A stretch of 64,000 nucleotides of DNA from a virus, in IMG/VR virus record IMGVR_UViG_3300035670_000009, positions 62,001 to 126,000 of that record. One strand, given 5' to 3'. A program made the position numbers and the translations under genes. The notes under the pieces are model-generated. The model searched no databases. It had not been told where the DNA came from and saw only the letters and a list, made by a program, of their open reading frames with translations. Every line of letters starts with the position of its first letter. Positions within the stretch are counted from its first letter, which is position 1. Below, in pieces: positions 1-64,000 of the stretch.

Positions 1-3
1 ACT

Positions 4-573
4 TCACTCACTCACCGACATGAATCGCACGGGAAGGCTCTGCCGTGCCAGCTTTTCGGGGTATCCGTTGTCAATCATCCACTGCCGCATATCTGGATGC
101 TCTTTTCGGTTCCAGATCTTTGGAAACCCATATCGCCAGCCGCTCGGCGGGTCGACCCAAACTTCTTCGGCATCCATCCATGACGTGTCGGGCGCGGGCT
201 TTTCCGGCAGTTTTTTTGATTCCACTGTTGGTCGATTTCTTGGCGCGTTTGGCGCGAGAGCTTCGGCTTCCGCTTCTGACATACCATAGTCGTCTGACTG
301 CGCCTCTCGTACGACCGTCAACATACGCGCTGTTAACGCCTGCTGCTCTTCCTCGTCGCGCGAAAGTTCTAGTTCATCAAACACCTCTGGGCAGGCTCTG
401 GCAGCCACATGCAGCTCATACAGCCCCGGAAAGTGCCGCAGAATAGCCAAAGCTTCAGCGCGGACGGCGCTGGGAATTTTTTTGAAACCGCCCGCAACAT
501 AAGGACTGGTCAATTGCTTCAAAAACTGCGCCGCGCTGATCACAGCTCGTGTGCGTTGATTAGGCAACGTCAT
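4..573 (-). CDS. Hypothetical protein, 189 aa
   Basis: I do not recognise this protein. It has a helical N-terminal half (roughly residues 1-95), a charged Pro/Glu/Lys-rich linker around 105-130, and a Trp/Pro-rich C-terminal part with WVDPPSGWRYGFP near 138-150. The C-terminal sequence suggests a small folded domain, perhaps for virion assembly or DNA binding, but that is a guess. The ATG at 573 is preceded by AAAGG at a good distance and overlaps the end of the upstream gene by 14 bases, so the two are probably co-translated. No signal peptide or membrane segment is visible. Confidence 0.7.
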   Translation of the reverse strand: MTLPNQRTRAVISAAQFLKQLTSPYVAGGFKKIPSAVRAEALAILRHFPGLYELHVAARACPEVFDELELSRDEEEQQALTARMLTVVREAQSDDYGMSEAEAEALAPNAPRNRPTVESKKLPEKPAPDTSWMDAEEVWVDPPSGWRYGFPKIWNRKEHPDMRQWMIDNGYPEKLARQSLPVRFMSVSE

Positions 574-1498
574 TCATGAACCTTTCATATGTCTCTCGCT
601 CGCTTGGCGTTTTAAAAAACAACTCAGGCGCAAATAACCCATCTCTTGCGCCTTTTCGTTTGTCAATGGCGTCCAACCAGTTGTAACGCAAATAACGCAA
701 GAACGCCTGGTTTGCCCGCAGATCACCCCGCGGACCCATTCCCGAAGCGGCGTAGATGCGGTAAAGAAAATTGCGCGGATCGGCAAAGTTAACCGCGTCG
801 GGGTGCTGGGTCTTCCAGGATTCAAGAACTGCTGCGCACCGCAACTCGCGCGATTTCACCAATAACTGCGTCTCGTCAGAAACGCGCCGCTGGACCGCAG
901 GCGTCAGCCCCATGAACAACTCAAGTTTGCCTTGCCGTTCCGGAGCCCGCCGGTCAACGTACCAACGAGGATCGACGATGAGCTGCACTACCTGCGCGGC
1001 ATTAAACGCAGACAACGTAGGAATGTAAGAAAGCGCGCGAAATACCGGATGCGCGCTAAAGTACGTCGCGGCGACAGAATCAAATGTCCCGCTGGTTCGG
1101 CGAAACCGCGCGATTAACGCATAGGTTAGATAATCCGCTTCATTGGCCGTGTGCCATCCGCCGCAAGCGCTAGCCAGCGACGTAGACCGCATCCGATAAA
1201 AGACGGTTTCTGGATCATCAAGCTCGTCGCGCGTTTCACAAATATTAGGCCCGGCGATCTCGATTGATACAACCTCGCGTTTGTGCCGCCGCAAATACAA
1301 CGCCGTTATCAGTTCGGCATTTTGCGGCACTCCCAACACGCGCACGCGCAGGCCGATTCCGCTGATCACTGGCGAGAGCAAAAACGCGTCGAGAATTTTT
1401 CCGGAATTTTGCGCCGCATTAATTGCCGCCGCGTACCAGACGTTGCCGTGCCTATCAATGTGAAGCTTGAGCGAAGTTTCATCCGTTTGTAAGGGCAT
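560..1498 (-). CDS. Hypothetical protein, about 312 aa
   Basis: Unrecognised soluble protein. The open frame reaches 1525, but I prefer the ATG at 1498 (MPLQTDETSL), which has GGAA seven bases upstream; the longer start has no ribosome site. The N-terminal third is beta-rich and the C-terminal two thirds helical, with an aromatic/basic segment FLRYLRYNWLDAIDKRK near the end. It overlaps the 3' end of the SbcC-like gene by 20 bases and so belongs to the recombination operon. A DNA-metabolism role is possible from position only. Confidence 0.7.
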   Translation of the reverse strand: MPLQTDETSLKLHIDRHGNVWYAAAINAAQNSGKILDAFLLSPVISGIGLRVRVLGVPQNAELITALYLRRHKREVVSIEIAGPNICETRDELDDPETVFYRMRSTSLASACGGWHTANEADYLTYALIARFRRTSGTFDSVAATYFSAHPVFRALSYIPTLSAFNAAQVVQLIVDPRWYVDRRAPERQGKLELFMGLTPAVQRRVSDETQLLVKSRELRCAAVLESWKTQHPDAVNFADPRNFLYRIYAASGMGPRGDLRANQAFLRYLRYNWLDAIDKRKGARDGLFAPELFFKTPSERETYERFMNDVA

Positions 1499-3635
1499 GA
1501 CGCAGTTCCGGTGGCTCGAGTTCAATAGCAGACTCGAATAGATTAGACAACGTTGTCGCGTGCGTCACCAGCAGACACTGCAGCCCCTTGGCGGTCGACA
1601 GCTCGCGCAACTTTTCTAAGACCGGCGCCAGCGCGCGAATTCGGGGCTGATCCAGTGACGCAGTCGGCTCGTCCAGTGCGAGCAGTCCAATCTCTTCGGC
1701 GAACTGAGCGTTGACAGCCACGCGGAAAGCCAAGGCCAATACAGTTTTCTGGCCGATGGAGAGCCGCTGCGCAACCTGTCGGCGGCCATCGTAGAACTCT
1801 GCAATAAAGGTCGGCGTACCGTCTTCAGCTACCTTGACCTGGAAGTTCACCTGGAAGATACGTAGCAGCTCATTGATTGAAGCCTCTAATCGCTGCAGGT
1901 TGCGCTGGGCCACAAGCCGCGGCGCGTTCTTGAGGGCCTCGCGTGTTCGTTCTGCTCGCTCAACCCAAGTGCGCAGCCGGGCGGCCGTCTGTTCGGCGGC
2001 GCGAGCGGTCTGCTGCGCGCGTTCCGCATCCCGGAGCCGCCAAACCGCCTCGCCGCGGGCAGTGGCCAGCTTGTCGCGTTCGGCAAGCAGTTCGCCAAGC
2101 TTTTCCAGACGTGCCCGGGCCTGGTGGGCATCGGCCTGGGTAACCTGCGACTCGACCAGCTGCGCAGAGAGCGCCTCGTGCCGGTTACGCAGCGCGGCTA
2201 GTTGACCGTCTAGCCGGTCGCATTTGGACGACGCCGCCTGAAACAGCGGCGCAATGGCCTGGCGCGCCTTCTGGAACGAGTCGTAGTCCAGGACTGTCTG
2301 CGACAACTCGTCTTCCGAAAGCGTCGGAGGAACCACGTTTTGAAGCTTGGCTTCGGCGTCGGCGATTTGATGCTCTCGAGCGTCCAGGTCGCTCTTTCGT
2401 TTTTCCCACGCCAGCCGTGTCGCGTGATCTTGTACCGCCTGGCGGTGCGTTACATTCGCTTTAGACTGTTCCGTTTGCAGCCGCCCGAGCAGCTCCTGAC
2501 GCTGCGCAATTTGGTCCGCCAGGGCTGCCGTATGCGTGTGACAGGTCGGGCATTCGCTAATACCCGACTCAGTAAACATCTTGAGAAACTCTTCCGTCTC
2601 GCGGATGCGCTGCGTAAGGCTGAACAAGTGATTATGTGCTGTTATGACGTCGTCATGCGTAACTACCGGCGGTTCCTCCATTGCAGCCCGGGCGGCCTGC
2701 ACCGTTTTGCGGTCGCGTTCCAGCGCGTCACGGGCCGCCGCAACAGCTTTGTAGCTCTGCCAATGGCCCAGAGCCGTCCGAGCAGCCGTGATTGACGCCT
2801 CCTGCCCCTGAGAAGCCTCGTCGAGCGCCTGTATGTCGGCCTTGTGCCAGTCGCGTTCCGCCTTCGCCAGCACAAGCTGCTTGGCCAGCGCGGTCGCCTC
2901 GCTGTCGATATTGGCCAGCTCGGTTCCGGCCCGTTCCCGGGCTTCCCAGTCTTGGATAATCGCCTGGTCAGCCGTTTGCTGATCGAAGTAGGCGGTCATC
3001 GACGGAAGCTTGCCAAGTTCCGCGTCAATTTCAGCGACCGCAGTCTCGGCCTGGTTGCACTGCTCCTGAAGCTGGCTAGCGGGCGTGAGCACCTCGGGAA
3101 TAGATATCTTTGCCAGATTCTTGCCCAACGCGTCTTGGCACTTGTCGGCCTTGGCTGTGTTAAAGAGCCGCTGGAAAAACTTGTCGGTGTCAGTCTGACT
3201 GTCGTCAATAAAGCTGAAAATCTCGGTCTGGCCGACGATGATGAACCGGCTAATGAACTTTGAGTCCACGCCAAGCAGGTCTTCAATCGCCTTAGTTACG
3301 GCCTTGTCGCCGCGCGCTTTTTCGACGCCGTCCAGCGTGAAGGTAGACGGCTCGTTAGTCGGAATAAGATGCCGCGTAACGCAGGCGATATGGCCGGAGT
3401 GCTCAAACTCCAACGAGGCAAACGACGATTCGCCTTCCTTGGCGTACTGGCTGACGTTGTCCGCCTTGACGCCGTAGTTGGGATTCTCGCCGGTGAGCAG
3501 CCATTTCAGCGCGCCGAAGAGGCTGCTCTTGCCAGAGCCGTTCTCGCCCAGAATGGCCACCAGGCCGCGAGTGAATTCACACACTCGATGGCGATGGTGT
3601 ACCCAATTCCGAACTTCCAATCTCAACAATTGCAC
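1479..3635 (-). CDS. SbcC/Rad50-like recombination ATPase (T4 gp46 type)
   Basis: ATPase subunit of an SMC-like nuclease complex, expected to work with the adjacent SbcD-like nuclease in DNA end processing and recombination-dependent replication. Visible features: Walker A GENGSGKSS at residues 30-38; two long coiled-coil arms; a zinc hook CPTC near residue 363; an ABC signature LSIGQK near 620; and Walker B with D-loop LLALDEPTASLD near 650. At 718 aa it is longer than T4 gp46 (about 560) and shorter than E. coli SbcC (about 1050). The start is GTG with GAGGAGG upstream. It overlaps the nuclease gene by 59 bases. Confidence 0.95.
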   Translation of the reverse strand: MQLLRLEVRNWVHHRHRVCEFTRGLVAILGENGSGKSSLFGALKWLLTGENPNYGVKADNVSQYAKEGESSFASLEFEHSGHIACVTRHLIPTNEPSTFTLDGVEKARGDKAVTKAIEDLLGVDSKFISRFIIVGQTEIFSFIDDSQTDTDKFFQRLFNTAKADKCQDALGKNLAKISIPEVLTPASQLQEQCNQAETAVAEIDAELGKLPSMTAYFDQQTADQAIIQDWEARERAGTELANIDSEATALAKQLVLAKAERDWHKADIQALDEASQGQEASITAARTALGHWQSYKAVAAARDALERDRKTVQAARAAMEEPPVVTHDDVITAHNHLFSLTQRIRETEEFLKMFTESGISECPTCHTHTAALADQIAQRQELLGRLQTEQSKANVTHRQAVQDHATRLAWEKRKSDLDAREHQIADAEAKLQNVVPPTLSEDELSQTVLDYDSFQKARQAIAPLFQAASSKCDRLDGQLAALRNRHEALSAQLVESQVTQADAHQARARLEKLGELLAERDKLATARGEAVWRLRDAERAQQTARAAEQTAARLRTWVERAERTREALKNAPRLVAQRNLQRLEASINELLRIFQVNFQVKVAEDGTPTFIAEFYDGRRQVAQRLSIGQKTVLALAFRVAVNAQFAEEIGLLALDEPTASLDQPRIRALAPVLEKLRELSTAKGLQCLLVTHATTLSNLFESAIELEPPELRHALTNG
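3102..3109. repeat. AGATATCT palindrome, copy 1
   Basis: Context AATAGATATCTTTG inside the SbcC-like gene, read as Lys-Ile-Ser. Member of the regularly spaced set described in the findings. Confidence 0.8.
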
Positions 3636-4761
3636 GAGGAGCCTCCTCGGTGAAAAACGCCTTGAAAAACGCCTCTAGCTCCTTACCGGGGTCTTCGGCC
3701 CTGACGAGCCGGTCGGCGAGGCGGTACTCCTCTGAGTCTGCGCCGAGCAGGTCAGATAGCGCCGATAGAAGGTCGTTTCGCGCGCCGTCGCGGTTGTGGT
3801 TTTTGGTCTGCGTCTCTGCATTCTTGTCGGCCAGCGCCTCGCAAAACAGATGCGCCATGTCGTTTACGGCCGTAGTGAGCCGCAGAAACGCGTCGGGGAG
3901 CCGCTTGTCAAACTTGATCCGAACGATCGGTTTGTCGATGCCCAGGCCGCGCTCGGCATTTGAGCACTGCGCTTGCGCCTCGGCGATAGCCGCCGCCAAC
4001 TCACCGGCGCAGAGGCTGTCTAGCAGCTCCTGCTCCTTGACCGTGTAGCTCAAAAACGGACGGGTGCGCAGCTTGTGCGCCTCAAACTCGAAGCCGCCGT
4101 CGTCATTCCGGCTAATCACGAAGAAGTACTTGGTGGGGCACTCGCCCAGGTCCTGCATGCAGATTGAACCAGGCGAGAGCATGGTGACCAGCTGACCTTG
4201 CGCGCCCGCCCCTTCGACCGTGGTCGTCACGTGGAAGTCACCGGCCAGAACAGTGCGAACATAGTGCACGTCGGTGAGGTTGCACTCGGTGCGTCCCAAG
4301 CCCTTCATCAAGTCCTCCCAGACCTGGTGAGTAATCAAGATGTCGGCGTCTTGCGGCACCGCCTTGAAAGCTTCTTGGATCTCGCCGCGGGGCAACCAGT
4401 CCAGACCGTAGACCTGGGCTCCGCGAATTCCGCGAAGCTGGCTGTGAATGTGAATCGGCCAGGAGTGCACGCTGAGCCAAGGCGCGTTGCGGTCGTATTC
4501 GTGATTGCCCTGGATGTAGTAGACCTCGAGTTCCTCGTGCTCCATCTTCGTCAGCCCTTCGCACAGTTTGGCGATCGGCCGGGCGGAGTTGCTCTTCTTC
4601 TCGAGCACGTCGCCGCCCATTATCAAGGGCAACCGGTGCTCGATGCAGTAATCAACGATTTGGGCGAAACTGTAATACGCGTCGCCGTAGATGCTCGGTC
4701 GCGTCGTCCAGGCGCCGTCTTCTAAGTGAAGATCAGCGGTGAACACAAAAAGAGGCGTCAT
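3577..4761 (-). CDS. SbcD/Mre11-like nuclease (T4 gp47 type)
   Basis: Metallophosphoesterase-fold nuclease, partner of the SbcC-like ATPase. The five phosphoesterase motifs are readable: ADLH (residues 9-12), GGD (49-51), GNHE (85-88), THQ near 145 and AGDFH near 172. The first has D10 and H12 as metal ligands. The C-terminal 150 residues are helical and probably carry the Rad50-binding segment. At 394 aa it has the usual SbcD size. The start ATG has AGGAA seven bases upstream, inside the stop region of the gene before it. Expected function: Mn-dependent exo/endonuclease at DNA ends and hairpins. Confidence 0.94.
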   Translation of the reverse strand: MTPLFVFTADLHLEDGAWTTRPSIYGDAYYSFAQIVDYCIEHRLPLIMGGDVLEKKSNSARPIAKLCEGLTKMEHEELEVYYIQGNHEYDRNAPWLSVHSWPIHIHSQLRGIRGAQVYGLDWLPRGEIQEAFKAVPQDADILITHQVWEDLMKGLGRTECNLTDVHYVRTVLAGDFHVTTTVEGAGAQGQLVTMLSPGSICMQDLGECPTKYFFVISRNDDGGFEFEAHKLRTRPFLSYTVKEQELLDSLCAGELAAAIAEAQAQCSNAERGLGIDKPIVRIKFDKRLPDAFLRLTTAVNDMAHLFCEALADKNAETQTKNHNRDGARNDLLSALSDLLGADSEEYRLADRLVRAEDPGKELEAFFKAFFTEEAPRAIVEIGSSELGTPSPSSV

Positions 4762-4770
4762 TCGCTGTTC

Positions 4771-5373
4771 CTAGTATTCAGCGTCGTCGTAGTAGTCGTT
4801 CTCGTCTTCTTCGTCGTCATCAACATCGTCGTAGTCGTTTTGCGAGTTAGACCACAGTTCTTTGTTAGTCGGATACGCGCCGCCGAACAATTGGCTGTGA
4901 AACAGCTGCAGAAATGAAGTCAACCACGCATTCGACGAGTATGCGTGCGACTCTGTCGTTTTTGGCAACTGATCGAGCTGCAGATGCGTCCACGCCGTCT
5001 GCCATTGCTGCGGATGTCCAGAAAACCAACCCAGGTCTTTTTGAGCGGTTTTGTCGTCCGCTGGTTTGACGAGCTTGAAAAAAGACACATGCACAAGCGC
5101 GGCTAACTCGGCGACAGTCGGGTACGCCGGGCCGCGGCGAGGTCGTGCGCCGCGCCGGGTCGCGACAAGCGCTAATTCGTGCTCGAAGTCCGCGCTCATT
5201 TCGTGAAGCTGGCGGCCAAGAGCCGCTGCGTGTACCGGACATTTTACACCGATTTCACTGCGCATCAGTTGCAGTGTATTGAACACCTCGTCGAAGTTCT
5301 GTTTGAGCGTCAAGCCGAAAAGCCTGACGAACTGCGCCTCTTCTTGCGAAAACTTGTCAAATTCAGACGTCAT
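4771..5373 (-). CDS. Hypothetical protein with acidic C-terminal tail, 200 aa
   Basis: The longest open frame starts at 5508, but the first 45 residues overlap the glycosyltransferase-like gene. The ATG at 5373 shares ATGA with that gene's stop, a classic coupling arrangement, so I take it as the start. The body is helical and includes a CPVH segment. The last 25 residues are almost only Asp, Glu, Asn and Tyr (DDVDDDEEDEND), encoded by a GTC/GTT-type triplet run. Such a tail may mimic DNA or bind basic proteins. Compare the stronger acidic protein at 38249-38599. Function unknown. Confidence 0.75.
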   Translation of the reverse strand: MTSEFDKFSQEEAQFVRLFGLTLKQNFDEVFNTLQLMRSEIGVKCPVHAAALGRQLHEMSADFEHELALVATRRGARPRRGPAYPTVAELAALVHVSFFKLVKPADDKTAQKDLGWFSGHPQQWQTAWTHLQLDQLPKTTESHAYSSNAWLTSFLQLFHSQLFGGAYPTNKELWSNSQNDYDDVDDDEEDENDYYDDAEY

Positions 5374-6161
5374 GGATTGGTCTCTCGCAAAGACCGACAC
5401 CAAGCCCGTGTCTCTGCTTCGCTGTAGCTCGCAATGCGGCCGAGTGACCAATATAGCAATACGCCTGGGTGCAGCAGATAAGGCGGCGGATTGTACGCGC
5501 CGCCCCAACCGTCATTGACGTAAAACGGCGCATGCGGCCGGTCCATCGAGCCCTTTAAAACCGCGGAAAACAAAAGCAGCTGGCAGGTCCATGTCGCATA
5601 AGCGCCGAACGATAACGACCAAGTTTGGTAGTCAGGCGGAACCAGCAATCGTCGGTAGTACAACTCCCGCGCGAGTTTTGCCGAAAGCGCAAACGCCGCG
5701 GAGTGCGCTGTATACGCTGCAGGTGGTTTGTCCCACATTTCGTGCGGCAAACGGAGCGCCGAAAAGAAATGCCCCATTCGCAAAAAACTTTCGCCGTAAT
5801 AGTAACGATCGGCTACGCCCAGCAGGTCTGCTGTTTCTTCATGACATAACCTGTTGATGCGTTCGTCGCAGCCTTTGCCCAGAAACATTCCGTCGTCCCG
5901 CACGCACACGACCTGCTCAAATTCCACGCCATCGTAAATCGCCTGGTAAAGCCCGGCGTAAAAACGAAAATCCCCCGCAACGTCGCTCTCGTAAAGCAGG
6001 TCGGCGCCACAGTTATCGTACTGACTGCGCGCGCCTTCCGGCACGACCACCAGCGTTTTGCACGGATAGCGACTGGTCCAACGCGCGGCGGCGACAAAGT
6101 CTGCGGCAATTGTCGAACCGCGCGCCGTGTGCGTGATGTAAAGAGTCAGCGGGGCAGACAT
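5370..6161 (-). CDS. Glycosyltransferase-like protein (GT-A type, tentative)
   Basis: 263 aa protein with an alternating beta/alpha N-terminal half and an acidic pair in VVCVRDDGMFLG (about residues 85-96), in the position where GT-A glycosyltransferases have their metal-binding DxD. The C-terminal half is rich in aromatics (YNPPPYLLHPG). It is coupled to a clearer glycosyltransferase upstream (overlap of 16 bases) and to a small gene downstream (ATGA). Together with HldE, HldD and the GT9/GT2 fusion elsewhere, this supports a phage glycan or protein-glycosylation pathway. The family assignment is inference. Confidence 0.5.
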   Translation of the reverse strand: MSAPLTLYITHTARGSTIAADFVAAARWTSRYPCKTLVVVPEGARSQYDNCGADLLYESDVAGDFRFYAGLYQAIYDGVEFEQVVCVRDDGMFLGKGCDERINRLCHEETADLLGVADRYYYGESFLRMGHFFSALRLPHEMWDKPPAAYTAHSAAFALSAKLARELYYRRLLVPPDYQTWSLSFGAYATWTCQLLLFSAVLKGSMDRPHAPFYVNDGWGGAYNPPPYLLHPGVLLYWSLGRIASYSEAETRAWCRSLRETNP

Positions 6162-6955
6162 ACCCTGTAAACGTCCTTGATGCGCTGCGGAATCTCAGAC
6201 AACTGCGCGTACTCAGTCGGATTGTCCAGATCGCACAATAGATATCTTTCCAGGTCGGCTGGGTTGTCTAGCCGCTGGTGGACGCCCTCGGGCGAAAACC
6301 GAAACCGCCCGCACCAGACTCGTCCGGCGTTACGCTGGTGACGCCGCAACGCAAGCCGGTAGTCGATCTGATGGATGTGCAGGCAAAGCAGGTCCGGGTG
6401 CGGCGGCTCGTTGGGCGGAACGTTGTAAGCGCCGTGAAAGCCAGCCGCGTAAAACACCGGCAGCCGCGCGACGGCAACCTTTGAGTATTTCGCGCTTTTG
6501 TACCAATGCCGACGGTGGGTCAGGAGCGCCTGCCCCGCCATCAGGTCTGGTTCATTGCGACGGTCGTGAACCACACAGTAGCCAGTAGCCTTGATAAAGG
6601 CAGACTTCGGATAGTCCGCGATCAGCTCGCCCAGCGTCTGATACTCATCGGGCGCAGGCATGAGCAACTCGTCGACCTCCGAAAAGCCAACGGCGCCGAA
6701 GCTCTGGAGCAGAAACTCCTGAAACCGCTCGACAACCCGGGTCAGCCAGTCGTAGTCGAAACTTTCGACGTGCCGCACCGGCACGACGTGAACGCCGTCC
6801 GCTTTGAGCTGCGCAAGATAGTACGACGCGTCGCCCACGCTGTCGTGGTCGAGCACAAACAACTCAGCTTCGGGGGCGTACGTTCGGTAATGCTCAACCC
6901 AAACGGGGAGCAGGTCGATCTCGTCCTGAGCAATCGTGAAAAAGGCGTGGTTCAT
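6146..6955 (-). CDS. Glycosyltransferase, GT2/GT92-like
   Basis: About 269 aa from the ATG at 6955 (MNHAFFTIAQDE); the longer open frame to 7117 runs through tRNA-like sequence and is not believable. The N-terminus follows the pattern of cytoplasmic single-domain glycosyltransferases (FFTIAQDE, then LPVWVEHYRTYAPEAELFVLDHDS). An acidic SEVDELLMP segment near residue 90 matches the donor/metal site of this group. A His-rich stretch CLHIHQIDYR lies near 205. It probably transfers a sugar to a virion or cell-surface acceptor. It carries one copy of the AGATATCT palindrome at 6240. Confidence 0.7.
   Translation of the reverse strand: MNHAFFTIAQDEIDLLPVWVEHYRTYAPEAELFVLDHDSVGDASYYLAQLKADGVHVVPVRHVESFDYDWLTRVVERFQEFLLQSFGAVGFSEVDELLMPAPDEYQTLGELIADYPKSAFIKATGYCVVHDRRNEPDLMAGQALLTHRRHWYKSAKYSKVAVARLPVFYAAGFHGAYNVPPNEPPHPDLLCLHIHQIDYRLALRRHQRNAGRVWCGRFRFSPEGVHQRLDNPADLERYLLCDLDNPTEYAQLSEIPQRIKDVYRVCLPR
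6240..6247. repeat. AGATATCT palindrome, copy 2
   Basis: Context AATAGATATCTTTC inside the glycosyltransferase gene, read there as Arg-Tyr-Leu-Leu. Part of the regularly spaced set described in the findings. Confidence 0.8.
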
Positions 6956-6978
6956 GTTTTTGTTGGCAATTAGGGGCG

Positions 6979-7032
6979 CACAACCCCGCCGGGAGTCGAA
7001 CCCAGTAACAGCGCGTCCAATTGCGCTCGGGG
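6979..7032 (-). other. tRNA-like structure lacking an anticodon arm
   Basis: On the minus strand, CACCCCG at the 5' side pairs with CGGGGTT at the 3' side (6 of 7 pairs) as an acceptor stem. It is followed by a D-arm-like hairpin GCGC-AATTGGAC-GCGC, only five linker bases (TGTTA), and a normal T-arm CTGGG-TTCGACT-CCCGG. The D-loop AATTGGA and T-loop TTCGACT are canonical, but there is no room for an anticodon arm: 54 bases instead of about 73. It may be a degenerate tRNA, a tRNA mimic or a processing signal. It lies 23 bases upstream of the glycosyltransferase start. Confidence 0.5.
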
Positions 7033-7062
7033 TGCGCGCGACAGGATCCGTCCTAGTCACGA

Positions 7063-7134
7063 CTTTCGGCACACGTATGAGGAAACATACGCCACCGACC
7101 TCGTGGTTATGACCCACTCACGACTTGGGTGCCG
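7063..7134 (-). other. tRNA-like structure lacking a D-arm, CAT in the anticodon loop
   Basis: On the minus strand an 8-bp outer stem TTCGGCAC/GTGCCGAA encloses two hairpins. The first has loop GTCATAA on a GTGG/CCAC stem and is followed by AGGTC; loop and flank are strikingly like the anticodon region of initiator or elongator tRNA-Met. The second is CGTATG-TTTCCT-CATACG in the T-arm position, without a canonical TTCRA loop. Only 11 bases separate the outer stem from the anticodon stem, so a D-arm cannot form. Length is 72 bases, close to a real tRNA. A decayed tRNA-Met is the simplest reading. Confidence 0.4.
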
Positions 7135-7149
7135 AACCGTCCAACCGGC

Positions 7150-7749
7150 TTAGGCCTCGGCAGGCCTTGATTCAACGCTCACCGGTCGCTGGAAATTGAC
7201 AAAAGCGCGCGCGACTTCCAAACAGGCGCGGGTATCAGCCATGGCGTTATGCGCACCCTCGAGCGGAATACCCAAGTATTCACACACCTCGACAAGGTTG
7301 CATCGGCAATTGAGCGCGCCAGTCGCGTTAAAGAACTGCGCAAGAATGGCCGTGTCGAGCGCAGGATACGTGACGTACTTTCGCCACTCGTCAGCGAAAA
7401 TGAGCTGGTCGTAAATGAAGTCCAAATCGAACGCAAGGTTGTGCCCTGCAGGAATCATCTTTCGACCGCCGCTCATTTGATAGCCACGGTTGAGAAACTC
7501 AGCAAAGATCTGCTGCGCGTCTTCAATTTTCACGCCGCGCGCGCTGTGGTGAATTAAATCGATGCGATTGATCGTGATCGCCTCGGGAGTGACGATGTAC
7601 GTGGGGTGGCGGATTTCCAAGTAAAGCGTATCGTCAGAGGTTCCGCCGCGAATGGGCTGAAAATCGCGGTCTACCACAATCGCTGCTACCGTGAGCAGGC
7701 TATTGTGACTTTCAAGGCCGCCCGTTTCACAGTCCAAAAACAAATACAT
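7150..7749 (-). CDS. DnaQ-like 3'-5' exonuclease (DEDDh)
   Basis: 199 aa. ExoI motif FLDCETGG near the N-terminus supplies the first Asp/Glu pair. ExoII is in AGHNLAFDLDFI (about residues 100-111), and ExoIII is HNAMADTRACLE near 175-186 with the catalytic His five residues before Asp. This is a stand-alone DEDDh exonuclease of the size of RNase T or the epsilon core. It may act in proofreading, RNA trimming or degradation of single-stranded DNA. Of two in-frame ATGs I chose the second (7749), because CAGGG lies seven bases from it and none from the first. Confidence 0.9.
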   Translation of the reverse strand: MYLFLDCETGGLESHNSLLTVAAIVVDRDFQPIRGGTSDDTLYLEIRHPTYIVTPEAITINRIDLIHHSARGVKIEDAQQIFAEFLNRGYQMSGGRKMIPAGHNLAFDLDFIYDQLIFADEWRKYVTYPALDTAILAQFFNATGALNCRCNLVEVCEYLGIPLEGAHNAMADTRACLEVARAFVNFQRPVSVESRPAEA

Positions 7750-7788
7750 GGTCATCCCTGTGTTTGATGCCGCTGATCCTGCGCGTTC

Positions 7789-8151
7789 TCAGCCCAATCG
7801 CGCTAACAACCCACGCAGCGTGTCGGCTGCGGTGTGTTCGTACCATTGCTCGGCAGCGTAGGCCGCCCAGTCAATTGCCTCTCGTTCCGCGGCGGTGAGC
7901 CGCATAGCGTCGCGCTGTTGTGCCACCGTCACCAGCTGTTGCTCCAGCCTGTCGCCAGCCTCCAACAGCAGGTTTTCCTTTTTCTGCAGCCGCTCAATCT
8001 CGTCGGCCGCGTCTCCGCAAAGAATGTCCCCGCTCTCGTAGTTCATTCTCAGAGTCTCAAGCAGGCGTTCCGGCGAAACCTTTGGGAATGGCCGAGAACC
8101 AGCGGATGCAGGAGACGGCTCGGCAGCGTCTCGCGTGTTGTCATCGCTCAT
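7789..8151 (-). CDS. Small duplicated phage protein A, 120 aa
   Basis: Starts at the ATG at 8151 with AGGAG nine bases upstream. The first half contains the block SAGSRPFPKVSPERLLETLR, shared almost identically with the upstream neighbour at 8180. After the shared block this copy has an inserted coiled-coil-like segment (QKKENLLLEAGDRLEQQL) before a C-terminal part similar to that of the neighbour (LT-x2-EREAI, then a Leu-rich end). Function unknown; length and Leu/Glu content suggest a helical adaptor. Confidence 0.7.
   Translation of the reverse strand: MSDDNTRDAAEPSPASAGSRPFPKVSPERLLETLRMNYESGDILCGDAADEIERLQKKENLLLEAGDRLEQQLVTVAQQRDAMRLTAAEREAIDWAAYAAEQWYEHTAADTLRGLLARLG
8021..8111. repeat. 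Direct repeat, copy 1 of a 91-bp near-identical block
   Basis: Matches 8343-8433 over 91 bases with one difference that I can find (caggcg against caagcg). It encodes the shared N-terminal block of the two small paralogs. The near identity, including silent positions, indicates a recent tandem duplication or gene conversion. Confidence 0.9.
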
Positions 8152-8179
8152 AGTTCGCCGCTCCTGATCCTTGTCGTTC

Positions 8180-8461
8180 TCACTTGGTCCGCTCCAGCAG
8201 GCCGAGCAGCGTCTGCCGAATATGCTGCGCTCGGCCTCCAGGGTCTTGGTGGTAGAGGTAGTCGCCTGCGGCCAACTCAATCGCCTCCCGCTCCTCGTCG
8301 GTGAGCCGCAGCCGCTCAATCTCATCCGCCGCATCCCCGCACAGAATGTCCCCGCTCTCGTAGTTCATTCTCAGAGTCTCAAGCAAGCGTTCCGGCGAAA
8401 CCTTTGGGAATGGCCGAGAACCAGCGGATGCAGCAGACATTTCATTAACCTCGTTTGTCAT
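8180..8461 (-). CDS. Small duplicated phage protein B, 93 aa
   Basis: Paralog of the gene at 7789. It shares about 40 consecutive residues, from SAGSRPF through DAADEIERL, then a related C-terminus (LTDEEREAIELAAGDY, RQTLLGLLERTK). CAGGAG lies upstream of ATG 8461. It is most like an ancestral short form from which copy A grew by insertion, or the reverse. No function can be assigned. Confidence 0.7.
   Translation of the reverse strand: MTNEVNEMSAASAGSRPFPKVSPERLLETLRMNYESGDILCGDAADEIERLRLTDEEREAIELAAGDYLYHQDPGGRAQHIRQTLLGLLERTK
8343..8433. repeat. Direct repeat, copy 2 of the 91-bp block
   Basis: Partner of 8021-8111. A shorter shared sequence, TGTGTTTGATGCCGCT, also occurs upstream of the exonuclease gene (about 7760-7775) and upstream of this gene (about 8471-8486). 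The duplicated unit therefore seems to include the leader region. Confidence 0.85.
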
Positions 8462-8497
8462 AACCGCTCCTGTGTTTGATGCCGCTAGTCGTTGACG

Positions 8498-8881
8498 TTA
8501 TCCAGTCCGAATCCATTCCCCGGCAATGTGCAGGTGGCGACACGCCACGAGCATGTCGGCCTCGCATATCTCGGCCGCCTTTCTCCTCGCCATCCTGCAA
8601 CTCCGAAGAATCCTCCACGATGCAATCGGGAACGTCTTAGCGAAATCCTGCATCCGTTTTTCGGCGTCTTGCGAAATGCCGATCTTCCAGTAGGTCTGCT
8701 CTCCGCAGGTTGCCTCAATCCAATACACTTCGCACCCGAGCCTGTCGCAATTGGCAGTCGCTCTGCTCGCAACGTATGCGTCCCAGCAAGCTTCCGGCGA
8801 CCCCAGCCATTTGGCTTGGTTTTCTTCGATACAGATACCCGCATCAAGTGCCGCAAACGCAACCTGTGATCGCGTGCTCAT
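8498..8881 (-). CDS. GIY-YIG-like (T5orf172/MUG113-type) protein, tentative
   Basis: 127 aa. The central segment YWKIGISQDAEKRMQDF (about residues 64-80) matches the start of the T5orf172-type GIY-YIG-like domain, where the usual form is YKIGxSxxPxxRxxxL. The end (LHIAGEWIRTG) fits the GEW motif that usually closes this domain. These domains are common as mobile or repair-associated nuclease modules in phages. Start ATG 8881. The classical catalytic GIY and YIG motifs are degenerate, so nuclease activity is uncertain. Confidence 0.55.
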   Translation of the reverse strand: MSTRSQVAFAALDAGICIEENQAKWLGSPEACWDAYVASRATANCDRLGCEVYWIEATCGEQTYWKIGISQDAEKRMQDFAKTFPIASWRILRSCRMARRKAAEICEADMLVACRHLHIAGEWIRTG

Positions 8882-8924
8882 TAGACAACCAACAAATAAA
8901 GCTGGCAGCTTGACGTATTACGTG

Positions 8925-9194
8925 TCATAGTGAGTCATCGCTGCGTTCGCGAATAGACACAAAACGCCCGCCATCTACATCAAACACGATGCCCGGCACG
9001 CCGCCATGCTGCGCGGCCACTGTATTTGCGATTCGCACCAGAGAATCGTAAATCTTTTTGCCGCGCGTATAACCAACAACGGCTACCAGCACACCGTAAG
9101 GGGAAAGACTAAATACGTCGTTTGAGTTGAAATCTCGCGGCGCAACGTCAGCGTGGTCTTCGATATGACCGCCAAAATCAAAATTGTCAGGCAT
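8925..9194 (-). CDS. Hypothetical protein, 89 aa
   Basis: Unrecognised. An acidic N-terminus is followed by a beta-alpha-beta-like stretch (GVLVAVVGYTRGKKIYDSLVRIAN) and a final strand pair. It overlaps the 3' end of hldE by 8 bases and probably shares its transcript. Confidence 0.6.
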   Translation of the reverse strand: MPDNFDFGGHIEDHADVAPRDFNSNDVFSLSPYGVLVAVVGYTRGKKIYDSLVRIANTVAAQHGGVPGIVFDVDGGRFVSIRERSDDSL

Positions 9195-10704
9195 GTTTCA
9201 GTTTCTCGAGAATCTGCGTGGTGCTCACGTTGTCCACCATGGGACAACGCCAAATTCGGCCTGGAGGGTCGCGATTTATCATCTCTTCAAGGCCGATGAT
9301 TTCCTCCTCTTTGTACTGCGCGCCTTTGACCAATACGTCTGGGACAAACGCGTCGATCATGCCACGCAGCGCAGGTTGTGCGACAAAATCTTCTTCTTCG
9401 AGCGCAACAACTGCGTCCACGCATCCCAAGCTCGCGAGGACCCGGGAGCGCGTTTCAAAATCCTGCACGGGCCGGTTTGGCCCCTTGAGCAGGCGAACAC
9501 TCATGTCGCTGTTTACAGCCACAATGAGGCGCTTACCTTGTTGTTTTGCCTGTTCGAGCAGCTGCAGATGCCCGCGATGTAAAAGGTCAAAACAACCATT
9601 GGCAAGCACAATCGGCTCATTGATCGTGCGCCACGCAGTAGAAAGAGCCACACCTATAGCAAATGGAACAATCTTCGCTTCCGAAGACGTTTCTACCTGC
9701 TTGGCGTACCGCGCCAGAAACGGCGTGGCTGGGTCCAGCTGCGGATACCCTCGCGCCAGGTATTGCGCTGCCGCAGCGTTACCGGCAGCGATCATCAAAT
9801 GCGCACGCGCTGTATCCGGCGGCGCTTTGACCATTGGCGACAACATCAATTCAGCCACAATTCCGGCAAGAAACGCGTCTCCCGCGCCAACACAGTTGGC
9901 AATCGCGGGGAAACACGATTTTGCCGGTGCCTGATAACTCTTAATCGTCTCGTCCGGTTGGCGCACGGCGTACACAGCACCGTTTCTACCGCCGGTAATA
10001 ATTGCAACCTGCGCCTCGGCAGTCTCGAGCACAGCTTGCACAGTCTCGTGACGATCTGGCGACCAGGTTTTGTCGTTCAGCTCCAGATATTCTTTCGCTT
10101 CCGCGGCGTTCATTTTGACGATGTCGGCGCCCTTGTATGCGTTGAGCAAGGCGGGTTTCGCGCTAACCACCGACAACACGCCATAGTAGCGCGCGGCTTC
10201 GATAATCTTTTGCCCGTAAAACTGGCAATACCCTTTGCCGTAGTCGGCGATAACCAGCGCATTCGCCAACGGAATATGCTGCATATACCGCTCGATGTTG
10301 AAATCGCGCGAAGCGTGTGCAACATACTGATCGGACGTTTCTTCTTCGTCGTAGCGAAATGCGACAATGCCGTGATTATTGACAAACCGCATTTTGGCGG
10401 GCGTAACAAACAGCCCGCTGAATGTCACGTTTTTACAAGACAGGCCAGATTCGTGAAGCAACGCATGCACGGTCTGGCCCGGCGTATCGTCGCCCAGTCG
10501 GCTCATGAGCTTGATTCGCATATTCAGACTGCGCAACAACGCGGCCACCAATCCGGCGCCGCCAAGCGACGCTTGCCGGTCGTCTCCCTTTCCAGTGGCA
10601 ATGACCGCGGCACCTTCAGGATTCGCGTAGCGCGGCCCCGCTTGAATCCAAAGATCAAGCAACAGGTCGCCTAAAACGAGCACTTTCGGTCCGCGGTATC
10701 CCAT
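9187..10704 (-). CDS. hldE: Bifunctional heptose 7-phosphate kinase / heptose 1-phosphate adenylyltransferase
   Basis: 505 aa, a full-length HldE (RfaE). The N-terminal PfkB kinase domain (about 1-330) shows LVLGDLLLDLW at the start, LGGAGLVAALLRSL near 50 and the catalytic anion-hole motif GAGDAFLAG near 270. The C-terminal nucleotidyltransferase domain (about 358-505) shows NGCFDLLHRGH, with the two His of the HxGH-type site, then LVKGAQYKEEEIIG and the family-typical ending VSTTQIL. Known reactions: phosphorylation of D-glycero-D-manno-heptose 7-phosphate, then ADP transfer to the 1-phosphate. Its start overlaps the previous stop as TGATG. No gmhA or gmhB is seen nearby. Confidence 0.93.
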   Translation of the reverse strand: MGYRGPKVLVLGDLLLDLWIQAGPRYANPEGAAVIATGKGDDRQASLGGAGLVAALLRSLNMRIKLMSRLGDDTPGQTVHALLHESGLSCKNVTFSGLFVTPAKMRFVNNHGIVAFRYDEEETSDQYVAHASRDFNIERYMQHIPLANALVIADYGKGYCQFYGQKIIEAARYYGVLSVVSAKPALLNAYKGADIVKMNAAEAKEYLELNDKTWSPDRHETVQAVLETAEAQVAIITGGRNGAVYAVRQPDETIKSYQAPAKSCFPAIANCVGAGDAFLAGIVAELMLSPMVKAPPDTARAHLMIAAGNAAAAQYLARGYPQLDPATPFLARYAKQVETSSEAKIVPFAIGVALSTAWRTINEPIVLANGCFDLLHRGHLQLLEQAKQQGKRLIVAVNSDMSVRLLKGPNRPVQDFETRSRVLASLGCVDAVVALEEEDFVAQPALRGMIDAFVPDVLVKGAQYKEEEIIGLEEMINRDPPGRIWRCPMVDNVSTTQILEKLKHA

Positions 10705-11846
10705 CAGAGCACAATCAGCCCGACGGCTGTCTCCGGGAGCGGGAAAAGATAAACGCCAAGCGGACTAAACTGCCTGGGCGTATCAAGCCGCATCACCACG
10801 TTTTCATTGGCGTCGCGCAGTTGGGCGGTCACGTAAGGACCCGTCTTGGAAGTGCGAGCGTCCAGCGTAACGGAATATGGACTTCCGTCAACACTAAGCG
10901 TGACCGAAACTGAGTTGCCAGCGGGGTAGTTGCCAGGTCGATCGAAAACATCCTGGATCGCCGAGATGTGATTCTGCCGATACATTTCGAACAGCACAGG
11001 TTTCGTAAAACGCCCAAAGCGCGCGTCATACAACTGCTCCATTTCGGCGCCAGCGCCCCAGCATGCGGGTGCGTAGACCCTTGCTGCGGCCATTAGATAC
11101 GGCGGCACGTTAACGTAGTCCTCGGGCTGCGCCTTGGCCAGCAAAAACGTCTGCTCGGGGAGACAGACAAACTCGCCGGTCTCCGTGAGAATTTTCATCT
11201 CGCCGCTGTCCGTAGAAGGCAGCGCGATCGCTCCCAGCTGCGGCCCCATACCCGCGCCGTCAGGATATTCGCTCTGCCAATCGAGCAGCTCCGTAACGGG
11301 GCTGCCGTGCGGCGAAAACTTGGCCGGAGAGAAGACCGCCTGCAGGTGCGTGTTCTGCACCAGCGCCGGAGCTTTCTTGCCGGGCGTTGGCAGAGGTTGG
11401 GGCGCAGGGGCAGTCGTGACGGGCCACTGCGTCGGCTCAGCTGCCTGCACAGCAGCCTCGGCCACAAGCTGGTTAAACAGATCCTGGCTGGAGACTTCGG
11501 GCTCGAGCTGCACCACGTTCACAAACTGACGCAGCGCCTCCAGGATAATGGCGTCCCGACGATCAGGCGGAGTGTTCGCATACTCAAAGATATCTTTGAG
11601 CGCGTCGCTGCGAGTCGCCCGTGTCAGCGAAAAATTCAGGCCCGAGAAATCAAAACGGGCCAGCTGCTCAGCCGCTGTGACCAGTTTCGCTCGCGCCATC
11701 AGCGGTTGTTTGGCTTCGCTGCCTGCCAGCCGAAGAACCTCTAGCAATGCTGCAGCGAGCATCAGGCGGTGGCTGTCCTTAGACTTGGGCGCCGCCACCA
11801 TAAGAAAATCATCCAAAACGTTACTTGCGACGCATTCGTCGGACAT
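10704..11846 (-). CDS. Hypothetical protein, about 380 aa, Pro-rich linker
   Basis: Unrecognised. The open frame reaches 12074, but the ATG at 11846 (MSDECVASNVLDD) has GGGA upstream and overlaps the previous gene by only 26 bases. The N-terminal half is helical (about 1-130). A flexible Pro/Ala linker (APAPQPLPTPGKKAP) follows near 145, then a beta-rich C-terminal half that ends hydrophobically (VGLIVL). It is coupled to hldE by TGATG, so a link to glycan metabolism or to a glycosylated virion component is possible but unproven. It carries AGATATCT copy 3. Confidence 0.65.
   Translation of the reverse strand: MSDECVASNVLDDFLMVAAPKSKDSHRLMLAAALLEVLRLAGSEAKQPLMARAKLVTAAEQLARFDFSGLNFSLTRATRSDALKDIFEYANTPPDRRDAIILEALRQFVNVVQLEPEVSSQDLFNQLVAEAAVQAAEPTQWPVTTAPAPQPLPTPGKKAPALVQNTHLQAVFSPAKFSPHGSPVTELLDWQSEYPDGAGMGPQLGAIALPSTDSGEMKILTETGEFVCLPEQTFLLAKAQPEDYVNVPPYLMAAARVYAPACWGAGAEMEQLYDARFGRFTKPVLFEMYRQNHISAIQDVFDRPGNYPAGNSVSVTLSVDGSPYSVTLDARTSKTGPYVTAQLRDANENVVMRLDTPRQFSPLGVYLFPLPETAVGLIVL
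11588..11595. repeat. AGATATCT palindrome, copy 3
   Basis: Centre of an 18-bp perfect palindrome CTCAAAGATATCTTTGAG inside a gene, read as Lys-Asp-Ile-Phe. Confidence 0.85.
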
Positions 11847-12894
11847 CGTCTGCAGTCCCATCGTAAACGGCATCACAGGCAGACAATAAAGCGGGGAAGG
11901 TGTGCCGATACTCCCTGCCGATCGTAATTTGAATCGCCTCGTCGCTTGGTAGCGACCGATCAGTCTGGTACGCAGCCAGCACGTTGTTGAAAAGCCGAGT
12001 GCTTTGCGCGCCGTCATCGGCGGCGATAAATATGCCGCCAGGCGAGCCCGCCATCTGCCGAACCTCTGCGGCAAAAACCAGCATGTCGACGTAACTAGCT
12101 GCGCCCAGCGCGGCCCCCAACGTCGCGGCGTGCGTGGCGGGAAACAAATGGTGCATGCTGTCTCCCAATGTCAAATGAACCGTAGCGGGCCGCTGTAATT
12201 CGTATGCGCGAGCGAGCACGCTCGCCGACCGATTGGACGAGAGCGGAAAGCTCCAACGCCCCAGCGCCTCGCCGTAACCCATGCCGCTCGCGGCCGCGCG
12301 AAGCGCCGCGACATTAAGCGGCGCGAGCTCGCGAAGCCGGTCGTCGTGTGAAGAACGACCGCCTAAAATGGCGCGCTCAAAGTCCCGCATTGCCGCAGCG
12401 CTGGAGAGCGCCACGCCGGTGATATAGCCCTTTTCAAGCATTGTGTTGACGAGGGGCCCGACGTTTTCGGCAATAACCGCGTGCCCCAGAAAAAGCACGA
12501 CGGGCTTGTTGGCACTTCGTGCCGCGTGAATCAACCGCGCGCGCGCAATGTCGTCTTTGCCGGGCGGCACGTCGGCAATAGTCGGAATTGGCGCCGCGCG
12601 AGGCAGCGCGTATTGCACCTGAAACGTGTCAAGGTGCTGGTGCGAGCTGACGATGTCGGTTGCCAGCGTCAACGGCGGAGCAGCCGCCGGATCTTCTGCT
12701 GGCTGCATGGGCCCAGTACCGCAAAACAACCACTCGGCCCGCGCAAAACCCAGCTTCACAACGCGCAGCAGAACGGGCATCCCAAAAGAATGCTCGCCAG
12801 CCAACGCGTCACGAAAACGATATTTTTGCACCCCGACGCGTTTGCCGAATGCTGAAATGTTGCCGCCAAACGCGAACTCACACAAGTAATTCAT
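11821..12894 (-). CDS. HTH (Xre-like) and deoxyhypusine-synthase-like fusion protein
   Basis: 357 aa from ATG 12894. The first 65 residues read as a Cro/CI-type helix-turn-helix: NISAFGKRVGVQKYRFRDAL, then LLRVVKLGFARAEWLFCGTG, with the EWL-x2-G-x-GPM ending common in phage repressors. After a linker, residues about 125-350 match the bacterial deoxyhypusine-synthase-like family. The patterns are FLGHAVIAENVGPLVNTMLEKG, then SSAAAMRDFERAILGG, then GYGEALGR, then PATVHLTLGDSMHHLFPATH. I see no clear counterpart of the catalytic Lys of true deoxyhypusine synthase. Similar enzymes of unknown function occur in bacteria. Coupling of DNA binding to enzyme or ligand sensing is inferred. Confidence 0.7.
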   Translation of the reverse strand: MNYLCEFAFGGNISAFGKRVGVQKYRFRDALAGEHSFGMPVLLRVVKLGFARAEWLFCGTGPMQPAEDPAAAPPLTLATDIVSSHQHLDTFQVQYALPRAAPIPTIADVPPGKDDIARARLIHAARSANKPVVLFLGHAVIAENVGPLVNTMLEKGYITGVALSSAAAMRDFERAILGGRSSHDDRLRELAPLNVAALRAAASGMGYGEALGRWSFPLSSNRSASVLARAYELQRPATVHLTLGDSMHHLFPATHAATLGAALGAASYVDMLVFAAEVRQMAGSPGGIFIAADDGAQSTRLFNNVLAAYQTDRSLPSDEAIQITIGREYRHTFPALLSACDAVYDGTADDVRRMRRK

Positions 12895-13918
12895 CCGCAG
12901 TCGAATCGCGTTTGTCCCCTCCAGCTTGTTCGGGCGATAAGGTGCTCGACGCCTCACCATGCTTTTTGTCTTTCTTAAAAGCCCGCAAAAGTCCGTCGCC
13001 GCAGGTGCGAAACACGCCAGTTCCACTCAACAAGCGCAGACTATATCCGGCCTGCAGATAAACACCTGTCAACTCCAGATACGACGTCAGCAACCCGGCC
13101 GGATACTCGACGAACCGCCCGAGTAATTCACAGAGCGCGGTGTCGTCTTCTAGTTTTGCAGAAGAAAAGAACACTGTCTTGGACCCGCGCCACTTGACCC
13201 ACGGAAGTGCTTTCTTAGAAGGCCGAGTTAGGATGAGCTGCCGAACCTCGACATTCCACCCTGCATCCTGCGGGTCAACGACGACGCGCCAGCTTGAACC
13301 GGTCGTTTTGCGCTGCAACGCTTTTGTCAGCTGTTGGTACGCCTGTTTCTGCTGCGTTAACACGGCGTGTAACGCGCGAGCATGTGCGCGAATTTCTTCG
13401 TCATTGAAACCGTTCGCCGAATGAAATCCGCGAGCTGGCACAAAATACGAGATTACCCGGCAGAACAAAACCAAGTCGTCTTGCGTCTTGCGCGCGCAGC
13501 TTAACCGCCGTTTGATGCGCCGATAGATAAAAGAAGACAGGCGCCCCCAACAAAATGGACAGACCTTGTGTTGTTTACAAGGTCGAATGCGCCGCGTGTT
13601 TCCGTTCTTGAAATACACACTCGTCGGTCGACAGTTCATCACGCGACGCAGTGTCAGCAATCGCGACGTGCGCGTGGCGTCTGCGCCGCCCGGGATCCAC
13701 ATGCGATAAATTGCCAGCTGTTTCACGCGCGTGAACCAAAGCCAATGCAATTTGTTAATCATCCGGATGACGAAACCATATTCCATTTCACGTTGATGCC
13801 GCCGTTTTCCGGATGCCGGATAAAGCACGTGCCGAATGGAAAACTGCTGACTTGCGCGCGTGCTCATACGAACGATGCGCCAATCCTGCATCCGGTCTTG
13901 TTCCATACCAAACAGCAC
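12878..13918 (-). CDS. Hypothetical basic protein with zinc-knuckle-like motif
   Basis: 346 aa, strongly basic in the first 140 residues. CKQHKVCPFC (about residues 114-123) follows a conserved-looking Arg-rich run (LLTLRRVMNC) and precedes RIKRRLSC. This recalls the N-terminal Cys cluster of some plasmid and phage replication initiators, but I cannot identify catalytic Tyr or His motifs with confidence. The start is GTG at 13918 with AAGGAGG just upstream. It overlaps the HTH-fusion gene by 17 bases. Confidence 0.65.
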   Translation of the reverse strand: MLFGMEQDRMQDWRIVRMSTRASQQFSIRHVLYPASGKRRHQREMEYGFVIRMINKLHWLWFTRVKQLAIYRMWIPGGADATRTSRLLTLRRVMNCRPTSVYFKNGNTRRIRPCKQHKVCPFCWGRLSSFIYRRIKRRLSCARKTQDDLVLFCRVISYFVPARGFHSANGFNDEEIRAHARALHAVLTQQKQAYQQLTKALQRKTTGSSWRVVVDPQDAGWNVEVRQLILTRPSKKALPWVKWRGSKTVFFSSAKLEDDTALCELLGRFVEYPAGLLTSYLELTGVYLQAGYSLRLLSGTGVFRTCGDGLLRAFKKDKKHGEASSTLSPEQAGGDKRDSTADELLV

Positions 13919-13936
13919 ACAGCCTCCTTGCTATTT

Positions 13937-14209
13937 TCAATCAGGATAACACGCGCGAATCTCTTCCAGTTCCTTTACGGCGCGAGACATCAAACCGTGT
14001 TGTTCGTTTTCGTCCGCGGTATCGTTTCGGCTGCCCGCAGACCCGCGGCACTGCAACCAAGGCCAGTCCCAGACGTAGTCTTCGTATATTTCGCTTTCGT
14101 AACGCGATACGCCGTCACGAACCTCGACTAATACCAATCGCGTGCGAACAATCCAGCGTTTCTTGGGCCACGGTTGATGCGGCCGCGAAGTGATGCAACA
14201 CAGGCTCAT
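13937..14209 (-). CDS. Hypothetical protein, 90 aa
   Basis: Starts at ATG 14209 (MSLCCITSRPHQPW) with AAGGAAT six bases upstream. The longer frame to 14290 runs through the tRNA gene and is rejected. It is Trp-rich (WPKKRW, DYVWDWPW) with an acidic C-terminal helix. Function unknown. Confidence 0.65.
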   Translation of the reverse strand: MSLCCITSRPHQPWPKKRWIVRTRLVLVEVRDGVSRYESEIYEDYVWDWPWLQCRGSAGSRNDTADENEQHGLMSRAVKELEEIRACYPD

Positions 14210-14233
14210 AGCTATTCCTTGCTGCGCCAGGTT

Positions 14234-14304
14234 GTGCCCAGCCGGGAATCGAACCCGGGGCCTCCGACTTACAATGTCGGACTCTGCCACTGAGCTACTG
14301 GGCG
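14234..14304 (-). tRNA. tRNA-Thr (anticodon TGT)
   Basis: Complete cloverleaf on the minus strand. The acceptor CGCCCAG/CTGGGCA has six of seven pairs (the first is a C-A mismatch). It is followed by TA, a D-arm with loop AGTGGCA, anticodon arm CCGAC-ATTGTAA-GTCGG, variable AGGCC, T-arm CCGGG-TTCGATT-CCCGG and discriminator C. Anticodon TGT reads ACA codons. No CCA is encoded. It lies 24 bases upstream of a small gene start. Confidence 0.9.
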
Positions 14305-14340
14305 CGCCTGGTCAAACGCATTTATCGCGCCTGCTGCGCG

Positions 14341-14847
14341 CTAGTCGGCCGCGGCTTGGCCGCCGTCGTGGTTGTGCGGGCCAGATTCTTGGTTTTGCTG
14401 CTCATCTTCGAGTCCTTCTTTTGATGCAAGCTCTGCCTGTCGCGCTGTAATTCGTTCCTGAATCAACGTCACGCCAGTTTCAATACTCGAAACTTCGACG
14501 TACGGCAGAATTTCACACAGGTGCTTGAATTTTGACGCACCTACTGCGGCGACGTTGATTTCGCCTGGTTCTTGATTGGAAAACTCTGCCATGTTAGCGA
14601 TCGCAAACGCTACGGCCTTGTCAGTGAACACCAGAATTTTGTTGTCTTTGTCCGAGAAGAAACTGGTGCCGCGGGCGTTAGTTATGACCCACCGCGCGGC
14701 TTCCTCACCGTCGTCGATATAGCCGACAGATCGAACATGGGCCGCCGGAGCTGCGCCAGCTGAGCAGCACTTTTTAAACTTCAAACCGCTGCCACACGGA
14801 CAGCGTTCATTGCGGCGGGGAATGTCGAATCGTCTGCGAATGGTCAT
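14341..14847 (-). CDS. SEC-C zinc-motif protein
   Basis: 168 aa. Residues 16-28 carry the SEC-C signature CPCGSGLKFKKCC, a zinc-binding motif known from SecA C-termini and many stand-alone proteins, where it mediates protein contacts. The middle is a mixed alpha/beta domain and the C-terminus is Gln/Glu/His-rich (QQNQESGPHNHDGG) and disordered. Its start overlaps the upstream stop as ATGA. A chaperone or adaptor role is inferred from the motif. Confidence 0.8.
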   Translation of the reverse strand: MTIRRRFDIPRRNERCPCGSGLKFKKCCSAGAAPAAHVRSVGYIDDGEEAARWVITNARGTSFFSDKDNKILVFTDKAVAFAIANMAEFSNQEPGEINVAAVGASKFKHLCEILPYVEVSSIETGVTLIQERITARQAELASKEGLEDEQQNQESGPHNHDGGQAAAD

Positions 14848-15116
14848 GTGGGCCTCTTGATAAACAAAGGACCGTTTTCGCCCACGTAGGCGCCCAGCGT
14901 GTTAAAACACAAAAACTCGTCGGCTTCTTCGTCGCTAATTCCGTCGCGCTCGCAAAGCAGCGCGATGCACCGGTCGTAGTCGTAAACGGCCACGACTGCG
15001 TGGTGCTGATTGAGCGTGAATCCGAGATAGGCGTCTTCGAGCCCGTCGGCGAGCAAAGCCTCGGGATGCGCTTCACGCAATTCGGCGAACGGATCAGCTT
15101 CCGGCTGACAAGCCAT
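14844..15116 (-). CDS. Hypothetical acidic protein, 90 aa
   Basis: Starts at ATG 15116 (MACQPEADPF) with GGAAGGA upstream; the upstream extension to 15194 overlaps another small gene. Asp/Glu-rich alpha/beta protein with two aromatic strands (HHAVVAVYDYDRC). Shares ATGA with the SEC-C gene. Function unknown. Confidence 0.7.
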   Translation of the reverse strand: MACQPEADPFAELREAHPEALLADGLEDAYLGFTLNQHHAVVAVYDYDRCIALLCERDGISDEEADEFLCFNTLGAYVGENGPLFIKRPT

Positions 15117-15279
15117 GGGAGTCCTTCCGTGGAGAGTTGATGATCCTACCGCGCCGGATTTGCGCGTCAAGTTTTGCAAGCAACAGGCGGGCAAAATTCC
15201 GGCGCATTCTTCTGGCCGCGACCGAAAGCCCCGCGTTGGTATTTGCTAGTCGGGCGCGGGCGCTCTTGCGCAACGCCAT
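15094..15279 (-). CDS. Small basic protein, 61 aa
   Basis: Arg-rich helix (ARRMRRNFARLLLAKLDAQI) with the composition of a nucleic-acid-binding peptide. The case for a real gene is its TGATG junction with the gene before it (stop and start share a base at 15279). It overlaps the next gene by 23 bases, which weakens the case slightly. Confidence 0.5.
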   Translation of the reverse strand: MALRKSARARLANTNAGLSVAARRMRRNFARLLLAKLDAQIRRGRIINSPRKDSHGLSAGS

Positions 15280-15521
15280 CAGTCGTCGTCCTCGGCGAAT
15301 ACTTCAACATCGTCCCACTCAAACTGGTCAAAAAGCCAATCAGGCCCGTCGTTTTCGTCGAAAGCCAACATCGGCCGATCGTAGCCATTGTCGTCAGCTG
15401 CGCTTTCAGCCAGTTCGTAATGCTCGCCGTTGTCGTAAGCAGATTGCGTGCACTCGACTTTACAAGCGAAAAAACCAGGTCCGTCTGTGGTCATAGCAGC
15501 GACCACGCATTTGATGGTCAT
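15279..15521 (-). CDS. Small acidic protein, 80 aa
   Basis: Asp/Glu-rich, especially the last 35 residues (DENDGPDWLFDQFEWDD and a DDD end). GGAGAA lies upstream of ATG 15521. No family recognised. It is first in a short cluster after the 314-base non-coding region. Confidence 0.6.
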   Translation of the reverse strand: MTIKCVVAAMTTDGPGFFACKVECTQSAYDNGEHYELAESAADDNGYDRPMLAFDENDGPDWLFDQFEWDDVEVFAEDDD

Positions 15522-15739
15522 GACGCAATGTTCTCCATGTGTCTGCGCCAGCGAGTGGCGCTGTGGTTGTTGTAGTCCGGCGTAGCGGTGCCGGAAACGC
15601 GCGGATAGATATCAATCGGCGAGGCACAAAACGGACGTGTCATCGATTCTGCAAGAAAAAACACGCCGCAAATCCTTGAAGGCGCTCAAGTTGCGGCGCA
15701 ACCCTTACAAAAATGTTGTCCGATTTGACCTGACCTCGT

Positions 15740-15758
15740 TGACTCACTTCGTGAGTCA
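15740..15758. promoter_or_regulatory. Perfect 8-bp hairpin
   Basis: TGACTCAC-TTC-GTGAGTCA, an exact inverted repeat with a 3-base spacer. It has no U-tract on either side, so it is more likely an operator or RNA processing hairpin than a terminator. Confidence 0.45.
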
Positions 15759-15783
15759 TAAAGGGTTAAGACTGGGAAGGGAA

Positions 15784-15807
15784 AGGCAGGGTGTGAAAAC
15801 CCTGCCT
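15784..15807 (-). terminator. Probable terminator after hldD
   Basis: Nine-bp stem AGGCAGGGT/ACCCTGCCT with a 6-base loop. It is followed on the minus strand by TTTCCCTTCCC, a pyrimidine tract but not a full U-run. It lies 29 bases beyond the hldD stop. Confidence 0.5.
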
Positions 15808-15835
15808 ATTCCCCCCACCCTATTAGACAAGACAA

Positions 15836-16780
15836 TCAAGACAATCTGCTGTGTCCCCAGTATTTCTCGATGCCTTTGGACAGCGACAAGAATTCTTTGG
15901 TGTACCCTGCTGCTCGCAGTCGAGTTAGGCTAGCTTGCGTGCGAAACTGATACTGGTTGCGAAGTTCTTTTGGCATCGGAATCCAAGCGCACTCAGCGCC
16001 GAATTTGTTGCGCTGCTGCACTGAAATAGCGTTGAAGGCCAACTCATCGAATAAATCGTAAAACGATTGCGCCTGACCAGTTCCAACGTTGTAGATCCCC
16101 GAGGGCGCCTCTTTCAGTGCCCACAGGACGACTTGTACAACGTCGTCGATATAGACAAAATCCCGAAAGATATCTTTGCTCCCTGCGAAAAGCGTTGGTT
16201 TTTCGCCGTTGTTTACTTGCTGGATCAAGTGGTACGCCACGCTGGCTAGCCGACCTTTGTGTTCTTCGCCTGGACCGTACACATTAAAGTACCGCAGGCC
16301 GACCACTCTGTTGACCGCCTGTGTCAATCGACCGCGGACGTACTCGTCAAACGCCCACTTCGAGATAGCGTAAGGCGTTGTCGGGTGTTCGTATTCAGGC
16401 GATTCGATGCACTGGGGTCTACCAGGACCATAAACCGCAGCGCTCGAAGCGTAGATCAGCGGACAATTTGACGCCTGCGCCAGGTCGAACAGATCCACCG
16501 AAAAACTGTAATTGGCCAGCATGATGTTGCGACCGTTTGACTCGGTGGTGTCCGAGTTTGCGCCCTGGTGAATAATCGCACTAAGCTCGGCTTCGCGCGT
16601 TTTACCTTTTCCCAGGTCGCGATAGTCGCAATAGTAGTAAAACTTACTACCGGCGAGGTTTTGCATCTTGCGCCCATCGGTCAAATCGTCGACGCAAATA
16701 ATGTCGTCGCGACCTTGATCGTTGAGGGCCTTCAAGATATTTGAGCCAATAAAGCCAGCAGCTCCGGTGAGTAGGATCAT
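15836..16780 (-). CDS. hldD: ADP-L-glycero-D-manno-heptose 6-epimerase
   Basis: 314 aa short-chain dehydrogenase. The NAD(P)-binding start is LLTGAAGFIGSN (residues 3-14). The HldD-type segment VDDLTDGRKMQNLAG follows at about 25-39, with QGANSDTT near 73 and YASSAAVYG near 108. The catalytic YAISK (Tyr-x3-Lys) is near 136, followed by LRYFNVYGPGEEHKG near 163. The DLTDGRK and GEEHKGRLAS patterns separate it from GalE-type epimerases. Known reaction: ADP-D-glycero- to ADP-L-glycero-D-manno-heptose. GGAG precedes the ATG. It carries AGATATCT copy 4. Confidence 0.9.
   Translation of the reverse strand: MILLTGAAGFIGSNILKALNDQGRDDIICVDDLTDGRKMQNLAGSKFYYYCDYRDLGKGKTREAELSAIIHQGANSDTTESNGRNIMLANYSFSVDLFDLAQASNCPLIYASSAAVYGPGRPQCIESPEYEHPTTPYAISKWAFDEYVRGRLTQAVNRVVGLRYFNVYGPGEEHKGRLASVAYHLIQQVNNGEKPTLFAGSKDIFRDFVYIDDVVQVVLWALKEAPSGIYNVGTGQAQSFYDLFDELAFNAISVQQRNKFGAECAWIPMPKELRNQYQFRTQASLTRLRAAGYTKEFLSLSKGIEKYWGHSRLS
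16168..16175. repeat. AGATATCT palindrome, copy 4
   Basis: Context GAAAGATATCTTTGC inside hldD, read as Lys-Asp-Ile-Phe. Confidence 0.8.
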
Positions 16781-16801
16781 TTTTTCTCCGCGTCAAACAA
16801 C

Positions 16802-17035
16802 TCAAATTTCTGCCATTTCATTGTCGTTTTCTTCATTGTCGTCTTCAGTTTCTGCGTCATCCTCGAGCTCTGTCGTGTCAAACAGCTCGCACGCGGTGAG
16901 CATGTCGTTGTCGCTCAAATCGTCCAATCGTGCAAGCAGCGCGTTGCGCAAATCCAGCCCAGAAAGATCTAAACCGTCTTCTCTGGCGCTGACGATTTCA
17001 AAAGACAACGTGTACGTGTGTTCAAACTTTGGCAT
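16802..17035 (-). CDS. Small acidic protein, 77 aa
   Basis: One beta/alpha segment (HTYTLSFEIVSAREDG), then a helical LDLSGLDLRNALLARL, then a tail that is mainly Asp/Glu/Asn. AGAGGA precedes the ATG. Its start overlaps the upstream gene's end by 14 bases. Unknown. Confidence 0.65.
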   Translation of the reverse strand: MPKFEHTYTLSFEIVSAREDGLDLSGLDLRNALLARLDDLSDNDMLTACELFDTTELEDDAETEDDNEENDNEMAEI

Positions 17036-17474
17036 TGGTGTCCTCTTCTAACGACGGCAACATTTTGGCCATGTAATCGACAAAATGATCGCGAAGGTCT
17101 TCGGCTTTGTAATAGTCACCGCAAATACGCGCTCGGCCGCCAACAACAAAACGCACAGCGCCTTTGTCAGTGACTGTTACATACCACGCGACTTTTATTG
17201 CGCCGTCCCAGTCGGTGAGATAAAGAGACGTTGGCGTGACCTGTATAGCGTGCGCTTCAAGCGGCACAAGCGGGCGATTATCGTTGTGCTCTCGGCTGCC
17301 GCTGCCGCGCCAGTCTGGTACTTTTAAGTGCTTGATCTGTTCCCAGATATTCAAAATTTCTGTGGCAGCAAACCCGTCAATACCGGCCTGTTCGCGTTCT
17401 TTGGCCAGCTTTTCCGCCGCGGCTTTGGCCGCTGCCAGTTCGCGTTGCTTATTCCGAATTAGTTCAATGCTCAT
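17022..17474 (-). CDS. Hypothetical protein, 150 aa
   Basis: N-terminal Ala/Lys/Glu coiled-coil helix (about 1-28), then an alpha/beta domain containing YLTDWDGAIKVAWYVTV. Joined by ATGA to the gene before it. No family recognised. Confidence 0.65.
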   Translation of the reverse strand: MSIELIRNKQRELAAAKAAAEKLAKEREQAGIDGFAATEILNIWEQIKHLKVPDWRGSGSREHNDNRPLVPLEAHAIQVTPTSLYLTDWDGAIKVAWYVTVTDKGAVRFVVGGRARICGDYYKAEDLRDHFVDYMAKMLPSLEEDTNAKV

Positions 17475-17794
17475 ACGTAAGTGTTTCCGGCTGCGCGCTC
17501 TGCTAGCACGTTGTTTACGCTGCGGGCAAATTCGCTATGCGGCGGCAAAATGTCCCAGATTTTCATTTCGACATCGATAGCGAAATAGTCGCCCGCGTGG
17601 TCGAAAACGCAACGTACATGCGGCGCACAGCGCTCGCCCGCTTTGTGCTCGTGCAGGAGCGTGTACTTAGGTGTGTAGAACCCGTCGGGCAGGTTTGCGA
17701 GAAACGATACGCTAGTCGCGCGGTTGTAGCCCAGCTCAAGTGCGCGCGCATTGGCGCGCTCAAGTAGGCCTTTAGTGAAAACACGGGGCTCCAT
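17471..17794 (-). CDS. Hypothetical protein, 107 aa
   Basis: Mixed alpha/beta protein with two separated Cys in ERCAPHVRCVFDHAGDY and a His/Lys segment (LLHEHKAG). A near-match to the recurring palindrome (AGATATTT) sits just 5' of its start at about 17804. Function unknown. Confidence 0.6.
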   Translation of the reverse strand: MEPRVFTKGLLERANARALELGYNRATSVSFLANLPDGFYTPKYTLLHEHKAGERCAPHVRCVFDHAGDYFAIDVEMKIWDILPPHSEFARSVNNVLAERAAGNTYV

Positions 17795-17800
17795 AGATAT

Positions 17801-18265
17801 TTATTCCGCCGTCTGGGCGGCCTCCTTTTTCTTCTTGGCTTCTTCTTCCCACAGCTTCTTGAGCTGGTCGCGGACTACCAGGTCGTGCCCGGCCTGTATC
17901 TGCGCCAGCTCACGCAGCGTCTCTTTTTCCCAGGGCGTGTTGACCGAAAGATTGTCTGGCCAACTGGCGTACTCTTCAGCGTTTTCAGGGCTGAATCCGT
18001 TCGCGATGAGAATGCGCTGCACGTTGTTGCAAAACAACCGCTCGGCGTGCTGCGCGTTTTTAACGAACTCTTTGTCGACGTCCAGGTTGTCTTCAGCAGC
18101 AATTCTGTAACGGTAGATTGCCTCAGCGAGAGCGTTGACAATTTCGGCCGTGCTGCCGCAGTCGTTTTCAAATGCCCCGGCAAACAGGTCATAGATGATC
18201 TCGCGCGTGTGCTCGGGATCGAATTCGTTATCGTGTCGCATGATGTAAGCAAGTCGGGCGGTCAT
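17801..18265 (-). CDS. Hypothetical helical protein, 154 aa
   Basis: Almost entirely helical with an acidic first half. The C-terminal helix ends in a Lys/Glu run (KKLWEEEAKKKKEAAQ) typical of an exposed coiled coil. The ATG at 18265 shares ATGA with the upstream stop. Unknown. Confidence 0.65.
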   Translation of the reverse strand: MTARLAYIMRHDNEFDPEHTREIIYDLFAGAFENDCGSTAEIVNALAEAIYRYRIAAEDNLDVDKEFVKNAQHAERLFCNNVQRILIANGFSPENAEEYASWPDNLSVNTPWEKETLRELAQIQAGHDLVVRDQLKKLWEEEAKKKKEAAQTAE

Positions 18266-18648
18266 GCAACCTCCATTGGTTGTTCAACTAAAGTCAAGTT
18301 TTCTTCAGCCAGCACAACGTTTACGATCCGCATAATATGCGGGTCGCGCCGTTCGCACTCCATACGGACTTGATCAGCCAGCATTAAAATGCGTTTTTCG
18401 CTGTACCTTTTGGCTTCTGAAATAAGCGCTTTTCGGCCATGAAACAACAGCGTCTTTTCGATTGTGCTGCCCTGATACTCTTCTGTTTCAATTGGCGTAA
18501 AGTGCATGTAAAAACCGCGCGCGTTGTTGCGATTGTCGAAATAATTAACGCCGCCGTCTTCGTAGCCGACAGATACCTTGATGAATTTGATCGGTTCTGT
18601 GGTTGGAAAACGGTGCACGGTAATACTTCGTTTGCCGCTGCGGGCCAT
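18262..18648 (-). CDS. Hypothetical protein, 128 aa
   Basis: Beta-rich first 70 residues (IKFIKVSVGYEDGGVNYFD) followed by a helical C-terminal half. GGAG precedes ATG 18648. Unknown. Confidence 0.65.
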   Translation of the reverse strand: MARSGKRSITVHRFPTTEPIKFIKVSVGYEDGGVNYFDNRNNARGFYMHFTPIETEEYQGSTIEKTLLFHGRKALISEAKRYSEKRILMLADQVRMECERRDPHIMRIVNVVLAEENLTLVEQPMEVA

Positions 18649-18680
18649 CGTGAGTTTCTCCTAGCGCGTGTCGTCGTTGC

Positions 18681-18992
18681 TCAAACGGGGGCGGACTGCG
18701 AGCATTCCGTATTCTCAGGCGCTACGGCCACGATTGGCGGAGCCATCTGCGCACGAAACGTCTCTACGATTGGCGTCAATTTGTCGTAGAGCGCCAATAC
18801 TTCATCGTAGTTCATAAACACGCGAACACTCGTTGGGCCGTCGTATTTGCCTTCGGATAACACGATGTAGTTGTAGCGTGGCCCGACTTTTGAATTTTGT
18901 GACGCGCGCACATCAGGATTAAAGTTGTGAATGTCATATGCGGTTTGTGTTGCATCAGATTTGACATACACGCTCAACGGCATGATCGGCAT
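18681..18992 (-). CDS. Hypothetical protein, 103 aa
   Basis: Beta-rich small protein (MPLSVYVKSDATQTAYDIHN) with a C-terminal helix and a flexible PPIVAVAPENT tail. TAGGAGG precedes the ATG. The 113 bases 5' of it, up to the stop of the next gene, contain AGATATCT copy 5. Confidence 0.6.
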   Translation of the reverse strand: MPIMPLSVYVKSDATQTAYDIHNFNPDVRASQNSKVGPRYNYIVLSEGKYDGPTSVRVFMNYDEVLALYDKLTPIVETFRAQMAPPIVAVAPENTECSQSAPV

Positions 18993-19074
18993 AAAACCTC
19001 CTAGTGGCTCGTGTAAACGGGTTCGGCGCGGGTGTAGTCTTTGGCGCAGGCCGCGTACACACGGGCCCGGCCAA

Positions 19075-19082
19075 AGATATCT
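19075..19082. repeat. AGATATCT palindrome, copy 5 (intergenic)
   Basis: Context CCAAAGATATCTATCG in non-coding DNA, 24 bases beyond the stop of the gene at 19106. Confidence 0.8.
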
Positions 19083-19105
19083 ATCGCGGACGGCGTCCTC
19101 AAGAC

Positions 19106-19687
19106 TCAGTCGAGAACGCGCTGAATGCGCTGCGCTTCGTCAAGCGTGCGCTGAAAGATGACGCGATACGTGCCGCAGGGCAACTGCCAGTCTCCGTGTT
19201 CGGGATGAACCACGGTGTTGGGCTGCGACAGCTTGAAAATGGGACCAGCCATCAGCACGGCCTCTTCAAGCGCCGCGCGCTCTTCGCTGTAATCAAGCCG
19301 CCAGCTCATGATCTGACCGGAACGGGGCATCTTGACGCCGTGCTTGGCGTAAACGTGCTTTGCGACAGCTTCGTCGGTCTGTACGGGGAGCCACATCTCG
19401 ACTCCGTCGGCGCTTGCCAGGCAGTGCCGTGAGCCCTTGGTATTGCCCGGAGCCAGCTGAAGAACCGGCTGGTCGACACGAGCGTAGATATGCGCAGGGA
19501 TCTGGACATCGTCGCTGCCCAGAAACTGGATTACGACGTCGCCCTGGCGGACCGCGTCGCCGACGCTGGCGGCATCTGAAAAAATCTGCAGGCCGTCATT
19601 CTTGACGGCTTCAACAGCCCTGGCGATATCGCTGAGGGTTTTGGTAATAGCTGTAGTCTTCTTCTTGGACAGAGTTGCAGTGGCCAT
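19106..19687 (-). CDS. Hypothetical protein, 193 aa
   Basis: The start at ATG 19687 (MATATLSKKK) has AAGGAAA upstream and avoids overlap with the gene before it; the frame itself reaches 19726. A Lys-rich N-terminus and helix are followed by a beta-rich domain (QGDVVIQFLGSDDVQIPAHIY). Possibly a DNA-associated or structural protein; no family recognised. Confidence 0.65.
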   Translation of the reverse strand: MATATLSKKKTTAITKTLSDIARAVEAVKNDGLQIFSDAASVGDAVRQGDVVIQFLGSDDVQIPAHIYARVDQPVLQLAPGNTKGSRHCLASADGVEMWLPVQTDEAVAKHVYAKHGVKMPRSGQIMSWRLDYSEERAALEEAVLMAGPIFKLSQPNTVVHPEHGDWQLPCGTYRVIFQRTLDEAQRIQRVLD

Positions 19688-19712
19688 GGGTAGGCTTTCC
19701 TTGTAAGAGTGC

Positions 19713-21221
19713 TCAGGACGCGCCAAGCAGGCGCACGGGGTAGTTCATTAGTTCCACGACATCCGTTGACGCACCAGCGTGTAGCCATCGCTGGCCTTCT
19801 TCGCATGTGTTGATATCTTCAGGCACAGCTAGAAAATATTGCCGCGCGGTTGATCGACAAGCTAACACCAGCTTGCGGCGTTTGAACGGCGTGTTTTCTC
19901 TGACTACTCGCCCGTTAGCCCATCCGGTTGTTTCGAGCGTGTCATCAATTTCAACCAGCGCTTCAATCGTGTTGTCCACGTCATTTTCGCGACTGTCGAC
20001 GATTCTTGCGCCGATTTCTTCGAGGTATCGACTCCATCCGTAAACTTCAATCGCGATTCGTTTAACTTCTTCGTTTTGCTCGCGCTGGATATCGGCAAGT
20101 GTCAACGTTTCAGGCTTGTCGACGATCTTCTCGCCGAGCATTCCCAACTGGTGTCCGTCGACCCAATACTGTTTTGCGCCGTCTGGGTAGACGACCGCGG
20201 GGCCTTCGTCGTTGTGTAGCTCGCCGTCTTGATTGCAGTGAACAGTCGGCCGCCCCAGTAACACCAGCGCCTGTGTTCTGAACGTCATCACCATAGACGC
20301 GGCATGGACTAGTTCGCGCTGCCACGTAAAGTCGGGGCGCGTAAATTGCATTCCAGTGCACAGCACTTCGGCGTCAATGTAGTTTGTGCCCCAAGAACTA
20401 TCGATCCCCGAAGCGTCAACTCTGCAGTGCGTTGCGGTGCGGGCGCGGCTGCTGTTGGGAATGTCGGCGAGGCGCGCTGACGCTTTGGTGCCGCTGTCAT
20501 CGCGCTGCCAGAAATTGCCTAACGTAACTACATCGCCAAACCGCTGACTGCGCTGGTGTTTGGATTGCGTAACATTGAAAACATTGCTGTTTTCCAGGTT
20601 GCGCAAAATAACATTGCGCGACACGGGTGGCAGGTCACCAAACGCGTCGGCAAAAAGTGCGCGATGTTTTTCAAGTTCGTTTTCGTTTTCGCGGCGTCGT
20701 CGCCGCCGCATTGCCGATGTTTGCACGTCGTCGCTGTTTTCGCTAAACACTGCCGCAATGGCGCCGCGGATTGGCTTTTCGAGCGTCTTTTCCCAGGCTT
20801 CTGCGAGGGCTGAACTAGACCGATACCAGTGCGGGTCGTTTCGGGTGTGAAGGACGGCTTCTCGACGCAAATTGTTGATAAACCCGTCGTTGATGCCGTA
20901 GGCGGCGCACATTTCTTTGGCGGCAATCTTGGAAAGATAACCGCGCAAAACGCCCTCGGCAATGCGAAACGCCAGTGGCGAATGAACAATGTGCAACTTG
21001 GGCGGACTCAGCTTGTATGTCTTCCAGACCCAGGTCGCATTCTTGTTCTTCTTTTTGCTTTTGTGTTTGAAAACGCGGCTGACCTTCGTTCGGCGATAAA
21101 CCGGATCAAGAATTTTCTGAACGCGCTCTGCGCTTTCAGGAACGGCGCCCGCCATAGTGCGAGCCCAGCGGCTTACAACATCAACAATCAGCTTTTTGTT
21201 ACGTTTAGCCAGTCGGGGCAT
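19713..21221 (-). CDS. DUF6745-like protein, 502 aa
   Basis: A basic N-terminus (RNKKLIVDVV, KHKSKKKNKNA) and a helical region are followed at about residues 315-400 by the pattern I associate with DUF6745. That pattern is a short Cys/Asn segment with LHNDEGPAVVYPDG, then YWVDGHQLG, a Thr-Leu-x-Asp-Ile helix, and EVKRIAIEVYG. This domain is widespread in bacteria as leucine-rich-repeat-associated or stand-alone proteins of unknown function. An Arg run MRRRRRREN lies near 168. It may be a regulator or toxin-like effector, but the evidence is thin. Confidence 0.65.
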   Translation of the reverse strand: MPRLAKRNKKLIVDVVSRWARTMAGAVPESAERVQKILDPVYRRTKVSRVFKHKSKKKNKNATWVWKTYKLSPPKLHIVHSPLAFRIAEGVLRGYLSKIAAKEMCAAYGINDGFINNLRREAVLHTRNDPHWYRSSSALAEAWEKTLEKPIRGAIAAVFSENSDDVQTSAMRRRRRRENENELEKHRALFADAFGDLPPVSRNVILRNLENSNVFNVTQSKHQRSQRFGDVVTLGNFWQRDDSGTKASARLADIPNSSRARTATHCRVDASGIDSSWGTNYIDAEVLCTGMQFTRPDFTWQRELVHAASMVMTFRTQALVLLGRPTVHCNQDGELHNDEGPAVVYPDGAKQYWVDGHQLGMLGEKIVDKPETLTLADIQREQNEEVKRIAIEVYGWSRYLEEIGARIVDSRENDVDNTIEALVEIDDTLETTGWANGRVVRENTPFKRRKLVLACRSTARQYFLAVPEDINTCEEGQRWLHAGASTDVVELMNYPVRLLGAS

Positions 21222-21240
21222 TTGTCTTTCTGTTGCGTGG

Positions 21241-21483
21241 TTAGTTGTGGTCTAGGGCTTGTTGCACGGCTTCGTCGTATGCGCTGTCCAACTCTTGAGC
21301 AATTGCGCAGTGACTGGTTTTTAAAGAGCTGGTCAACCGCGGCGGACGCGTAAAATCTGCAGGCGCCGCGGGTGTTCCCACCATAATTCCCGCCGCGACC
21401 GTTTCAGCTGCGTTGCGGTCGATACAATCGACTACAAATTCTTTGTTGTGTGTTTCGGAAACTTGAATGCGAAAAGTTGCCAT
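21241..21483 (-). CDS. Hypothetical protein, 80 aa
   Basis: Begins at ATG 21483 (MATFRIQVSETHNKEF) with AGAGG upstream. A beta hairpin is followed by a helix (DRNAAETVAAGIM) and a helical C-terminus. The first 35 residues look like a small ferredoxin-like fold. Unknown. Confidence 0.6.
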   Translation of the reverse strand: MATFRIQVSETHNKEFVVDCIDRNAAETVAAGIMVGTPAAPADFTRPPRLTSSLKTSHCAIAQELDSAYDEAVQQALDHN

Positions 21484-21503
21484 CGCGCCTCTGGGTGTAA
21501 AAA

Positions 21504-21544
21504 CCACGAGGACGCACAAGTACGTACCTGTGCGCCCTCCGTGG
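21504..21544 (-). terminator. Strong Rho-independent terminator
   Basis: A 41-base nearly perfect inverted repeat (18 of 20 positions pair, centre GTACGTAC), followed on the minus strand by TTTTT (21499-21503). It lies 25 bases beyond the stop of the exported-protein gene at 21570. It should end that transcript and isolate the genes to its left. Confidence 0.75.
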
Positions 21545-21569
21545 CGACAAAACTGACAATCAAACCGGT

Positions 21570-21938
21570 TTAACGAACCGGCTTGACAACTGTGCGGTTG
21601 TTGTTGCGGATCACAACGCCGCCAAACAGCCGCCGACGCACAGTCTCGACCGCGTTTTCCTTCACGGCGTACTGGCAGTTCGGGCCGATGCAGGTGCTTT
21701 GCGCACTGCTGGCGCAGCGGCCGCCGGGGCAACGGCGCGGGCCTTCCACAATCACGACCTGCCGCGCGGGTTGGCTGTCCACGACGACCGCACCGCGGGC
21801 TGCGGGGGCCTGTGTGGGCGCCGGAACCGCTGCGGAAGCCGCGGCAGGCGCCGCGCCGTGATTAACGACGCTCACCGGCTCGTTGGCCGCGACAACGCTG
21901 CAAAAAATCGCCACGAGGGCAAAAAGAACAGATTTCAT
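21570..21938 (-). CDS. Small exported protein, 122 aa
   Basis: Clear Sec signal peptide (MKSVLFALVAIFCSVVAANE, cleavage probably after VVAA). An Ala/Pro linker follows, then a Cys-containing segment with CPGGRCASSAQSTC and CIGPNC-like spacing that could form disulfides, then a basic C-terminus. AAGGAG precedes the ATG. The pattern resembles short periplasmic proteins of planctomycetes. It may be a moron gene modifying the host envelope; function unknown. Confidence 0.75.
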   Translation of the reverse strand: MKSVLFALVAIFCSVVAANEPVSVVNHGAAPAAASAAVPAPTQAPAARGAVVVDSQPARQVVIVEGPRRCPGGRCASSAQSTCIGPNCQYAVKENAVETVRRRLFGGVVIRNNNRTVVKPVR

Positions 21939-22049
21939 TCTTCACTCCTTTACAAGTAACAAACCAAAAGCCAGAGCGTACAAGTGCTCTTAGCTGTATT
22001 GCCGTGCGCGCTCATTCCGTTGAACGCGCGCAGTAATTGTGACAGGCAG

Positions 22050-22811
22050 TTATTTCTGCGCCATCACACTGTCAATCCATTCTCGAATATCTGCGTCACT
22101 AAGACGCGTGTGCCAGGATTCGTGCCCGTAGCGGCTGATGTTAGTTTCGCCGCGACCGTGCACCACGCTGGAATGGATCCCGCAAAGTTCATTGCCGATA
22201 AAAAGGCCGCCGCCACTATCGCCCGGGCCGATCAAGAATTCGAGACTTGTGCGCTTTCCTTTTGACACTGAGCACACTAGTTTGCCGCCTGCTGCGGCGT
22301 CAACAATGTTGCTGCCTGCGCGTTTGTGGCCGTCGCTAATCGTTGCGCCGGTCGAAAACGTGCCGGTGATACCGTACCCCGCGATGCTCACAACCTTACC
22401 GGCTTCGTCGTTTTTTGAATAGAGTGGCGGATAGAAATCGAGCTGAATTTCTCGAACCGAGCGGCCGACTGCAACATCCGTCGTTTTGAGCGCATCTTCG
22501 CCAAAAGACGGATGCGCGGCCATGGCAGCAAGCGGAAAGCTTTCTCCGGTATCCAGCTTGATTTCAAATTCGTCGCATTCGCCAACGGCGTGGGCGGCGG
22601 TGAGTACGTAGTGGGGCGCGATAATCACGCAAGACGCAATATGCTGCAATTTGCTTTCTTTGCGGCAAATAATGCGCGCAACGCAACGAAATTTGGCCCC
22701 GTATTCCAGATGTTTGTGATCGGGAACGTTAGGATCGCGCGTTCCGCCGTAAGCGGTCGTGGCTGTTAATGCACAGCTGAGCGTTGCCAAGCACAGTAGG
22801 CGAGCAAACAT
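22050..22811 (-). CDS. Trypsin-like serine protease, exported
   Basis: 253 aa, chymotrypsin fold. A signal peptide (residues 1-22) is followed by catalytic His in VLTAAHAV (about 72), Asp in KTTDVAV (about 112) and Ser in GPGDSGGGLF (about 197). The GDSGG box and TAAH box are exact. Four or more Cys suggest disulfides. Expected to act in the periplasm or outside the cell, on host envelope proteins or virion precursors. Its neighbour downstream is another exported protein, and the pair looks like an accessory module. Confidence 0.9.
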   Translation of the reverse strand: MFARLLCLATLSCALTATTAYGGTRDPNVPDHKHLEYGAKFRCVARIICRKESKLQHIASCVIIAPHYVLTAAHAVGECDEFEIKLDTGESFPLAAMAAHPSFGEDALKTTDVAVGRSVREIQLDFYPPLYSKNDEAGKVVSIAGYGITGTFSTGATISDGHKRAGSNIVDAAAGGKLVCSVSKGKRTSLEFLIGPGDSGGGLFIGNELCGIHSSVVHGRGETNISRYGHESWHTRLSDADIREWIDSVMAQK

Positions 22812-22886
22812 TGTGCGGCTCCGGATGAGGGAACAGCACCAGTTTACAAACTACAGGCCGGTGACGTCACGTTCGCGCTGGCGGCG

Positions 22887-23159
22887 TTACGTGTTCAAAG
22901 CGTCTTTTACGGTTACAGGCCCGTTGGCCAGGCGCGTGTCGAGCCACGCTATTTCGGCAGCAAGCGCCTCGCTGCGTTTAACAAATGGTCCGAGCACGGG
23001 CCCGCCCACGGGCCTGAGATCAGCTGTCCAACCGGCGCCTGATGCCGCAGGCTCGACGTGAGAGGCGCGCCGGATATACACGTCACCAAGCGCACTCAGA
23101 TCAATTGCTTCGTCATAAATTGCCTGAATCGTCCCGTTTGGTCGAACAAACAAGTTCAT
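22887..23159 (-). CDS. Conserved small protein, 90 aa
   Basis: Starts MNLFVRPNGT and contains SHVEP, then PVGGPVLGPFVKRSEALAAE. I recall closely similar short proteins as frequent uncharacterised genes in Planctomycetota; this is memory, not a search. Beta-rich start and one amphipathic helix at the end. ATGA coupling with the beta-helix gene upstream. Confidence 0.65.
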   Translation of the reverse strand: MNLFVRPNGTIQAIYDEAIDLSALGDVYIRRASHVEPAASGAGWTADLRPVGGPVLGPFVKRSEALAAEIAWLDTRLANGPVTVKDALNT

Positions 23160-24175
23160 GTTCGCTCCATGCGCATGATTCGGCGTTGTCGCACAGCCTC
23201 GAGGTTTGGTTCTGGTCGCGCCAATATCGGTCCTCTGCTTGTTGGCGCGGGCGCGGTATTTGGATTGAGCACGCGCTGTACCATGTTGTGAATGTCGGCT
23301 GGGCTGCGCAAAACAAAATCAACAATAGATCGAGTGACAAGACTGTCAAGCGCCGCGCTAACTGTGTCGTCAAATACTACGCAGTACATTCTTGTGTTTA
23401 AAAAAGTGGTCCCGTTGTGCAAGACCCATCGCGGCGTGTTTACATGGGAATTGATAAATAGTCCCATTATGGAGATAAGTGTGGCTTCAACCGGCCCTGG
23501 AAGCTCAATGTTGGTGTTCGTTTGTCGCGCGTGATACTCGTTTGGCACAAACGTTGTAATGTATGAATTTACAATACGCGCGTTACCGTCTGCCAGAACG
23601 TTGGTCAGTTCTGAATTTTCAGCAACAGTTGTACCGCTGATTCCCAAATAGCCGTTACAACGACAATTAAATAGCCGCGCGTTACCGTAAATTCGCGCCC
23701 AAAAATAGGCTTCTGGGCCGACAATATTGGTATTGACAATAATTGCGTTTTGAGAAATTTCTGTGTTGCGAGATACACGAGACGAGCCAAAAACTTTAGC
23801 GTTGCCGCTAACGCGAGCAAAGCCGTTCAACACGCCGTCATCAAAAAGTATCGCATCGCCGCCGAGTTTTGCGTGTTGGTCGACGTGCGCGCGGTCGAAC
23901 ATTTTTGATCGGCCGCAAACATGTCCGCGGCCAGAAACTCGACATCTGTCATGAACGCGCGCAAAGTCATAAACTTGCGCGTTTCGCGTGACGTTTGCAG
24001 TGGGCGCAACCCAGGCTGTGTCGGCTACCCAGCCGCCGCCGTTATCGTGACGATGGGCGAATACGCGCCCTTTGCCGTCTTTAAAATCGTGTTTGGGTGC
24101 GCGCTTTATGCGAACTTTTGGCGGGTTTGCAAAATCGGGCACCATTGGGTCGACGAGTTTATCAACCACGGTCAT
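23156..24175 (-). CDS. Parallel-beta-helix-like repeat protein
   Basis: 339 aa. Residues about 45-200 form short six-residue steps of the type (G/D)-N-A-x-V-x (ARVSGNAKVFGSSRVSRNTE), the signature of left-handed beta helices. In phages such stretches are known from putative transferases and adhesion proteins. The N-terminus is basic (IKRAPKHDFKD) and the C-terminus ends in an Arg-rich tail. Likely structural or a trimeric adhesin-like module; enzymatic activity is not indicated. Confidence 0.7.
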   Translation of the reverse strand: MTVVDKLVDPMVPDFANPPKVRIKRAPKHDFKDGKGRVFAHRHDNGGGWVADTAWVAPTANVTRNAQVYDFARVHDRCRVSGRGHVCGRSKMFDRAHVDQHAKLGGDAILFDDGVLNGFARVSGNAKVFGSSRVSRNTEISQNAIIVNTNIVGPEAYFWARIYGNARLFNCRCNGYLGISGTTVAENSELTNVLADGNARIVNSYITTFVPNEYHARQTNTNIELPGPVEATLISIMGLFINSHVNTPRWVLHNGTTFLNTRMYCVVFDDTVSAALDSLVTRSIVDFVLRSPADIHNMVQRVLNPNTAPAPTSRGPILARPEPNLEAVRQRRIMRMERT

Positions 24176-25137
24176 CAGTCAAGCCGCATCACGCGACGAC
24201 GCGGCTGGTTTGCAAGCACCGTGTCGAGCGCTTCGCGCACTTCTCCCATTTGTGTGGAAAGCGTCTGCCGAAGATCGCCGTTGGCTTTCACGGCCTTGGA
24301 GTCAACACCGGCAACAATGGACTGCGCGCGATTGATGAGCGCTTCCAACTGCGTGTTGCCGCGCACGTTCATCTTACGAAACTCATCAGCAAACTCGGCG
24401 AAATTTTCCACCGTAGAGTTGCTGAATCGTTTTGTGTCGCCCGAGTCGACACCGCGCAGCCGTTCGAGCAGATGGTCAATCAACTCTTGGAGCCGCTCGC
24501 CGAACGCGTTTTCAGCGAGAATTACCGCCTGTTCAAACCGCTCCTGGACGCGCGCCTGCTGCTGGCGATAGAGCGCCGGATTGTAATTTAACAAGTACTG
24601 CGGCGGCTCGATGCTGGGGTACTCCCAGCTCAGGCCGAACACGCCCTCCAGGCTAGTCGGGTAGTCGGCGGCGTTGTACAGCTCGCCCAGCCGTTCCCGG
24701 GCGTCGGCTTTGATCGCCTCGTAGTGGTCTTGAAGCGTGGTGACGGCGTCGTTGAGCCGGTTGCGAAACGACTGCATCTGTTCTTCGAAACGTTCAATGT
24801 CGTCGAACTTGATCAGCCGGACGCCCTCCTGTGGATACGGCAGACTGATTCCGCGCAAGAACGCGCGGGCCTGGCTGCGCACCGCGGTGGCCGCCTTATA
24901 GGCGGGGTGCTTGGTATCGATCAAAACCTTACTGGCGCGCAGGTTTCTGGCGTCGGCGTGGAACGCGTCAGCAGCTTGTCGCGTCTGACTGTCGGCGAGC
25001 TTCCGCTGGGTGCCGAGCCACGTGAAGCTCAGCTCTACGGCGCCCATCGAAGCCCGCATCTCCTGCGCGGCTTCTGCGACGGGAGCGCCGTCGCCAACCG
25101 GAACTTCTGGCGGGGCCATGTCGAGCGTTGCGCTCAT
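24175..25137 (-). CDS. Helical protein, possibly DUF3150-like, 320 aa
   Basis: Long, almost wholly helical protein with heptad character. It contains FLRGISLPYPQEGVRLIKF near 95-113 and several Gln/Glu/Arg-rich helices. The layout recalls phage DUF3150 proteins that accompany AAA+ ATPases, and an AAA+ gene does lie just upstream; the assignment is tentative. AAGGA precedes ATG 25137. Confidence 0.5.
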   Translation of the reverse strand: MSATLDMAPPEVPVGDGAPVAEAAQEMRASMGAVELSFTWLGTQRKLADSQTRQAADAFHADARNLRASKVLIDTKHPAYKAATAVRSQARAFLRGISLPYPQEGVRLIKFDDIERFEEQMQSFRNRLNDAVTTLQDHYEAIKADARERLGELYNAADYPTSLEGVFGLSWEYPSIEPPQYLLNYNPALYRQQQARVQERFEQAVILAENAFGERLQELIDHLLERLRGVDSGDTKRFSNSTVENFAEFADEFRKMNVRGNTQLEALINRAQSIVAGVDSKAVKANGDLRQTLSTQMGEVREALDTVLANQPRRRVMRLD

Positions 25138-25152
25138 GCAATGTCCTTTCTT

Positions 25153-25434
25153 TTAACTCTCGAACGGAAGTAAACGACGACGAATACCGCTTATCGTAAA
25201 TCCAGGCACTGGCACGGACGTTTGCGCTGGCGGTGGCGAATGAACTGGCGTCGCAGGTTGTTCTGTTGCAACCACGACGATCTGCCCTTCTGCAGCGAGT
25301 TGATGGATTTCGCCGCCCGGGCCGCCGATGTACAGCGCGCGGTCAGCAAAATTGTAAGCCAGCTCGCCCGTTGCCAAAGTTTGTGGCACGGCGCCGGGCT
25401 GACCTGAGCGTTTGATGCGAATGATTGCGGGCAT
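25153..25434 (-). CDS. Tail-fibre-type N-terminal module, 93 aa
   Basis: Residues 1-45 (MPAIIRIKRSGQPGAVPQTL, then GELAYNFADRALYIGG) match the short N-terminal module found on phage tail-fibre and tropism-determinant proteins. The rest is a Pro-rich tail (PPPAQTSVPVPG). It is much shorter than a full fibre, so it may be a fibre remnant or a small virion component. Confidence 0.65.
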   Translation of the reverse strand: MPAIIRIKRSGQPGAVPQTLATGELAYNFADRALYIGGPGGEIHQLAAEGQIVVVATEQPATPVHSPPPAQTSVPVPGFTISGIRRRLLPFES

Positions 25435-25444
25435 GGTTAGCGCG

Positions 25445-25462
25445 CGCGACTACACAGTCGCG
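25445..25462. promoter_or_regulatory. Perfect 7-bp hairpin with ACAC loop
   Basis: CGCGACT-ACAC-AGTCGCG between the AAA+ ATPase gene and the tail-fibre module. The CT-ACAC-AG core recurs in hairpins at 28115-28130 and 45067-45078. AGATATCT copy 6 lies 25 bases away. Confidence 0.5.
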
Positions 25463-25486
25463 GGGCGACGATTCTCCTGGCTGGAT

Positions 25487-25494
25487 AGATATCT
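25487..25494. repeat. AGATATCT palindrome, copy 6 (intergenic)
   Basis: Context GATAGATATCTATTC, two bases beyond the ATPase stop codon, in non-coding DNA. Confidence 0.85.
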
Positions 25495-25496
25495 AT

Positions 25497-26990
25497 TCAG
25501 TTTGCGCTGGGCGCGACGCGGCGCCGCGAAGTCGCATCGGCGGCTTTGACAGCGGCCTTCTTGAAGTATCCCTTGGTGTCTGCGCTGAGACATCGGCCGT
25601 CGGCCCAAGTGCGCAGGTTGGCGATCGCTTCAGCGTTAGTTACAGCGACCGGCACCACGTTGTGCGAAGCTTCCATGAGCGAGACGTCGAGCAGGGCCGC
25701 CAAACGGCAGCAGCTCTTGATCTCGGCGCCCGTCCAATTGCTGTCATCAGGGCGCGGCTGCGTTTTGTCCAGGCCAAACTTATCCAAGTAAAGGCCCCAG
25801 ATGTATTCGCGGGCTTCCTTGGTCGGGAGGTCCACGAAAAATACACCATCGAAGCGTTCCGCGCGGGTGAACTCAGGCGGGAGCTTACTGGCGTCGTTGC
25901 AGGTGCCGATGAAAAACACGTCGCTCTTGTGGTCATTGAGCCATGTCAGAAACGTGCCGAACAGGCGGGCCGTCACGCCGGAGTCAGTCTGGCCCGAGTT
26001 GCCCACGCCGGAGAGACCTTTTTCGATCTCGTCGGCAAACAGAATGCAGGGGCTCATGGCGTCGACCAGCGCGAGCGCGCGGCGAATATTCGCCTCGCTC
26101 TCGCCCACGAACTTACCCATGAGCGAGCCGAAGTCGAGGACTACCGTCGGACGACCCACTTCGTTGCCGAGTGCCTTGGCAAACTGAGATTTGCCGCAGC
26201 CCGGCGGGGAGAGCAGCAGCACGCCGCGCGGGCGCCGCTCGGGATCAATGGCGCCCTGCCGCTTCATGGCCCGCATACAGAACGTCTTGAGATTGTCGAG
26301 ACCGCCTAGGCCGTCAAACGACGCATCGCCGCGGTAAAGCGAGAGCGTGCCAGCCTTTTCCAGCGTTTGCGCCTTGAGCGACCAGATCACGTCCGGGTGG
26401 AGCGTGTTGTGGCGCACCAGGCTGAGAGCAAACGCATTCTCGGCTTCCAGCCGGGTCATGCCCGACGCGGCGTCGACCACCGACGAGATCTGCTCTTCAG
26501 GCGGCTTTTCGAAGGTGTTCCCCTCTCCGCCAAACAGCTCGTTGGCAATCGTTGTCAGCTGCGCGCGGTCCGGAAGCTCGTGGTGGACGAGTGTAAAAAG
26601 CTTCTCGATCTCGGGCTGCAGCTGCAGCACCGGGCTGAGCACGACGATGTGCTGCCCGATCGCCTTGCCGGTGATGACGCGGTTCTGAAGAACCTGCATC
26701 ACCTCCGGATTAGGCAGATACTTGTGAAAATTCTTGAGCAAAAGCAACTGCGTGCTCTTGGCGCGGGCGTCGGGTGTGTCGAGCCAGCGCAGCGCCTGAA
26801 CAGGACCAGGCGCTGACGTGGCGTTGTGCACACAGAGCTGGCGGTCGAGATCCCAGACTTCGAAACCCCAGTCCCGCTCTTCGCAGAGCCGCTTGATAGT
26901 AGCGACGGCGTCATCCGACTCTTGAGTGTCAACCCAAAGACCGGAGAAACCAGCGCAAACCAATTCTTTGATTTTCTGAGAAAGACTCAT
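25497..26990 (-). CDS. AAA+ ATPase, Ycf46-like
   Basis: 497 aa. The first 230 residues form the less conserved N-terminal region of Ycf46-type ATPases (FSGLWVDTQESDDAVATIKR). Residues about 230-440 form an AAA+ module with Walker A SPPGCGKSQ (about 262-270), Walker B ILFADEIEK (about 319-327), and a sensor/arginine-finger region ending ERFDGVFFVDLP. Followed downstream by DUF2997 and DUF1257 (Ycf35) genes, a known association in cyanobacteria and plastids. Role unknown; probably remodelling or chaperoning of a target by the three-protein module. AAGGAG precedes the ATG. Confidence 0.85.
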   Translation of the reverse strand: MSLSQKIKELVCAGFSGLWVDTQESDDAVATIKRLCEERDWGFEVWDLDRQLCVHNATSAPGPVQALRWLDTPDARAKSTQLLLLKNFHKYLPNPEVMQVLQNRVITGKAIGQHIVVLSPVLQLQPEIEKLFTLVHHELPDRAQLTTIANELFGGEGNTFEKPPEEQISSVVDAASGMTRLEAENAFALSLVRHNTLHPDVIWSLKAQTLEKAGTLSLYRGDASFDGLGGLDNLKTFCMRAMKRQGAIDPERRPRGVLLLSPPGCGKSQFAKALGNEVGRPTVVLDFGSLMGKFVGESEANIRRALALVDAMSPCILFADEIEKGLSGVGNSGQTDSGVTARLFGTFLTWLNDHKSDVFFIGTCNDASKLPPEFTRAERFDGVFFVDLPTKEAREYIWGLYLDKFGLDKTQPRPDDSNWTGAEIKSCCRLAALLDVSLMEASHNVVPVAVTNAEAIANLRTWADGRCLSADTKGYFKKAAVKAADATSRRRVAPSAN

Positions 26991-27004
26991 TGTGGCTCCT
27001 TGCT

Positions 27005-27196
27005 TCAGGCTTGAACGTCGATCTGATTAGCGTCTGTCGCGGCGTAGTACTCGCCTGTAAGCGTTTCGCCCGTCTTAGCGCCGAGCGCCTGTTCTAGAGC
27101 TCGTGTGGCTTCTTGGCACCCGGCGCCTTCAAAGCCGCGGGTTTCAAGCTTGGTCTCACCCTTCGGGTTGACAATGATCTCGATGATCTTGGTCAT
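27005..27196 (-). CDS. DUF2997 protein, 63 aa
   Basis: MTKIIEIIVNPKGETKLETR followed by GFEGAGCQEATRALEQALG is the DUF2997 pattern, a compact beta-beta-alpha protein. It sits between the Ycf46-like ATPase and the DUF1257 gene with short spacers. GGAGG precedes the ATG. A partner or substrate-tag role for the ATPase is inferred from the conserved gene order. Confidence 0.8.
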   Translation of the reverse strand: MTKIIEIIVNPKGETKLETRGFEGAGCQEATRALEQALGAKTGETLTGEYYAATDANQIDVQA

Positions 27197-27201
27197 GTTT
27201 T

Positions 27202-27564
27202 TCAGGCCTCCACAGTAACAGTGAGCTTGATCGAACCATCGGCCATCGTCTCTTCATAAACCGAATGTCCCATCTTGGCGGCCTCAAGTTTGGCCTTCTC
27301 GATGGTGTACGCCTGGAGAAACTGATCGAGCGTGTCCTGCTTGCCCCAATAGCCGTTGTAGTTGTCGTAGTCAACCGCGCCGGTTTCAAGATTGCAGACA
27401 ACCGGATAATTCCAGCCAGGAAGCTTTACACCCAAGCCGGTGCGGTTGACGCTGAACACGCGGAAGTCGCCAAAAGTCGGCTGCTCCCACTTGAGACGCA
27501 GACAGGCAGCGCGCACCGCCATTTCATCGTTAACTTGCGTTTTGATCTGCACAATGTGCGACAT
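27202..27564 (-). CDS. DUF1257 (Ycf35-like) protein, 120 aa
   Basis: Begins MSHIVQIKTQVNDEMAVRAA and continues with the Ycf35 pattern: GWNYPVVCNLETGAVDYDNY, a Trp-Gly-x2-x3-LD-FLQAY helix and a C-terminal beta pair with TMADGSIKLTV. AAGGAG precedes the ATG. Third member of the ATPase module. Confidence 0.85.
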   Translation of the reverse strand: MSHIVQIKTQVNDEMAVRAACLRLKWEQPTFGDFRVFSVNRTGLGVKLPGWNYPVVCNLETGAVDYDNYNGYWGKQDTLDQFLQAYTIEKAKLEAAKMGHSVYEETMADGSIKLTVTVEA

Positions 27565-27570
27565 GAGTTG

Positions 27571-27882
27571 TTACTCCTTGTTAATGGGTCGAGTTTCGCG
27601 ATAGTCGTTGAGCGCGTACTGCGCAATCAGAGCCGGGTCGCCGCAGGGATTGTCGACAAAGGCCCTGAGAATATGGACGATCTCGTCGCGGCTGCAGACG
27701 TCGCCGATAAGCTGCGGTCCTTTGGTCGTGTCCAGAGCGATGGCCATTACGTCTTGGATTGTGACCACCTCGGGAATAGCGAGCACGTCGCCAAAGTTTT
27801 CGCGAATCTGGTCAAGGTACTGCAGCGCGTTTTTCAAGTTGCCAAGGTCTTCTTCGAGCTGTACTGCGTGATAACGGCTCAT
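27571..27882 (-). CDS. Hypothetical protein, 103 aa
   Basis: Starts at ATG 27882 (MSRYHAVQLEEDLGNLKNAL), sharing ATGA with the gene before it. Mostly helical with an acidic character. It precedes the DUF1257 gene and may belong to the ATPase module, but I do not recognise a family. Confidence 0.6.
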   Translation of the reverse strand: MSRYHAVQLEEDLGNLKNALQYLDQIRENFGDVLAIPEVVTIQDVMAIALDTTKGPQLIGDVCSRDEIVHILRAFVDNPCGDPALIAQYALNDYRETRPINKE

Positions 27883-28115
27883 AAAAGTTCTACCTCCGCG
27901 CGGGTCTCGATCCAGATTCGGGCGCCGCAAGACAACGGCGCGGTCATTCGTTGTTTGACCGTGCTTTCGCCTTTGATAGCCACATCTCGTCCAACGTAAC
28001 TCTTGCCCTTCCATTGCACGGTGCAGGCGGGCGCGTCGAGCTGGTTCTTAAAGTTGTGTTTGATAATGTGCTGGTTTACATGAATGCGTTTTATGGTCCC
28101 CGCGGGCATCTTCAT
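27879..28115 (-). CDS. Hypothetical basic protein, 78 aa
   Basis: Begins MKMPAGTIKRIHVNQHIIKH; a beta-rich Lys/Arg protein with two Cys. I chose ATG 28115 because the longer frame (to 28316) runs through GC-rich structured DNA with biased composition. The start codon sits in the 3' arm of the hairpin CATGGCT-ACAC-AGCCATG, so initiation may depend on RNA folding. Confidence 0.6.
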   Translation of the reverse strand: MKMPAGTIKRIHVNQHIIKHNFKNQLDAPACTVQWKGKSYVGRDVAIKGESTVKQRMTAPLSCGARIWIETRAEVELL

Positions 28116-28312
28116 GGCTGTGTAGCCATGACAAGGGCGCAGGGAGCACGCTGTGGGCATAGAACCTCCGTGAGCGGCGCAGCCAGATAACCTGCGCGGC
28201 GGGCTAAAGCGCCCAAATAGAAGCCTGCGGAGCCGGGCCCGGATGGGGCAGCGACGTGCGGTGACACGTCCCGGGACACCGGCTCCGCGAGGCGACAGGA
28301 AGGACGCTTTGC
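28116..28312 (-). ncRNA. Candidate structured RNA or structured 5' leader
   Basis: 197 GC-rich bases without a credible gene. Inverted repeats: GCGGAGCCGG (28227-28236) with CCGGCTCCGC (28279-28288), extended by GCCT/AGGC (28223-28226, 28290-28293). Inside that lie CCCGG (28238-28242) with CCGGG (28271-28275) and hairpin GACGTG-CGGTGA-CACGTC (28253-28270). Further left, GCGCAGG (28137-28143) pairs with CCTGCGC (28191-28197), and the start-codon hairpin is at 28112-28130. The strand is assumed minus from the flanking genes; the pairs would form on either strand. Confidence 0.5.
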
Positions 28313-29032
28313 TCAACCCGCTGGATTGAACAGCTTGGCGTATGCGTCAAGCAGGTTCTTGGCCTGCTCCAAACCGCCGTGAGTTTTCACGAACGACGCC
28401 GCCGCCTCGAGCGCCGTGTAAGACGGCTCGCTGGCAGCACGCGTGTTTTTCTCAGAAATAGCGCTCACCTTGGCCGCCGAACGCTTAGACGACTTTTCGG
28501 CATTTTTTGCTGCGGTGGCGGGTTTGTTCGCCTTCGCGGGCTTTGCGCCTGCAGGCTTGTTAAAATCTCGCAGCGTCACCGAAACTTGCGGGGCTGTGAC
28601 CTTCACGCCCTGCTCCTCGAGTGCCGCAATGATGTCGCGCGGACGAATGTTTTCTTCGCCCTGTGCTTTGCGCCGCGTAATCTCGTCACGAATTGCCTCA
28701 GCTTTGGTCTTCTCGGCCATTTTCTTCTGCCTCTTCTTTTGAGCCGCCACGGTAGCGACAGCTCGGTCACGGTCCTCGAGGTCAACAGCGACCTCGATTG
28801 GAGCAGTAGGATCCTGCTCCTCAAGCGCGGAGATATCGTCTTCACTGCCGTCGATGATCTCGCCCGGCTCTTGCGGCACTGGCGCGAACGTCTCGTCGGG
28901 CTCAGGTAAGTCGATTTCGGCCTCCGTGCCTAAGTTCTTCTTCCGTGATTTCTTTGTTTTGGGCGCGGGCCGTTCTTGATTCTCGAACGGCGCGGTCGAA
29001 TCCCAAAGTTTGTCAGCTTCGGTGCTGGGCAT
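28313..29032 (-). CDS. HTH-like protein with acidic N-terminus, 239 aa
   Basis: Residues 1-90 are acidic and Pro-rich with a basic cluster (KTKKSRKKN). Residues about 110-160 form a helical domain (AIRDEITRRKAQG, then RPRDIIAALEEQGVKV and QVSVTLRDFNK) that resembles a winged-helix or HTH module frequent in planctomycete proteins. A Lys/Ala linker leads to a C-terminal helix pair (FVKTHGGLEQAKNLLDAYAK). The next gene has the same two modules. Probably a DNA-binding or nucleoid-type protein; inference from motif and charge. Confidence 0.65.
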   Translation of the reverse strand: MPSTEADKLWDSTAPFENQERPAPKTKKSRKKNLGTEAEIDLPEPDETFAPVPQEPGEIIDGSEDDISALEEQDPTAPIEVAVDLEDRDRAVATVAAQKKRQKKMAEKTKAEAIRDEITRRKAQGEENIRPRDIIAALEEQGVKVTAPQVSVTLRDFNKPAGAKPAKANKPATAAKNAEKSSKRSAAKVSAISEKNTRAASEPSYTALEAAASFVKTHGGLEQAKNLLDAYAKLFNPAG

Positions 29033-29075
29033 ATTTGGTCCTTTTGGCGTGATTCACGCGCCTATGTGATTTATC

Positions 29076-29465
29076 TCACGATTGAATGAGCGGGTCAACA
29101 ATCTGCTCCAGTTCGCCGAGCATTTTCTTGGCCTGTGCGATACCGCCGCAAGTCTTGGCGAACTGCGCCGCCATGATGAACTGGGCCGCCAGGATTAAGC
29201 TGGCGTTGTTTTTCTTTGGTGGGCAGACGCTGCTACCGTTCTTTGACACCTTGGCGCCGTTGCGTGGAGAAGTTGCGCCGCCGCGACGTCGCTTGTTGAA
29301 CTTGCGCAGCACGACGGACGCCTGGCCACTGGAAATCGTGATTCCCTTCTTTTCCATCTCGGCCTGGATATCGACGGGGCGAACGTTTTTGCCCTCGGCG
29401 CGACATTGGGCAATGAACGCCCGCATGAGGTCGGCCTTAGTCGGGTCATAAGTCTTGAATGCCAC
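29076..29465 (-). CDS. HTH-like protein, paralog, 129 aa
   Basis: GTG start at 29465 with AGGAG seven bases upstream; the longer ATG frame to 29576 has no such site. It contains the HTH-like block (MRAFIAQCRAEGKNVRPVDI, then KKGITISSGQASVVLRKFNK), an RRRGG basic linker and the C-terminal block FAKTCGGIAQAKKMLGEL. Both blocks are shared with the gene at 28313, showing an old duplication. Confidence 0.7.
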   Translation of the reverse strand: MAFKTYDPTKADLMRAFIAQCRAEGKNVRPVDIQAEMEKKGITISSGQASVVLRKFNKRRRGGATSPRNGAKVSKNGSSVCPPKKNNASLILAAQFIMAAQFAKTCGGIAQAKKMLGELEQIVDPLIQS

Positions 29466-29619
29466 GGGTATGCTCCTGATGACAACCGTTGTGGTTTTGA
29501 ACAAAACGCCGCGCACGTGCGCAGCGCAGGCGTGGATGCCACGATAGTGCGTGAAATCCAAAATGCAACGCGCCAAAAAATTCAGCGCGAATTATCAACC
29601 GACCGTGTGAAAACGCGGC

Positions 29620-30087
29620 TTAGGTCGCGCCGCCGTTGGAGCCTAGGGCTTTGTTTCGCATGGCTTCCAAACGTTCGTTCACTTCGGCTTTGGTCAAAGA
29701 TATCTTTTCACCACTGGCTCGTGGTTTGACCGCGGCGGGCGGGCAACTACAGCCTGGTCCCCGCAGCAGGCCCTCGTTCAATTCCGGCCACTTCTCGAGC
29801 GAATGAATCGCGCCGATCACATTCCAGGCAGCGTGCCCAAGATGATCCTCTGAGCGGTCTCCCCCGAGAAAGTCATAGAGGTGCGCGATCGCGTGGTTCA
29901 GCAAATCGGTCACGGGCATTCCGTTTTCCCAATTCGCCGCACCGCGCTTAGCGGCGCCTTCAGCGTACGTCTTGGCGAGCGCCTTGAGCCCGATCGGGCT
30001 GATTAAATCCCAGCGTTCATCGTCGCGGTCTGCGCTGCGCACGGCGCCGGTCTCAAAGTGATGGCTCGCCTCTTCGCTGTTCTTCAT
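29620..30087 (-). CDS. DUF5664/MazZ-like nucleotide pyrophosphohydrolase domain protein
   Basis: 155 aa from ATG 30087. The core WDLISPIGLKALAKTYAEGA, then WENGMPVTDLLNHAIAHLYD and HLGHAAWNVIGA, follows the DUF5664 pattern (dATP/dGTP diphosphohydrolase, N-terminal), an all-alpha MazG-related fold common in phages. Glu, Asp and His residues that could bind metal are present. The substrate cannot be read from sequence. The C-terminus (CSCPPA) is variable. It carries AGATATCT copy 7. Confidence 0.75.
   Translation of the reverse strand: MKNSEEASHHFETGAVRSADRDDERWDLISPIGLKALAKTYAEGAAKRGAANWENGMPVTDLLNHAIAHLYDFLGGDRSEDHLGHAAWNVIGAIHSLEKWPELNEGLLRGPGCSCPPAAVKPRASGEKISLTKAEVNERLEAMRNKALGSNGGAT
29698..29705. 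repeat. AGATATCT palindrome, copy 7
   Basis: Context TCAAAGATATCTTTTC inside the MazZ-like gene, read as Lys-Ile-Ser. Confidence 0.8.
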
Positions 30088-30385
30088 GTGGCTCGGTTTT
30101 GGGGTTGAAAAGAAAATAGAACCGCGGCGTGTCCACATAGAGCAGCGTGCCGAGCTGCCCGGTTTCCTTGTTGACCACGCTGACATACGGCGGCGTGGTT
30201 TCTATCAAGTCGAACGTGTGGTCAAATTCCGTTTCATTCCAGACGGCAGAATAGGTCTGCTCCAGAGCTGCGCGAACTTCGCCCGTTTCGTAGCGGCTAT
30301 AGAGATTGTGGAGCAGCTGCTGGAGCGTTTCATTGTCAGCCGCAATGCTGACTTCGGTCGTGGAAGCTTTGTCTTTTTCAGCCAT
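30053..30385 (-). CDS. Hypothetical protein, 110 aa
   Basis: Helical N-terminal half (ETLQQLLHNLYSRYETGEVR) and beta-rich C-terminal half (GTLLYVDTPRFYFLFNPK). It overlaps the MazZ-like gene by 35 bases and the gene before it by 8. Unknown. Confidence 0.65.
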   Translation of the reverse strand: MAEKDKASTTEVSIAADNETLQQLLHNLYSRYETGEVRAALEQTYSAVWNETEFDHTFDLIETTPPYVSVVNKETGQLGTLLYVDTPRFYFLFNPKTEPHEEQRRGEPSL

Positions 30386-30767
30386 TAACGTTACTGTCCG
30401 GCGGTGTTTGCGGAGACGCAGTCAGCTCTTCTTGGCGCGCTTTGATTTGCCGCGCCAGTTCTGCCGCATAGTTGTCGTACATCTGCAATTGGTTGACGAG
30501 ATCTCGATTTACTTCGACATTGAACGCGGCAAGACGCTTGAGCAGCCCAAGCAGGCTGCCTGCATAGGGCGGTTGCGGATTGCGCAGACGCAGCAACCCG
30601 GACGGAATGTCTTGGATCTGCGTGTTCCAGATCGGCACAATTGCCACGCCGTGCAGTTCAGGCACAGCGGCTAGCAACGATGTGCAGAATTCGTCAGCGC
30701 GTTTGAACAGCTCTACGTCAAAAGGCAGGCGTTCCGACTGGACTTCTAATTTTGGTTCTTCACTCAT
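30378..30767 (-). CDS. Hypothetical protein, 129 aa
   Basis: Starts at ATG 30767 (MSEEPKLEVQSERLP) with GGAG upstream. Two predicted helices flank VPELHGVAIVPIWNTQIQD; C-terminal coiled coil LARQIKARQEEL. Unknown. Confidence 0.65.
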   Translation of the reverse strand: MSEEPKLEVQSERLPFDVELFKRADEFCTSLLAAVPELHGVAIVPIWNTQIQDIPSGLLRLRNPQPPYAGSLLGLLKRLAAFNVEVNRDLVNQLQMYDNYAAELARQIKARQEELTASPQTPPDSNVNG

Positions 30768-31122
30768 GATCGACTCCTTCGATAGGCGACACGTAGCGCA
30801 TGCGCGGCGGCAACAGGCCGTCGAGCACGTTTGAAAGCCGCGTCGCAGCCAGCGCATAAACCACTAGCCGAACGCAAGCGGTGATCGTAGCGCCAAACCA
30901 ATCGCTCGCCAAGAGTGCCACCATAAGCCAGAATGGCACGTGGTAGCTTTTGCAAAACGGACACATCAGCAGTTCCAGCGCGCGGCCTTTGAGCGAATCA
31001 GGATCCGTCGTGTCCTGGTGCGCCTCAGCCAGCGCGCGAAGATTGGCGAAGATCGATCCGCGGTGCCATGCTTCAATAATGGCGCCGGTTGCTAACACAA
31101 CAGCGAGAAAGTCCAGCAGCAT
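30760..31122 (-). CDS. Membrane protein with CPFC motif, 120 aa
   Basis: From ATG 31122 (MLLDFLAVVLATGAIIEAWH) it has an N-terminal membrane helix, a cytoplasmic or periplasmic loop and LELLMCPFCKSYHVPFWLMV, then further hydrophobic helices. The CPFC-in-membrane-helix layout resembles DUF1360-type small membrane proteins seen in phages. Overlaps the next gene by 8 bases. Possible envelope or lysis-related role, unproven. Confidence 0.6.
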   Translation of the reverse strand: MLLDFLAVVLATGAIIEAWHRGSIFANLRALAEAHQDTTDPDSLKGRALELLMCPFCKSYHVPFWLMVALLASDWFGATITACVRLVVYALAATRLSNVLDGLLPPRMRYVSPIEGVDHE

Positions 31123-31135
31123 AACGTTTCCCGCG

Positions 31136-31348
31136 TTATCGCCGGGCACGTTGCTCGCCCCTGTCGAGGCTGTTGCAGAGCACGAGCGTCGCGTAAGTCG
31201 CCAACAGCGCAGCGACCATTCCGCCCCAACCAATAGTGCCGATTAATAGGCAGATAATTGCGCCGATAGTTATGGCGCCGCCGGTTGCAAGAAACAAACT
31301 TCCAAAATCGGTTTCGTTCACGGTGCGTGTGCGTCTCCGTGCGGCCAC
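31136..31348 (-). CDS. Small two-helix membrane protein, 70 aa
   Basis: Arg-rich N-terminus (MAARRRTRTV), two hydrophobic segments (LATGGAITIGAIICLLIGTI and MVAALLATYATLVLC) and a basic tail. Size and topology would fit a holin-like protein, but the layout is not diagnostic and no lysis enzyme is seen in this window. Confidence 0.6.
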   Translation of the reverse strand: MAARRRTRTVNETDFGSLFLATGGAITIGAIICLLIGTIGWGGMVAALLATYATLVLCNSLDRGEQRARR

Positions 31349-31551
31349 ACCTGAGTCAAACCAGTGTCGGTCGGCGGGCAGCCGTTCACGTCTTGCTGGT
31401 ATTCAGGTAGCGGCAGTGGTGGTTCAAGAGTCAAATGATGCGCCATGTTCTGCCACAGAGACACTTGTGGCCCAGGACCGCGCAACGTGGTCCGAATATC
31501 TGGTTGTCGCCGCTCTTGGTAGAGCTTTGCGCTGTGTCCAACAGTTGCCAT
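31318..31551 (-). CDS. Hypothetical protein, 77 aa
   Basis: ATG 31551 (MATVGHSAKLYQERRQPD) with GGGAGAAG upstream. Pro-rich, low secondary structure. It overlaps the membrane-protein gene by 31 bases. First gene of the leftward cluster, facing the terminase gene across about 236 bases. Confidence 0.55.
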   Translation of the reverse strand: MATVGHSAKLYQERRQPDIRTTLRGPGPQVSLWQNMAHHLTLEPPLPLPEYQQDVNGCPPTDTGLTQVWPHGDAHAP

Positions 31552-31787
31552 TGTCTTCTCCCGTGTGCAACCCAGCAGAGCCACCTTCTAGTATACTCTG
31601 CCAGGCTGCGGGCTCTAGTTCAGTCATCTTGACCGAGACTGGAGAGAAGCCGGAACACGCCGTAAAAAAGTCTTGTCGCACAGTGCAGGCCGTGAGCGGC
31701 GATAATGTTTACGCCGTCTTCTAGCCATTCCAGTTCGGCAATTTCTTCGTGTTCCTGACCGCTGTCACGGGATTGATACTGGGACAT

Positions 31788-33719
31788 ATGGCACCAGAGA
31801 TAAAAGAGCGGGTGGTGAATCCGCTGGAATCAGCAGCTAGCGAGGTCGCCCACGCGGGCGTTCGTTCGCTGCTCACAGAACTGACATCGATTGACGTGAC
31901 GGACCAGGCGTCTGCGCGTGAGCGAATGCACGTACTCAAAGCGCTGGCCGAACAACGGGCTTTTCCGTCGCTCGAGCCAATCTTGCCGCTGGTGTTAAAC
32001 CTGAACGGCAAACCGTATTCCATTCACGATCATTTTCCCTTTGCGCCTTTGTTCAGGGTGCTCATGCCAAAGTCGCAGGTCTGGAAAACCGGTCGGCAGC
32101 TCTCGAAATCCACCTCGTTGGCGGCGCATGGTGTTGTGGTAGCCAATAGTATTCCGTTCTTTAAAACGCTGTACGTAACACCGCTTTTTGAACAGATACG
32201 TCGGTTCAGCAACAACTACGTGCGGAGCTTTATCGAGCAGTCTCCCATCAAGAACCAGTGGTGCGGTACTGAAACAGACAACAACGTGCTCCAAAGGTCA
32301 TTTCGCAACAAGAGCATGATGTTGTTTTCGTACGCAATGCTCGACGCTGATCGCGTGCGAGGTGTTTCTAGCGATCGGATGTGTATCGACGAGGTCCAAG
32401 ACATGGACCCAGACCACATTCCGATTATTCAAGAGACGATGTCGTATTCCCGGTTTGCGATGAGCCATTTCACCGGAACGCCGAAGACCCTAGATAACCC
32501 TTTAGAGGGGCTATACCAGCGAAGCTCGGCAGCAGAGTGGTTTATTCCATGCGCAGCTGGCGGGTGCGGGCATTGGAATATTCCGTCGCGGGAGCACGAC
32601 CTTGACGCGATGATCGGCCCATACCGAGACGATATCAGCGAGAAAGCGCCTGCCACAATTTGCGCTAAGTGTCAAAAGCCTATTAACCCAAGGCACGGCC
32701 GATGGGTCCATCGGCATCCGGATCGCCGATGGGTCTTTGCCGGTTATCACGTGCCGCAGATTTTGTTGCCGCTTCATTACGCCGACCCGGATAAGTGGGC
32801 GACGCTCCTCATGAAGCGGGAAGGCTTCAACTACACTCCGGCCCAGTTCTATAACGAGGTGCTCGGCGAATCGATTGACGCCGGGCAGAAGCTCGTCACG
32901 GAGACCGACTTGCGCAACGCCTGCCTGCTCCCGTGGGAGAACAAACGCGAGCCAGAACCGGAGTGTTTTAAACACATAGACCAGTACAAGCAACGCATTT
33001 TGGCGATCGACTGGGGTGGCGGCGGAGAAGCGGGAATCTCTTTTACAGTGATCTCGATTCTCGGTTTTCGCCACGACGGCGTGATCGACGTACTCTGGGG
33101 CAAACGCCTGATGATGGGCGGCGAACATCTCGCCGAAGCTGTCGAATGCATGAAATATTCGCAGTTGTTTAAGTGCGATTTCGTCTGTCACGACTACACC
33201 GGTGCAGGCACAGTGCGCGAAACAGTAATGGTCCAGGCTGGATTTAACCTAGACCGCGTATTAGCTATTCGCCTGTGTCGTTCGGCTGCGCAAGATCTCA
33301 TGGTGTACAAGGAACCAACCGCGTTCAATCACCGCGCGCACTACAGCTTGGATAAGACTAGATCACTGCTCTACACCTGCCAGGCAATCAAACTCAAACA
33401 GGTCCGGTTTTTTCAATACGACTGGTTATCGCAGGACAACCCTGGCCTAATCGCTGATTTCTTGGCGCTCATTGAGAACAAAACAGAAAGCCGCAGCTCG
33501 GGGGATATTTACACGATTACGAGAAACGTGTTGTTGTCAGACGACTTTGCACAGTCGGTGAACTTCGGCACGAACGCGCTGTGGCACATCAACCAGGCGT
33601 TGCCCAACTTCGCTGAAATCGCCGGACTGGGCCGAATTAGCGCGAAGCTGGCTGCTCAAGAAGCCACAGGCGACTGGGCCGACGACGACCTGGGCGACCG
33701 GTTCTTCAGCGGTTACTGA
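31788..33719 (+). CDS. terL: Terminase large subunit, GpA-like
   Basis: 643 aa; one of three plus-strand genes. ATPase part: Walker A variant GRQLSKST (about 102-109) and Walker B MCIDEVQDM (about 197). A Cys cluster (CAAGGCGHW, later CAKCQKP, about 258-300) is followed by a VPQILLPLHYADPDKW-type segment, as in the GpA family. The C-terminal RNase H-like nuclease opens with LAIDWGG (about 405), whose Asp is the first catalytic residue. It cuts concatemers and pumps DNA into proheads. I prefer the ATG at 31788 to the GTG at 31749. No small subunit is recognised nearby. Confidence 0.9.
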   Translation: MAPEIKERVVNPLESAASEVAHAGVRSLLTELTSIDVTDQASARERMHVLKALAEQRAFPSLEPILPLVLNLNGKPYSIHDHFPFAPLFRVLMPKSQVWKTGRQLSKSTSLAAHGVVVANSIPFFKTLYVTPLFEQIRRFSNNYVRSFIEQSPIKNQWCGTETDNNVLQRSFRNKSMMLFSYAMLDADRVRGVSSDRMCIDEVQDMDPDHIPIIQETMSYSRFAMSHFTGTPKTLDNPLEGLYQRSSAAEWFIPCAAGGCGHWNIPSREHDLDAMIGPYRDDISEKAPATICAKCQKPINPRHGRWVHRHPDRRWVFAGYHVPQILLPLHYADPDKWATLLMKREGFNYTPAQFYNEVLGESIDAGQKLVTETDLRNACLLPWENKREPEPECFKHIDQYKQRILAIDWGGGGEAGISFTVISILGFRHDGVIDVLWGKRLMMGGEHLAEAVECMKYSQLFKCDFVCHDYTGAGTVRETVMVQAGFNLDRVLAIRLCRSAAQDLMVYKEPTAFNHRAHYSLDKTRSLLYTCQAIKLKQVRFFQYDWLSQDNPGLIADFLALIENKTESRSSGDIYTITRNVLLSDDFAQSVNFGTNALWHINQALPNFAEIAGLGRISAKLAAQEATGDWADDDLGDRFFSGY

Positions 33720-33721
33720 AT

Positions 33722-33729
33722 AGATATCT
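33722..33729. repeat. AGATATCT palindrome, copy 8 (intergenic)
   Basis: Centre of the 16-bp palindrome GAATAGATATCTATTC, which fills the 12-base gap between the terminase stop and the convergent gene's stop. Confidence 0.85.
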
Positions 33730-33731
33730 AT

Positions 33732-34202
33732 TCACACCTGCATGACCCGACGGCGTCTCACGGCGCCAAAATCAACCACCGCTCGGGCCAGGTGCGTTGT
33801 CACCGCTGACGGCGCTGCCGTCTCCGGCGCGGTTGACCTGACGACTCGTTGTTCTGTTCGCGGAATGAAACCGGCAGAACGAATTACATATGACAAGTTG
33901 TCTCCCGCAGAATGATAACCTTCGTCTAAATACACAACGAACAGCTCAAGCAAAGCACAAGGCAATTTAACAATGTTGTCTGCCGGGCACAGAATTCGTG
34001 CGTGTCGTGACGATGTTGTTGAGTACCGGCCGCTGTTCCCGTACCATTGCTTTCCGTAATACAAGTAAAGCGGCCACCTGTCGCTATACGAAAAGACGCC
34101 ATATCCGCCATTGTTGAATTTTCGGCCATAGATGTTCGCGCCGCGAAAAGGTTTGCAGTTAAGAACGTATTCTTTGGCCTTGTAGTTAGGCACGCGAGGC
34201 AT
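33732..34202 (-). CDS. Hypothetical protein, 156 aa
   Basis: Tyr/Gly/Asn-rich first half (NNGGYGVFSYSDRWPLYLYY) and an Arg/Val-rich C-terminus (FGAVRRRRVMQV). No clear ribosome site before ATG 34202. Convergent with terminase. Unknown. Confidence 0.6.
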   Translation of the reverse strand: MPRVPNYKAKEYVLNCKPFRGANIYGRKFNNGGYGVFSYSDRWPLYLYYGKQWYGNSGRYSTTSSRHARILCPADNIVKLPCALLELFVVYLDEGYHSAGDNLSYVIRSAGFIPRTEQRVVRSTAPETAAPSAVTTHLARAVVDFGAVRRRRVMQV

Positions 34203-34205
34203 GGT

Positions 34206-34550
34206 TCAGTTGTACCGCCAGCAATAATTTTCAAGGTAGTTGCGCAGTTCTCGGCGCGCGCCCACGCGACAGGCAACAATCTGCTGCACAACGCCTAGGC
34301 AAGCTAGATGCAGCGCGTTAGCCGCCTCGGTGCAGTCCATGCTGCTGGCGTACAGGTCCCAGCCGTTGCCAGACATAGGAATAAGGGCGTCTTTGTCGTT
34401 AATGACATCCCAAAGAATTCCTTGGAAAATTCCGTCTGGCTCAGTATCGCGTGCGCCATATTCGCGATATTTGTTTTGCACAGATTCGAAATTTTTAATG
34501 GCGGCTTTTACAGCGTCGAGTGTTCCAGCTTCGGGCGTAGTCTCGATCAC
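34206..34550 (-). CDS. Hypothetical protein, 114 aa
   Basis: Helical protein with KAAIKNFESVQNKYREYGAR near the start and a Cys-containing helix ALHLACLGVVQQIVACRV. ATGA coupling to the gene before it. Unknown. Confidence 0.65.
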   Translation of the reverse strand: MIETTPEAGTLDAVKAAIKNFESVQNKYREYGARDTEPDGIFQGILWDVINDKDALIPMSGNGWDLYASSMDCTEAANALHLACLGVVQQIVACRVGARRELRNYLENYCWRYN

Positions 34551-34858
34551 GTCGTCACCTCGTCCGCCAGTCGCGCAGCCACGAGGGCGGCATCGTACTG
34601 CGCCTTGGCGATGATCTTCGCGCGCACGGCGTTAGCGATGTCGTCGAGGTATTCGGCGTACTGCTTGTCCGTCGTGACCAGCGCCTCGGCCGAGCTGTAT
34701 GAGTGCGCCTTGCCGGTGAGCGGATTGTCGCCCGACTTCATGATGCGGTCGATGGCGGCGAGCTTGACAGTATGCCGCCGGTTTTCGAGGGTCATTTCGA
34801 TTTTCACGGCGTCTGCCAGTGTGACGCCCCAATCTTTGATTTCTTGCACGTAGTCCAC
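34547..34858 (-). CDS. Hypothetical helical protein, 103 aa
   Basis: GTG start at 34858 (VDYVQEIKDWGVTLADAVKI) with AAGGAG six bases upstream. This start is exactly compatible with the preceding stop at 34869, unlike the longer frame. All-helical, Ala/Lys/Asp-rich. Unknown. Confidence 0.65.
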   Translation of the reverse strand: MDYVQEIKDWGVTLADAVKIEMTLENRRHTVKLAAIDRIMKSGDNPLTGKAHSYSSAEALVTTDKQYAEYLDDIANAVRAKIIAKAQYDAALVAARLADEVTT

Positions 34859-34868
34859 GGCGTTCTCC

Positions 34869-35195
34869 TTATTCTTGGTCTTCGGGGATGGGGCCATTGA
34901 TTGCAATAAGCAGCTCATGTGCGACGCGCAGTTCGACTAGATTTGCAATCGCCTGCACACCTGCAAATCGTTCCGGATGTTTGGCCGGGTCAAAACGGCC
35001 GTACAACGTGTAAAAAATTTCGCTGATTGCGTCTGCGTCCGCTGCGGCTTGTTCCGCTGTTTCAATTACAGCGACGTAAGACTTTGCGGCGCCGCGCGGC
35101 ATTTCTTCCCGCACAGAACGCAGTTCATAGTGCGAAAAGAGCGACACTGGATTGCTGTTAGGAACAGAAAGAAAGTAAGGTGCTTGATTTTCCAT
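34869..35195 (-). CDS. Hypothetical protein, 108 aa
   Basis: ATG 35195 (MENQAPYFLSVPNSNP) with GGAG upstream, two bases after the previous stop. The helical C-terminal part contains ISEIFYTLYGRFDPAKHPE. Unknown. Confidence 0.65.
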   Translation of the reverse strand: MENQAPYFLSVPNSNPVSLFSHYELRSVREEMPRGAAKSYVAVIETAEQAAADADAISEIFYTLYGRFDPAKHPERFAGVQAIANLVELRVAHELLIAINGPIPEDQE

Positions 35196-35197
35196 GT

Positions 35198-35908
35198 TTA
35201 CTCCGAAGCCCAGCCGCCGACCAGCCACTGCACGCCGTGATCGACCTGCTCGGTGGCGTAAATTTTAGGCGTGTGTTTGATGTCAAATGCGACGAGTTTG
35301 TCGGCTGCTTTTTTCGCGACGCTGCTGGCTTTGAGTCGCTGTTTGATTGCTTTTTGCAGTTCTCGCAGCTGCGCAGCATTTGGCGGCTCGCTGAACGCAG
35401 GCGTCATTCTGCCAAGCATGTCGCTTACAGCCTGCTGCAGAACTTTGGCTGCGCGCGTTTTAGTTTCGAAATCGCTATAGAGCGCAATTGCGGTAGCTTT
35501 TTGAGCCGCGGTTAACCCGTCAGCAGCTATCGGTACGCTGGCGCCGTTTTGCCAGACGCTGGTAACCGTGCGCAGTACGTGGCCATCAATTGCCGCAAAG
35601 ATTGAATGGTTGCCATTTTTGCCGTTAAATGTTGGCGCTTTGGCAACCTCTGTGCGAATGTCTTTGAACCGAACTGCTAACGCTGCTTCCCATTTGTCCG
35701 TATGAGCTGCAACGTATTCTTCGGCCGCGGCCCGGGTATCGAACACTCGGTCTTCGATTTGAAAACCGCTCGTCGTAGTGAGCGTACCGTTGTAGGCGTT
35801 GCCGCCGTATGTGCTAGTTAGTTCTGAGAGGCGCGCGTCATACTGGCGGCGTAGTTCTGATCTATTGAGATTGCCATCAAATAGTTCTGTCGCGAAGCGC
35901 GCGCCCAT
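35198..35908 (-). CDS. Hypothetical protein, 236 aa
   Basis: ATG 35908 (MGARFATELFDGNLNRSEL) with AAGGAGAG upstream; the longer frame overlaps the next gene. The middle (RTAAEEYVAAHTDKWEAALA) and C-terminal half are helical and Lys-rich (KAIKQRLKASSVAKKAADKL). A DNA-binding or virion-packaged protein is conceivable. No family recognised. Confidence 0.65.
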   Translation of the reverse strand: MGARFATELFDGNLNRSELRRQYDARLSELTSTYGGNAYNGTLTTTSGFQIEDRVFDTRAAAEEYVAAHTDKWEAALAVRFKDIRTEVAKAPTFNGKNGNHSIFAAIDGHVLRTVTSVWQNGASVPIAADGLTAAQKATAIALYSDFETKTRAAKVLQQAVSDMLGRMTPAFSEPPNAAQLRELQKAIKQRLKASSVAKKAADKLVAFDIKHTPKIYATEQVDHGVQWLVGGWASE

Positions 35909-35918
35909 GACTCTCCTT

Positions 35919-36155
35919 CTAGTAGCCGTCTCCCCAGGGTCGTTTTTCTTTGCGCGTGGGGACTCGGCGGGGAAACTTGTTGGGGTGGCAGACTTGGCAA
36001 CGCGCACGCCCGCAACCAGAACAACGGAGCGCTTTCCGGAACCGGCCGGGTTTTGGGGCGCGCCCGTCTTGTTCCGGGCCGAGATAACTGCTCAGCTGCC
36101 TGTACAGCTGCGCGCGATGTTCGATGATGTGCTGCTCTTCATGGTACCGACGCAT
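35919..36155 (-). CDS. Small zinc-ribbon-like protein, 78 aa
   Basis: C-terminal half carries CSGCGRARCQVCHP (C-x2-C-x4-C-x2-C) followed by a basic tail (KFPRRVPTRKEKRP). Four Cys in this spacing suggest one zinc site. N-terminal helix. Similar short Cys/Lys proteins are frequent in large phages. Confidence 0.65.
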   Translation of the reverse strand: MRRYHEEQHIIEHRAQLYRQLSSYLGPEQDGRAPKPGRFRKALRCSGCGRARCQVCHPNKFPRRVPTRKEKRPWGDGY

Positions 36156-36185
36156 AAATGTCTCCGACTCGCGCCGCCGAGTGCT

Positions 36186-36626
36186 TTACGGTTCGCAGTA
36201 GATGACCGTTTTGCAGCCGCACTGCTCGGCCATTTTGACTATTTCCGGCGCATAGACCGAAACGATCTTTTTTCGGTCGAGCAGCCCGGCAGAAATTAAC
36301 GCTAATAGCCCAAGCCGAGCAAGCCCGTGACGGCGACATTCTGGATCGGTGAAACACTCGATCGTCTGCGCCATAACGGGCTCGCCCTTGAATTTTTCCG
36401 GCCACAATCTGGTACCGACCCAGCTGACAAACATGCCGTTTTGCCAGACCAGCGCCAGCCACATTGTGGAATACGGCCCAGCCGTGGGTCGGGTATAGCG
36501 CTTTTCCAGCTCTTTTTGCATCGAGCTGTCGCTGCCGGAATCCGGCCACGACATGCGGCTCATAATAGCCGTCACGTCTGTCAGCGTTAACCGATTGATA
36601 TCTTTGATGCGAATTTCGAAGTTCAT
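36186..36626 (-). CDS. GNAT-like acetyltransferase, tentative
   Basis: 146 aa from ATG 36626 (MNFEIRIKDINRLT), with GGAGG upstream. MWLALVWQNGMFVSWVGTRL and VMAQTIECFTDP form beta strands. They are followed by RRHGLARLGLLALISAGLL in the position of the acetyl-CoA-binding R/Q-x2-G-x-G/A helix, then a strand and a C-terminal helix-strand (MAEQCGCKTVIY) as in GNAT folds. The motif is degenerate. Confidence 0.5.
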   Translation of the reverse strand: MNFEIRIKDINRLTLTDVTAIMSRMSWPDSGSDSSMQKELEKRYTRPTAGPYSTMWLALVWQNGMFVSWVGTRLWPEKFKGEPVMAQTIECFTDPECRRHGLARLGLLALISAGLLDRKKIVSVYAPEIVKMAEQCGCKTVIYCEP

Positions 36627-36676
36627 AACGCCACCTCCGTGCAGCAATTATTTTATCGCACGGAAGCGCGCGAACT

Positions 36677-36841
36677 TTAATTTTCGCGCCGGTACTCGCG
36701 AAGCTGTTCGTTGGCCACGCTGCGCCGCTGTTGCGTACTGTGCAGTCGGTTGTTCCGACAATAGTCACAGCTACCGTGGCAGCGACAACTGGTGTCAAAT
36801 CGTTTAGACCCCGTGTAGGCGCGCTTGCGAGTTCGGCTCAT
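36677..36841 (-). CDS. Small Cys/Arg protein, 54 aa
   Basis: MSRTRKRAYTGSKRFDTSCR followed by C-x4-C-x2-C (CRCHGSCDYC) and an Arg-rich end. Short proteins of this MSRTR...CR-x-HGSC pattern are common in phages. Start overlaps the stop of the gene before it. Probable zinc or nucleic-acid binder. Confidence 0.65.
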   Translation of the reverse strand: MSRTRKRAYTGSKRFDTSCRCHGSCDYCRNNRLHSTQQRRSVANEQLREYRREN

Positions 36842-37161
36842 CGCCTTTTCTCCCGTTTTTTGCCGATGATCTTGTACGGTCGATTCACGAAGTTTGGCAG
36901 GTCGCAGGTTTTCCAACGCGTCAAAGCAAGCGCGACGAAACCGCCCTCTTTTTCGCTGAACGCTTCGATCCATTTTCGTCGACCGCGCTCGCAATACGCA
37001 ACAAATTTGAACGGCCCTTTGGCCGCCATACTCATTTTGATTCTTTTATTCGCCTCGTCACGGCGAATGTAATAAGGGCCGCCATTAGCGCGAAATACGT
37101 CGCCTTTACGTATGATAACGCGAGCAGAAACGCGATATTCGTCGTGTGTGACGGTCTTCAT
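36838..37161 (-). CDS. Hypothetical basic protein, 107 aa
   Basis: Beta-rich protein (RVSARVIIRKGDVFRANGGP) with a KOW/SH3-like feel and a strongly basic C-terminus (KIIGKKREKRR). TTGGAGG precedes the ATG. Possibly RNA or DNA binding. Confidence 0.65.
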   Translation of the reverse strand: MKTVTHDEYRVSARVIIRKGDVFRANGGPYYIRRDEANKRIKMSMAAKGPFKFVAYCERGRRKWIEAFSEKEGGFVALALTRWKTCDLPNFVNRPYKIIGKKREKRR

Positions 37162-37162
37162 G

Positions 37163-37285
37163 TCAGACCTCCAACGAAATAAACCCGTCTTGAGTCAGCT
37201 TTCCAAAGCCGTGCGAGTCTTTGGACAAAGGCGATAGCGTGTTTTTGCGCGCTACGTGTTTGAGTGTTTTTACGGACAACGTCAT
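37163..37285 (-). CDS. Very small protein, 40 aa
   Basis: Translated as MTLSVKTLKHVARKNTLSPL, then SKDSHGFGKLTQDGFISLEV. Its ATG overlaps the exonuclease stop as ATGA, and its own stop lies one base before the next start, whose ribosome site it contains. That tight fit is the evidence; an overlapping 64-residue frame (37158-37352) fits the neighbours worse. Confidence 0.5.
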   Translation of the reverse strand: MTLSVKTLKHVARKNTLSPLSKDSHGFGKLTQDGFISLEV

Positions 37286-37800
37286 TCAAACCTCGTTTGT
37301 AGGCCCAATTCGCGCATTGACAGCAGCGCCTCCGCATTGCCCTTGGCGTCATGCACTGGATTGTGGTCGTGCTTGGTTTTGCGCAGGTGTTTCCACCGCG
37401 CGTACGTGTTTTTCACCAAGCCGCAGTACAGGTCGCCAATCCGTCGGGCCGAATAGCCGAACGGGTTTTCGCCTAGGTACTTGTGGAAGTAATAGTTAAT
37501 CCACTGCCAATCGAATGCCGGATTGTCCGACACGAAGATCGGGCGGCCCTTAGAACTGGCGCGAATCCATTCGGCAAACCGAGTCATAACGGCCGCCGGA
37601 TCCTCGAACGTCTCGTGCTTGGCCCGGCAAATTCCGCTGATTGCGGCCGCCGCCAGGTTCGTGCGTTCCGAGATCGGCGCGGTCTCGCCGTAGAACGTTT
37701 TGTCCAGGTTCTCGTTCACGACGACCGCGCCGAAGCAGATCATCGAGAACTCCGGCGGAATCGGCCCGTCGGCTTCTACATCAACTACGATCCAGCTCAT
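37282..37800 (-). CDS. RNase T/DnaQ-like DEDDh exonuclease
   Basis: 172 aa from ATG 37800. ExoI VVDVEADGP (residues 4-12), ExoII in VSDNPAFDWQWIN (about 88-100), ExoIII HDAKGNAEALL (about 150-160). Second DEDDh enzyme of the window and only distantly similar to the one at 7150. The form with EADGP in ExoI is typical of phage and bacterial exonucleases of the RNase T group. Start shares ATGA with the repair-glycosylase-like gene. Confidence 0.85.
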   Translation of the reverse strand: MSWIVVDVEADGPIPPEFSMICFGAVVVNENLDKTFYGETAPISERTNLAAAAISGICRAKHETFEDPAAVMTRFAEWIRASSKGRPIFVSDNPAFDWQWINYYFHKYLGENPFGYSARRIGDLYCGLVKNTYARWKHLRKTKHDHNPVHDAKGNAEALLSMRELGLQTRFE

Positions 37801-38249
37801 GGTACGGGCCACTTGTAGGAAAGGTCCGGCTTTACCAACCAACCGAACTGAGAGTACCAGTCGGGTTCTTTACGCAGCAGGTTGCTACGGTGGCTGGTCA
37901 TGATACTCCAGTCGCGCATCCACGGCGGATACCGAGCCGGTTCGTTGGGCACGCGCAAGCTTTTGACAACGCCGAGAAATTCCTCGAGCAGCTTGTCTTT
38001 GTAGCCACGGCGGCGGCACTCGTGCGCTATGTGCACCGCGTAGATTGCCAGGGCCAGCTCGTGTCCGCGCCACATGCGGACCGCCGGGTGGTTCTGCCAG
38101 GCCTTGCTGCCCGTTGGCTTATGGGCGCCGACCGATACGCCGAGCGCCAGAAGGATCTGCTTGCATTCGACGGCTTGTTTGAAAAGCCTTTTGTTGTCGA
38201 GCACGTACGCGCATTTGTTAAATCGCGCGTAAGGCAGAAAAGTTTGCAC
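37797..38249 (-). CDS. Pyrimidine-dimer-DNA-glycosylase-like (MSMEG_6728-type) protein
   Basis: 150 aa with a GTG start at 38249 (VQTFLPYARFNKCAYVLDNK), preceded by GAGGAA and overlapping the previous stop as TAGTG. The order FLPY, LDNKRLFKQAVECKQIL, WQNHPAVRMWRGHE, ECRRRGYKDKL, PPWMRD and SHRSNLLRKEPDWY is the characteristic pattern of this family. The family is often annotated as pyrimidine dimer DNA glycosylase-related, with unproven activity. DNA repair role is inferred. Confidence 0.8.
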   Translation of the reverse strand: MQTFLPYARFNKCAYVLDNKRLFKQAVECKQILLALGVSVGAHKPTGSKAWQNHPAVRMWRGHELALAIYAVHIAHECRRRGYKDKLLEEFLGVVKSLRVPNEPARYPPWMRDWSIMTSHRSNLLRKEPDWYSQFGWLVKPDLSYKWPVP

Positions 38250-38599
38250 TATTCCTCGTTTAGGTCGTCGTTGTCGTACCAATCGTCGTCGTCTTCGTCG
38301 TCGTCTTCGTCGTAGTCGTCGGTGCCGCTGTCCCAGTCCTGCTCATCATCGTCGTCATCGTCGTAGGTTTCTTCGTCGTCGTTTTCGTCATCATCATCGT
38401 CGTCGAAGTGCCACGTCGTTGACGGCGCGCGCGTAAAATCGTCGTCATCGTCGTCATCGTCCTCTTCGGATTCGTGAACAAACTGCCACTCTTCCTCGAG
38501 AAAGTCGTCGTCCAGCCCGTCGTCAAAGCGCGCATAAAGCTTTGCGAGTGCGTTGAACTGCTCAAAAGAAACGACGTCGTTATCCAAATTCGCGCGCAT
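38249..38599 (-). CDS. Extremely acidic Asp-rich protein, 116 aa
   Basis: From ATG 38599 (MRANLDNDVVSFEQFNALAK) a short helical start is followed by about 80 residues dominated by Asp and Glu, including runs of eight Asp, with scattered Tyr and Trp. The DNA is a near-perfect GTC/ATC triplet repeat. The composition is that of DNA-mimic or histone-chaperone-like proteins. Overlaps the primase-like gene by 20 bases. Confidence 0.65.
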   Translation of the reverse strand: MRANLDNDVVSFEQFNALAKLYARFDDGLDDDFLEEEWQFVHESEEDDDDDDDDFTRAPSTTWHFDDDDDDENDDEETYDDDDDDEQDWDSGTDDYDEDDDEDDDDWYDNDDLNEE

Positions 38600-41219
38600 T
38601 TTGTGTGTAGTCACTCCAGAATTGATCACACCACTTTTTGTTAACTAACAACCCGGGCATGTTATGTACAACCTGTTCCCCGAACGAAAGCCCGTGGCGG
38701 CTCAACATTTCGGTAATTGCCGTCCAGTGCGGTGCAATTCCGCCGACAGCAACACAATAACGTTCTATGGCGCGCTGATTCAACCACCAATGTTGTTTAT
38801 TGCGCAATAAATAATTGCCAGCCTGATCTTTGCGGCGGGGTCTGGGGAGCACGTCCAGCTTTCCAGAGACGATTCCAAGGTTGACCACTTCCATCAGGGC
38901 CTCGTGTGCCCGGTCGGGGGTGAGCAGCCTGTTGGTCGCGCATGCCAGGTTGAAAGTTGCGCCATAGATATCTTTGAGCCACGCGGCAAGGTCCTCCAGC
39001 ACGGCGGTTGTCAGGCTATTCCCGCGCGTAACTAGCGCTACCCGGCGTTCAAGCGTGCTTTGGATGTAGCTTGGCAGAACGTATCGCAGCGCTGAGAAGT
39101 CCGGCATTTGTTCCGGCGGCTTGCCGCGGATCCACTGCCAGCCGTAGCCGGGCGCGAGACCCGCCGTGGGTTCCGGCAGCCGTGCTAATACGTGCCCAGC
39201 TGGAATGCGAACAACAATTCGACAAAGGTTGATATCGCTGAACGTGTGCGCTGCGAAAACCGGCCAATGTGCCTCGTCGACGGCCTGCCGCACAGGAACA
39301 GCTGAGTTGTGTTTGTTTATGGAAGCGGCACGAATTTCCTGGCAGCTAAGACTAGCGCCTAGCATTGCCGCGCTTGCATACTCTGGACCACTAAGCGCCG
39401 TAGCCGTCGGCTCACGGCCTACAACTGGCGCAAGCAGGTCAGCGGCGATGGCGGCAAACACTGTCCAGAGATAAGCGTTTTCGTGCGTAGGCGTAAGCAG
39501 CTGGCGCAGCGTAACAGGCGCGATCGGCGTTGGTTCCGGAAAGTCCGGCACGTCCCGATTAATCTCGGGATGCTGGAAATGGGTTGTGCGTCCGTCGTTT
39601 TCTAGCGCGTATCGTTTCAGGCAAAACTGACTGGTCCGCTCGTTCCAGCCGCTGCGTCCCGAGACGTGCGCGATCTCGGGCTCGTGCAGCCGCAGGGCGA
39701 GCATGCAGCTGCGTGCGTTCCAGGTGCGGTCGTACAAGAGCAAGATGCCCTCGGCCGCTGCATGCTGGGCGGCATACGCTAAAAGCCCGACGCGTTCGAT
39801 GCGCGAGGCCAGTTCAGAGAACGCCAGTTCTTTTTCTGCCGTGCGAATGCGCCCGACGTAAAGACGATCGCCGTTTTCCGCGTGGACAATTGTGTCGATA
39901 CGTATTTGCGCGTTGACAATCTGGTGGTTTGTGTGCGTCCACCAGCAGCCGTTGCGTTCGATAATCAGCGATCGTTTCTGTGTGACCTTGGTTGGCACAT
40001 TCAGTCCGGTCTCGACTTGCGCCAGCAGCCGCCCGCAGAAATCAGGGGACAGGCTGTGTTGCCGCGTACGGAAAAAGTTCTGCAAGCGGTCCAGATCTAC
40101 AGTGAGTTTGGTTACAAACGCCTGCGCCGCAGTTTCGTTGGTGTCAGTCAGCACGTTTTCCAGCGCACATTGCCACGTCTGCGCCTGTCGACGGATCTGC
40201 GCCAGCCGCGGCATCGTTCGCGCCGGAGTTGCTGTTCGCTCGACCTTTTCAGGCGGTAGCACGCAAACGTATCCTTTTGCCGCAGCGGCCTGAGAGATAC
40301 TTTCTGGCGTGTAACTTGCCGCGTGAAAAAAACGCGGCGTGTGACTGAATGATTGCCAGTTTCGTCCGGTGCTTGTCGCTTCTGGCCCGCTGTAACTTGC
40401 GGAAATAGGAAGCAACGAAAGTCCGGCCTTGAGCTGCGCTGTCTGTACTTTAAGCAGCCAAAACGGATCATCGGTCACGAAATAGGCATTGCGCAGCAGC
40501 GCAGGGCTGGGCAGCAAAACAGTGTCGAGCAGGAAATAGCCCGCCTCGGCCTTGCGTTTGATGTGCGAACTGGCCGCCACAAATGCGCGCCGCGACATGA
40601 ACTCGTCGTTGTATTGCACGAGCAGCATGCCGGTGAGGCGCCCGGGCAGGTCATAGTGCGGCAAGATCAGGGTCGGCCCGTGCTCGCGCATTCGAGGCGG
40701 CGTCGCGCGCCCCATGGCGTGGCAGTATTCCGCAACCTGGTCCGGGTGCGCCACGCCGACGAGCCCACAACAGGCATCCACCGTGTTATCCAGCCCCAGC
40801 TCGCGCTGGCGGCAGGCGATTACGTCGTCGTGATGGTTCCATATTTGTTCGCGCGCCGTGGCCCAAAACTCTTCGGCTGCGGCGAGCCGCGCAGCGGCAC
40901 GATGATATTCGCACGAAAGGCGGTCAACCTCGCTCCGTGACGCCATACCCAGGTCAGAAAAGCGCGTTAATGCCTCGGCGGCGCTTATGTTCCAGATTCG
41001 GGCGCCAAAGGTTATGATATCTCCATGCGCGCGGCAGGATTCGCAGTGCGCCCAGACGCCATCGCAAACTACGTCATCGAACAGGTAGAGCGCGGGTTGC
41101 TGGCAGAAAGGACAATCGACGACCGCCGGAAAAGCGGGCTTTTCTGGCAGAATGCCCAGTGCCGACAGGGCGTTGAGATGGTTGTGTCGGCGGACCAAAG
41201 ATGCAGGTAACGACGCCAT
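38580..41219 (-). CDS. Primase-like protein with CHC2-type zinc finger, 879 aa
   Basis: N-terminal zinc finger DCPFC (about 35-39) and CESC (about 58-61), followed by HGDIITFGARIWNISAAEAL, the layout of CHC2 fingers of bacterial and phage DNA primases. A region with LILPHYDLPGRLTGML near 190 and YFVTDDPFWLLK near 250 may be a degenerate TOPRIM. The C-terminal 400 residues resemble the helicase-like part of phage primase proteins, but I find no Walker A lysine (ALSGPEYASAAMLGAS is where one might expect it). It may have lost ATPase activity. Its start overlaps the divergent plus-strand gene. Confidence 0.65.
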   Translation of the reverse strand: MASLPASLVRRHNHLNALSALGILPEKPAFPAVVDCPFCQQPALYLFDDVVCDGVWAHCESCRAHGDIITFGARIWNISAAEALTRFSDLGMASRSEVDRLSCEYHRAAARLAAAEEFWATAREQIWNHHDDVIACRQRELGLDNTVDACCGLVGVAHPDQVAEYCHAMGRATPPRMREHGPTLILPHYDLPGRLTGMLLVQYNDEFMSRRAFVAASSHIKRKAEAGYFLLDTVLLPSPALLRNAYFVTDDPFWLLKVQTAQLKAGLSLLPISASYSGPEATSTGRNWQSFSHTPRFFHAASYTPESISQAAAAKGYVCVLPPEKVERTATPARTMPRLAQIRRQAQTWQCALENVLTDTNETAAQAFVTKLTVDLDRLQNFFRTRQHSLSPDFCGRLLAQVETGLNVPTKVTQKRSLIIERNGCWWTHTNHQIVNAQIRIDTIVHAENGDRLYVGRIRTAEKELAFSELASRIERVGLLAYAAQHAAAEGILLLYDRTWNARSCMLALRLHEPEIAHVSGRSGWNERTSQFCLKRYALENDGRTTHFQHPEINRDVPDFPEPTPIAPVTLRQLLTPTHENAYLWTVFAAIAADLLAPVVGREPTATALSGPEYASAAMLGASLSCQEIRAASINKHNSAVPVRQAVDEAHWPVFAAHTFSDINLCRIVVRIPAGHVLARLPEPTAGLAPGYGWQWIRGKPPEQMPDFSALRYVLPSYIQSTLERRVALVTRGNSLTTAVLEDLAAWLKDIYGATFNLACATNRLLTPDRAHEALMEVVNLGIVSGKLDVLPRPRRKDQAGNYLLRNKQHWWLNQRAIERYCVAVGGIAPHWTAITEMLSRHGLSFGEQVVHNMPGLLVNKKWCDQFWSDYTQNAREFG
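38966..38973. repeat. AGATATCT palindrome, copy 9
   Basis: Context CATAGATATCTTTGAG inside the primase-like gene, read as Lys-Asp-Ile-Tyr. Confidence 0.8.
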
Positions 41220-42390
41220 GGCAAATCCGCTCGACCAGACTCAGGACATCAGTGGCCGCGAAACCCATCGGCTGACGGCGCTTTTTTCACCGCCAGATTT
41301 TGTGAAGACCGCCAGTCAGGACAGGCTCGTTGGCGGCGACAGTCTGCAGCGGCACATGTACGCCGACCCGCACGCCAAACTTTATCCGTGCCACAGCGCT
41401 CCCGCAACGTGGATGTCCGCCCTTTTCTTTGAAGACAAGCGCGCGGCGTTCGAAACAAACCGGGCGCAGAAGATCGAAGAACGGCTTGACGCCGCTGCCA
41501 GTTATTTTGGCATCACCGGTCTTGTAAAGGAACTGCGCGACAAAGCTGCGGCCGCGGCAAAGACCGATCTGGCTAACTTACCTGACAGCGCGTTCGCTAT
41601 TGTCTGGGCCGACGAGGCGGGCAACAAGGACCGCCATTGGCCGCTGCGCAACGCCACCGAGGTGAAGTTTGCGGCCGCCCATTTCAAGACGCACCGAGAC
41701 CAGTTCACTTTCGAGGACCGGCACACGATCGCCACGAAGATTCTCGAAAAGGCAGCCGAGTACGGCGCCGACACGAGCGAGGCCGAGGACACGCTGCACC
41801 TGGCCGCCGGGCAGGGCGCCTGCGCCGCTAAGGTCGCCAGCGACATGCTCCGCAACCGTGCGGCGCTGGTGGCGCGACAGAGCCCCGAAGCCGCGGGCGG
41901 CATGCTCAAGCTGGCCGAGGTGGTAGATAACAACCCGGAGCAAGCGCGGACGCATGAGACGCGTCTCAAGTTGGCTGCTGCAGTCGACGAGTTTGACCGG
42001 GCTAACCGGTTGGACCGGCTTTACGATTCGGGCGGGCTGCCCAGAGCAGAGGAAGTCCTGTTTGCGATCACCGAGAAGGTGGCTGCAGACTTCATGAAGG
42101 CCCATGTAGAAACTACTACGGGCAACGTTTACAACCTCGAAGACCTCGAGAAGCTCGCCGAAAACGACGTCCGATCCTGGATGGGCGACGAGTTCGCGGA
42201 CGCTGTGACGGCCGGAGGCGTGTACCTCGACCGTGACAAGCTTGCGGCCATCGTGCCCACCCTGGACCGGGGCATGGCGGCCACGCTCGACCGTTTGGCG
42301 GCCGAGAAAGGGCTGGCGCCCGCGGTGAAGTCAGCGGCGGCGGACAGCCTTCTTCCGCTTGGGCGGCTTTACGAGCTGGCTAATGGTTGA
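41218..42390 (+). CDS. Hypothetical protein on a plus-strand island, 390 aa
   Basis: ATG 41218 (MANPLDQTQDISGRETHRLT) with AGGTAA upstream. The central domain (DSAFAIVW, then HWPLRNATEVKFAAAHFKTH and FEDRHTIATKILEKAAEYG) is helical and resembles uncharacterised phage proteins with a residue pattern of the same kind. The C-terminus is Ala/Leu/Asp-rich helical. Possibly virion or scaffold. Its first codon overlaps that of the minus-strand primase gene, and its 3' end overlaps the next minus-strand gene by 60 bases. Confidence 0.7.
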   Translation: MANPLDQTQDISGRETHRLTALFSPPDFVKTASQDRLVGGDSLQRHMYADPHAKLYPCHSAPATWMSALFFEDKRAAFETNRAQKIEERLDAAASYFGITGLVKELRDKAAAAAKTDLANLPDSAFAIVWADEAGNKDRHWPLRNATEVKFAAAHFKTHRDQFTFEDRHTIATKILEKAAEYGADTSEAEDTLHLAAGQGACAAKVASDMLRNRAALVARQSPEAAGGMLKLAEVVDNNPEQARTHETRLKLAAAVDEFDRANRLDRLYDSGGLPRAEEVLFAITEKVAADFMKAHVETTTGNVYNLEDLEKLAENDVRSWMGDEFADAVTAGGVYLDRDKLAAIVPTLDRGMAATLDRLAAEKGLAPAVKSAAADSLLPLGRLYELANG

Positions 42391-42663
42391 CAGCCCGTCG
42401 CCGGACTTGAGCGCGTCCTTGTCCATCAGCTGTTTTAACTCTTGAAGGTCGCCGTCTTGCGCCAGCAGCATGGTCGCTAGCTGCTTGACGCCGGAGATCG
42501 TAGCCTGCCGCACAAAGGGTCGGCGGGGCTTGCGGTTAAAGACGGCGCACAAAAGCACCACCGCGTCAAACAGCCCGCCGTCTGCGAGAACTTTCTCGGG
42601 AGTGATGTGAACGACGAGCTTTTCTTTTTTAGACTTAATTACGGTCTTGGTCTTGGCGCGCAT
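42331..42663 (-). CDS. Hypothetical basic protein, 110 aa
   Basis: ATG 42663 (MRAKTKTVIKSKKEKLVV) with AGGAG eight bases upstream. Lys/Arg-rich ends (PPKRKKAVRRR) around a helical core. Convergent and overlapping by 60 bases with the plus-strand gene. Likely nucleic-acid binding. Confidence 0.65.
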   Translation of the reverse strand: MRAKTKTVIKSKKEKLVVHITPEKVLADGGLFDAVVLLCAVFNRKPRRPFVRQATISGVKQLATMLLAQDGDLQELKQLMDKDALKSGDGLSTISQLVKPPKRKKAVRRR

Positions 42664-42919
42664 GCGCGGGCTCCTGGTCGGGTGTGACAGCGCGGCCCGG
42701 TAACGCAAAGATATCTTTGCGCGGGCCAACGCTGTCTGGGTCGATAGTCTGCGAAGAGAGGCCCATCCGCTCAGGGACAGGCGGCGCAGACTGCTGTTCG
42801 ATTTCTGCGTCGAACATCGCGAGATAGTGTTGATATTCTTGCCAGTCAAAATAAGCCTGGCGTTCTTCTTCAGATGGTAGGCACACGTCTACGTCAGGTA
42901 GCCGGTCGTTCCAGCCCAT
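42635..42919 (-). CDS. Hypothetical protein, 94 aa
   Basis: From ATG 42919 (MGWNDRLPDVDVCLPSEEER). Acidic first half with an aromatic helix (FDWQEYQHYLAMFDAEIEQ) and a flexible C-terminus. Overlaps csrA by 26 bases and the next gene by 29. Contains the best palindrome copy (copy 10). Confidence 0.55.
   Translation of the reverse strand: MGWNDRLPDVDVCLPSEEERQAYFDWQEYQHYLAMFDAEIEQQSAPPVPERMGLSSQTIDPDSVGPRKDIFALPGRAVTPDQEPAHARQDQDRN
42709..42716. repeat. AGATATCT palindrome, copy 10
   Basis: Centre of the 18-bp perfect palindrome CGCAAAGATATCTTTGCG, read as Lys-Asp-Ile-Phe in the coding frame. Confidence 0.85.
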
Positions 42920-43103
42920 TGTCGTTGTTGGTTTTCTTCCTCCGGTGATGCCAATCTTTGGCAAGCTCCGCGCGAACAACAGGCACGAAGTCAGGCGCCT
43001 CGATGCCGATGCGCACGCGGTCGCCGAGAATTTCCACAACAGTAATCTTGATGTCGTCTCCTACCAGAATTTTTTCGTTCCGCTTTCGCGACAGAACGAG
43101 CAT
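42894..43103 (-). CDS. csrA: Carbon storage regulator CsrA homolog
   Basis: 69 aa. MLVLSRKRNEKILVGDDIKI, then EILGDRVRIGIEAP, and VRAEL near 43-47 are the conserved CsrA core: RNA-binding strand 1 LSRK and the VPVVRAEL-type strand. The C-terminus is extended and Lys/Asn-rich. Known function: a dimer that binds GGA motifs in mRNA leaders and blocks or stabilises translation. In a phage it could reprogramme host metabolism or time phage translation. AAAGGA precedes the ATG. Confidence 0.93.
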   Translation of the reverse strand: MLVLSRKRNEKILVGDDIKITVVEILGDRVRIGIEAPDFVPVVRAELAKDWHHRRKKTNNDNGLERPAT

Positions 43104-43118
43104 GGCGATCCTTTCTGC

Positions 43119-43793
43119 CTAACGTTGCACCGAATCGTGCAGCATTTGGGCTACGGACTGTGTGTTTCCATTGGTTAACTGCAGCGCGGCCAGTTGCGCG
43201 GCGAGGATCTTGGTTTTAGTGCGAATAGTCTCGTTAATCTCCTCAGTCTTTCCCTGCTCCACTTCGTAGATCGCCGAAAACATTTCAGGGTCGTCCGAGA
43301 AGTCGTCGATTGACGGGGAGATGCGCGCTTTGCGCAGCGCGATTCGCAGGACGTCCGGCGCGTTAATGATTCCCTCTTGGTCGAGCACCGCGCCGATATA
43401 GGCGCGGATCTCGTTGCTGAAGAATTCCTTGTCCTCGTCGTCCGGCGGGGCGATAAGCAACGATTCGGTGATTCCCCAGGCGACCTCTTCGGCGTCGGCC
43501 GGGTCGAAGGTCTGCGGGGTGTAGGTGTCGCCGCCCAGTACGTTGCAGAATTCCACAAAGTCGGGGAGCGACCTATGGAAGCGGTCGGTGGTCAGAATTT
43601 GTATGGCCACCAAAAGCTTGTCGAGCACTAACTGCGGCAGCTCGACGTCGAACTCCTCTTCGATCTCCAGGGCGATTGTGGCGGCGTCCCATTCGAGGGC
43701 CTCTATGCCGAACCGGTCCAAAAAAAGCGTCAGCAAGACCGACGCGAAGCTTTCACGGCTGGTCCACGCTTCCTGGGTGATGTTCTTCGGCAT
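43119..43793 (-). CDS. Hypothetical protein, 224 aa
   Basis: Acidic, helical protein (FGIEALEWDAATIALEIEEE, then LVLDKLLVAIQIL) with a disordered-looking Asp/Pro segment near 105-125 and a Gln/Leu-rich C-terminal helix. Overlaps the gene before it by 41 bases. Unknown. Confidence 0.65.
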   Translation of the reverse strand: MPKNITQEAWTSRESFASVLLTLFLDRFGIEALEWDAATIALEIEEEFDVELPQLVLDKLLVAIQILTTDRFHRSLPDFVEFCNVLGGDTYTPQTFDPADAEEVAWGITESLLIAPPDDEDKEFFSNEIRAYIGAVLDQEGIINAPDVLRIALRKARISPSIDDFSDDPEMFSAIYEVEQGKTEEINETIRTKTKILAAQLAALQLTNGNTQSVAQMLHDSVQR

Positions 43794-44238
43794 GGGAGTT
43801 CCTTTTCCTGATCTGCGCCATTGCCCGGGCGTATAGCGTGATCAAATTGTACCCGATGGTCTCTACAGGCACGGCGGGCAGTGCCGCAACGTCGGCTCCG
43901 GTCGTTAGGTCAAGCCAGCCTGTGTGGCCGGTCCAGGTCACCCAGTTGCCGTCAGCGAAGGCCAGGGTTTCCCACTGTGGCATGTTCGAGTCGATTTCAG
44001 TGGCGTAGGCGTCAGTGATCGCTTGGCGTTGGCTGGGCTTGAGGAATGCCAGTCGCTCCAGGAGGTCGGCCAGAAGCAGGTGCAGCACAACGTACCGCGG
44101 CAGCGGCGTCGGCTCGTCGGTGTGACTGTACGAGCGCAGCACGCTTTTTATCTGCAACTTGTCGAGTTTCAAAAGCGGCGCTAAACTTGCCAGCGTTACG
44201 TGGGCATCACTGTTTTCGGAGGTTTCCATGGTTTCCAT
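43753..44238 (-). CDS. Hypothetical protein, about 161 aa
   Basis: ATG 44238 (METMETSENSDAHVTLASL) or 44229. Helical with a Leu-rich stretch (YVVLHLLLADLLERLAFL) and an aromatic WETLAFADGNWVTWTGHTGW segment. If it starts at 44229, its first codon overlaps the first codon of the divergent plus-strand gene. Unknown. Confidence 0.6.
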   Translation of the reverse strand: METMETSENSDAHVTLASLAPLLKLDKLQIKSVLRSYSHTDEPTPLPRYVVLHLLLADLLERLAFLKPSQRQAITDAYATEIDSNMPQWETLAFADGNWVTWTGHTGWLDLTTGADVAALPAVPVETIGYNLITLYARAMAQIRKRNSHAEEHHPGSVDQP

Positions 44239-44503
44239 TCTTGATGAACTTTCGCGGGTCACGAACGGCCGGGCCGACTATGTGGTCACCAGCAAGAGCA
44301 TTGAAGCGCTGCTCGCTGCGTCGACCGCGAACATGGTACTCGAGAAGGCCGCGCAGGCGGGGCTAAACCGACCGGGCGTGTCGAACGCCAGTGGCCCGTA
44401 CCCGGTCGATAGCGACGGCAAGACGGACGACGAGCTGCTGCTGGGCAAGCGGGGTCCGGTCGTGGGCTATCGCCGTGACTTCGTGGTCTTGGCCTCGATT
44501 TGA
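44228..44503 (+). CDS. Hypothetical protein on a plus-strand island, 91 aa
   Basis: ATG 44228 (MVSILDELSRVTNGRADYVV) with GGAGG five bases upstream, a clean ribosome site. Helical N-terminus; flexible Gly/Asn/Ser middle (RPGVSNASGPYPVDSDGK). Overlaps the minus-strand gene at its 3' side by 37 bases. Unknown; could be a small regulator. Confidence 0.65.
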   Translation: MVSILDELSRVTNGRADYVVTSKSIEALLAASTANMVLEKAAQAGLNRPGVSNASGPYPVDSDGKTDDELLLGKRGPVVGYRRDFVVLASI

Positions 44504-44973
44504 GGCTCGTCCTCTTCGTCGTCTTTTTCGTCGCCATGCGCGTCCTCGTAGGCGAGCTTGGCAGCATAAAACTGGGCGACAAGCGGCGCGATTTTGAAGA
44601 ACTGCTCGGCGATATCGACCAGCACGTGCTCTTCAAATTCTTTGACCACAGTATTTTTGAACTTCTCCAGGGCCTCAGGCGTGTAGCCTGCGGCCCTGAC
44701 TTTTTCTGCGCCCTTACGAATCTCGGGGCGCTGGTCGAACATGTACTGCAAATACTTGGGGTTTACGAACTCCAGGTCCACGCCGTACTTGCGCACAGTT
44801 TTAATGTCCGCGGGGACTGTGAACACAGGACGTCCGGCGATGTGCCCATCGGCGGCCAGGTGCCGCAGAGATTGCAGCATCCAACCGTATGCCTCCATGT
44901 TGTCGTTCGGCTCCTTCAGTTTGAAGGGCAAACGCTTTTGCGGCGGCCGTTTGGGGAGCGTGTGTTTTTTCAC
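44467..44973 (-). CDS. Hypothetical protein, about 168 aa
   Basis: GTG start at 44973 (coding KKHTLPKRPPQKRLP next) with AGGGA six bases upstream; a TTG at 44991 is the alternative. Basic N-terminus, alpha/beta core with VFTVPADIKTVRKYGVDLEF, long helices, and an acidic-to-basic C-terminal tail. No family recognised. Confidence 0.6.
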   Translation of the reverse strand: MKKHTLPKRPPQKRLPFKLKEPNDNMEAYGWMLQSLRHLAADGHIAGRPVFTVPADIKTVRKYGVDLEFVNPKYLQYMFDQRPEIRKGAEKVRAAGYTPEALEKFKNTVVKEFEEHVLVDIAEQFFKIAPLVAQFYAAKLAYEDAHGDEKDDEEDEPQIEAKTTKSRR

Positions 44974-45021
44974 GAAAATCCCTGATAGCAAAGGAAAAAG
45001 GGGGCCGATAGTTACAAACAG

Positions 45022-45078
45022 GGCTGTGTAGCCGGAGCACGCACCATGGGTGAATTGGTGGTGTCCGGCTACACAGCC
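45022..45078. promoter_or_regulatory. Perfect 15-bp inverted repeat
   Basis: GGCTGTGTAGCCGGA (45022-45036) pairs with TCCGGCTACACAGCC (45064-45078) around a 27-base loop. Each arm is itself a small hairpin (GGCT-GTGT-AGCC or GGCT-ACAC-AGCC), so the element can switch between one long stem and two short ones. It fills the gap between two minus-strand genes and has no U-tract, so it is not a simple terminator. Confidence 0.65.
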
Positions 45079-45108
45079 GAGACAAGCGCAAGAGACGAGC
45101 TTTTAGAG

Positions 45109-45483
45109 TCAGGCCGCCACGAGTGCCGCGCAGCCGGAGCTATCGATCGTGTAGCTCCGCGGGGCGTTCGCGTTCCGCAGACAGACTCCCATTACCGCGT
45201 CAAAGTACTGGCTGTACGCGTCGCGCTGGCTTGCGTCTTTACGCCTAAGCAGCTCGTCTCGATACATCAAGAGACGCGCGTTACGCTGCCCTGGATCATC
45301 GAGATCCGGGTACTGTTCGGTGACGTCGCCCGCGATGTCGGCGCATGCGTCGTCGATCTCTTCGATGATACTGGCTTGCGTGTTCGCGTCGAGGGACGCA
45401 AACGGCATGCACTCGGGCGCGATCATTCCGTTGATGATGCCCTCAATCGTCTCCAGACCGGCCCAGCTTATGGCGTGCGCCAT
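45109..45483 (-). CDS. Hypothetical acidic protein, 124 aa
   Basis: ATG 45483 (MAHAISWAGLETIEGIING) with GGAGG upstream. Asp/Glu-rich helical protein; C-terminus contains GVCLRNANAPRSYTIDSSG. Unknown. Confidence 0.65.
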   Translation of the reverse strand: MAHAISWAGLETIEGIINGMIAPECMPFASLDANTQASIIEEIDDACADIAGDVTEQYPDLDDPGQRNARLLMYRDELLRRKDASQRDAYSQYFDAVMGVCLRNANAPRSYTIDSSGCAALVAA

Positions 45484-45563
45484 GGCAACCTCCGTGGTAA
45501 AGCTCCACCCATAACAACACAGGTGGTGCACTTTATATGCCACGATTTTTGCCAAAATTTAGC

Positions 45564-45866
45564 TCAAAACGTGAGCTGCACGACATCCCCGCCGGGCCGC
45601 TGAAACGTTACACGCACCTTTTGCGCGTTGAGTAACTGTTTAAGAGCGAGTTTCTTTTCGGCGCTGAGTGCGCCTAGACAGCTTTTGATGCGCGCCATTT
45701 CTTCGCGTTGTTTTTGTTGTCTCTTTCGAGCGCACGCGCCACAACCGCCAGCGCCGTTTTTGAACAACTCAGCTTTGTTCATCAGGCAAGGAATCGTATC
45801 AGCAAACCGCGCATCTTGAATCATCGTCAGGATGGTGCTGTCCTCGATAGTCACCAGCGGTGTCAT
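45564..45866 (-). CDS. Small Cys-containing protein, 100 aa
   Basis: Contains GAGGCGACARKRQQKQREEM (C-x2-C followed by a basic helix) and ends in beta strands (KVRVTFQRPGGDVVQLTF). ATG at 45866 overlaps the previous stop. Unknown, possibly a small structural protein. Confidence 0.6.
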   Translation of the reverse strand: MTPLVTIEDSTILTMIQDARFADTIPCLMNKAELFKNGAGGCGACARKRQQKQREEMARIKSCLGALSAEKKLALKQLLNAQKVRVTFQRPGGDVVQLTF

Positions 45867-46408
45867 TACAGCATCTCCGAAGATGAGCTATCTGGAACGG
45901 GCGCGCCGCCAATCCACACCTCGCCGCCTGGCAGCAACGTGTCCATCAAGTCGAGCGTGTTCTTGAGGCTGTTCACGTCGTCGGTGACGTCTTGAATAAA
46001 CCGCTTCGCCTCAGATCGACTGCGCAGATGCACGTCGACGTAATTCAAGCGAAACCATTCGGGGCGCTGCCCTGCAATCGGCTCGTCTTCGGGATACTCA
46101 GACAGATCAGTCGGCGAACAGACGTGAGAAAACGCGCCCTCGCGTTCACCGGCGGCGGGTTTCATGGGAAGCAGCAAGTAGGCGAACACTTTGTCGGGCA
46201 TCAACTCCGCGTCGGTTGCTTCAATGCGCACGCGGACGCCGTCAGTGTTTTGGTAGTTGTAGCGGCTGACAGACCAACTCAGTTTGACGCGCCTCCCGGA
46301 CTCGGTCGGCGGCGAGACAGGCGTGTCAGGGGCATAAAAATTAATGCCTAGCGCCTCGTTTAACTCAATGACGCCGCCGTATGAGGAAGAAACGTTACAG
46401 TCACTCAT
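45866..46408 (-). CDS. Hypothetical protein, 180 aa
   Basis: ATG 46408 (MSDCNVSSSYGGVIELNEAL) with AGGAGGG upstream. Beta-rich first half (RRVKLSWSVSRYNYQNTDGV), helix near 145-160, and a short Ser run at the end (PDSSSSEML). Given the downstream Ig-like and glycosyltransferase genes, probably virion-associated. Confidence 0.6.
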   Translation of the reverse strand: MSDCNVSSSYGGVIELNEALGINFYAPDTPVSPPTESGRRVKLSWSVSRYNYQNTDGVRVRIEATDAELMPDKVFAYLLLPMKPAAGEREGAFSHVCSPTDLSEYPEDEPIAGQRPEWFRLNYVDVHLRSRSEAKRFIQDVTDDVNSLKNTLDLMDTLLPGGEVWIGGAPVPDSSSSEML

Positions 46409-46433
46409 GCTGCCCTCCTGGCAACGCACACGT

Positions 46434-46730
46434 TTAAAGCGGCTCGGAAGAACCCGAGTCTTCGATGGGCATCACCGCGCCGCTAATTTGAACAGGCCCG
46501 GGCGTGGTGGCCCGCACATAACCGAACGCTAAGCCTTTGACGTCAGTGGGCCCCGGTTGTTCGATATCCACGCCGTTACGGTCTGCCATAAGTTCTACGT
46601 ATCGCCCGGACACCGGACGGCCCCGAGAGTCGCGGAGCCGCACCTTGACCACGACCGCGGCCGAACCATCCGCAACTGCTTGATGTTCGCCGCCAAAAAG
46701 CAGCTTGGACTGCGCAGGGTCTGGCGTCAT
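46434..46730 (-). CDS. Ig-like (Big1-type) domain protein, 98 aa
   Basis: A single immunoglobulin-like domain of the invasin/intimin type: VADGSAAVVVKVRLRDSRGR, then PVSGRYVELMADRNG and PTDVKGLAFGYVRATTPG. Such domains decorate many phage virion proteins and bind weakly to cell surfaces. Shares ATGA with the gene before it. Confidence 0.75.
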   Translation of the reverse strand: MTPDPAQSKLLFGGEHQAVADGSAAVVVKVRLRDSRGRPVSGRYVELMADRNGVDIEQPGPTDVKGLAFGYVRATTPGPVQISGAVMPIEDSGSSEPL

Positions 46731-47083
46731 GGAAACTTGACCTTTAGCAGCGGAATCGTCGACGTCTTGCGATAGTATAACGTAATTGCCTTGATTTTTG
46801 GGTCGTTACGTTTTTGGCGTAGATAGTCAATTAACGCCGCGAGCCCGGCAGGATTTTCGGTCCGCATTGTTTCCATCAAGGCAAGCGTGGCGTCAATACA
46901 GTCAAATACAAGGTGCGCACTGCCTCCGCACCGGCAAGTACTTTTGGCGGCGTTTTCCAGATATGCGGCTTTGCATTGCGCGACCTGTTCTTCGACGGGC
47001 GCAAACGCTGAGTTAGCGTTGAAAAACTCAGCGTCGAAAAGCATTTTCACAAAGTCGTCGCGCGTCATGATGACCACGCTCAT
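46727..47083 (-). CDS. Hypothetical protein, 118 aa
   Basis: ATG 47083 (MSVVIMTRDDFVKMLFDAEF), overlapping the glycosyltransferase stop as ATGA; a second ATG lies five codons on. Helical, with a CRCGG motif near 68. Unknown. Confidence 0.6.
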   Translation of the reverse strand: MSVVIMTRDDFVKMLFDAEFFNANSAFAPVEEQVAQCKAAYLENAAKSTCRCGGSAHLVFDCIDATLALMETMRTENPAGLAALIDYLRQKRNDPKIKAITLYYRKTSTIPLLKVKFP

Positions 47084-48987
47084 CGGCCGCCTCCCGTGGC
47101 CGCTTGCCAGGCCGGAGTTCCAAAATGCGGCTGACTCACGCCGCGGCGGACGACGCTCGAGGTGTGAATGTATTGCTTCGAACGATTCCAACCTACGATG
47201 TCGTATCCAGCCTGATAGAGCTGTTCGCCAATTGTGTAGTCGCCGCCATTGTGCGTGAGCGCTGCGTCTGGAATGTCCGCTGCGCGCATTGCCGCTGTTT
47301 TTAGGCAGAAGAACCCGCCCGCTACGAACACCGCGTGATCGCCGTTGGGAGCGGGCTTTTTGTTTTTCATGCGGAACGGTCGCCCCTGGTACCAGGGTCG
47401 CGAACGATAAAGCTGCTGTTGCGCCGTTGACAGACGAATTGTCATGTCGGCGCCAAATAGCCCCGCTTCAGGATTGGCGAGAATGGCCTGCGCCAGGAGC
47501 GTGAGCCATTGCTGGTTCCGGTCTGCAATCGAATCATCGTCGAACCATATTAGGTAGTTCGTTTCAATCGGCAGCGCTGTGTCGTGGAACATTTCCCGCA
47601 TTACCGGATACTTCAGGGCGTTTTCCCTGTGCCGGTAGTGCTTGCTGACAACCCCGTGGTCGACAAGGCGATCGAGTACGGCCGCCGTTTCGTCGCACAG
47701 TTCATTAGAACCGACGCGCAGGTCGATGCGACCAGGCGGGCATGTGGAAACAATCGAGTTCAGGCAACGCATGTGCAGCGAGTGGTATTGCGCGGGCCCG
47801 TAAAACAACACGCAGACCGTGAACTTGCCGCCTATCACCGGATCTCGATAGATATCTTTGTCCGGCGCTGCCGTCGGAATAGCGGTATTTGGCGTTCCCG
47901 GATCAGCGCGCTCGAATCGGGCGGCCGGGGCTAGTACAGGCGCGGCGACCTGCGAAACAGTACTCCCCGCGTCTGATAAACGGTACCGTACGATCTCGTC
48001 GAGCGGCTTAATGGGCGGCAGCGTCCGGTCTTCGTAATAGCTCATCACAGCCTCGACAACGTGCTGGGGGGTGATCATGTCCAGGCATTTTGGAACCGCC
48101 TGGCCCGGCTTCACGATAGGGTACTTGCAAAGCGACGAATCGCCGTTCAGCGGCAATACCTTGTTTTTCCAGCAGCCGTGGGCCTGGCAGCAGTCCAGCA
48201 GCCCGATCGTGTGTAGATAACGGTGCGGCACCGTTAGCCGCTGGGCCGTCTCAGGGCCTCCCAGACCGGCGTTTTCGCGGACATAGGCCTCCCACCACCA
48301 GGCCTCCCTGCCGCCCGCCAGAACGACGCAGGGGCGCTGTAACGCCGCGGCCAGGTGCATCGCTGCCGTGACGCCGCAAATGACCCCGTCAGCGTGGTAA
48401 ATCAGCCGAAGCCAGTCCCGCAGCCCCGTACGGCCGACCAGGTTTAGCGCCCCGGCGATTTCGGGGTGCCAGTGTCCGCGCTCCGTGCCGCCGATCTGGA
48501 CGCACGGGACGCCCAGGGCGCTTAACGCGCTAATCGTCTCCTGCCACGCCGCCTGGCCCCAGACCTTGGCGGTGAAGTCCGACTTACCTCCGGACAGAAA
48601 CACCCAGTAGCGGCCCTCTACGAGCCGCCGGGATCGTTCCTCTTCCGACAGGTGCAGGTCTGGGTAAGGCAAGGTGAGCGGGATTCGCACGCGAGCCTGG
48701 ACCTCGAAATCCCTGTGAAAATAGGCAAGGAAATGCACCGTTTCGTGGTTCTGGTCGCGAAGGCCTTTGCCGTAGGTGAGCTTGATGTGCTCGACCCCCT
48801 TTTGGCCGCGTAGCTCACGCGCGCTGACGATGTAGGGATTGTTCTCCCACAGCGCGGCGGCGTTCGTGTCGACGCCGATTTGAAATGCGCCGGGGTGCGT
48901 CAGCGCAATGTCGCGCACCAAAGCGGTGAGCACTGCCGTATCGCCCGGCGCTCGTTTGTGCACGAGAATGAGGCGGCGAGCCTGCAC
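47080..48987 (-). CDS. Fused GT9-type heptosyltransferase and GT2 glycosyltransferase
   Basis: 635 aa, two enzymes in one chain. Residues 1 to about 350 follow the GT9 (ADP-heptose transferase) layout. HKRAPGDTAVLTALVRDIAL is near the start with the catalytic-type Gly-Asp, then ENNPYI, VFLSGGKSDFTAKVW and ADGVICGVTAAMHLAAALQR. A cysteine cluster (about 262-300: DCCQAHGCWKN, then SLCKYP and PKCLDMITPQHV) resembles the iron finger of TibC/AAH-type protein heptosyltransferases. Residues about 390-635 form a GT-A domain with DxD in LIWFDDDS (about 485). Likely adds heptose, then another sugar, to a virion or surface acceptor. Confidence 0.8.
   Translation of the reverse strand: MQARRLILVHKRAPGDTAVLTALVRDIALTHPGAFQIGVDTNAAALWENNPYIVSARELRGQKGVEHIKLTYGKGLRDQNHETVHFLAYFHRDFEVQARVRIPLTLPYPDLHLSEEERSRRLVEGRYWVFLSGGKSDFTAKVWGQAAWQETISALSALGVPCVQIGGTERGHWHPEIAGALNLVGRTGLRDWLRLIYHADGVICGVTAAMHLAAALQRPCVVLAGGREAWWWEAYVRENAGLGGPETAQRLTVPHRYLHTIGLLDCCQAHGCWKNKVLPLNGDSSLCKYPIVKPGQAVPKCLDMITPQHVVEAVMSYYEDRTLPPIKPLDEIVRYRLSDAGSTVSQVAAPVLAPAARFERADPGTPNTAIPTAAPDKDIYRDPVIGGKFTVCVLFYGPAQYHSLHMRCLNSIVSTCPPGRIDLRVGSNELCDETAAVLDRLVDHGVVSKHYRHRENALKYPVMREMFHDTALPIETNYLIWFDDDSIADRNQQWLTLLAQAILANPEAGLFGADMTIRLSTAQQQLYRSRPWYQGRPFRMKNKKPAPNGDHAVFVAGGFFCLKTAAMRAADIPDAALTHNGGDYTIGEQLYQAGYDIVGWNRSKQYIHTSSVVRRGVSQPHFGTPAWQAATGGGR
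47850..47857. repeat. AGATATCT palindrome, copy 11
   Basis: Context GATAGATATCTTTGTC inside the fused glycosyltransferase gene, read as Lys-Asp-Ile-Tyr at the junction between the two enzyme domains. Confidence 0.8.
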
Positions 48988-48994
48988 GATCGCC

Positions 48995-49531
48995 TCAAGC
49001 CTGCGCGCTGGAATCTACTGCCGCGTGTAGTGCCACGTCGGCTTTGTCGCGAGCGCGCCGCGCGAGCTTAATGGCGCGCTGTACGAGAATTTTCGTCGGC
49101 AGCGCGAGGAAGGGCAGCTTACGTTTTGCTGCCTCTTCTTTCAACCACCCGACGATTTCCTTGATGTTCTGTTCGCACCATTCGATTCCGCGGTCGTTCA
49201 TGAGCCGCGCTCGCGCATTACACGAACAATTTTCCGTGCTTTTTATCCCGACCTTGGCGAGGAGCTTTTTCAGCTGCGTTCCAGCGCCGGTAGGATCCCA
49301 TACATACGGCGCAGGCTGTGCCGGTTTTACCGGCTCTGGCGGGGGCGCTGCCGCATTTTCTGCGCTCGGCTCGGCAGCGCCGCGCGGACAATCTGGAAAC
49401 GCCTGCACCAATTCTGACAATCTGCTGGCCACAGTTTTGGCGACAGCGATTTGTTTGCCGCACTGTGCGCAATAAAAACACGCCATGTCATTTGATATCG
49501 GACATTTTGTTTCTTTAAATGCGCACCGCAT
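48995..49531 (-). CDS. Zinc-finger protein associated with glycosyltransferases, 178 aa
   Basis: N-terminal CFYCAQCGKQ (two C-x2-C-type pairs with an upstream Cys), a Pro/Ala linker, then a domain starting GTQLKKLLAKVGIK. In that domain CSCNARARLMNDRGIEWC and EIVGWLKEEAAKR form a small Cys-containing helical domain. I recall this C-terminal domain as common beside glycosyltransferases in planctomycete-type genomes. The start may be 49531 or ATG 49486. An accessory role in glycosylation is inferred. Confidence 0.6.
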   Translation of the reverse strand: MRCAFKETKCPISNDMACFYCAQCGKQIAVAKTVASRLSELVQAFPDCPRGAAEPSAENAAAPPPEPVKPAQPAPYVWDPTGAGTQLKKLLAKVGIKSTENCSCNARARLMNDRGIEWCEQNIKEIVGWLKEEAAKRKLPFLALPTKILVQRAIKLARRARDKADVALHAAVDSSAQA

Positions 49532-49559
49532 AGTTGTCTCCAGTTTTAACCGTTAACAA

Positions 49560-50171
49560 TTAGTTGCTAGTTGAAACGTCTGAACTACCGGCAGATTCGT
49601 TAACACCAGACGCTGCGCTATCAGAAGAAGAACTGCTGTAGCCAAAATCGCTAGCCGCCGAGTTGTCGCTCGAAAGACTAGTTGTTGAACTGGCGGTTGA
49701 ACTACTTGTTACTGAGCTACTGTCTGAAAGACTTGTTGCGGAACTGACACCAGAGCTGCCGATCTGCGAACTAGAGCTTGAACTGCTACTGCTCGGCTCC
49801 TCACAGTAGGTGTCCGACGCAATTTCTTCATAATTCACAACAGCTTCAAGTGCGCTGGCGGCATCTGCGCTTAACTCGATGCTGTGGCCTTCCATCAAGT
49901 AAACCGGCGTTTCTTTGGTGATCAGGACCGCTGTCTTGTTTGCGTCAACCGTTGTTGCGAAAGCTAGTCGAAAGGTTTCGGCGCCTCTGCGCACAGTTGC
50001 CGTGACTTCGCGGCCGGTTGAATCGACGTTGGCCACGTAAAGCGAAATGACCCTGACGGTTTTTGCACTATTTGCCGCGTTGCTGACGATTGGCGCGGCA
50101 GTCACACCTAACGCCAACGCAGCGTTTTTGCCCGCAACACACGACGGAGAGCACAGATTTGGGAGCGCCAT
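49560..50171 (-). CDS. Probable virion protein with serine-rich tail, 203 aa
   Basis: First 125 residues form a beta-rich domain (TVRVISLYVANVDSTGREVT, then LMEGHSIELSADAASALE). The last 75 are about half Ser with Ala, Thr and Asp, including a run of nine Ser. Mucin-like tails of this kind are typical O-glycosylation substrates. GGAG precedes the ATG. First of four repetitive proteins next to the glycosyltransferase. Confidence 0.7.
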   Translation of the reverse strand: MALPNLCSPSCVAGKNAALALGVTAAPIVSNAANSAKTVRVISLYVANVDSTGREVTATVRRGAETFRLAFATTVDANKTAVLITKETPVYLMEGHSIELSADAASALEAVVNYEEIASDTYCEEPSSSSSSSSSQIGSSGVSSATSLSDSSSVTSSSTASSTTSLSSDNSAASDFGYSSSSSDSAASGVNESAGSSDVSTSN

Positions 50172-50173
50172 AA

Positions 50174-52666
50174 TTACAGACTCCAGTGGAACACGCTGTC
50201 ACATAGGTCTATCGAAACTGGACAAATTTGTCCACACCCGCATTCGTCAATTGGCTGTACGCCGTCGCTGGCGCTCGGCAAAGAACTGTTAGACGTTTGA
50301 CTGCCAGAGCTAGGCTGCGCGCTGCTGGAGCTGGACTGTTGGTTGCTTGAGTCGGACTGCTCACTGCCAGAGCTAGGCTGCGCGCTGCCAGAGCTAGGCT
50401 GCGCGCTGCTGGAACCGGACTGTTGGTTGCTGGAACTGGGCTGTGTGCTGCTGGAACTGGGCTGCTCGCTGCTGGAACTGAGCTGTGTGCTGCTGGAACC
50501 GGACTGTTGGTTGCTGGAACTGGGCTGTGTGCTGCTGGAACTGGGCTGCTCGCTGCTGGAACTGAGCTGTGTGCTGCTGGAACCGGACTGTTGGTTGCTG
50601 GAACTGGGCTGTGTGCTGCCAGACGACTGACCACTAGAGACAGTGCGACTGCCAGAAGATCCGTTACATAAATTAACAGTAATCTGGCCATTGCATTCTT
50701 CGTCTACGTTGCCCTCGCAATCAACCGCCGTACCGCAAAAATCAAACACGTATTCGCACGCTGGCGCTGTTTCAGTTGTAAGCCCATATAGCGCAAGCAG
50801 CGTTTCGGTGCTAAGCGTAAAAGTCTGTGGATTTGGATCGTTTTCTTTGACGTCAAAATTCAATACAGACAAACCGTTTGCATTGAAATCCCAATTTATG
50901 CGTGATCGTTCCCCGGCCGCATTATCTGCAACAAGTACGGTTAACGTTGCTGTGTCGCCGGGACCAAACGAGTTCAAAAATTGCCCGTTTGAGTTGACGC
51001 CAAATGCGATTTGATTTGGTTCTGCGCTGCAACTACTAGAGCTGCTTGAATCGCTTGACGCACTGGAGTCACTTGATGTGCTTGACGCGCTGGAGTTACT
51101 TGACGTGCTTGAAACGCTAGAGTCGCCACTACTGCTAGCGCACGGCGGACAAGGGTCATTTTCGTTGCGATATTCTGTTACATATGCGGTTTCAAATACT
51201 CCGGTTTCACAATCAAACAATTTTGCTGTGACTGTATTTAGCGTGCCGTCGTCGCAATAATCGCGTATATCGTAAGCGCACAAACGCGACGGCTCGCCGG
51301 GAGAGCCCGCATTAATGAAATTTATCTGACGTATTACTTCTTTGCCGCAAATAGTCTCACAAAGCGTTCCAGCAATGCCGTCAGTGCAATTTGTTGGGTT
51401 ATCTTCTTCAGACCACACCGGGCATTCGCAAGAAGAGCTACTACTGCTTGACGATTCGCGGCTGCTGCTTACAGCGCTTGATTGACTTGAGCTATAGTCA
51501 GAGCTTTTTTCTTCTGAGCTTTTTTCAGTACTCGATTTTTCGCTCGAATCCGAACTGGATTGGTCGCTAGATCCCGAACTGGATTGGTCGCTAGACCCCG
51601 AACTGGATTGGTCGCTAGATCCCGAACTGGATTGATCGCTAGATCCCGAACTGGATTGATTGCTTGAGCCTGAACTTGTGTCGCTTGAACTTTCTGGCGG
51701 ACACGGTACTTCTACTTTTGGTAGTGCTCTAAACGCGCACGCTTGAGAATCGTAATAGAACGGCTGTACGCTTTTTAATGCCGGGCCGTTTGCCGTGCAT
51801 GTTGAGCACCATTCGTAAACTGTGTACGAGGCTACGCAACCAGCTGTAGAGTCGGAAAAACCGCTTCCCCGGCGTAGTGGCACAACAAAGCCGCAAACAA
51901 AACCAAGTTCATCTTGGCTTGCGTCACTAACGGCGCTTGTACAGTCGCAACCGCTGCTACTGCTCGTGCCACTTGACTGGCCGGAGCCGCTGCTTCCGCT
52001 GCCATCAGGACACGACCCAAAAATCAGCTCGATTGGTGTCCACGAGCACGTTGCGGGGTCAAACGTGTAAGACACTAAACCATATTGACTACCATCAGCG
52101 CAAAGCAAAGGTTCGCCAGGCGGTGCGGGCGGGGGTGGAAAACAATTGCAGGCTTGCCCGCACTCTTCTAGTGTTGCGCCCGGCGCTTCTTTTCCGACGC
52201 ACTGGCCGTCTACGCAATCGTAGCCGCCGGGCTCGACGCAATTTCCGTCAACTAAAATTGTCCCTGGCGGGCAATAGCAGTTGCAGTTTTGTGGCGCGCG
52301 TAATTGATTTCCAGGACACGGCTCATCTGGACACACGCAATTGCAATCTTCGTCTAGCGTTTTTCCTTCAGGACATTCGTTCGGACAAACGCAATTGCAT
52401 TCTTCGTCGTGTTCTTTTCCTTCGGGGCACTCGTCCGCGCAAACGCAGTTGCACTCAGCGTCGTGCGATTTGCCGTCAGGGCACGGTTCGCCCGGACAAA
52501 TACACTCGCACTCTGCTGTCAGTGTGCGCGGCTCAGCGCACGCATCTGCGTCTGGGCAGGTGCATTCTGGGCTGTCCGGATCCAGTTCGCCGCAGGCGCA
52601 CTGACACGCGCGCGCCGTTGGCGAACACGCAAAACCGGCACAATCATTGACGAAACGACACGGCAT
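50174..52666 (-). CDS. Cys-rich and Ser-rich modular protein, 830 aa
   Basis: Residues 1-165 contain about six EGF-like Cys modules of the form CVC-x2-ECPEGK-x3-EECN. Beta-rich Cys-containing domains follow around 205-300, 410-500 and 520-640. Between and after them lie Ser-rich blocks, with repeats GSSDQSSS (about 345-385) and tandem SSSTQPSSSNQQSGSSSTQL (about 680-800). No signal peptide. Length, repeats and position suggest a virion fibre or stalk exposed outside the capsid, likely disulfide-bonded and glycosylated. Confidence 0.75.
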   Translation of the reverse strand: MPCRFVNDCAGFACSPTARACQCACGELDPDSPECTCPDADACAEPRTLTAECECICPGEPCPDGKSHDAECNCVCADECPEGKEHDEECNCVCPNECPEGKTLDEDCNCVCPDEPCPGNQLRAPQNCNCYCPPGTILVDGNCVEPGGYDCVDGQCVGKEAPGATLEECGQACNCFPPPPAPPGEPLLCADGSQYGLVSYTFDPATCSWTPIELIFGSCPDGSGSSGSGQSSGTSSSSGCDCTSAVSDASQDELGFVCGFVVPLRRGSGFSDSTAGCVASYTVYEWCSTCTANGPALKSVQPFYYDSQACAFRALPKVEVPCPPESSSDTSSGSSNQSSSGSSDQSSSGSSDQSSSGSSDQSSSGSSDQSSSDSSEKSSTEKSSEEKSSDYSSSQSSAVSSSRESSSSSSSSCECPVWSEEDNPTNCTDGIAGTLCETICGKEVIRQINFINAGSPGEPSRLCAYDIRDYCDDGTLNTVTAKLFDCETGVFETAYVTEYRNENDPCPPCASSSGDSSVSSTSSNSSASSTSSDSSASSDSSSSSSCSAEPNQIAFGVNSNGQFLNSFGPGDTATLTVLVADNAAGERSRINWDFNANGLSVLNFDVKENDPNPQTFTLSTETLLALYGLTTETAPACEYVFDFCGTAVDCEGNVDEECNGQITVNLCNGSSGSRTVSSGQSSGSTQPSSSNQQSGSSSTQLSSSSEQPSSSSTQPSSSNQQSGSSSTQLSSSSEQPSSSSTQPSSSNQQSGSSSAQPSSGSAQPSSGSEQSDSSNQQSSSSSAQPSSGSQTSNSSLPSASDGVQPIDECGCGQICPVSIDLCDSVFHWSL
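50337..50630. repeat. Tandem Ser/Gln repeat DNA
   Basis: Imperfect tandem units of about 60 bases; the clearest run (roughly 50410-50610) repeats a CTGGAACTGGGCTG-type unit. It encodes alternating SSSTQP, SSSEQP and SSNQQSG blocks. Prone to length variation. Confidence 0.8.
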
Positions 52667-52698
52667 AGTATCACGATCGCGGCAGTGCGTTATTTACG

Positions 52699-54702
52699 TT
52701 AATTGTCACAAATGTAGATCGGCGGCGTTTCGTTAGTTGGCGCGGCGGTCATCGCAAACACGCAACCGCCATTAGAGCAAATTTGACCCGACGGACAACC
52801 AGGTACGGGGCTGGTGCAGTTCGGATCGTTTGCTGTGTCGCAATGGTAGCAGTCGGAACGAATCTGCGGACAGCATCTGCTAGCGCCGACGTCGCCCGCG
52901 CCCGGAAGTGGAATAGTATTGTTTGGGCAACAGTAAAAATCGCCGGTACCGTTACCAACGGCACCGGCATAACCATAACCTGCCGGGCAGCCAGGGCTAG
53001 GCACGCCACTGTTTAGGTCATATGTAACAATAATAGCGCCAGTCGTCGGTATGCATTCTCCGTCAAGACAACACAACGTGTCACAATCAAGACCAGTAAT
53101 GCAACCAGCGCTGCCCGAAGAAGAGCTATCCGAACTGTCTGACGACGACGAAGAAGAGCACGGTTCGCATTCGCCGTTGTTGCAGCATTCTCCGTCTTTA
53201 CAACATGTATCTCCACACACTTGTTCTTCGGGGCAGCACACCCAACCACCCGGCGGTGCGCTGCTCGACGGCGTTGAACTACTCGGCACAGAACTGCTGG
53301 GCGTAGAACTACTTGGCGCAGAGCTGCTAGATGTAGAGCTGTCTGAAGAACTATCAGAGCTGTCTGACGACGAAGAAGAAGAGCACGGCCCGCATTCGCC
53401 GTCATTGCAACATTCACCTTCTTTGCAGCAGGTGTCGCCGCACACTTGTTCTTCGGGGCAGCACACCCAACCGCCCGGCGGCGCGCTGCTCGACGGCGCA
53501 GAACTGCTAGGTACCGAACTGCTAGGTACCGAACTGCTGGGTACCGAACTGCTGGGTGCAGAACTGCTAGGTACCGAACTGCTGGGTGCAGAACTGCTAG
53601 GTACCGAACTGCTAGGTACCGAACTGCTAGGTACCGAACTGCTGGGTACCGAACTGCTGGGTGCAGAACTGCTAGGTACCGAACTGCTGGGTACCGAACT
53701 GCTGGGTGCAGAACTGCTAGGTACCGAACTGCTAGGTACCGAACTGCTGGGTGCAGAGCTACTTGGCGCAGAACTGCTGGGTGCAGAACTGCTGGGTGCA
53801 GAGCTACTTGGCGCAGAGCTACTTGGTGTCGAGCTGCTGGGTGTCGAGCTACTTTGGTCTGAGCTGCTTGCGATCGAGCTGCTGGGTACCGAACTGCTGG
53901 GTGCAGAGCTGCTGGGTGTCGAGCTACTTTGGTCTGAGCTGCTTGCGATCGAGCTGCTGGGTACCGAACTGCTGGGTGCAGAGCTGCTGGGTGTCGAGCT
54001 ACTTTGGTCTGAGCTGCTTGCGATCGAGCTGCTGGGTACCGAACTGCTGGGTGCAGAGCTACTTGGTGTCGAGCTGCTGGGTGTCGAGCTACTTTGGTCT
54101 GAGCTGCTGGGAGTTGAACTGCTTTCGTCTGAACTGCTAACGGAACTGCTAAGTCCTGAACTGCTAACGGAACTGCTAAGTCCTGAACTGCTAGATTCCA
54201 CGCTGCTTGACAAAGAGCTGCTGGAATCCAGGCTGCTAGACAAAGAACTGCTAGATTCCACGCTGCTTGAAATGGAGCTGCTGGAGTCCGAGCTGCTTGA
54301 AATGGAGCTGCTGGAGTCCGAGCTGCTTGAAATGGAGCTGCTGGATTCCGAACTGCTGGATTCTGAACTACTCGAAATAGAGCTGCTGGAGTCCGAGCTG
54401 CTTGAAATGGAGCTGCTGGATTCTGAACTGCTGGAGTCCGAGCTGCTTGAAATGGAGCTGCTGGATTCTGAACTGCTGGATTCTGAACTACTCGAAATAG
54501 AGCTGCTGGATTCTGAACTACTCGAAATAGAGCTGCTGGAGTCCGAGCTGCTTGAAATGGAGCTGCTGGATTCCGAACTGCTGGATTCTGAACTACTCGA
54601 AATAGAGCTGCTGGAAGACGATGACGAACAACAACAGGCTGCGCTGATTGCGAGACTGCCAGCAAACGCTAAAAGCTTATTGTTGTACGTGTAAAGAGGC
54701 AT
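52699..54702 (-). CDS. Serine-rich stalk protein with Cys modules, 667 aa
   Basis: A short N-terminus (YNNKLLAFAGSLAISAACCC) is followed by about 400 residues of SSSESSSSISSSS and then PSSSAPSSSVPSSS repeats. Two near-identical 40-residue Cys modules follow (GGWVCCPEEQVCGDTCCK), then a Cys-rich C-terminal domain. The N-terminal segment resembles a lipoprotein-like or membrane stretch. Pro-Ser repeats suggest a stiff extended rod and Cys modules a disulfide-stabilised tip. Strong candidate acceptor for O-glycosylation. Confidence 0.75.
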   Translation of the reverse strand: MPLYTYNNKLLAFAGSLAISAACCCSSSSSSSSISSSSESSSSESSSSISSSSDSSSSISSSSESSSSISSSSESSSSESSSSISSSSDSSSSESSSSISSSSDSSSSISSSSESSSSESSSSISSSSDSSSSISSSSDSSSSISSSVESSSSLSSSLDSSSSLSSSVESSSSGLSSSVSSSGLSSSVSSSDESSSTPSSSDQSSSTPSSSTPSSSAPSSSVPSSSIASSSDQSSSTPSSSAPSSSVPSSSIASSSDQSSSTPSSSAPSSSVPSSSIASSSDQSSSTPSSSTPSSSAPSSSAPSSSAPSSSAPSSSAPSSSVPSSSVPSSSAPSSSVPSSSVPSSSAPSSSVPSSSVPSSSVPSSSVPSSSAPSSSVPSSSAPSSSVPSSSVPSSSVPSSSAPSSSAPPGGWVCCPEEQVCGDTCCKEGECCNDGECGPCSSSSSSDSSDSSSDSSTSSSSAPSSSTPSSSVPSSSTPSSSAPPGGWVCCPEEQVCGDTCCKDGECCNNGECEPCSSSSSSDSSDSSSSGSAGCITGLDCDTLCCLDGECIPTTGAIIVTYDLNSGVPSPGCPAGYGYAGAVGNGTGDFYCCPNNTIPLPGAGDVGASRCCPQIRSDCYHCDTANDPNCTSPVPGCPSGQICSNGGCVFAMTAAPTNETPPIYICDN
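53490..54120. repeat. Tandem PSSS(A/V) repeat DNA
   Basis: 15-base units encoding Ser-Ser-Ala-Pro-Ser or Ser-Ser-Val-Pro-Ser, about 30 or more copies, with a larger 90-base higher-order unit (about 53830-54090) repeated three times. Very low sequence divergence implies recent expansion. Confidence 0.85.
54190..54610. repeat. Tandem SSSS(E/I/D) repeat DNA
   Basis: Imperfect 15-base units (SSSES, SSSIS, SSSDS) with larger repeat blocks, encoding the N-terminal Ser tract of the stalk protein. Confidence 0.8.
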
Positions 54703-54738
54703 GGCGATTGCAAACTAATGCTGCGAAACACATTTGGT

Positions 54739-57627
54739 TTAATAGCCGCCACCGCCGCCACCGCCGCCCTCAGTCTCGCACGACGTTGTGTTAAGTGAGA
54801 TGGTCGCAGTAATTTCCTTTTCGCATCCGTCAGTAACAGAAATAGTGCCGGAGCCATATTCGCCAAGATCGATAGCGCCGCCGCTGTATGTGGGCGGTTC
54901 TGGAATGCGAATGTCGATGTTGATGCGCTGCACGCCATTTTCGTCGGGTTCGTCAATCGTGACATCGCACGTGGGACCGCCCGTGCAGATTGTGTACTCG
55001 CACACGATATCGCCAACTTCTAGCGTAGTGCGTTTAGGCACGCCGATATCTAGGTCGATATCGAAAATGCATTGACCACTAGGTCCAGTGGTTGGTGTAA
55101 TTGTGAGCGCGCCGGTCGGCTCTTCAGCTGAGTAGATGCTGAGGTTGCCAGAGATCTCTGGACATAAAGGCGCAGGCACGCCAATGTCGAGATCAATGTC
55201 GAAAATACACTGACCACTAGGTCCAGTGGTTGGTGTAATGGTCAGAACGCCGGTTGGCGTTGGATTTTGATAAACACTCAGGTTGCCAGAAATCTCTGGA
55301 CATAATGGCGCGGGCACACCAATATCTAAGTCGATATCGAAAATACACTGACCACTGGGTCCAGTGGTTGGTGTAATGGTCAGAACGCCGGTTGGCGTTG
55401 GATTCTGATAAACACTCAGGTTGCCAGAAATCTCTGGGCACGGCGGTGCAGGAACGCCAATGTCGAGATCAATGTCGAAAATACACTGACCACTAGGTCC
55501 AGTGGTCGGTGTAATGGTCAGAACGCCGGTTGGTTCAGGCTCAGGCGTGCGATAGACATTGAGCGTGCCAGAGATCTCTGGACATAAAGGCGCAGGCACG
55601 CCAATGTCGAGATCAATGTCGAAAATACACTGACCACTAGGTCCAGTGGTTGGTGTAATGGTCAGAACGCCGGTTGGCGTTGGATTTTGATAAACACTCA
55701 GGTTGCCAGAAATCTCTGGACATAATGGCGCGGGCACACCAATGTCGAGATCAATGTCGAAAATACACTGACCACTAGGTCCAGTGGTTGGTGTAATGGT
55801 CAGAACGCCGGTTGGTTCAGGCTCAGGCGTGCGATAGACATTGAGCGTGCCAGAAATCTCTGGGCACGGCGGTGCAGGAACGCCAATGTCGAGATCGAGT
55901 TCTAGTTCGCACGTTGGCGGATTGTCGCAATCCCCTTCAGTGCTGTTATCGGTAACGATTACGTTTATGTACGGCGGGCCTGTGACCAGTTCAATAACGC
56001 CAGTCGCCGTCAAGGTCGTACAGACTGGCCGCGGAATTGGAATGGGCAGGTCAAGGTCGATTGTGAATTCACACAGTTCTTTGTCGGGATCATCGCAATC
56101 GGCTGGGACAGGCGTTTTCGTAACGCGTAACGCGCCGGTTGCGCCACTGAGGCAATCTTGATATTCCGTTACAATCTCCACCACGCCTGCTTTTATTTCA
56201 GGGCACGGCGGTCGCGGAACCGGAATATCTAACTCCAGATTGATGGCGAAACGACACTCGCCATCTCCGTTGCCGCCATCGCTGTCGCAATCAGGCGGTG
56301 TTTCAGTGGTTGTAATCCAGAGTGAATTTCGCGGTTCGATGCAATCGTCGTAATCGACGTTGACACTGACTACGCCCGCCTCAATCACAGGGCACGGCGG
56401 GCGCGGAATTGGAATGTCTAAATCGAGATTGATGGCGAAACGACATTCGCCATCGCCGTTGCTGCCATCGCTGGCGCAATCGGGCGATGTTTCAGTGGTT
56501 GTAATCCAAAGCGAATTTCGCGGTTCGATGCAATCTTCGTAGTCAGTGGTGACGCTGACTACGCCCGCCTCAATCACGGGACACGGCGGCCGCGGGATCG
56601 GAATATTGAGATCAAGATTGATGGCAAAACGACATTCGCCGTCGCCGGTGCTGCCGTCGCTGTTGCAATCAGGCGGTGTTTCAGTGGTTGTAATCCAGAG
56701 TGAATTTCGCGGTTCGATGCAGTCGTCGTAGCCAGCGTTGACGTTTACTACGCCCGCTTCAATTACAGGGCATGGCGGCCGAGGTATCGGAATATCAAGA
56801 TCGAGATTAATTGCGAAGCGACATTCGCCGTCGCCGTCACTGCCTTCGCAACCCAATGAAGGTTCGGTAGCTGTAATCCAAAGCGAATTTCGCGGCGCGA
56901 TGCAGTCTTCGTAATCCGCGGTAACACTGATAACGCCCGCTTCAATTACAGGGCACGGCGGGCGCGGAATTGGAATGTCTAAATCGAGATTGATGGCGAA
57001 ACGACATTCGCCATCGCCGCCTTCGCAGTTAGGCGGCGGATCGACCGCAGTTACCCAAAGCGAATTTCGCGGCTCAATGCAGTCGGCGTAATCCGCGTTC
57101 ACCGTCAAACTGCCGCCTTCAATTACCGGGCACGGTGGTCGCGGAATAGGAATCGTGAGATCGAGATCGATCTCAAACTTGCAGTTTGTTTCTTCGCCGT
57201 TACTGCAAGACGCGGGAAGTTTGGTGACAAGAATAACGCCTGTTGGTCCGCCCTCGATACAGTCGTCGTAGCCAGTTGTAATAGAGACGTCGCCGCCAAA
57301 AATAGTCGGACAAGGTACTGGCGGCAGCGGCACTTTGATGTCGAGGTCAATAAAGAACCTGCACGGCTCTTCGCTGACTTTGGTGACTACAGCTACGCTC
57401 GGTTCGCTTGATTCAGAGCACGAATTGGGCGGGCGCACGTCTACGACGACGCGTGTTTCAAACTCCGGGCACAGCGGCGGAGGAGGGTCGCGCACTACGA
57501 CCGGCAACGGGCAATCGAAAATCGGCGGCGGCGGTTCTTTGATCGAGCATTCAGAAACAAAATCAAAGTCGAGACTCGGCACAGAGTCGACGTTGCATTT
57601 GTCTGGATCAAAAAGCGGCGTGCTCAT
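54739..57627 (-). CDS. Giant beta-repeat protein with two repeat families, 962 aa
   Basis: Residues about 140-475 hold about six 62-residue repeats centred on CRFAINLDLDIPIPRPPCPV with a following DCIEPRNSLWITTTE. Residues about 565-865 hold about seven 47-residue repeats centred on CIFDIDLDIGVPAPLCPEIS and TGVLTITPTTGPSG. Both share the strand LDLDIxIPxPxCP, so the second may derive from the first. The C-terminus is an Ig-like tail and an eight-residue Gly run followed by Tyr. Probably an elongated virion fibre. Confidence 0.7.
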   Translation of the reverse strand: MSTPLFDPDKCNVDSVPSLDFDFVSECSIKEPPPPIFDCPLPVVVRDPPPPLCPEFETRVVVDVRPPNSCSESSEPSVAVVTKVSEEPCRFFIDLDIKVPLPPVPCPTIFGGDVSITTGYDDCIEGGPTGVILVTKLPASCSNGEETNCKFEIDLDLTIPIPRPPCPVIEGGSLTVNADYADCIEPRNSLWVTAVDPPPNCEGGDGECRFAINLDLDIPIPRPPCPVIEAGVISVTADYEDCIAPRNSLWITATEPSLGCEGSDGDGECRFAINLDLDIPIPRPPCPVIEAGVVNVNAGYDDCIEPRNSLWITTTETPPDCNSDGSTGDGECRFAINLDLNIPIPRPPCPVIEAGVVSVTTDYEDCIEPRNSLWITTTETSPDCASDGSNGDGECRFAINLDLDIPIPRPPCPVIEAGVVSVNVDYDDCIEPRNSLWITTTETPPDCDSDGGNGDGECRFAINLELDIPVPRPPCPEIKAGVVEIVTEYQDCLSGATGALRVTKTPVPADCDDPDKELCEFTIDLDLPIPIPRPVCTTLTATGVIELVTGPPYINVIVTDNSTEGDCDNPPTCELELDLDIGVPAPPCPEISGTLNVYRTPEPEPTGVLTITPTTGPSGQCIFDIDLDIGVPAPLCPEISGNLSVYQNPTPTGVLTITPTTGPSGQCIFDIDLDIGVPAPLCPEISGTLNVYRTPEPEPTGVLTITPTTGPSGQCIFDIDLDIGVPAPPCPEISGNLSVYQNPTPTGVLTITPTTGPSGQCIFDIDLDIGVPAPLCPEISGNLSVYQNPTPTGVLTITPTTGPSGQCIFDIDLDIGVPAPLCPEISGNLSIYSAEEPTGALTITPTTGPSGQCIFDIDLDIGVPKRTTLEVGDIVCEYTICTGGPTCDVTIDEPDENGVQRINIDIRIPEPPTYSGGAIDLGEYGSGTISVTDGCEKEITATISLNTTSCETEGGGGGGGGY
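55030..55930. repeat. About 140-base coding repeats (family B)
   Basis: Six to seven copies; neighbours differ by few bases, so the DNA repeats are recent. Encodes the 47-residue module. Confidence 0.8.
56200..57200. repeat. About 187-base coding repeats (family A)
   Basis: Five to six copies, clearly more diverged than family B. Encodes the 62-residue module. Confidence 0.75.
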
Positions 57628-57630
57628 GGT

Positions 57631-58569
57631 TTACGTTCCGCAATTGCCGACGAGATTGTTTTGAGCCACCGCTATGGTTACCGTTTTCGTGGCGCCGTCG
57701 GTGGTTACAGTAATGCCTGTACCGCCGACGATATTGACATTAGCGCCACCAATGCCGTTAATGGCGGAAATCGTTTGATTGCACGCCGGGCCGCCGCTGT
57801 AGAACCCAGTTACCTCATCGAACGGCTCTCCGTCGTAGAGCGGCACTTCGCCGCCGTGCTCGCACAGTTCGCTGTTCGTAACGTCTCCCGCGCCTTTTTC
57901 TGCGCCGACGCGAATATCGTTTAGTCGGTCGGTCTGCCTGATGCGGCAGTTCGCGCCCTCTTTGAAACGTAGCGCGCCCTGCATGCACTCGGCGTTCACT
58001 ACGATATCCGTCTCAGCCTCGCCTGGTTCTTGGCACTCTTCGGGTGGCAATGCGTAAACACGCGGGAGGTTTCCCAAATTGATCGATCGCGCGTAGCTTT
58101 TAACCAGACTCTGAACACGGCCGGGCTCGAGCGTCCGTTCTTTTTCTGGATAAGTCAGGGTGTCGCCATTTTCGCTAAGCAGCGCGACCAGCTCGGCAAG
58201 CGGGCCTGGCGTCAAAAATCCGTCCCAAATTGGTTCAGGGTTGCAGGCCGGGTTAACAGTGTCGGCAGCCGCGGATTCACCGAATGCGGTCGACCACTCG
58301 GCGTCGGTTTCAGGACACTCAAAACGCAACGGGACGTTCACAGCACCAGGCGCGTCGGTTGCGAATACAAACTGCACAACGCCGTCTGCGCGGCTAATCT
58401 CTGCAAGCCACACTGCGTGTTGTCCTTGCTCAAAGCCGCTATCTAAACCCATGATAATCCCGCAATCCACGACAGCCGACAGCGGCAATAGCGTGCCGAA
58501 ATAGTCGGATTTGTAGACAAACGGATATGCGCGATATTCGTTATCGTTGTAAAACCCAGGACGCGGCAT
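57631..58569 (-). CDS. RxYP-family protein 1, 312 aa
   Basis: N-terminus MPRPGFYNDNEYRAYPFVYK is the shortest version of a motif shared with three other proteins here. A central mixed domain carries Cys pairs; the C-terminus is a Gly/Val/Thr-rich beta tail (INGIGGANVNIVGGTGITVT) like those of phage fibre proteins. Probable baseplate or fibre attachment component. Confidence 0.65.
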   Translation of the reverse strand: MPRPGFYNDNEYRAYPFVYKSDYFGTLLPLSAVVDCGIIMGLDSGFEQGQHAVWLAEISRADGVVQFVFATDAPGAVNVPLRFECPETDAEWSTAFGESAAADTVNPACNPEPIWDGFLTPGPLAELVALLSENGDTLTYPEKERTLEPGRVQSLVKSYARSINLGNLPRVYALPPEECQEPGEAETDIVVNAECMQGALRFKEGANCRIRQTDRLNDIRVGAEKGAGDVTNSELCEHGGEVPLYDGEPFDEVTGFYSGGPACNQTISAINGIGGANVNIVGGTGITVTTDGATKTVTIAVAQNNLVGNCGT

Positions 58570-58570
58570 T

Positions 58571-59353
58571 TCACACCACCTTTTTACCGACCGTGTCTAT
58601 TTTTATAGCGCCATCCTGCGTGTAAACGCGCAGAACGGTATCTACGGCCCCGTGATTGGCTGCAGTGATATTGAAATTACCGTACTCGTCTGGTCCGCAA
58701 GGCACGCCATCCACTGTAAACGTTTGGAGAAACGTCCGCGGCACAAAGCGGTTCAGCTCGTCGCAGACGTAACGGCTAAAGAGCGGCTCGCCAATGATAT
58801 CTATCCGAATTGTGGTGGCGTCTTCTTTGCGAAGCACCACGCCACGGCCGCCAACCAGCCACACGTCGCCGGTAAGTAACGGCCCGTCGATGGTTTTAAG
58901 CGCCCGCACGCCCGGTTCCTTGGCTGGAATTACAACGCTAGAAACGAACTCTGTCGCTGTTGCTGAAAACGTGTGTGTTTCTGTTGGCCAGCCGGAAAAC
59001 CGGGCCAACCCAAACGGCGCGGCGAGAAGCACGCCCGCCGGACGACCGAATGCGTCAGAAAGCGCTAGAGCGCCGTCAGCGGGCGGCGCGAGCGGGTTGA
59101 AGCTCGCTGTAGCGCGATTGCGATCGGCGGCGTCGCCCACGCTGATTGTGACGAGTTGCGCCGTCACGGAAATGGCCGAAATGTACGCCTGGCGTTCGCC
59201 GCCAATGGTGTAAAGTGTCGCGTCGAAAAAAGTGTCTCGACCAATGTCCAGACGTCGTTCGGCCGACAAGAGAGTCGCCCGATCCGAAAACGGATAACGC
59301 GAATCAGCTTGTTCGTCCCGAAACTGGGGATAAAGGATACGCGCGCCGCTCAT
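58571..59353 (-). CDS. RxYP-family protein 2, 260 aa
   Basis: N-terminal FRDEQADSRYPFSDRATLLS matches the family. It continues with YISAISVTAQLVTISVGD and a beta-rich remainder ending in TQDGAIKIDTVGKKVV. No signal peptide or membrane segment. Overlaps the next family member by 4 bases (ATGA). A near-match to the recurring palindrome, TGATATCT, lies at 58795. Confidence 0.65.
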   Translation of the reverse strand: MSGARILYPQFRDEQADSRYPFSDRATLLSAERRLDIGRDTFFDATLYTIGGERQAYISAISVTAQLVTISVGDAADRNRATASFNPLAPPADGALALSDAFGRPAGVLLAAPFGLARFSGWPTETHTFSATATEFVSSVVIPAKEPGVRALKTIDGPLLTGDVWLVGGRGVVLRKEDATTIRIDIIGEPLFSRYVCDELNRFVPRTFLQTFTVDGVPCGPDEYGNFNITAANHGAVDTVLRVYTQDGAIKIDTVGKKVV

Positions 59354-60996
59354 ATCGTGTTCTCAATTGTGAACTTGTTGAAACGCGTGTACGACGCGGC
59401 GCTGAAGAGCCCGGCCAGCCCTGTTAGGTCGCCGTACTGCGAGATCAGTAACGAGAACGATACTGGCGAGACACTTTCGTCTACCGCTTCTGCCGTAACA
59501 GTTACCAGAACCGCGCCCTCGGACTGCACTGCTACCGGCGTAGCAGAAACGCGATACCACGCGCCTACGACTACTGAAAACGGCGCGCTGTATTCGGTCA
59601 CAAAGTTTGAGCCGTTAAATCGAAGTAACCGCAGCTTTGCAGCGTTGGCGTCAAGTGTAGCTACTAGGTAACGCGTGGGCGCTCCGAGACTGCTGTTTCC
59701 GCGAATGTAGTTAAACAACACGCCGCCATTACGTTGCAGTCCGCCCGCTGTGATTTGCAGTTCTGCAGTTATTCTTTTGTTTAGCGACCAGTCACTGGCG
59801 CAGTTTTTAAAGAGCGCCATGTTGCGCCCGACAATGTTTGCCGCCGCGTACACATAATGACTCGTCAGCTCGTTTTCGGGTGTCGCCGCTAAAGACCCTG
59901 GCGGCGAGCAAATCTCTGGCGCCGACACAGACTCAAAAACAAATAGGCCTTCGCGAACCGCGAAGTCAGGCGCGGTCCCCGCATTGAAATCGCGGCACAG
60001 CGGCATGACGGCGCACTCGGCGAGCACGGCATCCTCGTCTACGCTTTCAGAAGATACGACGTCCGGTTCTTCAACAAATAGCTCGGTGGGCAAGTCGCTC
60101 CAAATAATGTCGTCGACGCTTTCGCTACCGGGAGTGCACTCGTCTTGGCGCGAAGGCCTCCGTCTTTCGTCACCGGCAGCGCAGGCATCCGCAAGGCCTG
60201 TATCGCTTGTAACCGCTACGCCGCCGCAGTTTTCGAAAAGCGCCGCGTCGACTCCCGCAAAAACCAGATTAATGTTGCCGTTGCAGTCCGGACTTATGCC
60301 ATTGATTGTCGCAATAGGGGGTCGCGGACACGTGCCGCTTTCGGGTCTTTGTCCGCAAGCGCCCAGAAAATCTTTAAGCGGGTTGAAGTCCTGCGTCTCG
60401 CCCTCTAATTGAAATAAAATAGAGTCGACCGGTGTGCTTGCTACTGTCAAAGCGTTGGCGGCTGTTTTAGGGATGAAAGTCGCCGTGACTGGGTTTTGCG
60501 CCGAAAGCGTTACGATTCCGGTAAGACTGGTCGCCACGTTAAGCTTGCCAAGTGACGAAATTGGTAACGGGCGATAGGGCCGCGCGCACCGCTGCGCTAC
60601 AAGTGTCTGCAGCGGCGTGCTGTAACGGCCGACGAACTCTTCGTCGAGTCCTGGCCCAAATACAATCCAACCTGCCACGCCATCTGCTAGCGGCACGACA
60701 GCGTGGTTGACGTTTTGTGGTGCGTTGCGCGGCAACGAGACGGCAGCAACGCTAACTGGCGCCGTGTCGTTTAAATCCGTCGCAACGCCGAAAACAACGG
60801 TGACAATGTTGGGACTTACAGTAATTCCCTGAACAAACAGATACTGCCCGAGCGTTGCTGGAAAACGGATATGGCAATCGACGAGAATGTCGTCGTGAAT
60901 GAACTGACCTGAATCGTCCAAGCCAGTGCTGCGCTCATCCAGCGGATAACGGCGTGAGGCTTGCAGGTCGTACCAGTTTTGGTTGCGAATGGGCAT
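59350..60996 (-). CDS. RxYP-family protein 3 with jelly-roll-like C-terminus, 548 aa
   Basis: N-terminal NQNWYDLQASRRYPLDERST is the longest and clearest family motif. The middle contains ATINGISPDCNGNINLVF, a fibre-type connector. Residues about 365-548 resemble a concanavalin-like jelly roll (RNGGVLFNYIRGN, RYLVATLDANAAKLRLLRFN). Such domains often bind sugars, so this may be the receptor- or glycan-binding member. Confidence 0.7.
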   Translation of the reverse strand: MPIRNQNWYDLQASRRYPLDERSTGLDDSGQFIHDDILVDCHIRFPATLGQYLFVQGITVSPNIVTVVFGVATDLNDTAPVSVAAVSLPRNAPQNVNHAVVPLADGVAGWIVFGPGLDEEFVGRYSTPLQTLVAQRCARPYRPLPISSLGKLNVATSLTGIVTLSAQNPVTATFIPKTAANALTVASTPVDSILFQLEGETQDFNPLKDFLGACGQRPESGTCPRPPIATINGISPDCNGNINLVFAGVDAALFENCGGVAVTSDTGLADACAAGDERRRPSRQDECTPGSESVDDIIWSDLPTELFVEEPDVVSSESVDEDAVLAECAVMPLCRDFNAGTAPDFAVREGLFVFESVSAPEICSPPGSLAATPENELTSHYVYAAANIVGRNMALFKNCASDWSLNKRITAELQITAGGLQRNGGVLFNYIRGNSSLGAPTRYLVATLDANAAKLRLLRFNGSNFVTEYSAPFSVVVGAWYRVSATPVAVQSEGAVLVTVTAEAVDESVSPVSFSLLISQYGDLTGLAGLFSAASYTRFNKFTIENTI

Positions 60997-60999
60997 GTG

Positions 61000-62526
61000 T
61001 TAGCAGCTCCGGACCGTGCCGCCGTCAGTGTTACAGTTAAGAGCCGCAGAAGTCGTAACAGGCGCCGCGAGGGCTATGGGTTCGCAACCGGGTAAAAATG
61101 GGCTGGCGTTAGTCGCGCCAGTCAATGTAGCCGTCACCGAGTAAGGATAGTTCGCCGGGTTGAAACGCAGGCGAAATTTGACATACGCAGAGCTGCCAAG
61201 ATCTACCGGCGGTAACGGCGCGTTAAAGGTCGGATATGTCCCCTGTAGCGCATACTCGACGTTGCTGTGGCCTGGGGCGCTCAGAAACGTGTATCCGCAC
61301 TCAATCACTGCCGTCGCGCCCGCCGGAAACGTACTGAAGGTGACCGCTAGCGCGCCATTTTCAGCGCACTGATGGCACTGATTGCAGTACATAATGACTA
61401 CGTCGAGCAACGGGCAGTTTTGCGGCGTCAAAAGCACGCGCAATGGTTTTTGTAAACGGCATTCGCGCTGCTCTATCCAACGATCGATATTGCTCTCGTG
61501 CAACAACTTGATGTCATGCGTGCGCGCGCCGACGCTCGAATACTTTCTCGCGACCTGATTCATATAGAGCGCGGTGTCTACATAATCCGGGCAATCACAA
61601 CAGGGCGGGCAGTTACTGCCGATCGCCAGCGTCGCCGACCCGCCGGTAAACACCGGTACGGCGCGGCCGCTTATGTTAAGCGTGGTTGGTTGTCGAATCC
61701 AAATACAGTCAGGGCCAGCTATTACAAGGTCGCCGTATTCATTGGGCGTGGCGCCATTCAACCGATAAATTGGCTGCGCCGGGTCATCAGGGCAATCTTC
61801 ATACTTGCCTGCGCCTGCGCCAGGTTCGGCTGTCAAGGTGATGTTTGTGTTTTGCCGTCGACCGCGCACAGTTGCGTCAGCGCTTTCGAGAATCATGTTG
61901 TTTCCGGCAACAAACGTCGCGCCTGTGCGGGTCACGGTGCCTATTTCTGCGTCTTCTGACACAACGGTGAGCGACCGCAAGCGGCGCGGCATTTTGTAAA
62001 CCGCGCGTTCGTCGAGCACAGCGTTTATGGGCGCCAGGTGTATCGGCCAATCTTTCGGCGCAATTTCAAAGGCGGGCGGCCAGGTCTTGTGAATGACCAG
62101 CCTGCAAACAGCGTCGTTGCCGATCCACTCGTAAACGTCGTAATCGGCGCCCCAGCTGCGCTTGATAAACCGGCGGTATTCTGGGTCACCACCTACGGGA
62201 ACCGGCTGCGTAGAATCAAACACCGTGTTTTCGTCCGCGTCGACAATCAAGATGTCAGCCGCGTGAATCGGCGCGGGCGCCCAGACTGGTGCTATCGCTG
62301 GCTCACAGCCAACGCCGTAGAGCCATTTGATGCGCAAAGGGTGTTTGCGGATCGACTCGGCTGCGCGATAAAAACCCGGGTCGTCGTAGGCCAGATAAAA
62401 ATCGGCCAATAGATATCTAACGTCGTCCGACGGCGCGACGAGCGGGTAGTCCAAACCGCTTTGGGGTTGAACGACGCCGATACCTCCGCGGCCGCCTGGC
62501 GTGATGGTCGGATCTGCACAGCTCAT
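61000..62526 (-). CDS. Hypothetical probable virion protein, 508 aa
   Basis: Large beta-rich protein with clustered Cys (CPPCCDCPDYVD and YCNQCHQCAEN). The first 200 residues contain GDPEYRRFIKRSWGADYDVYEW. It lies between two RxYP-family genes but does not share their N-terminal motif. Contains AGATATCT copy 12. Possibly a fibre or baseplate wedge part. Confidence 0.65.
   Translation of the reverse strand: MSCADPTITPGGRGGIGVVQPQSGLDYPLVAPSDDVRYLLADFYLAYDDPGFYRAAESIRKHPLRIKWLYGVGCEPAIAPVWAPAPIHAADILIVDADENTVFDSTQPVPVGGDPEYRRFIKRSWGADYDVYEWIGNDAVCRLVIHKTWPPAFEIAPKDWPIHLAPINAVLDERAVYKMPRRLRSLTVVSEDAEIGTVTRTGATFVAGNNMILESADATVRGRRQNTNITLTAEPGAGAGKYEDCPDDPAQPIYRLNGATPNEYGDLVIAGPDCIWIRQPTTLNISGRAVPVFTGGSATLAIGSNCPPCCDCPDYVDTALYMNQVARKYSSVGARTHDIKLLHESNIDRWIEQRECRLQKPLRVLLTPQNCPLLDVVIMYCNQCHQCAENGALAVTFSTFPAGATAVIECGYTFLSAPGHSNVEYALQGTYPTFNAPLPPVDLGSSAYVKFRLRFNPANYPYSVTATLTGATNASPFLPGCEPIALAAPVTTSAALNCNTDGGTVRSC
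62411..62418. repeat. AGATATCT palindrome, copy 12
   Basis: Context CCAATAGATATCTAACG, read as Arg-Tyr-Leu-Leu. It is the only copy whose outermost right base departs from the AWAGATATCTWT consensus. Confidence 0.75.
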
Positions 62527-62534
62527 GGCGGCTC

Positions 62535-63494
62535 CTAGCCACAGGTGTTGCAGCCGGAATCACCGAGGCGGCTACCGAGGACAACAAAGGACATTTGCGA
62601 CACCTCGGATCCAAGCCGGGTGACGAAGTTCTGCAGCGTGTTTACGCCATCTCCAAACCGGTCAATCTGTTGCGTCAAGGCGTCCAGTTCTTCGCAACCG
62701 CAACACGGCTGCGCGCAGAAATCGTTAAACAGCAGGCCGCCCGTGGCCGGACTGATTGATATGCATTCGCCGCCGCTGAAAACGTAAGTACCGTCGCCAG
62801 AACACACGCCGTTAATGCACCGAATACATTCGGCGGTATCGGGCGTCTCGCAAACGCAGTCGACGTTTAGGTTCAAGCCAGAGATGGCGTTGAACACGAT
62901 CCGGGGGTCGGCGTCACCGCCACTTTCTAAGACGAGCCGCATGTTAGTCCCAGCAACCAGCGTCACGTCGCCGTACACGTAATCGCTCAATTCGCCGCTG
63001 TTTGATACCCGTAACCGAGTTACACCTCGGATCATGGGCCGTATAGGATCAGTCTCGAGCAGGCCGCCCGCCGGGGTGAAGTAATACAACCCCGGCGGCA
63101 ACGTGTCGATTTCGTCCAGTCGGCCAATGACAACTTCGCCGATTGAATCGGTGAAATTGTCGACTCCCGCTAATGCGAAAGCCCGATTTGGCTGATAAGC
63201 GGTTTTGGCGATGTTCGCCGCCGCTACGTCTGGATTGTTGAGCGTATTGGTTTCGCCGCTGTCGTAACCGATTGTGATGTTGTAACCAGTCGCCGAAATC
63301 AGCAAACTCTTGAGATAAAATTTGGCTGGCTCGATGTTCAGGTCGACATGCACCGGCAAATAGAGCGCGACGAGAAAGCTGTCCGGCAGGCGAATCGTGT
63401 CTGTCGTGTCTGTTTTGGTGGCGCGCTCGGCCAGCGGATAAGATCGCTGCGAGTTGTGGTTAAGCCACTGTAGATTCCACTGGCCTAAAGGCAT
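62535..63494 (-). CDS. RxYP-family protein 4, 319 aa
   Basis: N-terminal WLNHNSQRSYPLAERATKTD belongs to the family. Beta-rich body, then a dense Cys segment (CVCETPDTAECIRCINGVC, then CAQPCCGCEELD), a coiled-coil stretch and a final CNTC motif. Probable trimeric fibre-type protein with a disulfide-rich centre. Confidence 0.65.
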   Translation of the reverse strand: MPLGQWNLQWLNHNSQRSYPLAERATKTDTTDTIRLPDSFLVALYLPVHVDLNIEPAKFYLKSLLISATGYNITIGYDSGETNTLNNPDVAAANIAKTAYQPNRAFALAGVDNFTDSIGEVVIGRLDEIDTLPPGLYYFTPAGGLLETDPIRPMIRGVTRLRVSNSGELSDYVYGDVTLVAGTNMRLVLESGGDADPRIVFNAISGLNLNVDCVCETPDTAECIRCINGVCSGDGTYVFSGGECISISPATGGLLFNDFCAQPCCGCEELDALTQQIDRFGDGVNTLQNFVTRLGSEVSQMSFVVLGSRLGDSGCNTCG

Positions 63495-63507
63495 TATCCG
63501 GTCCTCC

Positions 63508-63996
63508 TCACTCGGTGGCGGGGACCGTGATTACACCTGACAGTCGCAACAGGCCGACTTCGCCTGCATAGCTGTCCGCACTGCCTGTGCGACTGAGCGT
63601 CACCAGGATCGTATCGCCTTCGGCGATTACGAAGGCCTCGCTAGAAATCTCAATTGGTGTGTCAATCGCCAGCGAACTGGCGGGCACGTCGAAGGCAATC
63701 TCTGTTTCTTCCGCGACACCGGGGAGGGCTGGCATGCCCGACGTAATTGTTCCGGCCGGGCGGGGCAGGCGGCGATAGGACATTGAGAGCACAGGAAGAA
63801 CGGCTGTAGCGCGACCGAAAATCTGCGCGCGTACGCGCATCTCTAGGTTATTACCGAGGTTGGCGCTGGGGACGTTGAGGCGCACGCGCACCAGCGAATC
63901 CTGTCCTTGCGGAAAGCCCAGGTACGGGATGTCGAGATAAAGGCGCTCAACTGTATCGGAGAGCCGAATGATCTGCGGCGCAATTTCCCTTTCCAC
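63508..63996 (-). CDS. Hypothetical beta-rich protein, possibly cut by the window edge
   Basis: 162 aa from the GTG at 63996; the frame stays open to the window end, so the true start may lie outside. Beta-sandwich-like pattern (YLDIPYLGFPQGQDSLVRVR, IAFDVPASSLAIDTPIEISS), no Cys. Probably a virion protein of the same cluster. Confidence 0.55.
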   Translation of the reverse strand: MEREIAPQIIRLSDTVERLYLDIPYLGFPQGQDSLVRVRLNVPSANLGNNLEMRVRAQIFGRATAVLPVLSMSYRRLPRPAGTITSGMPALPGVAEETEIAFDVPASSLAIDTPIEISSEAFVIAEGDTILVTLSRTGSADSYAGEVGLLRLSGVITVPATE

Positions 63997-64000
63997 AAGC

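Follow-up and report, generated by a model that had tools for sequence, protein, structure and literature searches.

A conserved, structured non-coding RNA element occupies segment 28161-28312 of the viral DNA analysed here (a stretch of 64,000 nucleotides, termed the window, whose source record is that of a virus of 203,910 bases). Its RNA structure is real, and the relevant strand is the minus strand, because the genes that encode the 239-aa, 93-aa, DUF1257-like, DUF2997 and AAA+ proteins all lie on that strand. The spacer keeps its position and is conserved among relatives, with compensatory changes within its stems, a sense-strand bias, a U-rich tail and, at the same place in several relatives, canonical terminators. 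From these patterns it is read here, at an even chance, as transcription punctuation, in which a terminator-type 3'-end hairpin (P1) of the upstream gene would be followed by leader hairpins (P2 and P3) of the downstream operon.

Results

Gene context and start of the downstream gene

The gene row, entirely on the minus strand, runs from the 239-aa gene through the spacer to the 93-aa gene and then to the DUF1257-like (a weak match), DUF2997 and AAA+ ATPase genes (Table 1). A 12-member alignment of the 239-aa protein contains a helix-turn-helix-like conserved block (RPRDIIAAL..GVKVTAPQVSV), and HTH_33 matches weakly, in only two of the 12 members. The AlphaFold model of the 93-aa protein (mean pLDDT 86.6) has no fold match in the PDB, and a DNA-level search of described phages gave no match. 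The two open reading frames preceding the spacer (29076-29576 and 28313-29032, minus strand) look like paralogues (76% DNA similarity over 54 bases). The DUF1257-like (weak match)/DUF2997/AAA+ ATPase row is phage-borne here (25497-27564, minus strand), and the DUF1257-like protein has relatives in 14 more phage loci. The virus also encodes a tmRNA (tag GAPLALAA) beside tRNA-Lys and tRNA-Thr (G000:C1 about 23131-23661, that is, L062:3131-3661, minus strand), with more tRNAs at L068:5621 and at window position 14233.

As judged by sequence comparison, the downstream gene is 93 aa long and not 78: the proteins of relatives align from residue 1 (MPxxCP...), with the ATG at 28160; length changes after this start are all in-frame; GGAGG is conserved 4 nt upstream of the ATG; and a C(A/AT)CGGAGG..TCTATG-type sequence precedes the start in relatives. 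Because the start is at 28160, the hairpin at 28112-28131, which the initial annotation had described as holding the start codon of a 78-residue gene, lies inside coding sequence; the codons of relatives do not form it, so that it is intragenic and not conserved. (The arms, GGCTACACAGCC, of another hairpin at 45022-45078, which is very stable and among the lowest z in the window, have their only other occurrence in the record at 28116-28127.) That the coding sequence of the 93-aa gene might extend across the spacer, where the frame is open in the window, was rejected because an in-frame stop lies three codons upstream in L035 and because spacer lengths among relatives differ by non-multiples of three.

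Table 1. Coordinates of the element, its parts, the flanking genes and recurrent words (window positions unless marked as record positions).
Feature	Position	Strand	Basis or remark
Upstream gene, 239 aa	28313..29032	-	ORF; 12-member alignment; stop codon adjoins spacer
Structured spacer, whole element, 152 bases	28161..28312	-	z; homologous spacer in 33 distinct sequences
P1, long hairpin	28223..28293	-	arms 28279-28293 and 28223-28236; fold; 10 of 16 pairs with two-sided changes
U-rich tail of P1, UUCUAUUU, 6 U of 8	28215..28222	-	sequence; T-rich tails over 41 spacers
P2, short hairpin GGGC-GCUUUA-GCCC	28200..28215	-	28211-28214 with 28201-28204 and a U-G pair; covaries among relatives
P3, hairpin, loop GUUAUCUGG	28175..28199	-	ends 5 nt before Shine-Dalgarno
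Shine-Dalgarno GGAGG	28165..28169	-	conserved with its spacing in seven close sequences
93-aa gene, PHROG 8676	27879..28160	-	ATG corrected to 28158-28160
Hairpin UCAUGGCU-ACAC-AGCCAUGA	28112..28131	-	within codons of 93-aa gene; outside the element
AGATATCT	3102, 6240, 11588, 16168, 19075, 25487, 29698, 33722, 38966, 42709, 47850, 62411		window sites
TTTGCTATYRG	window 44982-44992 (-); record 11898, 15641 (+), 15879, 16634, 16999, 17846, 18971		

Folding strength and architecture

The minus strand of 28112-28312 folds at -101 kcal/mol (z -4.87), the MFE structure coinciding with the centroid, and none of 200 dinucleotide shuffles is as good; the plus strand (-97.3, z -3.30) also lies below all 200 of its shuffles. 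Segment 28158-28315 has a z of -3.9, and a scan of the 64 kb in 150-base windows places the region among the most structured (z -6.2 and -5.1). The dense RNA structure proposed in the initial annotation is borne out: a 14-bp stem with one bulge lies exactly at 28223-28236 with 28279-28293, several further hairpins follow, the segment folds better than every shuffle, and covariation is seen. (Strong predicted folding also arises at 53551-53775, minus strand, from short tandem coding repeats, AGCAGTTCGGTACC....)

P1 is a GC-rich, stable stem-loop directly 3' of the stop at 28313. Beyond its 14-bp, once-bulged outer stem, two single bulged U (28278 and 28276) flank the pair G28277-C28237, followed by an inner stem (28271-28275 with 28238-28242) and an apical stem (28265-28270 with 28253-28258). 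P3 is shared by the window's clade; L011 has it too, its loop resembling that of the clade.

Compensatory change and strand in the close clade

P1, P2 and P3 are common to seven spacers (the window, L003, L005, L006, L009, L010 and L035). Across six hand-registered spacers 94% of cells are paired and 16 of 29 pairs show two-sided changes, against at most 45% and four in slid controls, where the hand registration of the arms leans toward structure. The same three hairpins were recovered independently by RNAalifold on a MAFFT alignment (with a shortened apical loop) and by single-sequence folds. The cleanest case is the comparison of L009 with L010, which are about 95% identical within the 93-aa gene and 73% within the spacer, and whose double changes keep P1, P2 and P3. 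Read as operon-sense RNA, the stems contain 12 G-U pairs versus three C-A (the G-U of the other strand). The P1 core (GG-U-G-U-C // G-C-CC) is kept in six of the seven sequences; outside the helices the sequence is poorly conserved, and the distance to the ribosome-binding site is kept. In each close relative a covariance model detects a single copy, with none elsewhere in the record.

The wider family of spacers

With the upstream (239-aa) protein as query, 54 loci were retrieved; 33 distinct sequences preserve the arrangement of upstream gene, spacer and 93-aa gene, several of them being closely related to one another and hence not independent. For these 33 spacers the mean z is -3.8 in the sense versus -2.5 in the antisense direction, 27 lie below -2, and the sense strand folds more stably than the antisense strand in 30. 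Distant relatives have spacers that cannot be aligned. Throughout the wider family, the stop codon of the upstream gene is followed by a long hairpin. It is still present at eight further loci with a different downstream gene (z -2.3 to -5.4) and, because it is kept where a different gene follows, it belongs to the end of the upstream gene. In five loci with a different downstream gene (L094, L095, L098, L099 and L113) a hairpin with U6-U7, a run typical of intrinsic terminators, stands in the same place, and in the L043 and L142 spacers the start codon closely follows a U7 terminator. T makes up 36% of the 14 bases that follow the long hairpin versus 20% in the spacers (n=41, Wilcoxon p 4e-7), a test in which the automatic choice of P1 erred for a few spacers, among them that of the window, for which a longer pairing was taken.

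The loop of P2

In 13 of the 33 spacers, the stretch from the tail to the ribosome-binding site contains a five-base RYKCU loop on a stem of at least 4 bp, as compared with 0.7 (maximum 4) in shuffles and none on the other strand, for a pattern chosen after the sequences had been inspected. The pattern, by then fixed beforehand, fits four of eight later loci (AUGCU in L102, L113, L125 and L134). In about half of the relatives the P2 loop is AYKCU or close to it; among 12 sequences all five stem pairs change on both sides and the loop is conserved, and elsewhere in the record the motif shows no enrichment. The window's own loop, GCUUUA, is degenerate and departs from the AYKCU pattern. The conservation of the P2 loop among relatives calls for an explanation, either a binding partner or a special structure of the loop.

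Other recurrent words in the record

Among the 8-mers of the record none is as over-represented as the palindrome AGATATCT, frequently in the form AATAGATATCTWTT or AAAGATATCTTT (42 copies versus 1.5 expected). It recurs about every 4.7 kb, more evenly than by chance (CV 0.55 vs 0.97, P 0.0002), and is abundant in relative G003 too, not in G004 or G014; it looks like a dispersed candidate binding site. A second word, TTTGCTATYRG, has eight copies in the record and one in each of six relatives, the reversed control word never occurring. Most copies follow a GC-rich hairpin and a T-rich tract; the copy at 44982 and those in three relatives (G001, G003 and G008) stand just before a gene start. 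The sites of this word are probably terminator-like, perhaps with a promoter.

Discussion

Proposed termination followed by leader hairpins

P1 is regarded as a terminator-type 3'-end element because the downstream genes change, the sense strand is favoured, the tail is U-rich and canonical terminators occupy the same place in relatives. In this scheme P1 and its tail would stop or thin transcription and would protect the 3' end of the RNA of the helix-turn-helix-like gene; the RNA that continues would arise either through read-through or from a start site located between P1 and P2; and P2 together with, in the window's clade, P3 would serve the 93-aa/DUF1257/DUF2997/AAA+ operon as leader hairpins immediately ahead of its ribosome-binding site, where they may act on the stability or translation of the downstream message. 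Termination by the window's P1 in vivo, and its strength, are what we infer from these patterns. The earlier placement of the whole segment in the leader of the DUF1257/DUF2997/AAA+ operon thus stands in half: P2 and P3 fit as leader hairpins, but P1 goes with the end of the upstream gene. Downstream, no sigma-70-like promoter came to light, and expression of the operon would therefore require either read-through or some other promoter. A terminator scan reported nothing here, the scan taking loops of 3-8 only and the loop of P1 being far longer.

Several observations weigh against termination. In the relatives closest to the window (L003, L009 and L035) the U tract is broken up or poor, and it is absent in L007 and L009; the conserved core of P1 is more than a terminator needs; and termination does not account for the conserved loop of P2 or for the fixed distance of P3 to the ribosome-binding site. 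As in intrinsic (Rho-independent) terminators, a GC-rich hairpin comes right after the stop codon, is followed by a U-rich tail, is selected as sense-strand RNA and has canonical forms in relatives; unlike them, the element has a long bulged stem, an interrupted U tract in the window's clade and a conserved U-G-U bulge core, and it continues with further conserved hairpins.

Alternative readings

Those same long, bulged stems, kept while the sequence drifts, and the A/U-rich single-stranded linker between hairpins in GC-rich surroundings would also suit intercistronic processing or insulation, a possible though not likely reading. On this account there is one continuous message, as the location of all genes on one strand and the failure to find a promoter would allow, and P1 would either be cut by RNase III or, once RNase E had cut the A/U-rich linker, shield the upstream 3' end; P2 and P3 would shield the new 5' end of the downstream part. 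Long bulged hairpins between same-strand genes are found as RNase III hairpins in phage T7 early mRNA and as stabilising hairpins in the puf operon. The element shares with these the same-strand intergenic position, the single-stranded linker and a 5' hairpin on the downstream part, but it is single-site per genome and has true U-tract terminators in some relatives. It is these canonical U6-U7 terminators in the same place that favour termination over processing, for which no conserved cleavage-site sequence has been established.

The constancy of the P2 loop on changing stems suggests another, unlikely reading, namely that P2 is a recognition hairpin whose AYKCU pentaloop, perhaps with the boxA-like U-rich linker, is bound by a phage or host protein, for example for antitermination past P1 or for translational control. 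The frequency of the loop (13 of 33 spacers vs 0.7 in shuffles, then four of eight later loci) and its lack of enrichment elsewhere are consistent with this; but the pattern was picked post hoc, the window and about half of the spacers lack it, no candidate binding protein was found, and the 93-aa protein is without a recognisable fold. (Autoregulation by the 93-aa protein was considered and set aside: it has no fold match to an RNA-binding protein.)

A special form of such recognition, and one that is quite unlikely, is nut-like antitermination, in which a terminator hairpin, a U-rich linker and an AYKCU hairpin would be read by a dedicated RNA-binding factor; transcription would then pass into the next operon through antitermination with a new loop type. 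Lambda-type nut sites consist of boxA and a boxB pentaloop hairpin that is bound by the N protein and whose loop is GNRA-like. In the relatives P2 resembles these, being a short hairpin with a conserved pentaloop after a U-rich stretch, but its loop is AYKCU, it sits after a terminator-type hairpin, and the window's loop is degenerate. To our knowledge there is no N-like protein for the element. The comparisons with T7, puf and lambda nut are likenesses only.

That the spacer gives rise to an independent small RNA, by processing or by transcription within it, is very unlikely: the structure is well defined and conserved without coding capacity (as the length differences in non-multiples of three indicate), but conservation outside the helices is poor, the fixed spacing to the ribosome-binding site is cis-like, and Rfam offers no match, a permissive threshold yielding only sub-threshold, chance-level matches where the gathering threshold yielded none.

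An element acting as DNA (promoter or operator dyads, or a cruciform), for which TATNNN-like loops in P3 and the adjoining of AGATATCT to P1 in several relatives might speak, is highly improbable given the G-U bias and the lower sense folding energies; moreover ATAAATATC, the word found in the linker of one clade, does not recur as an upstream motif. As a T4-late-like promoter in the short clade, ATAAATATC was rejected, with 0 to 5 copies per record and, in G014, only one, in the spacer itself.

Two mechanisms raised in the initial annotation find no support. A riboswitch is not supported, there being no Rfam match and, apart from the P2 loop, no core of unpaired bases shared by the relatives, in which conservation is confined to helices and short loops. 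An RNA thermometer is rejected, since the supposed start-codon hairpin is intragenic and ribosome-binding-site accessibility hardly shifts from 10 to 65 C (predicted mean unpaired probability of the Shine-Dalgarno region 0.68 at 10 C and 0.58 at 65 C). Two further pairings were tried and rejected: sequestration of the ribosome-binding site by an upstream CCUUCC is possible in the window, L003 and L035, and by eye is not conserved in L005/L009; and a loop-linker pseudoknot (GAUAAAG/CUUUAUC) can form in L039, L110, L115, L117 and L124 but fails in L041 and L132.

Conclusions

As a terminator with leader hairpins, the element is new yet of a known type; no RNA family library describes it, and no description was found in the literature. 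Uncultured, large (~200-kb) phages here have an RNA element of conserved structure, for whose pairing there is direct evolutionary evidence. Its analysis corrects a gene start and shows how the operons of these phages are separated. The loop of P2, if it is bound by a factor, would moreover provide a handle on the control of gene expression in a group of phages that is almost entirely uncharacterised.
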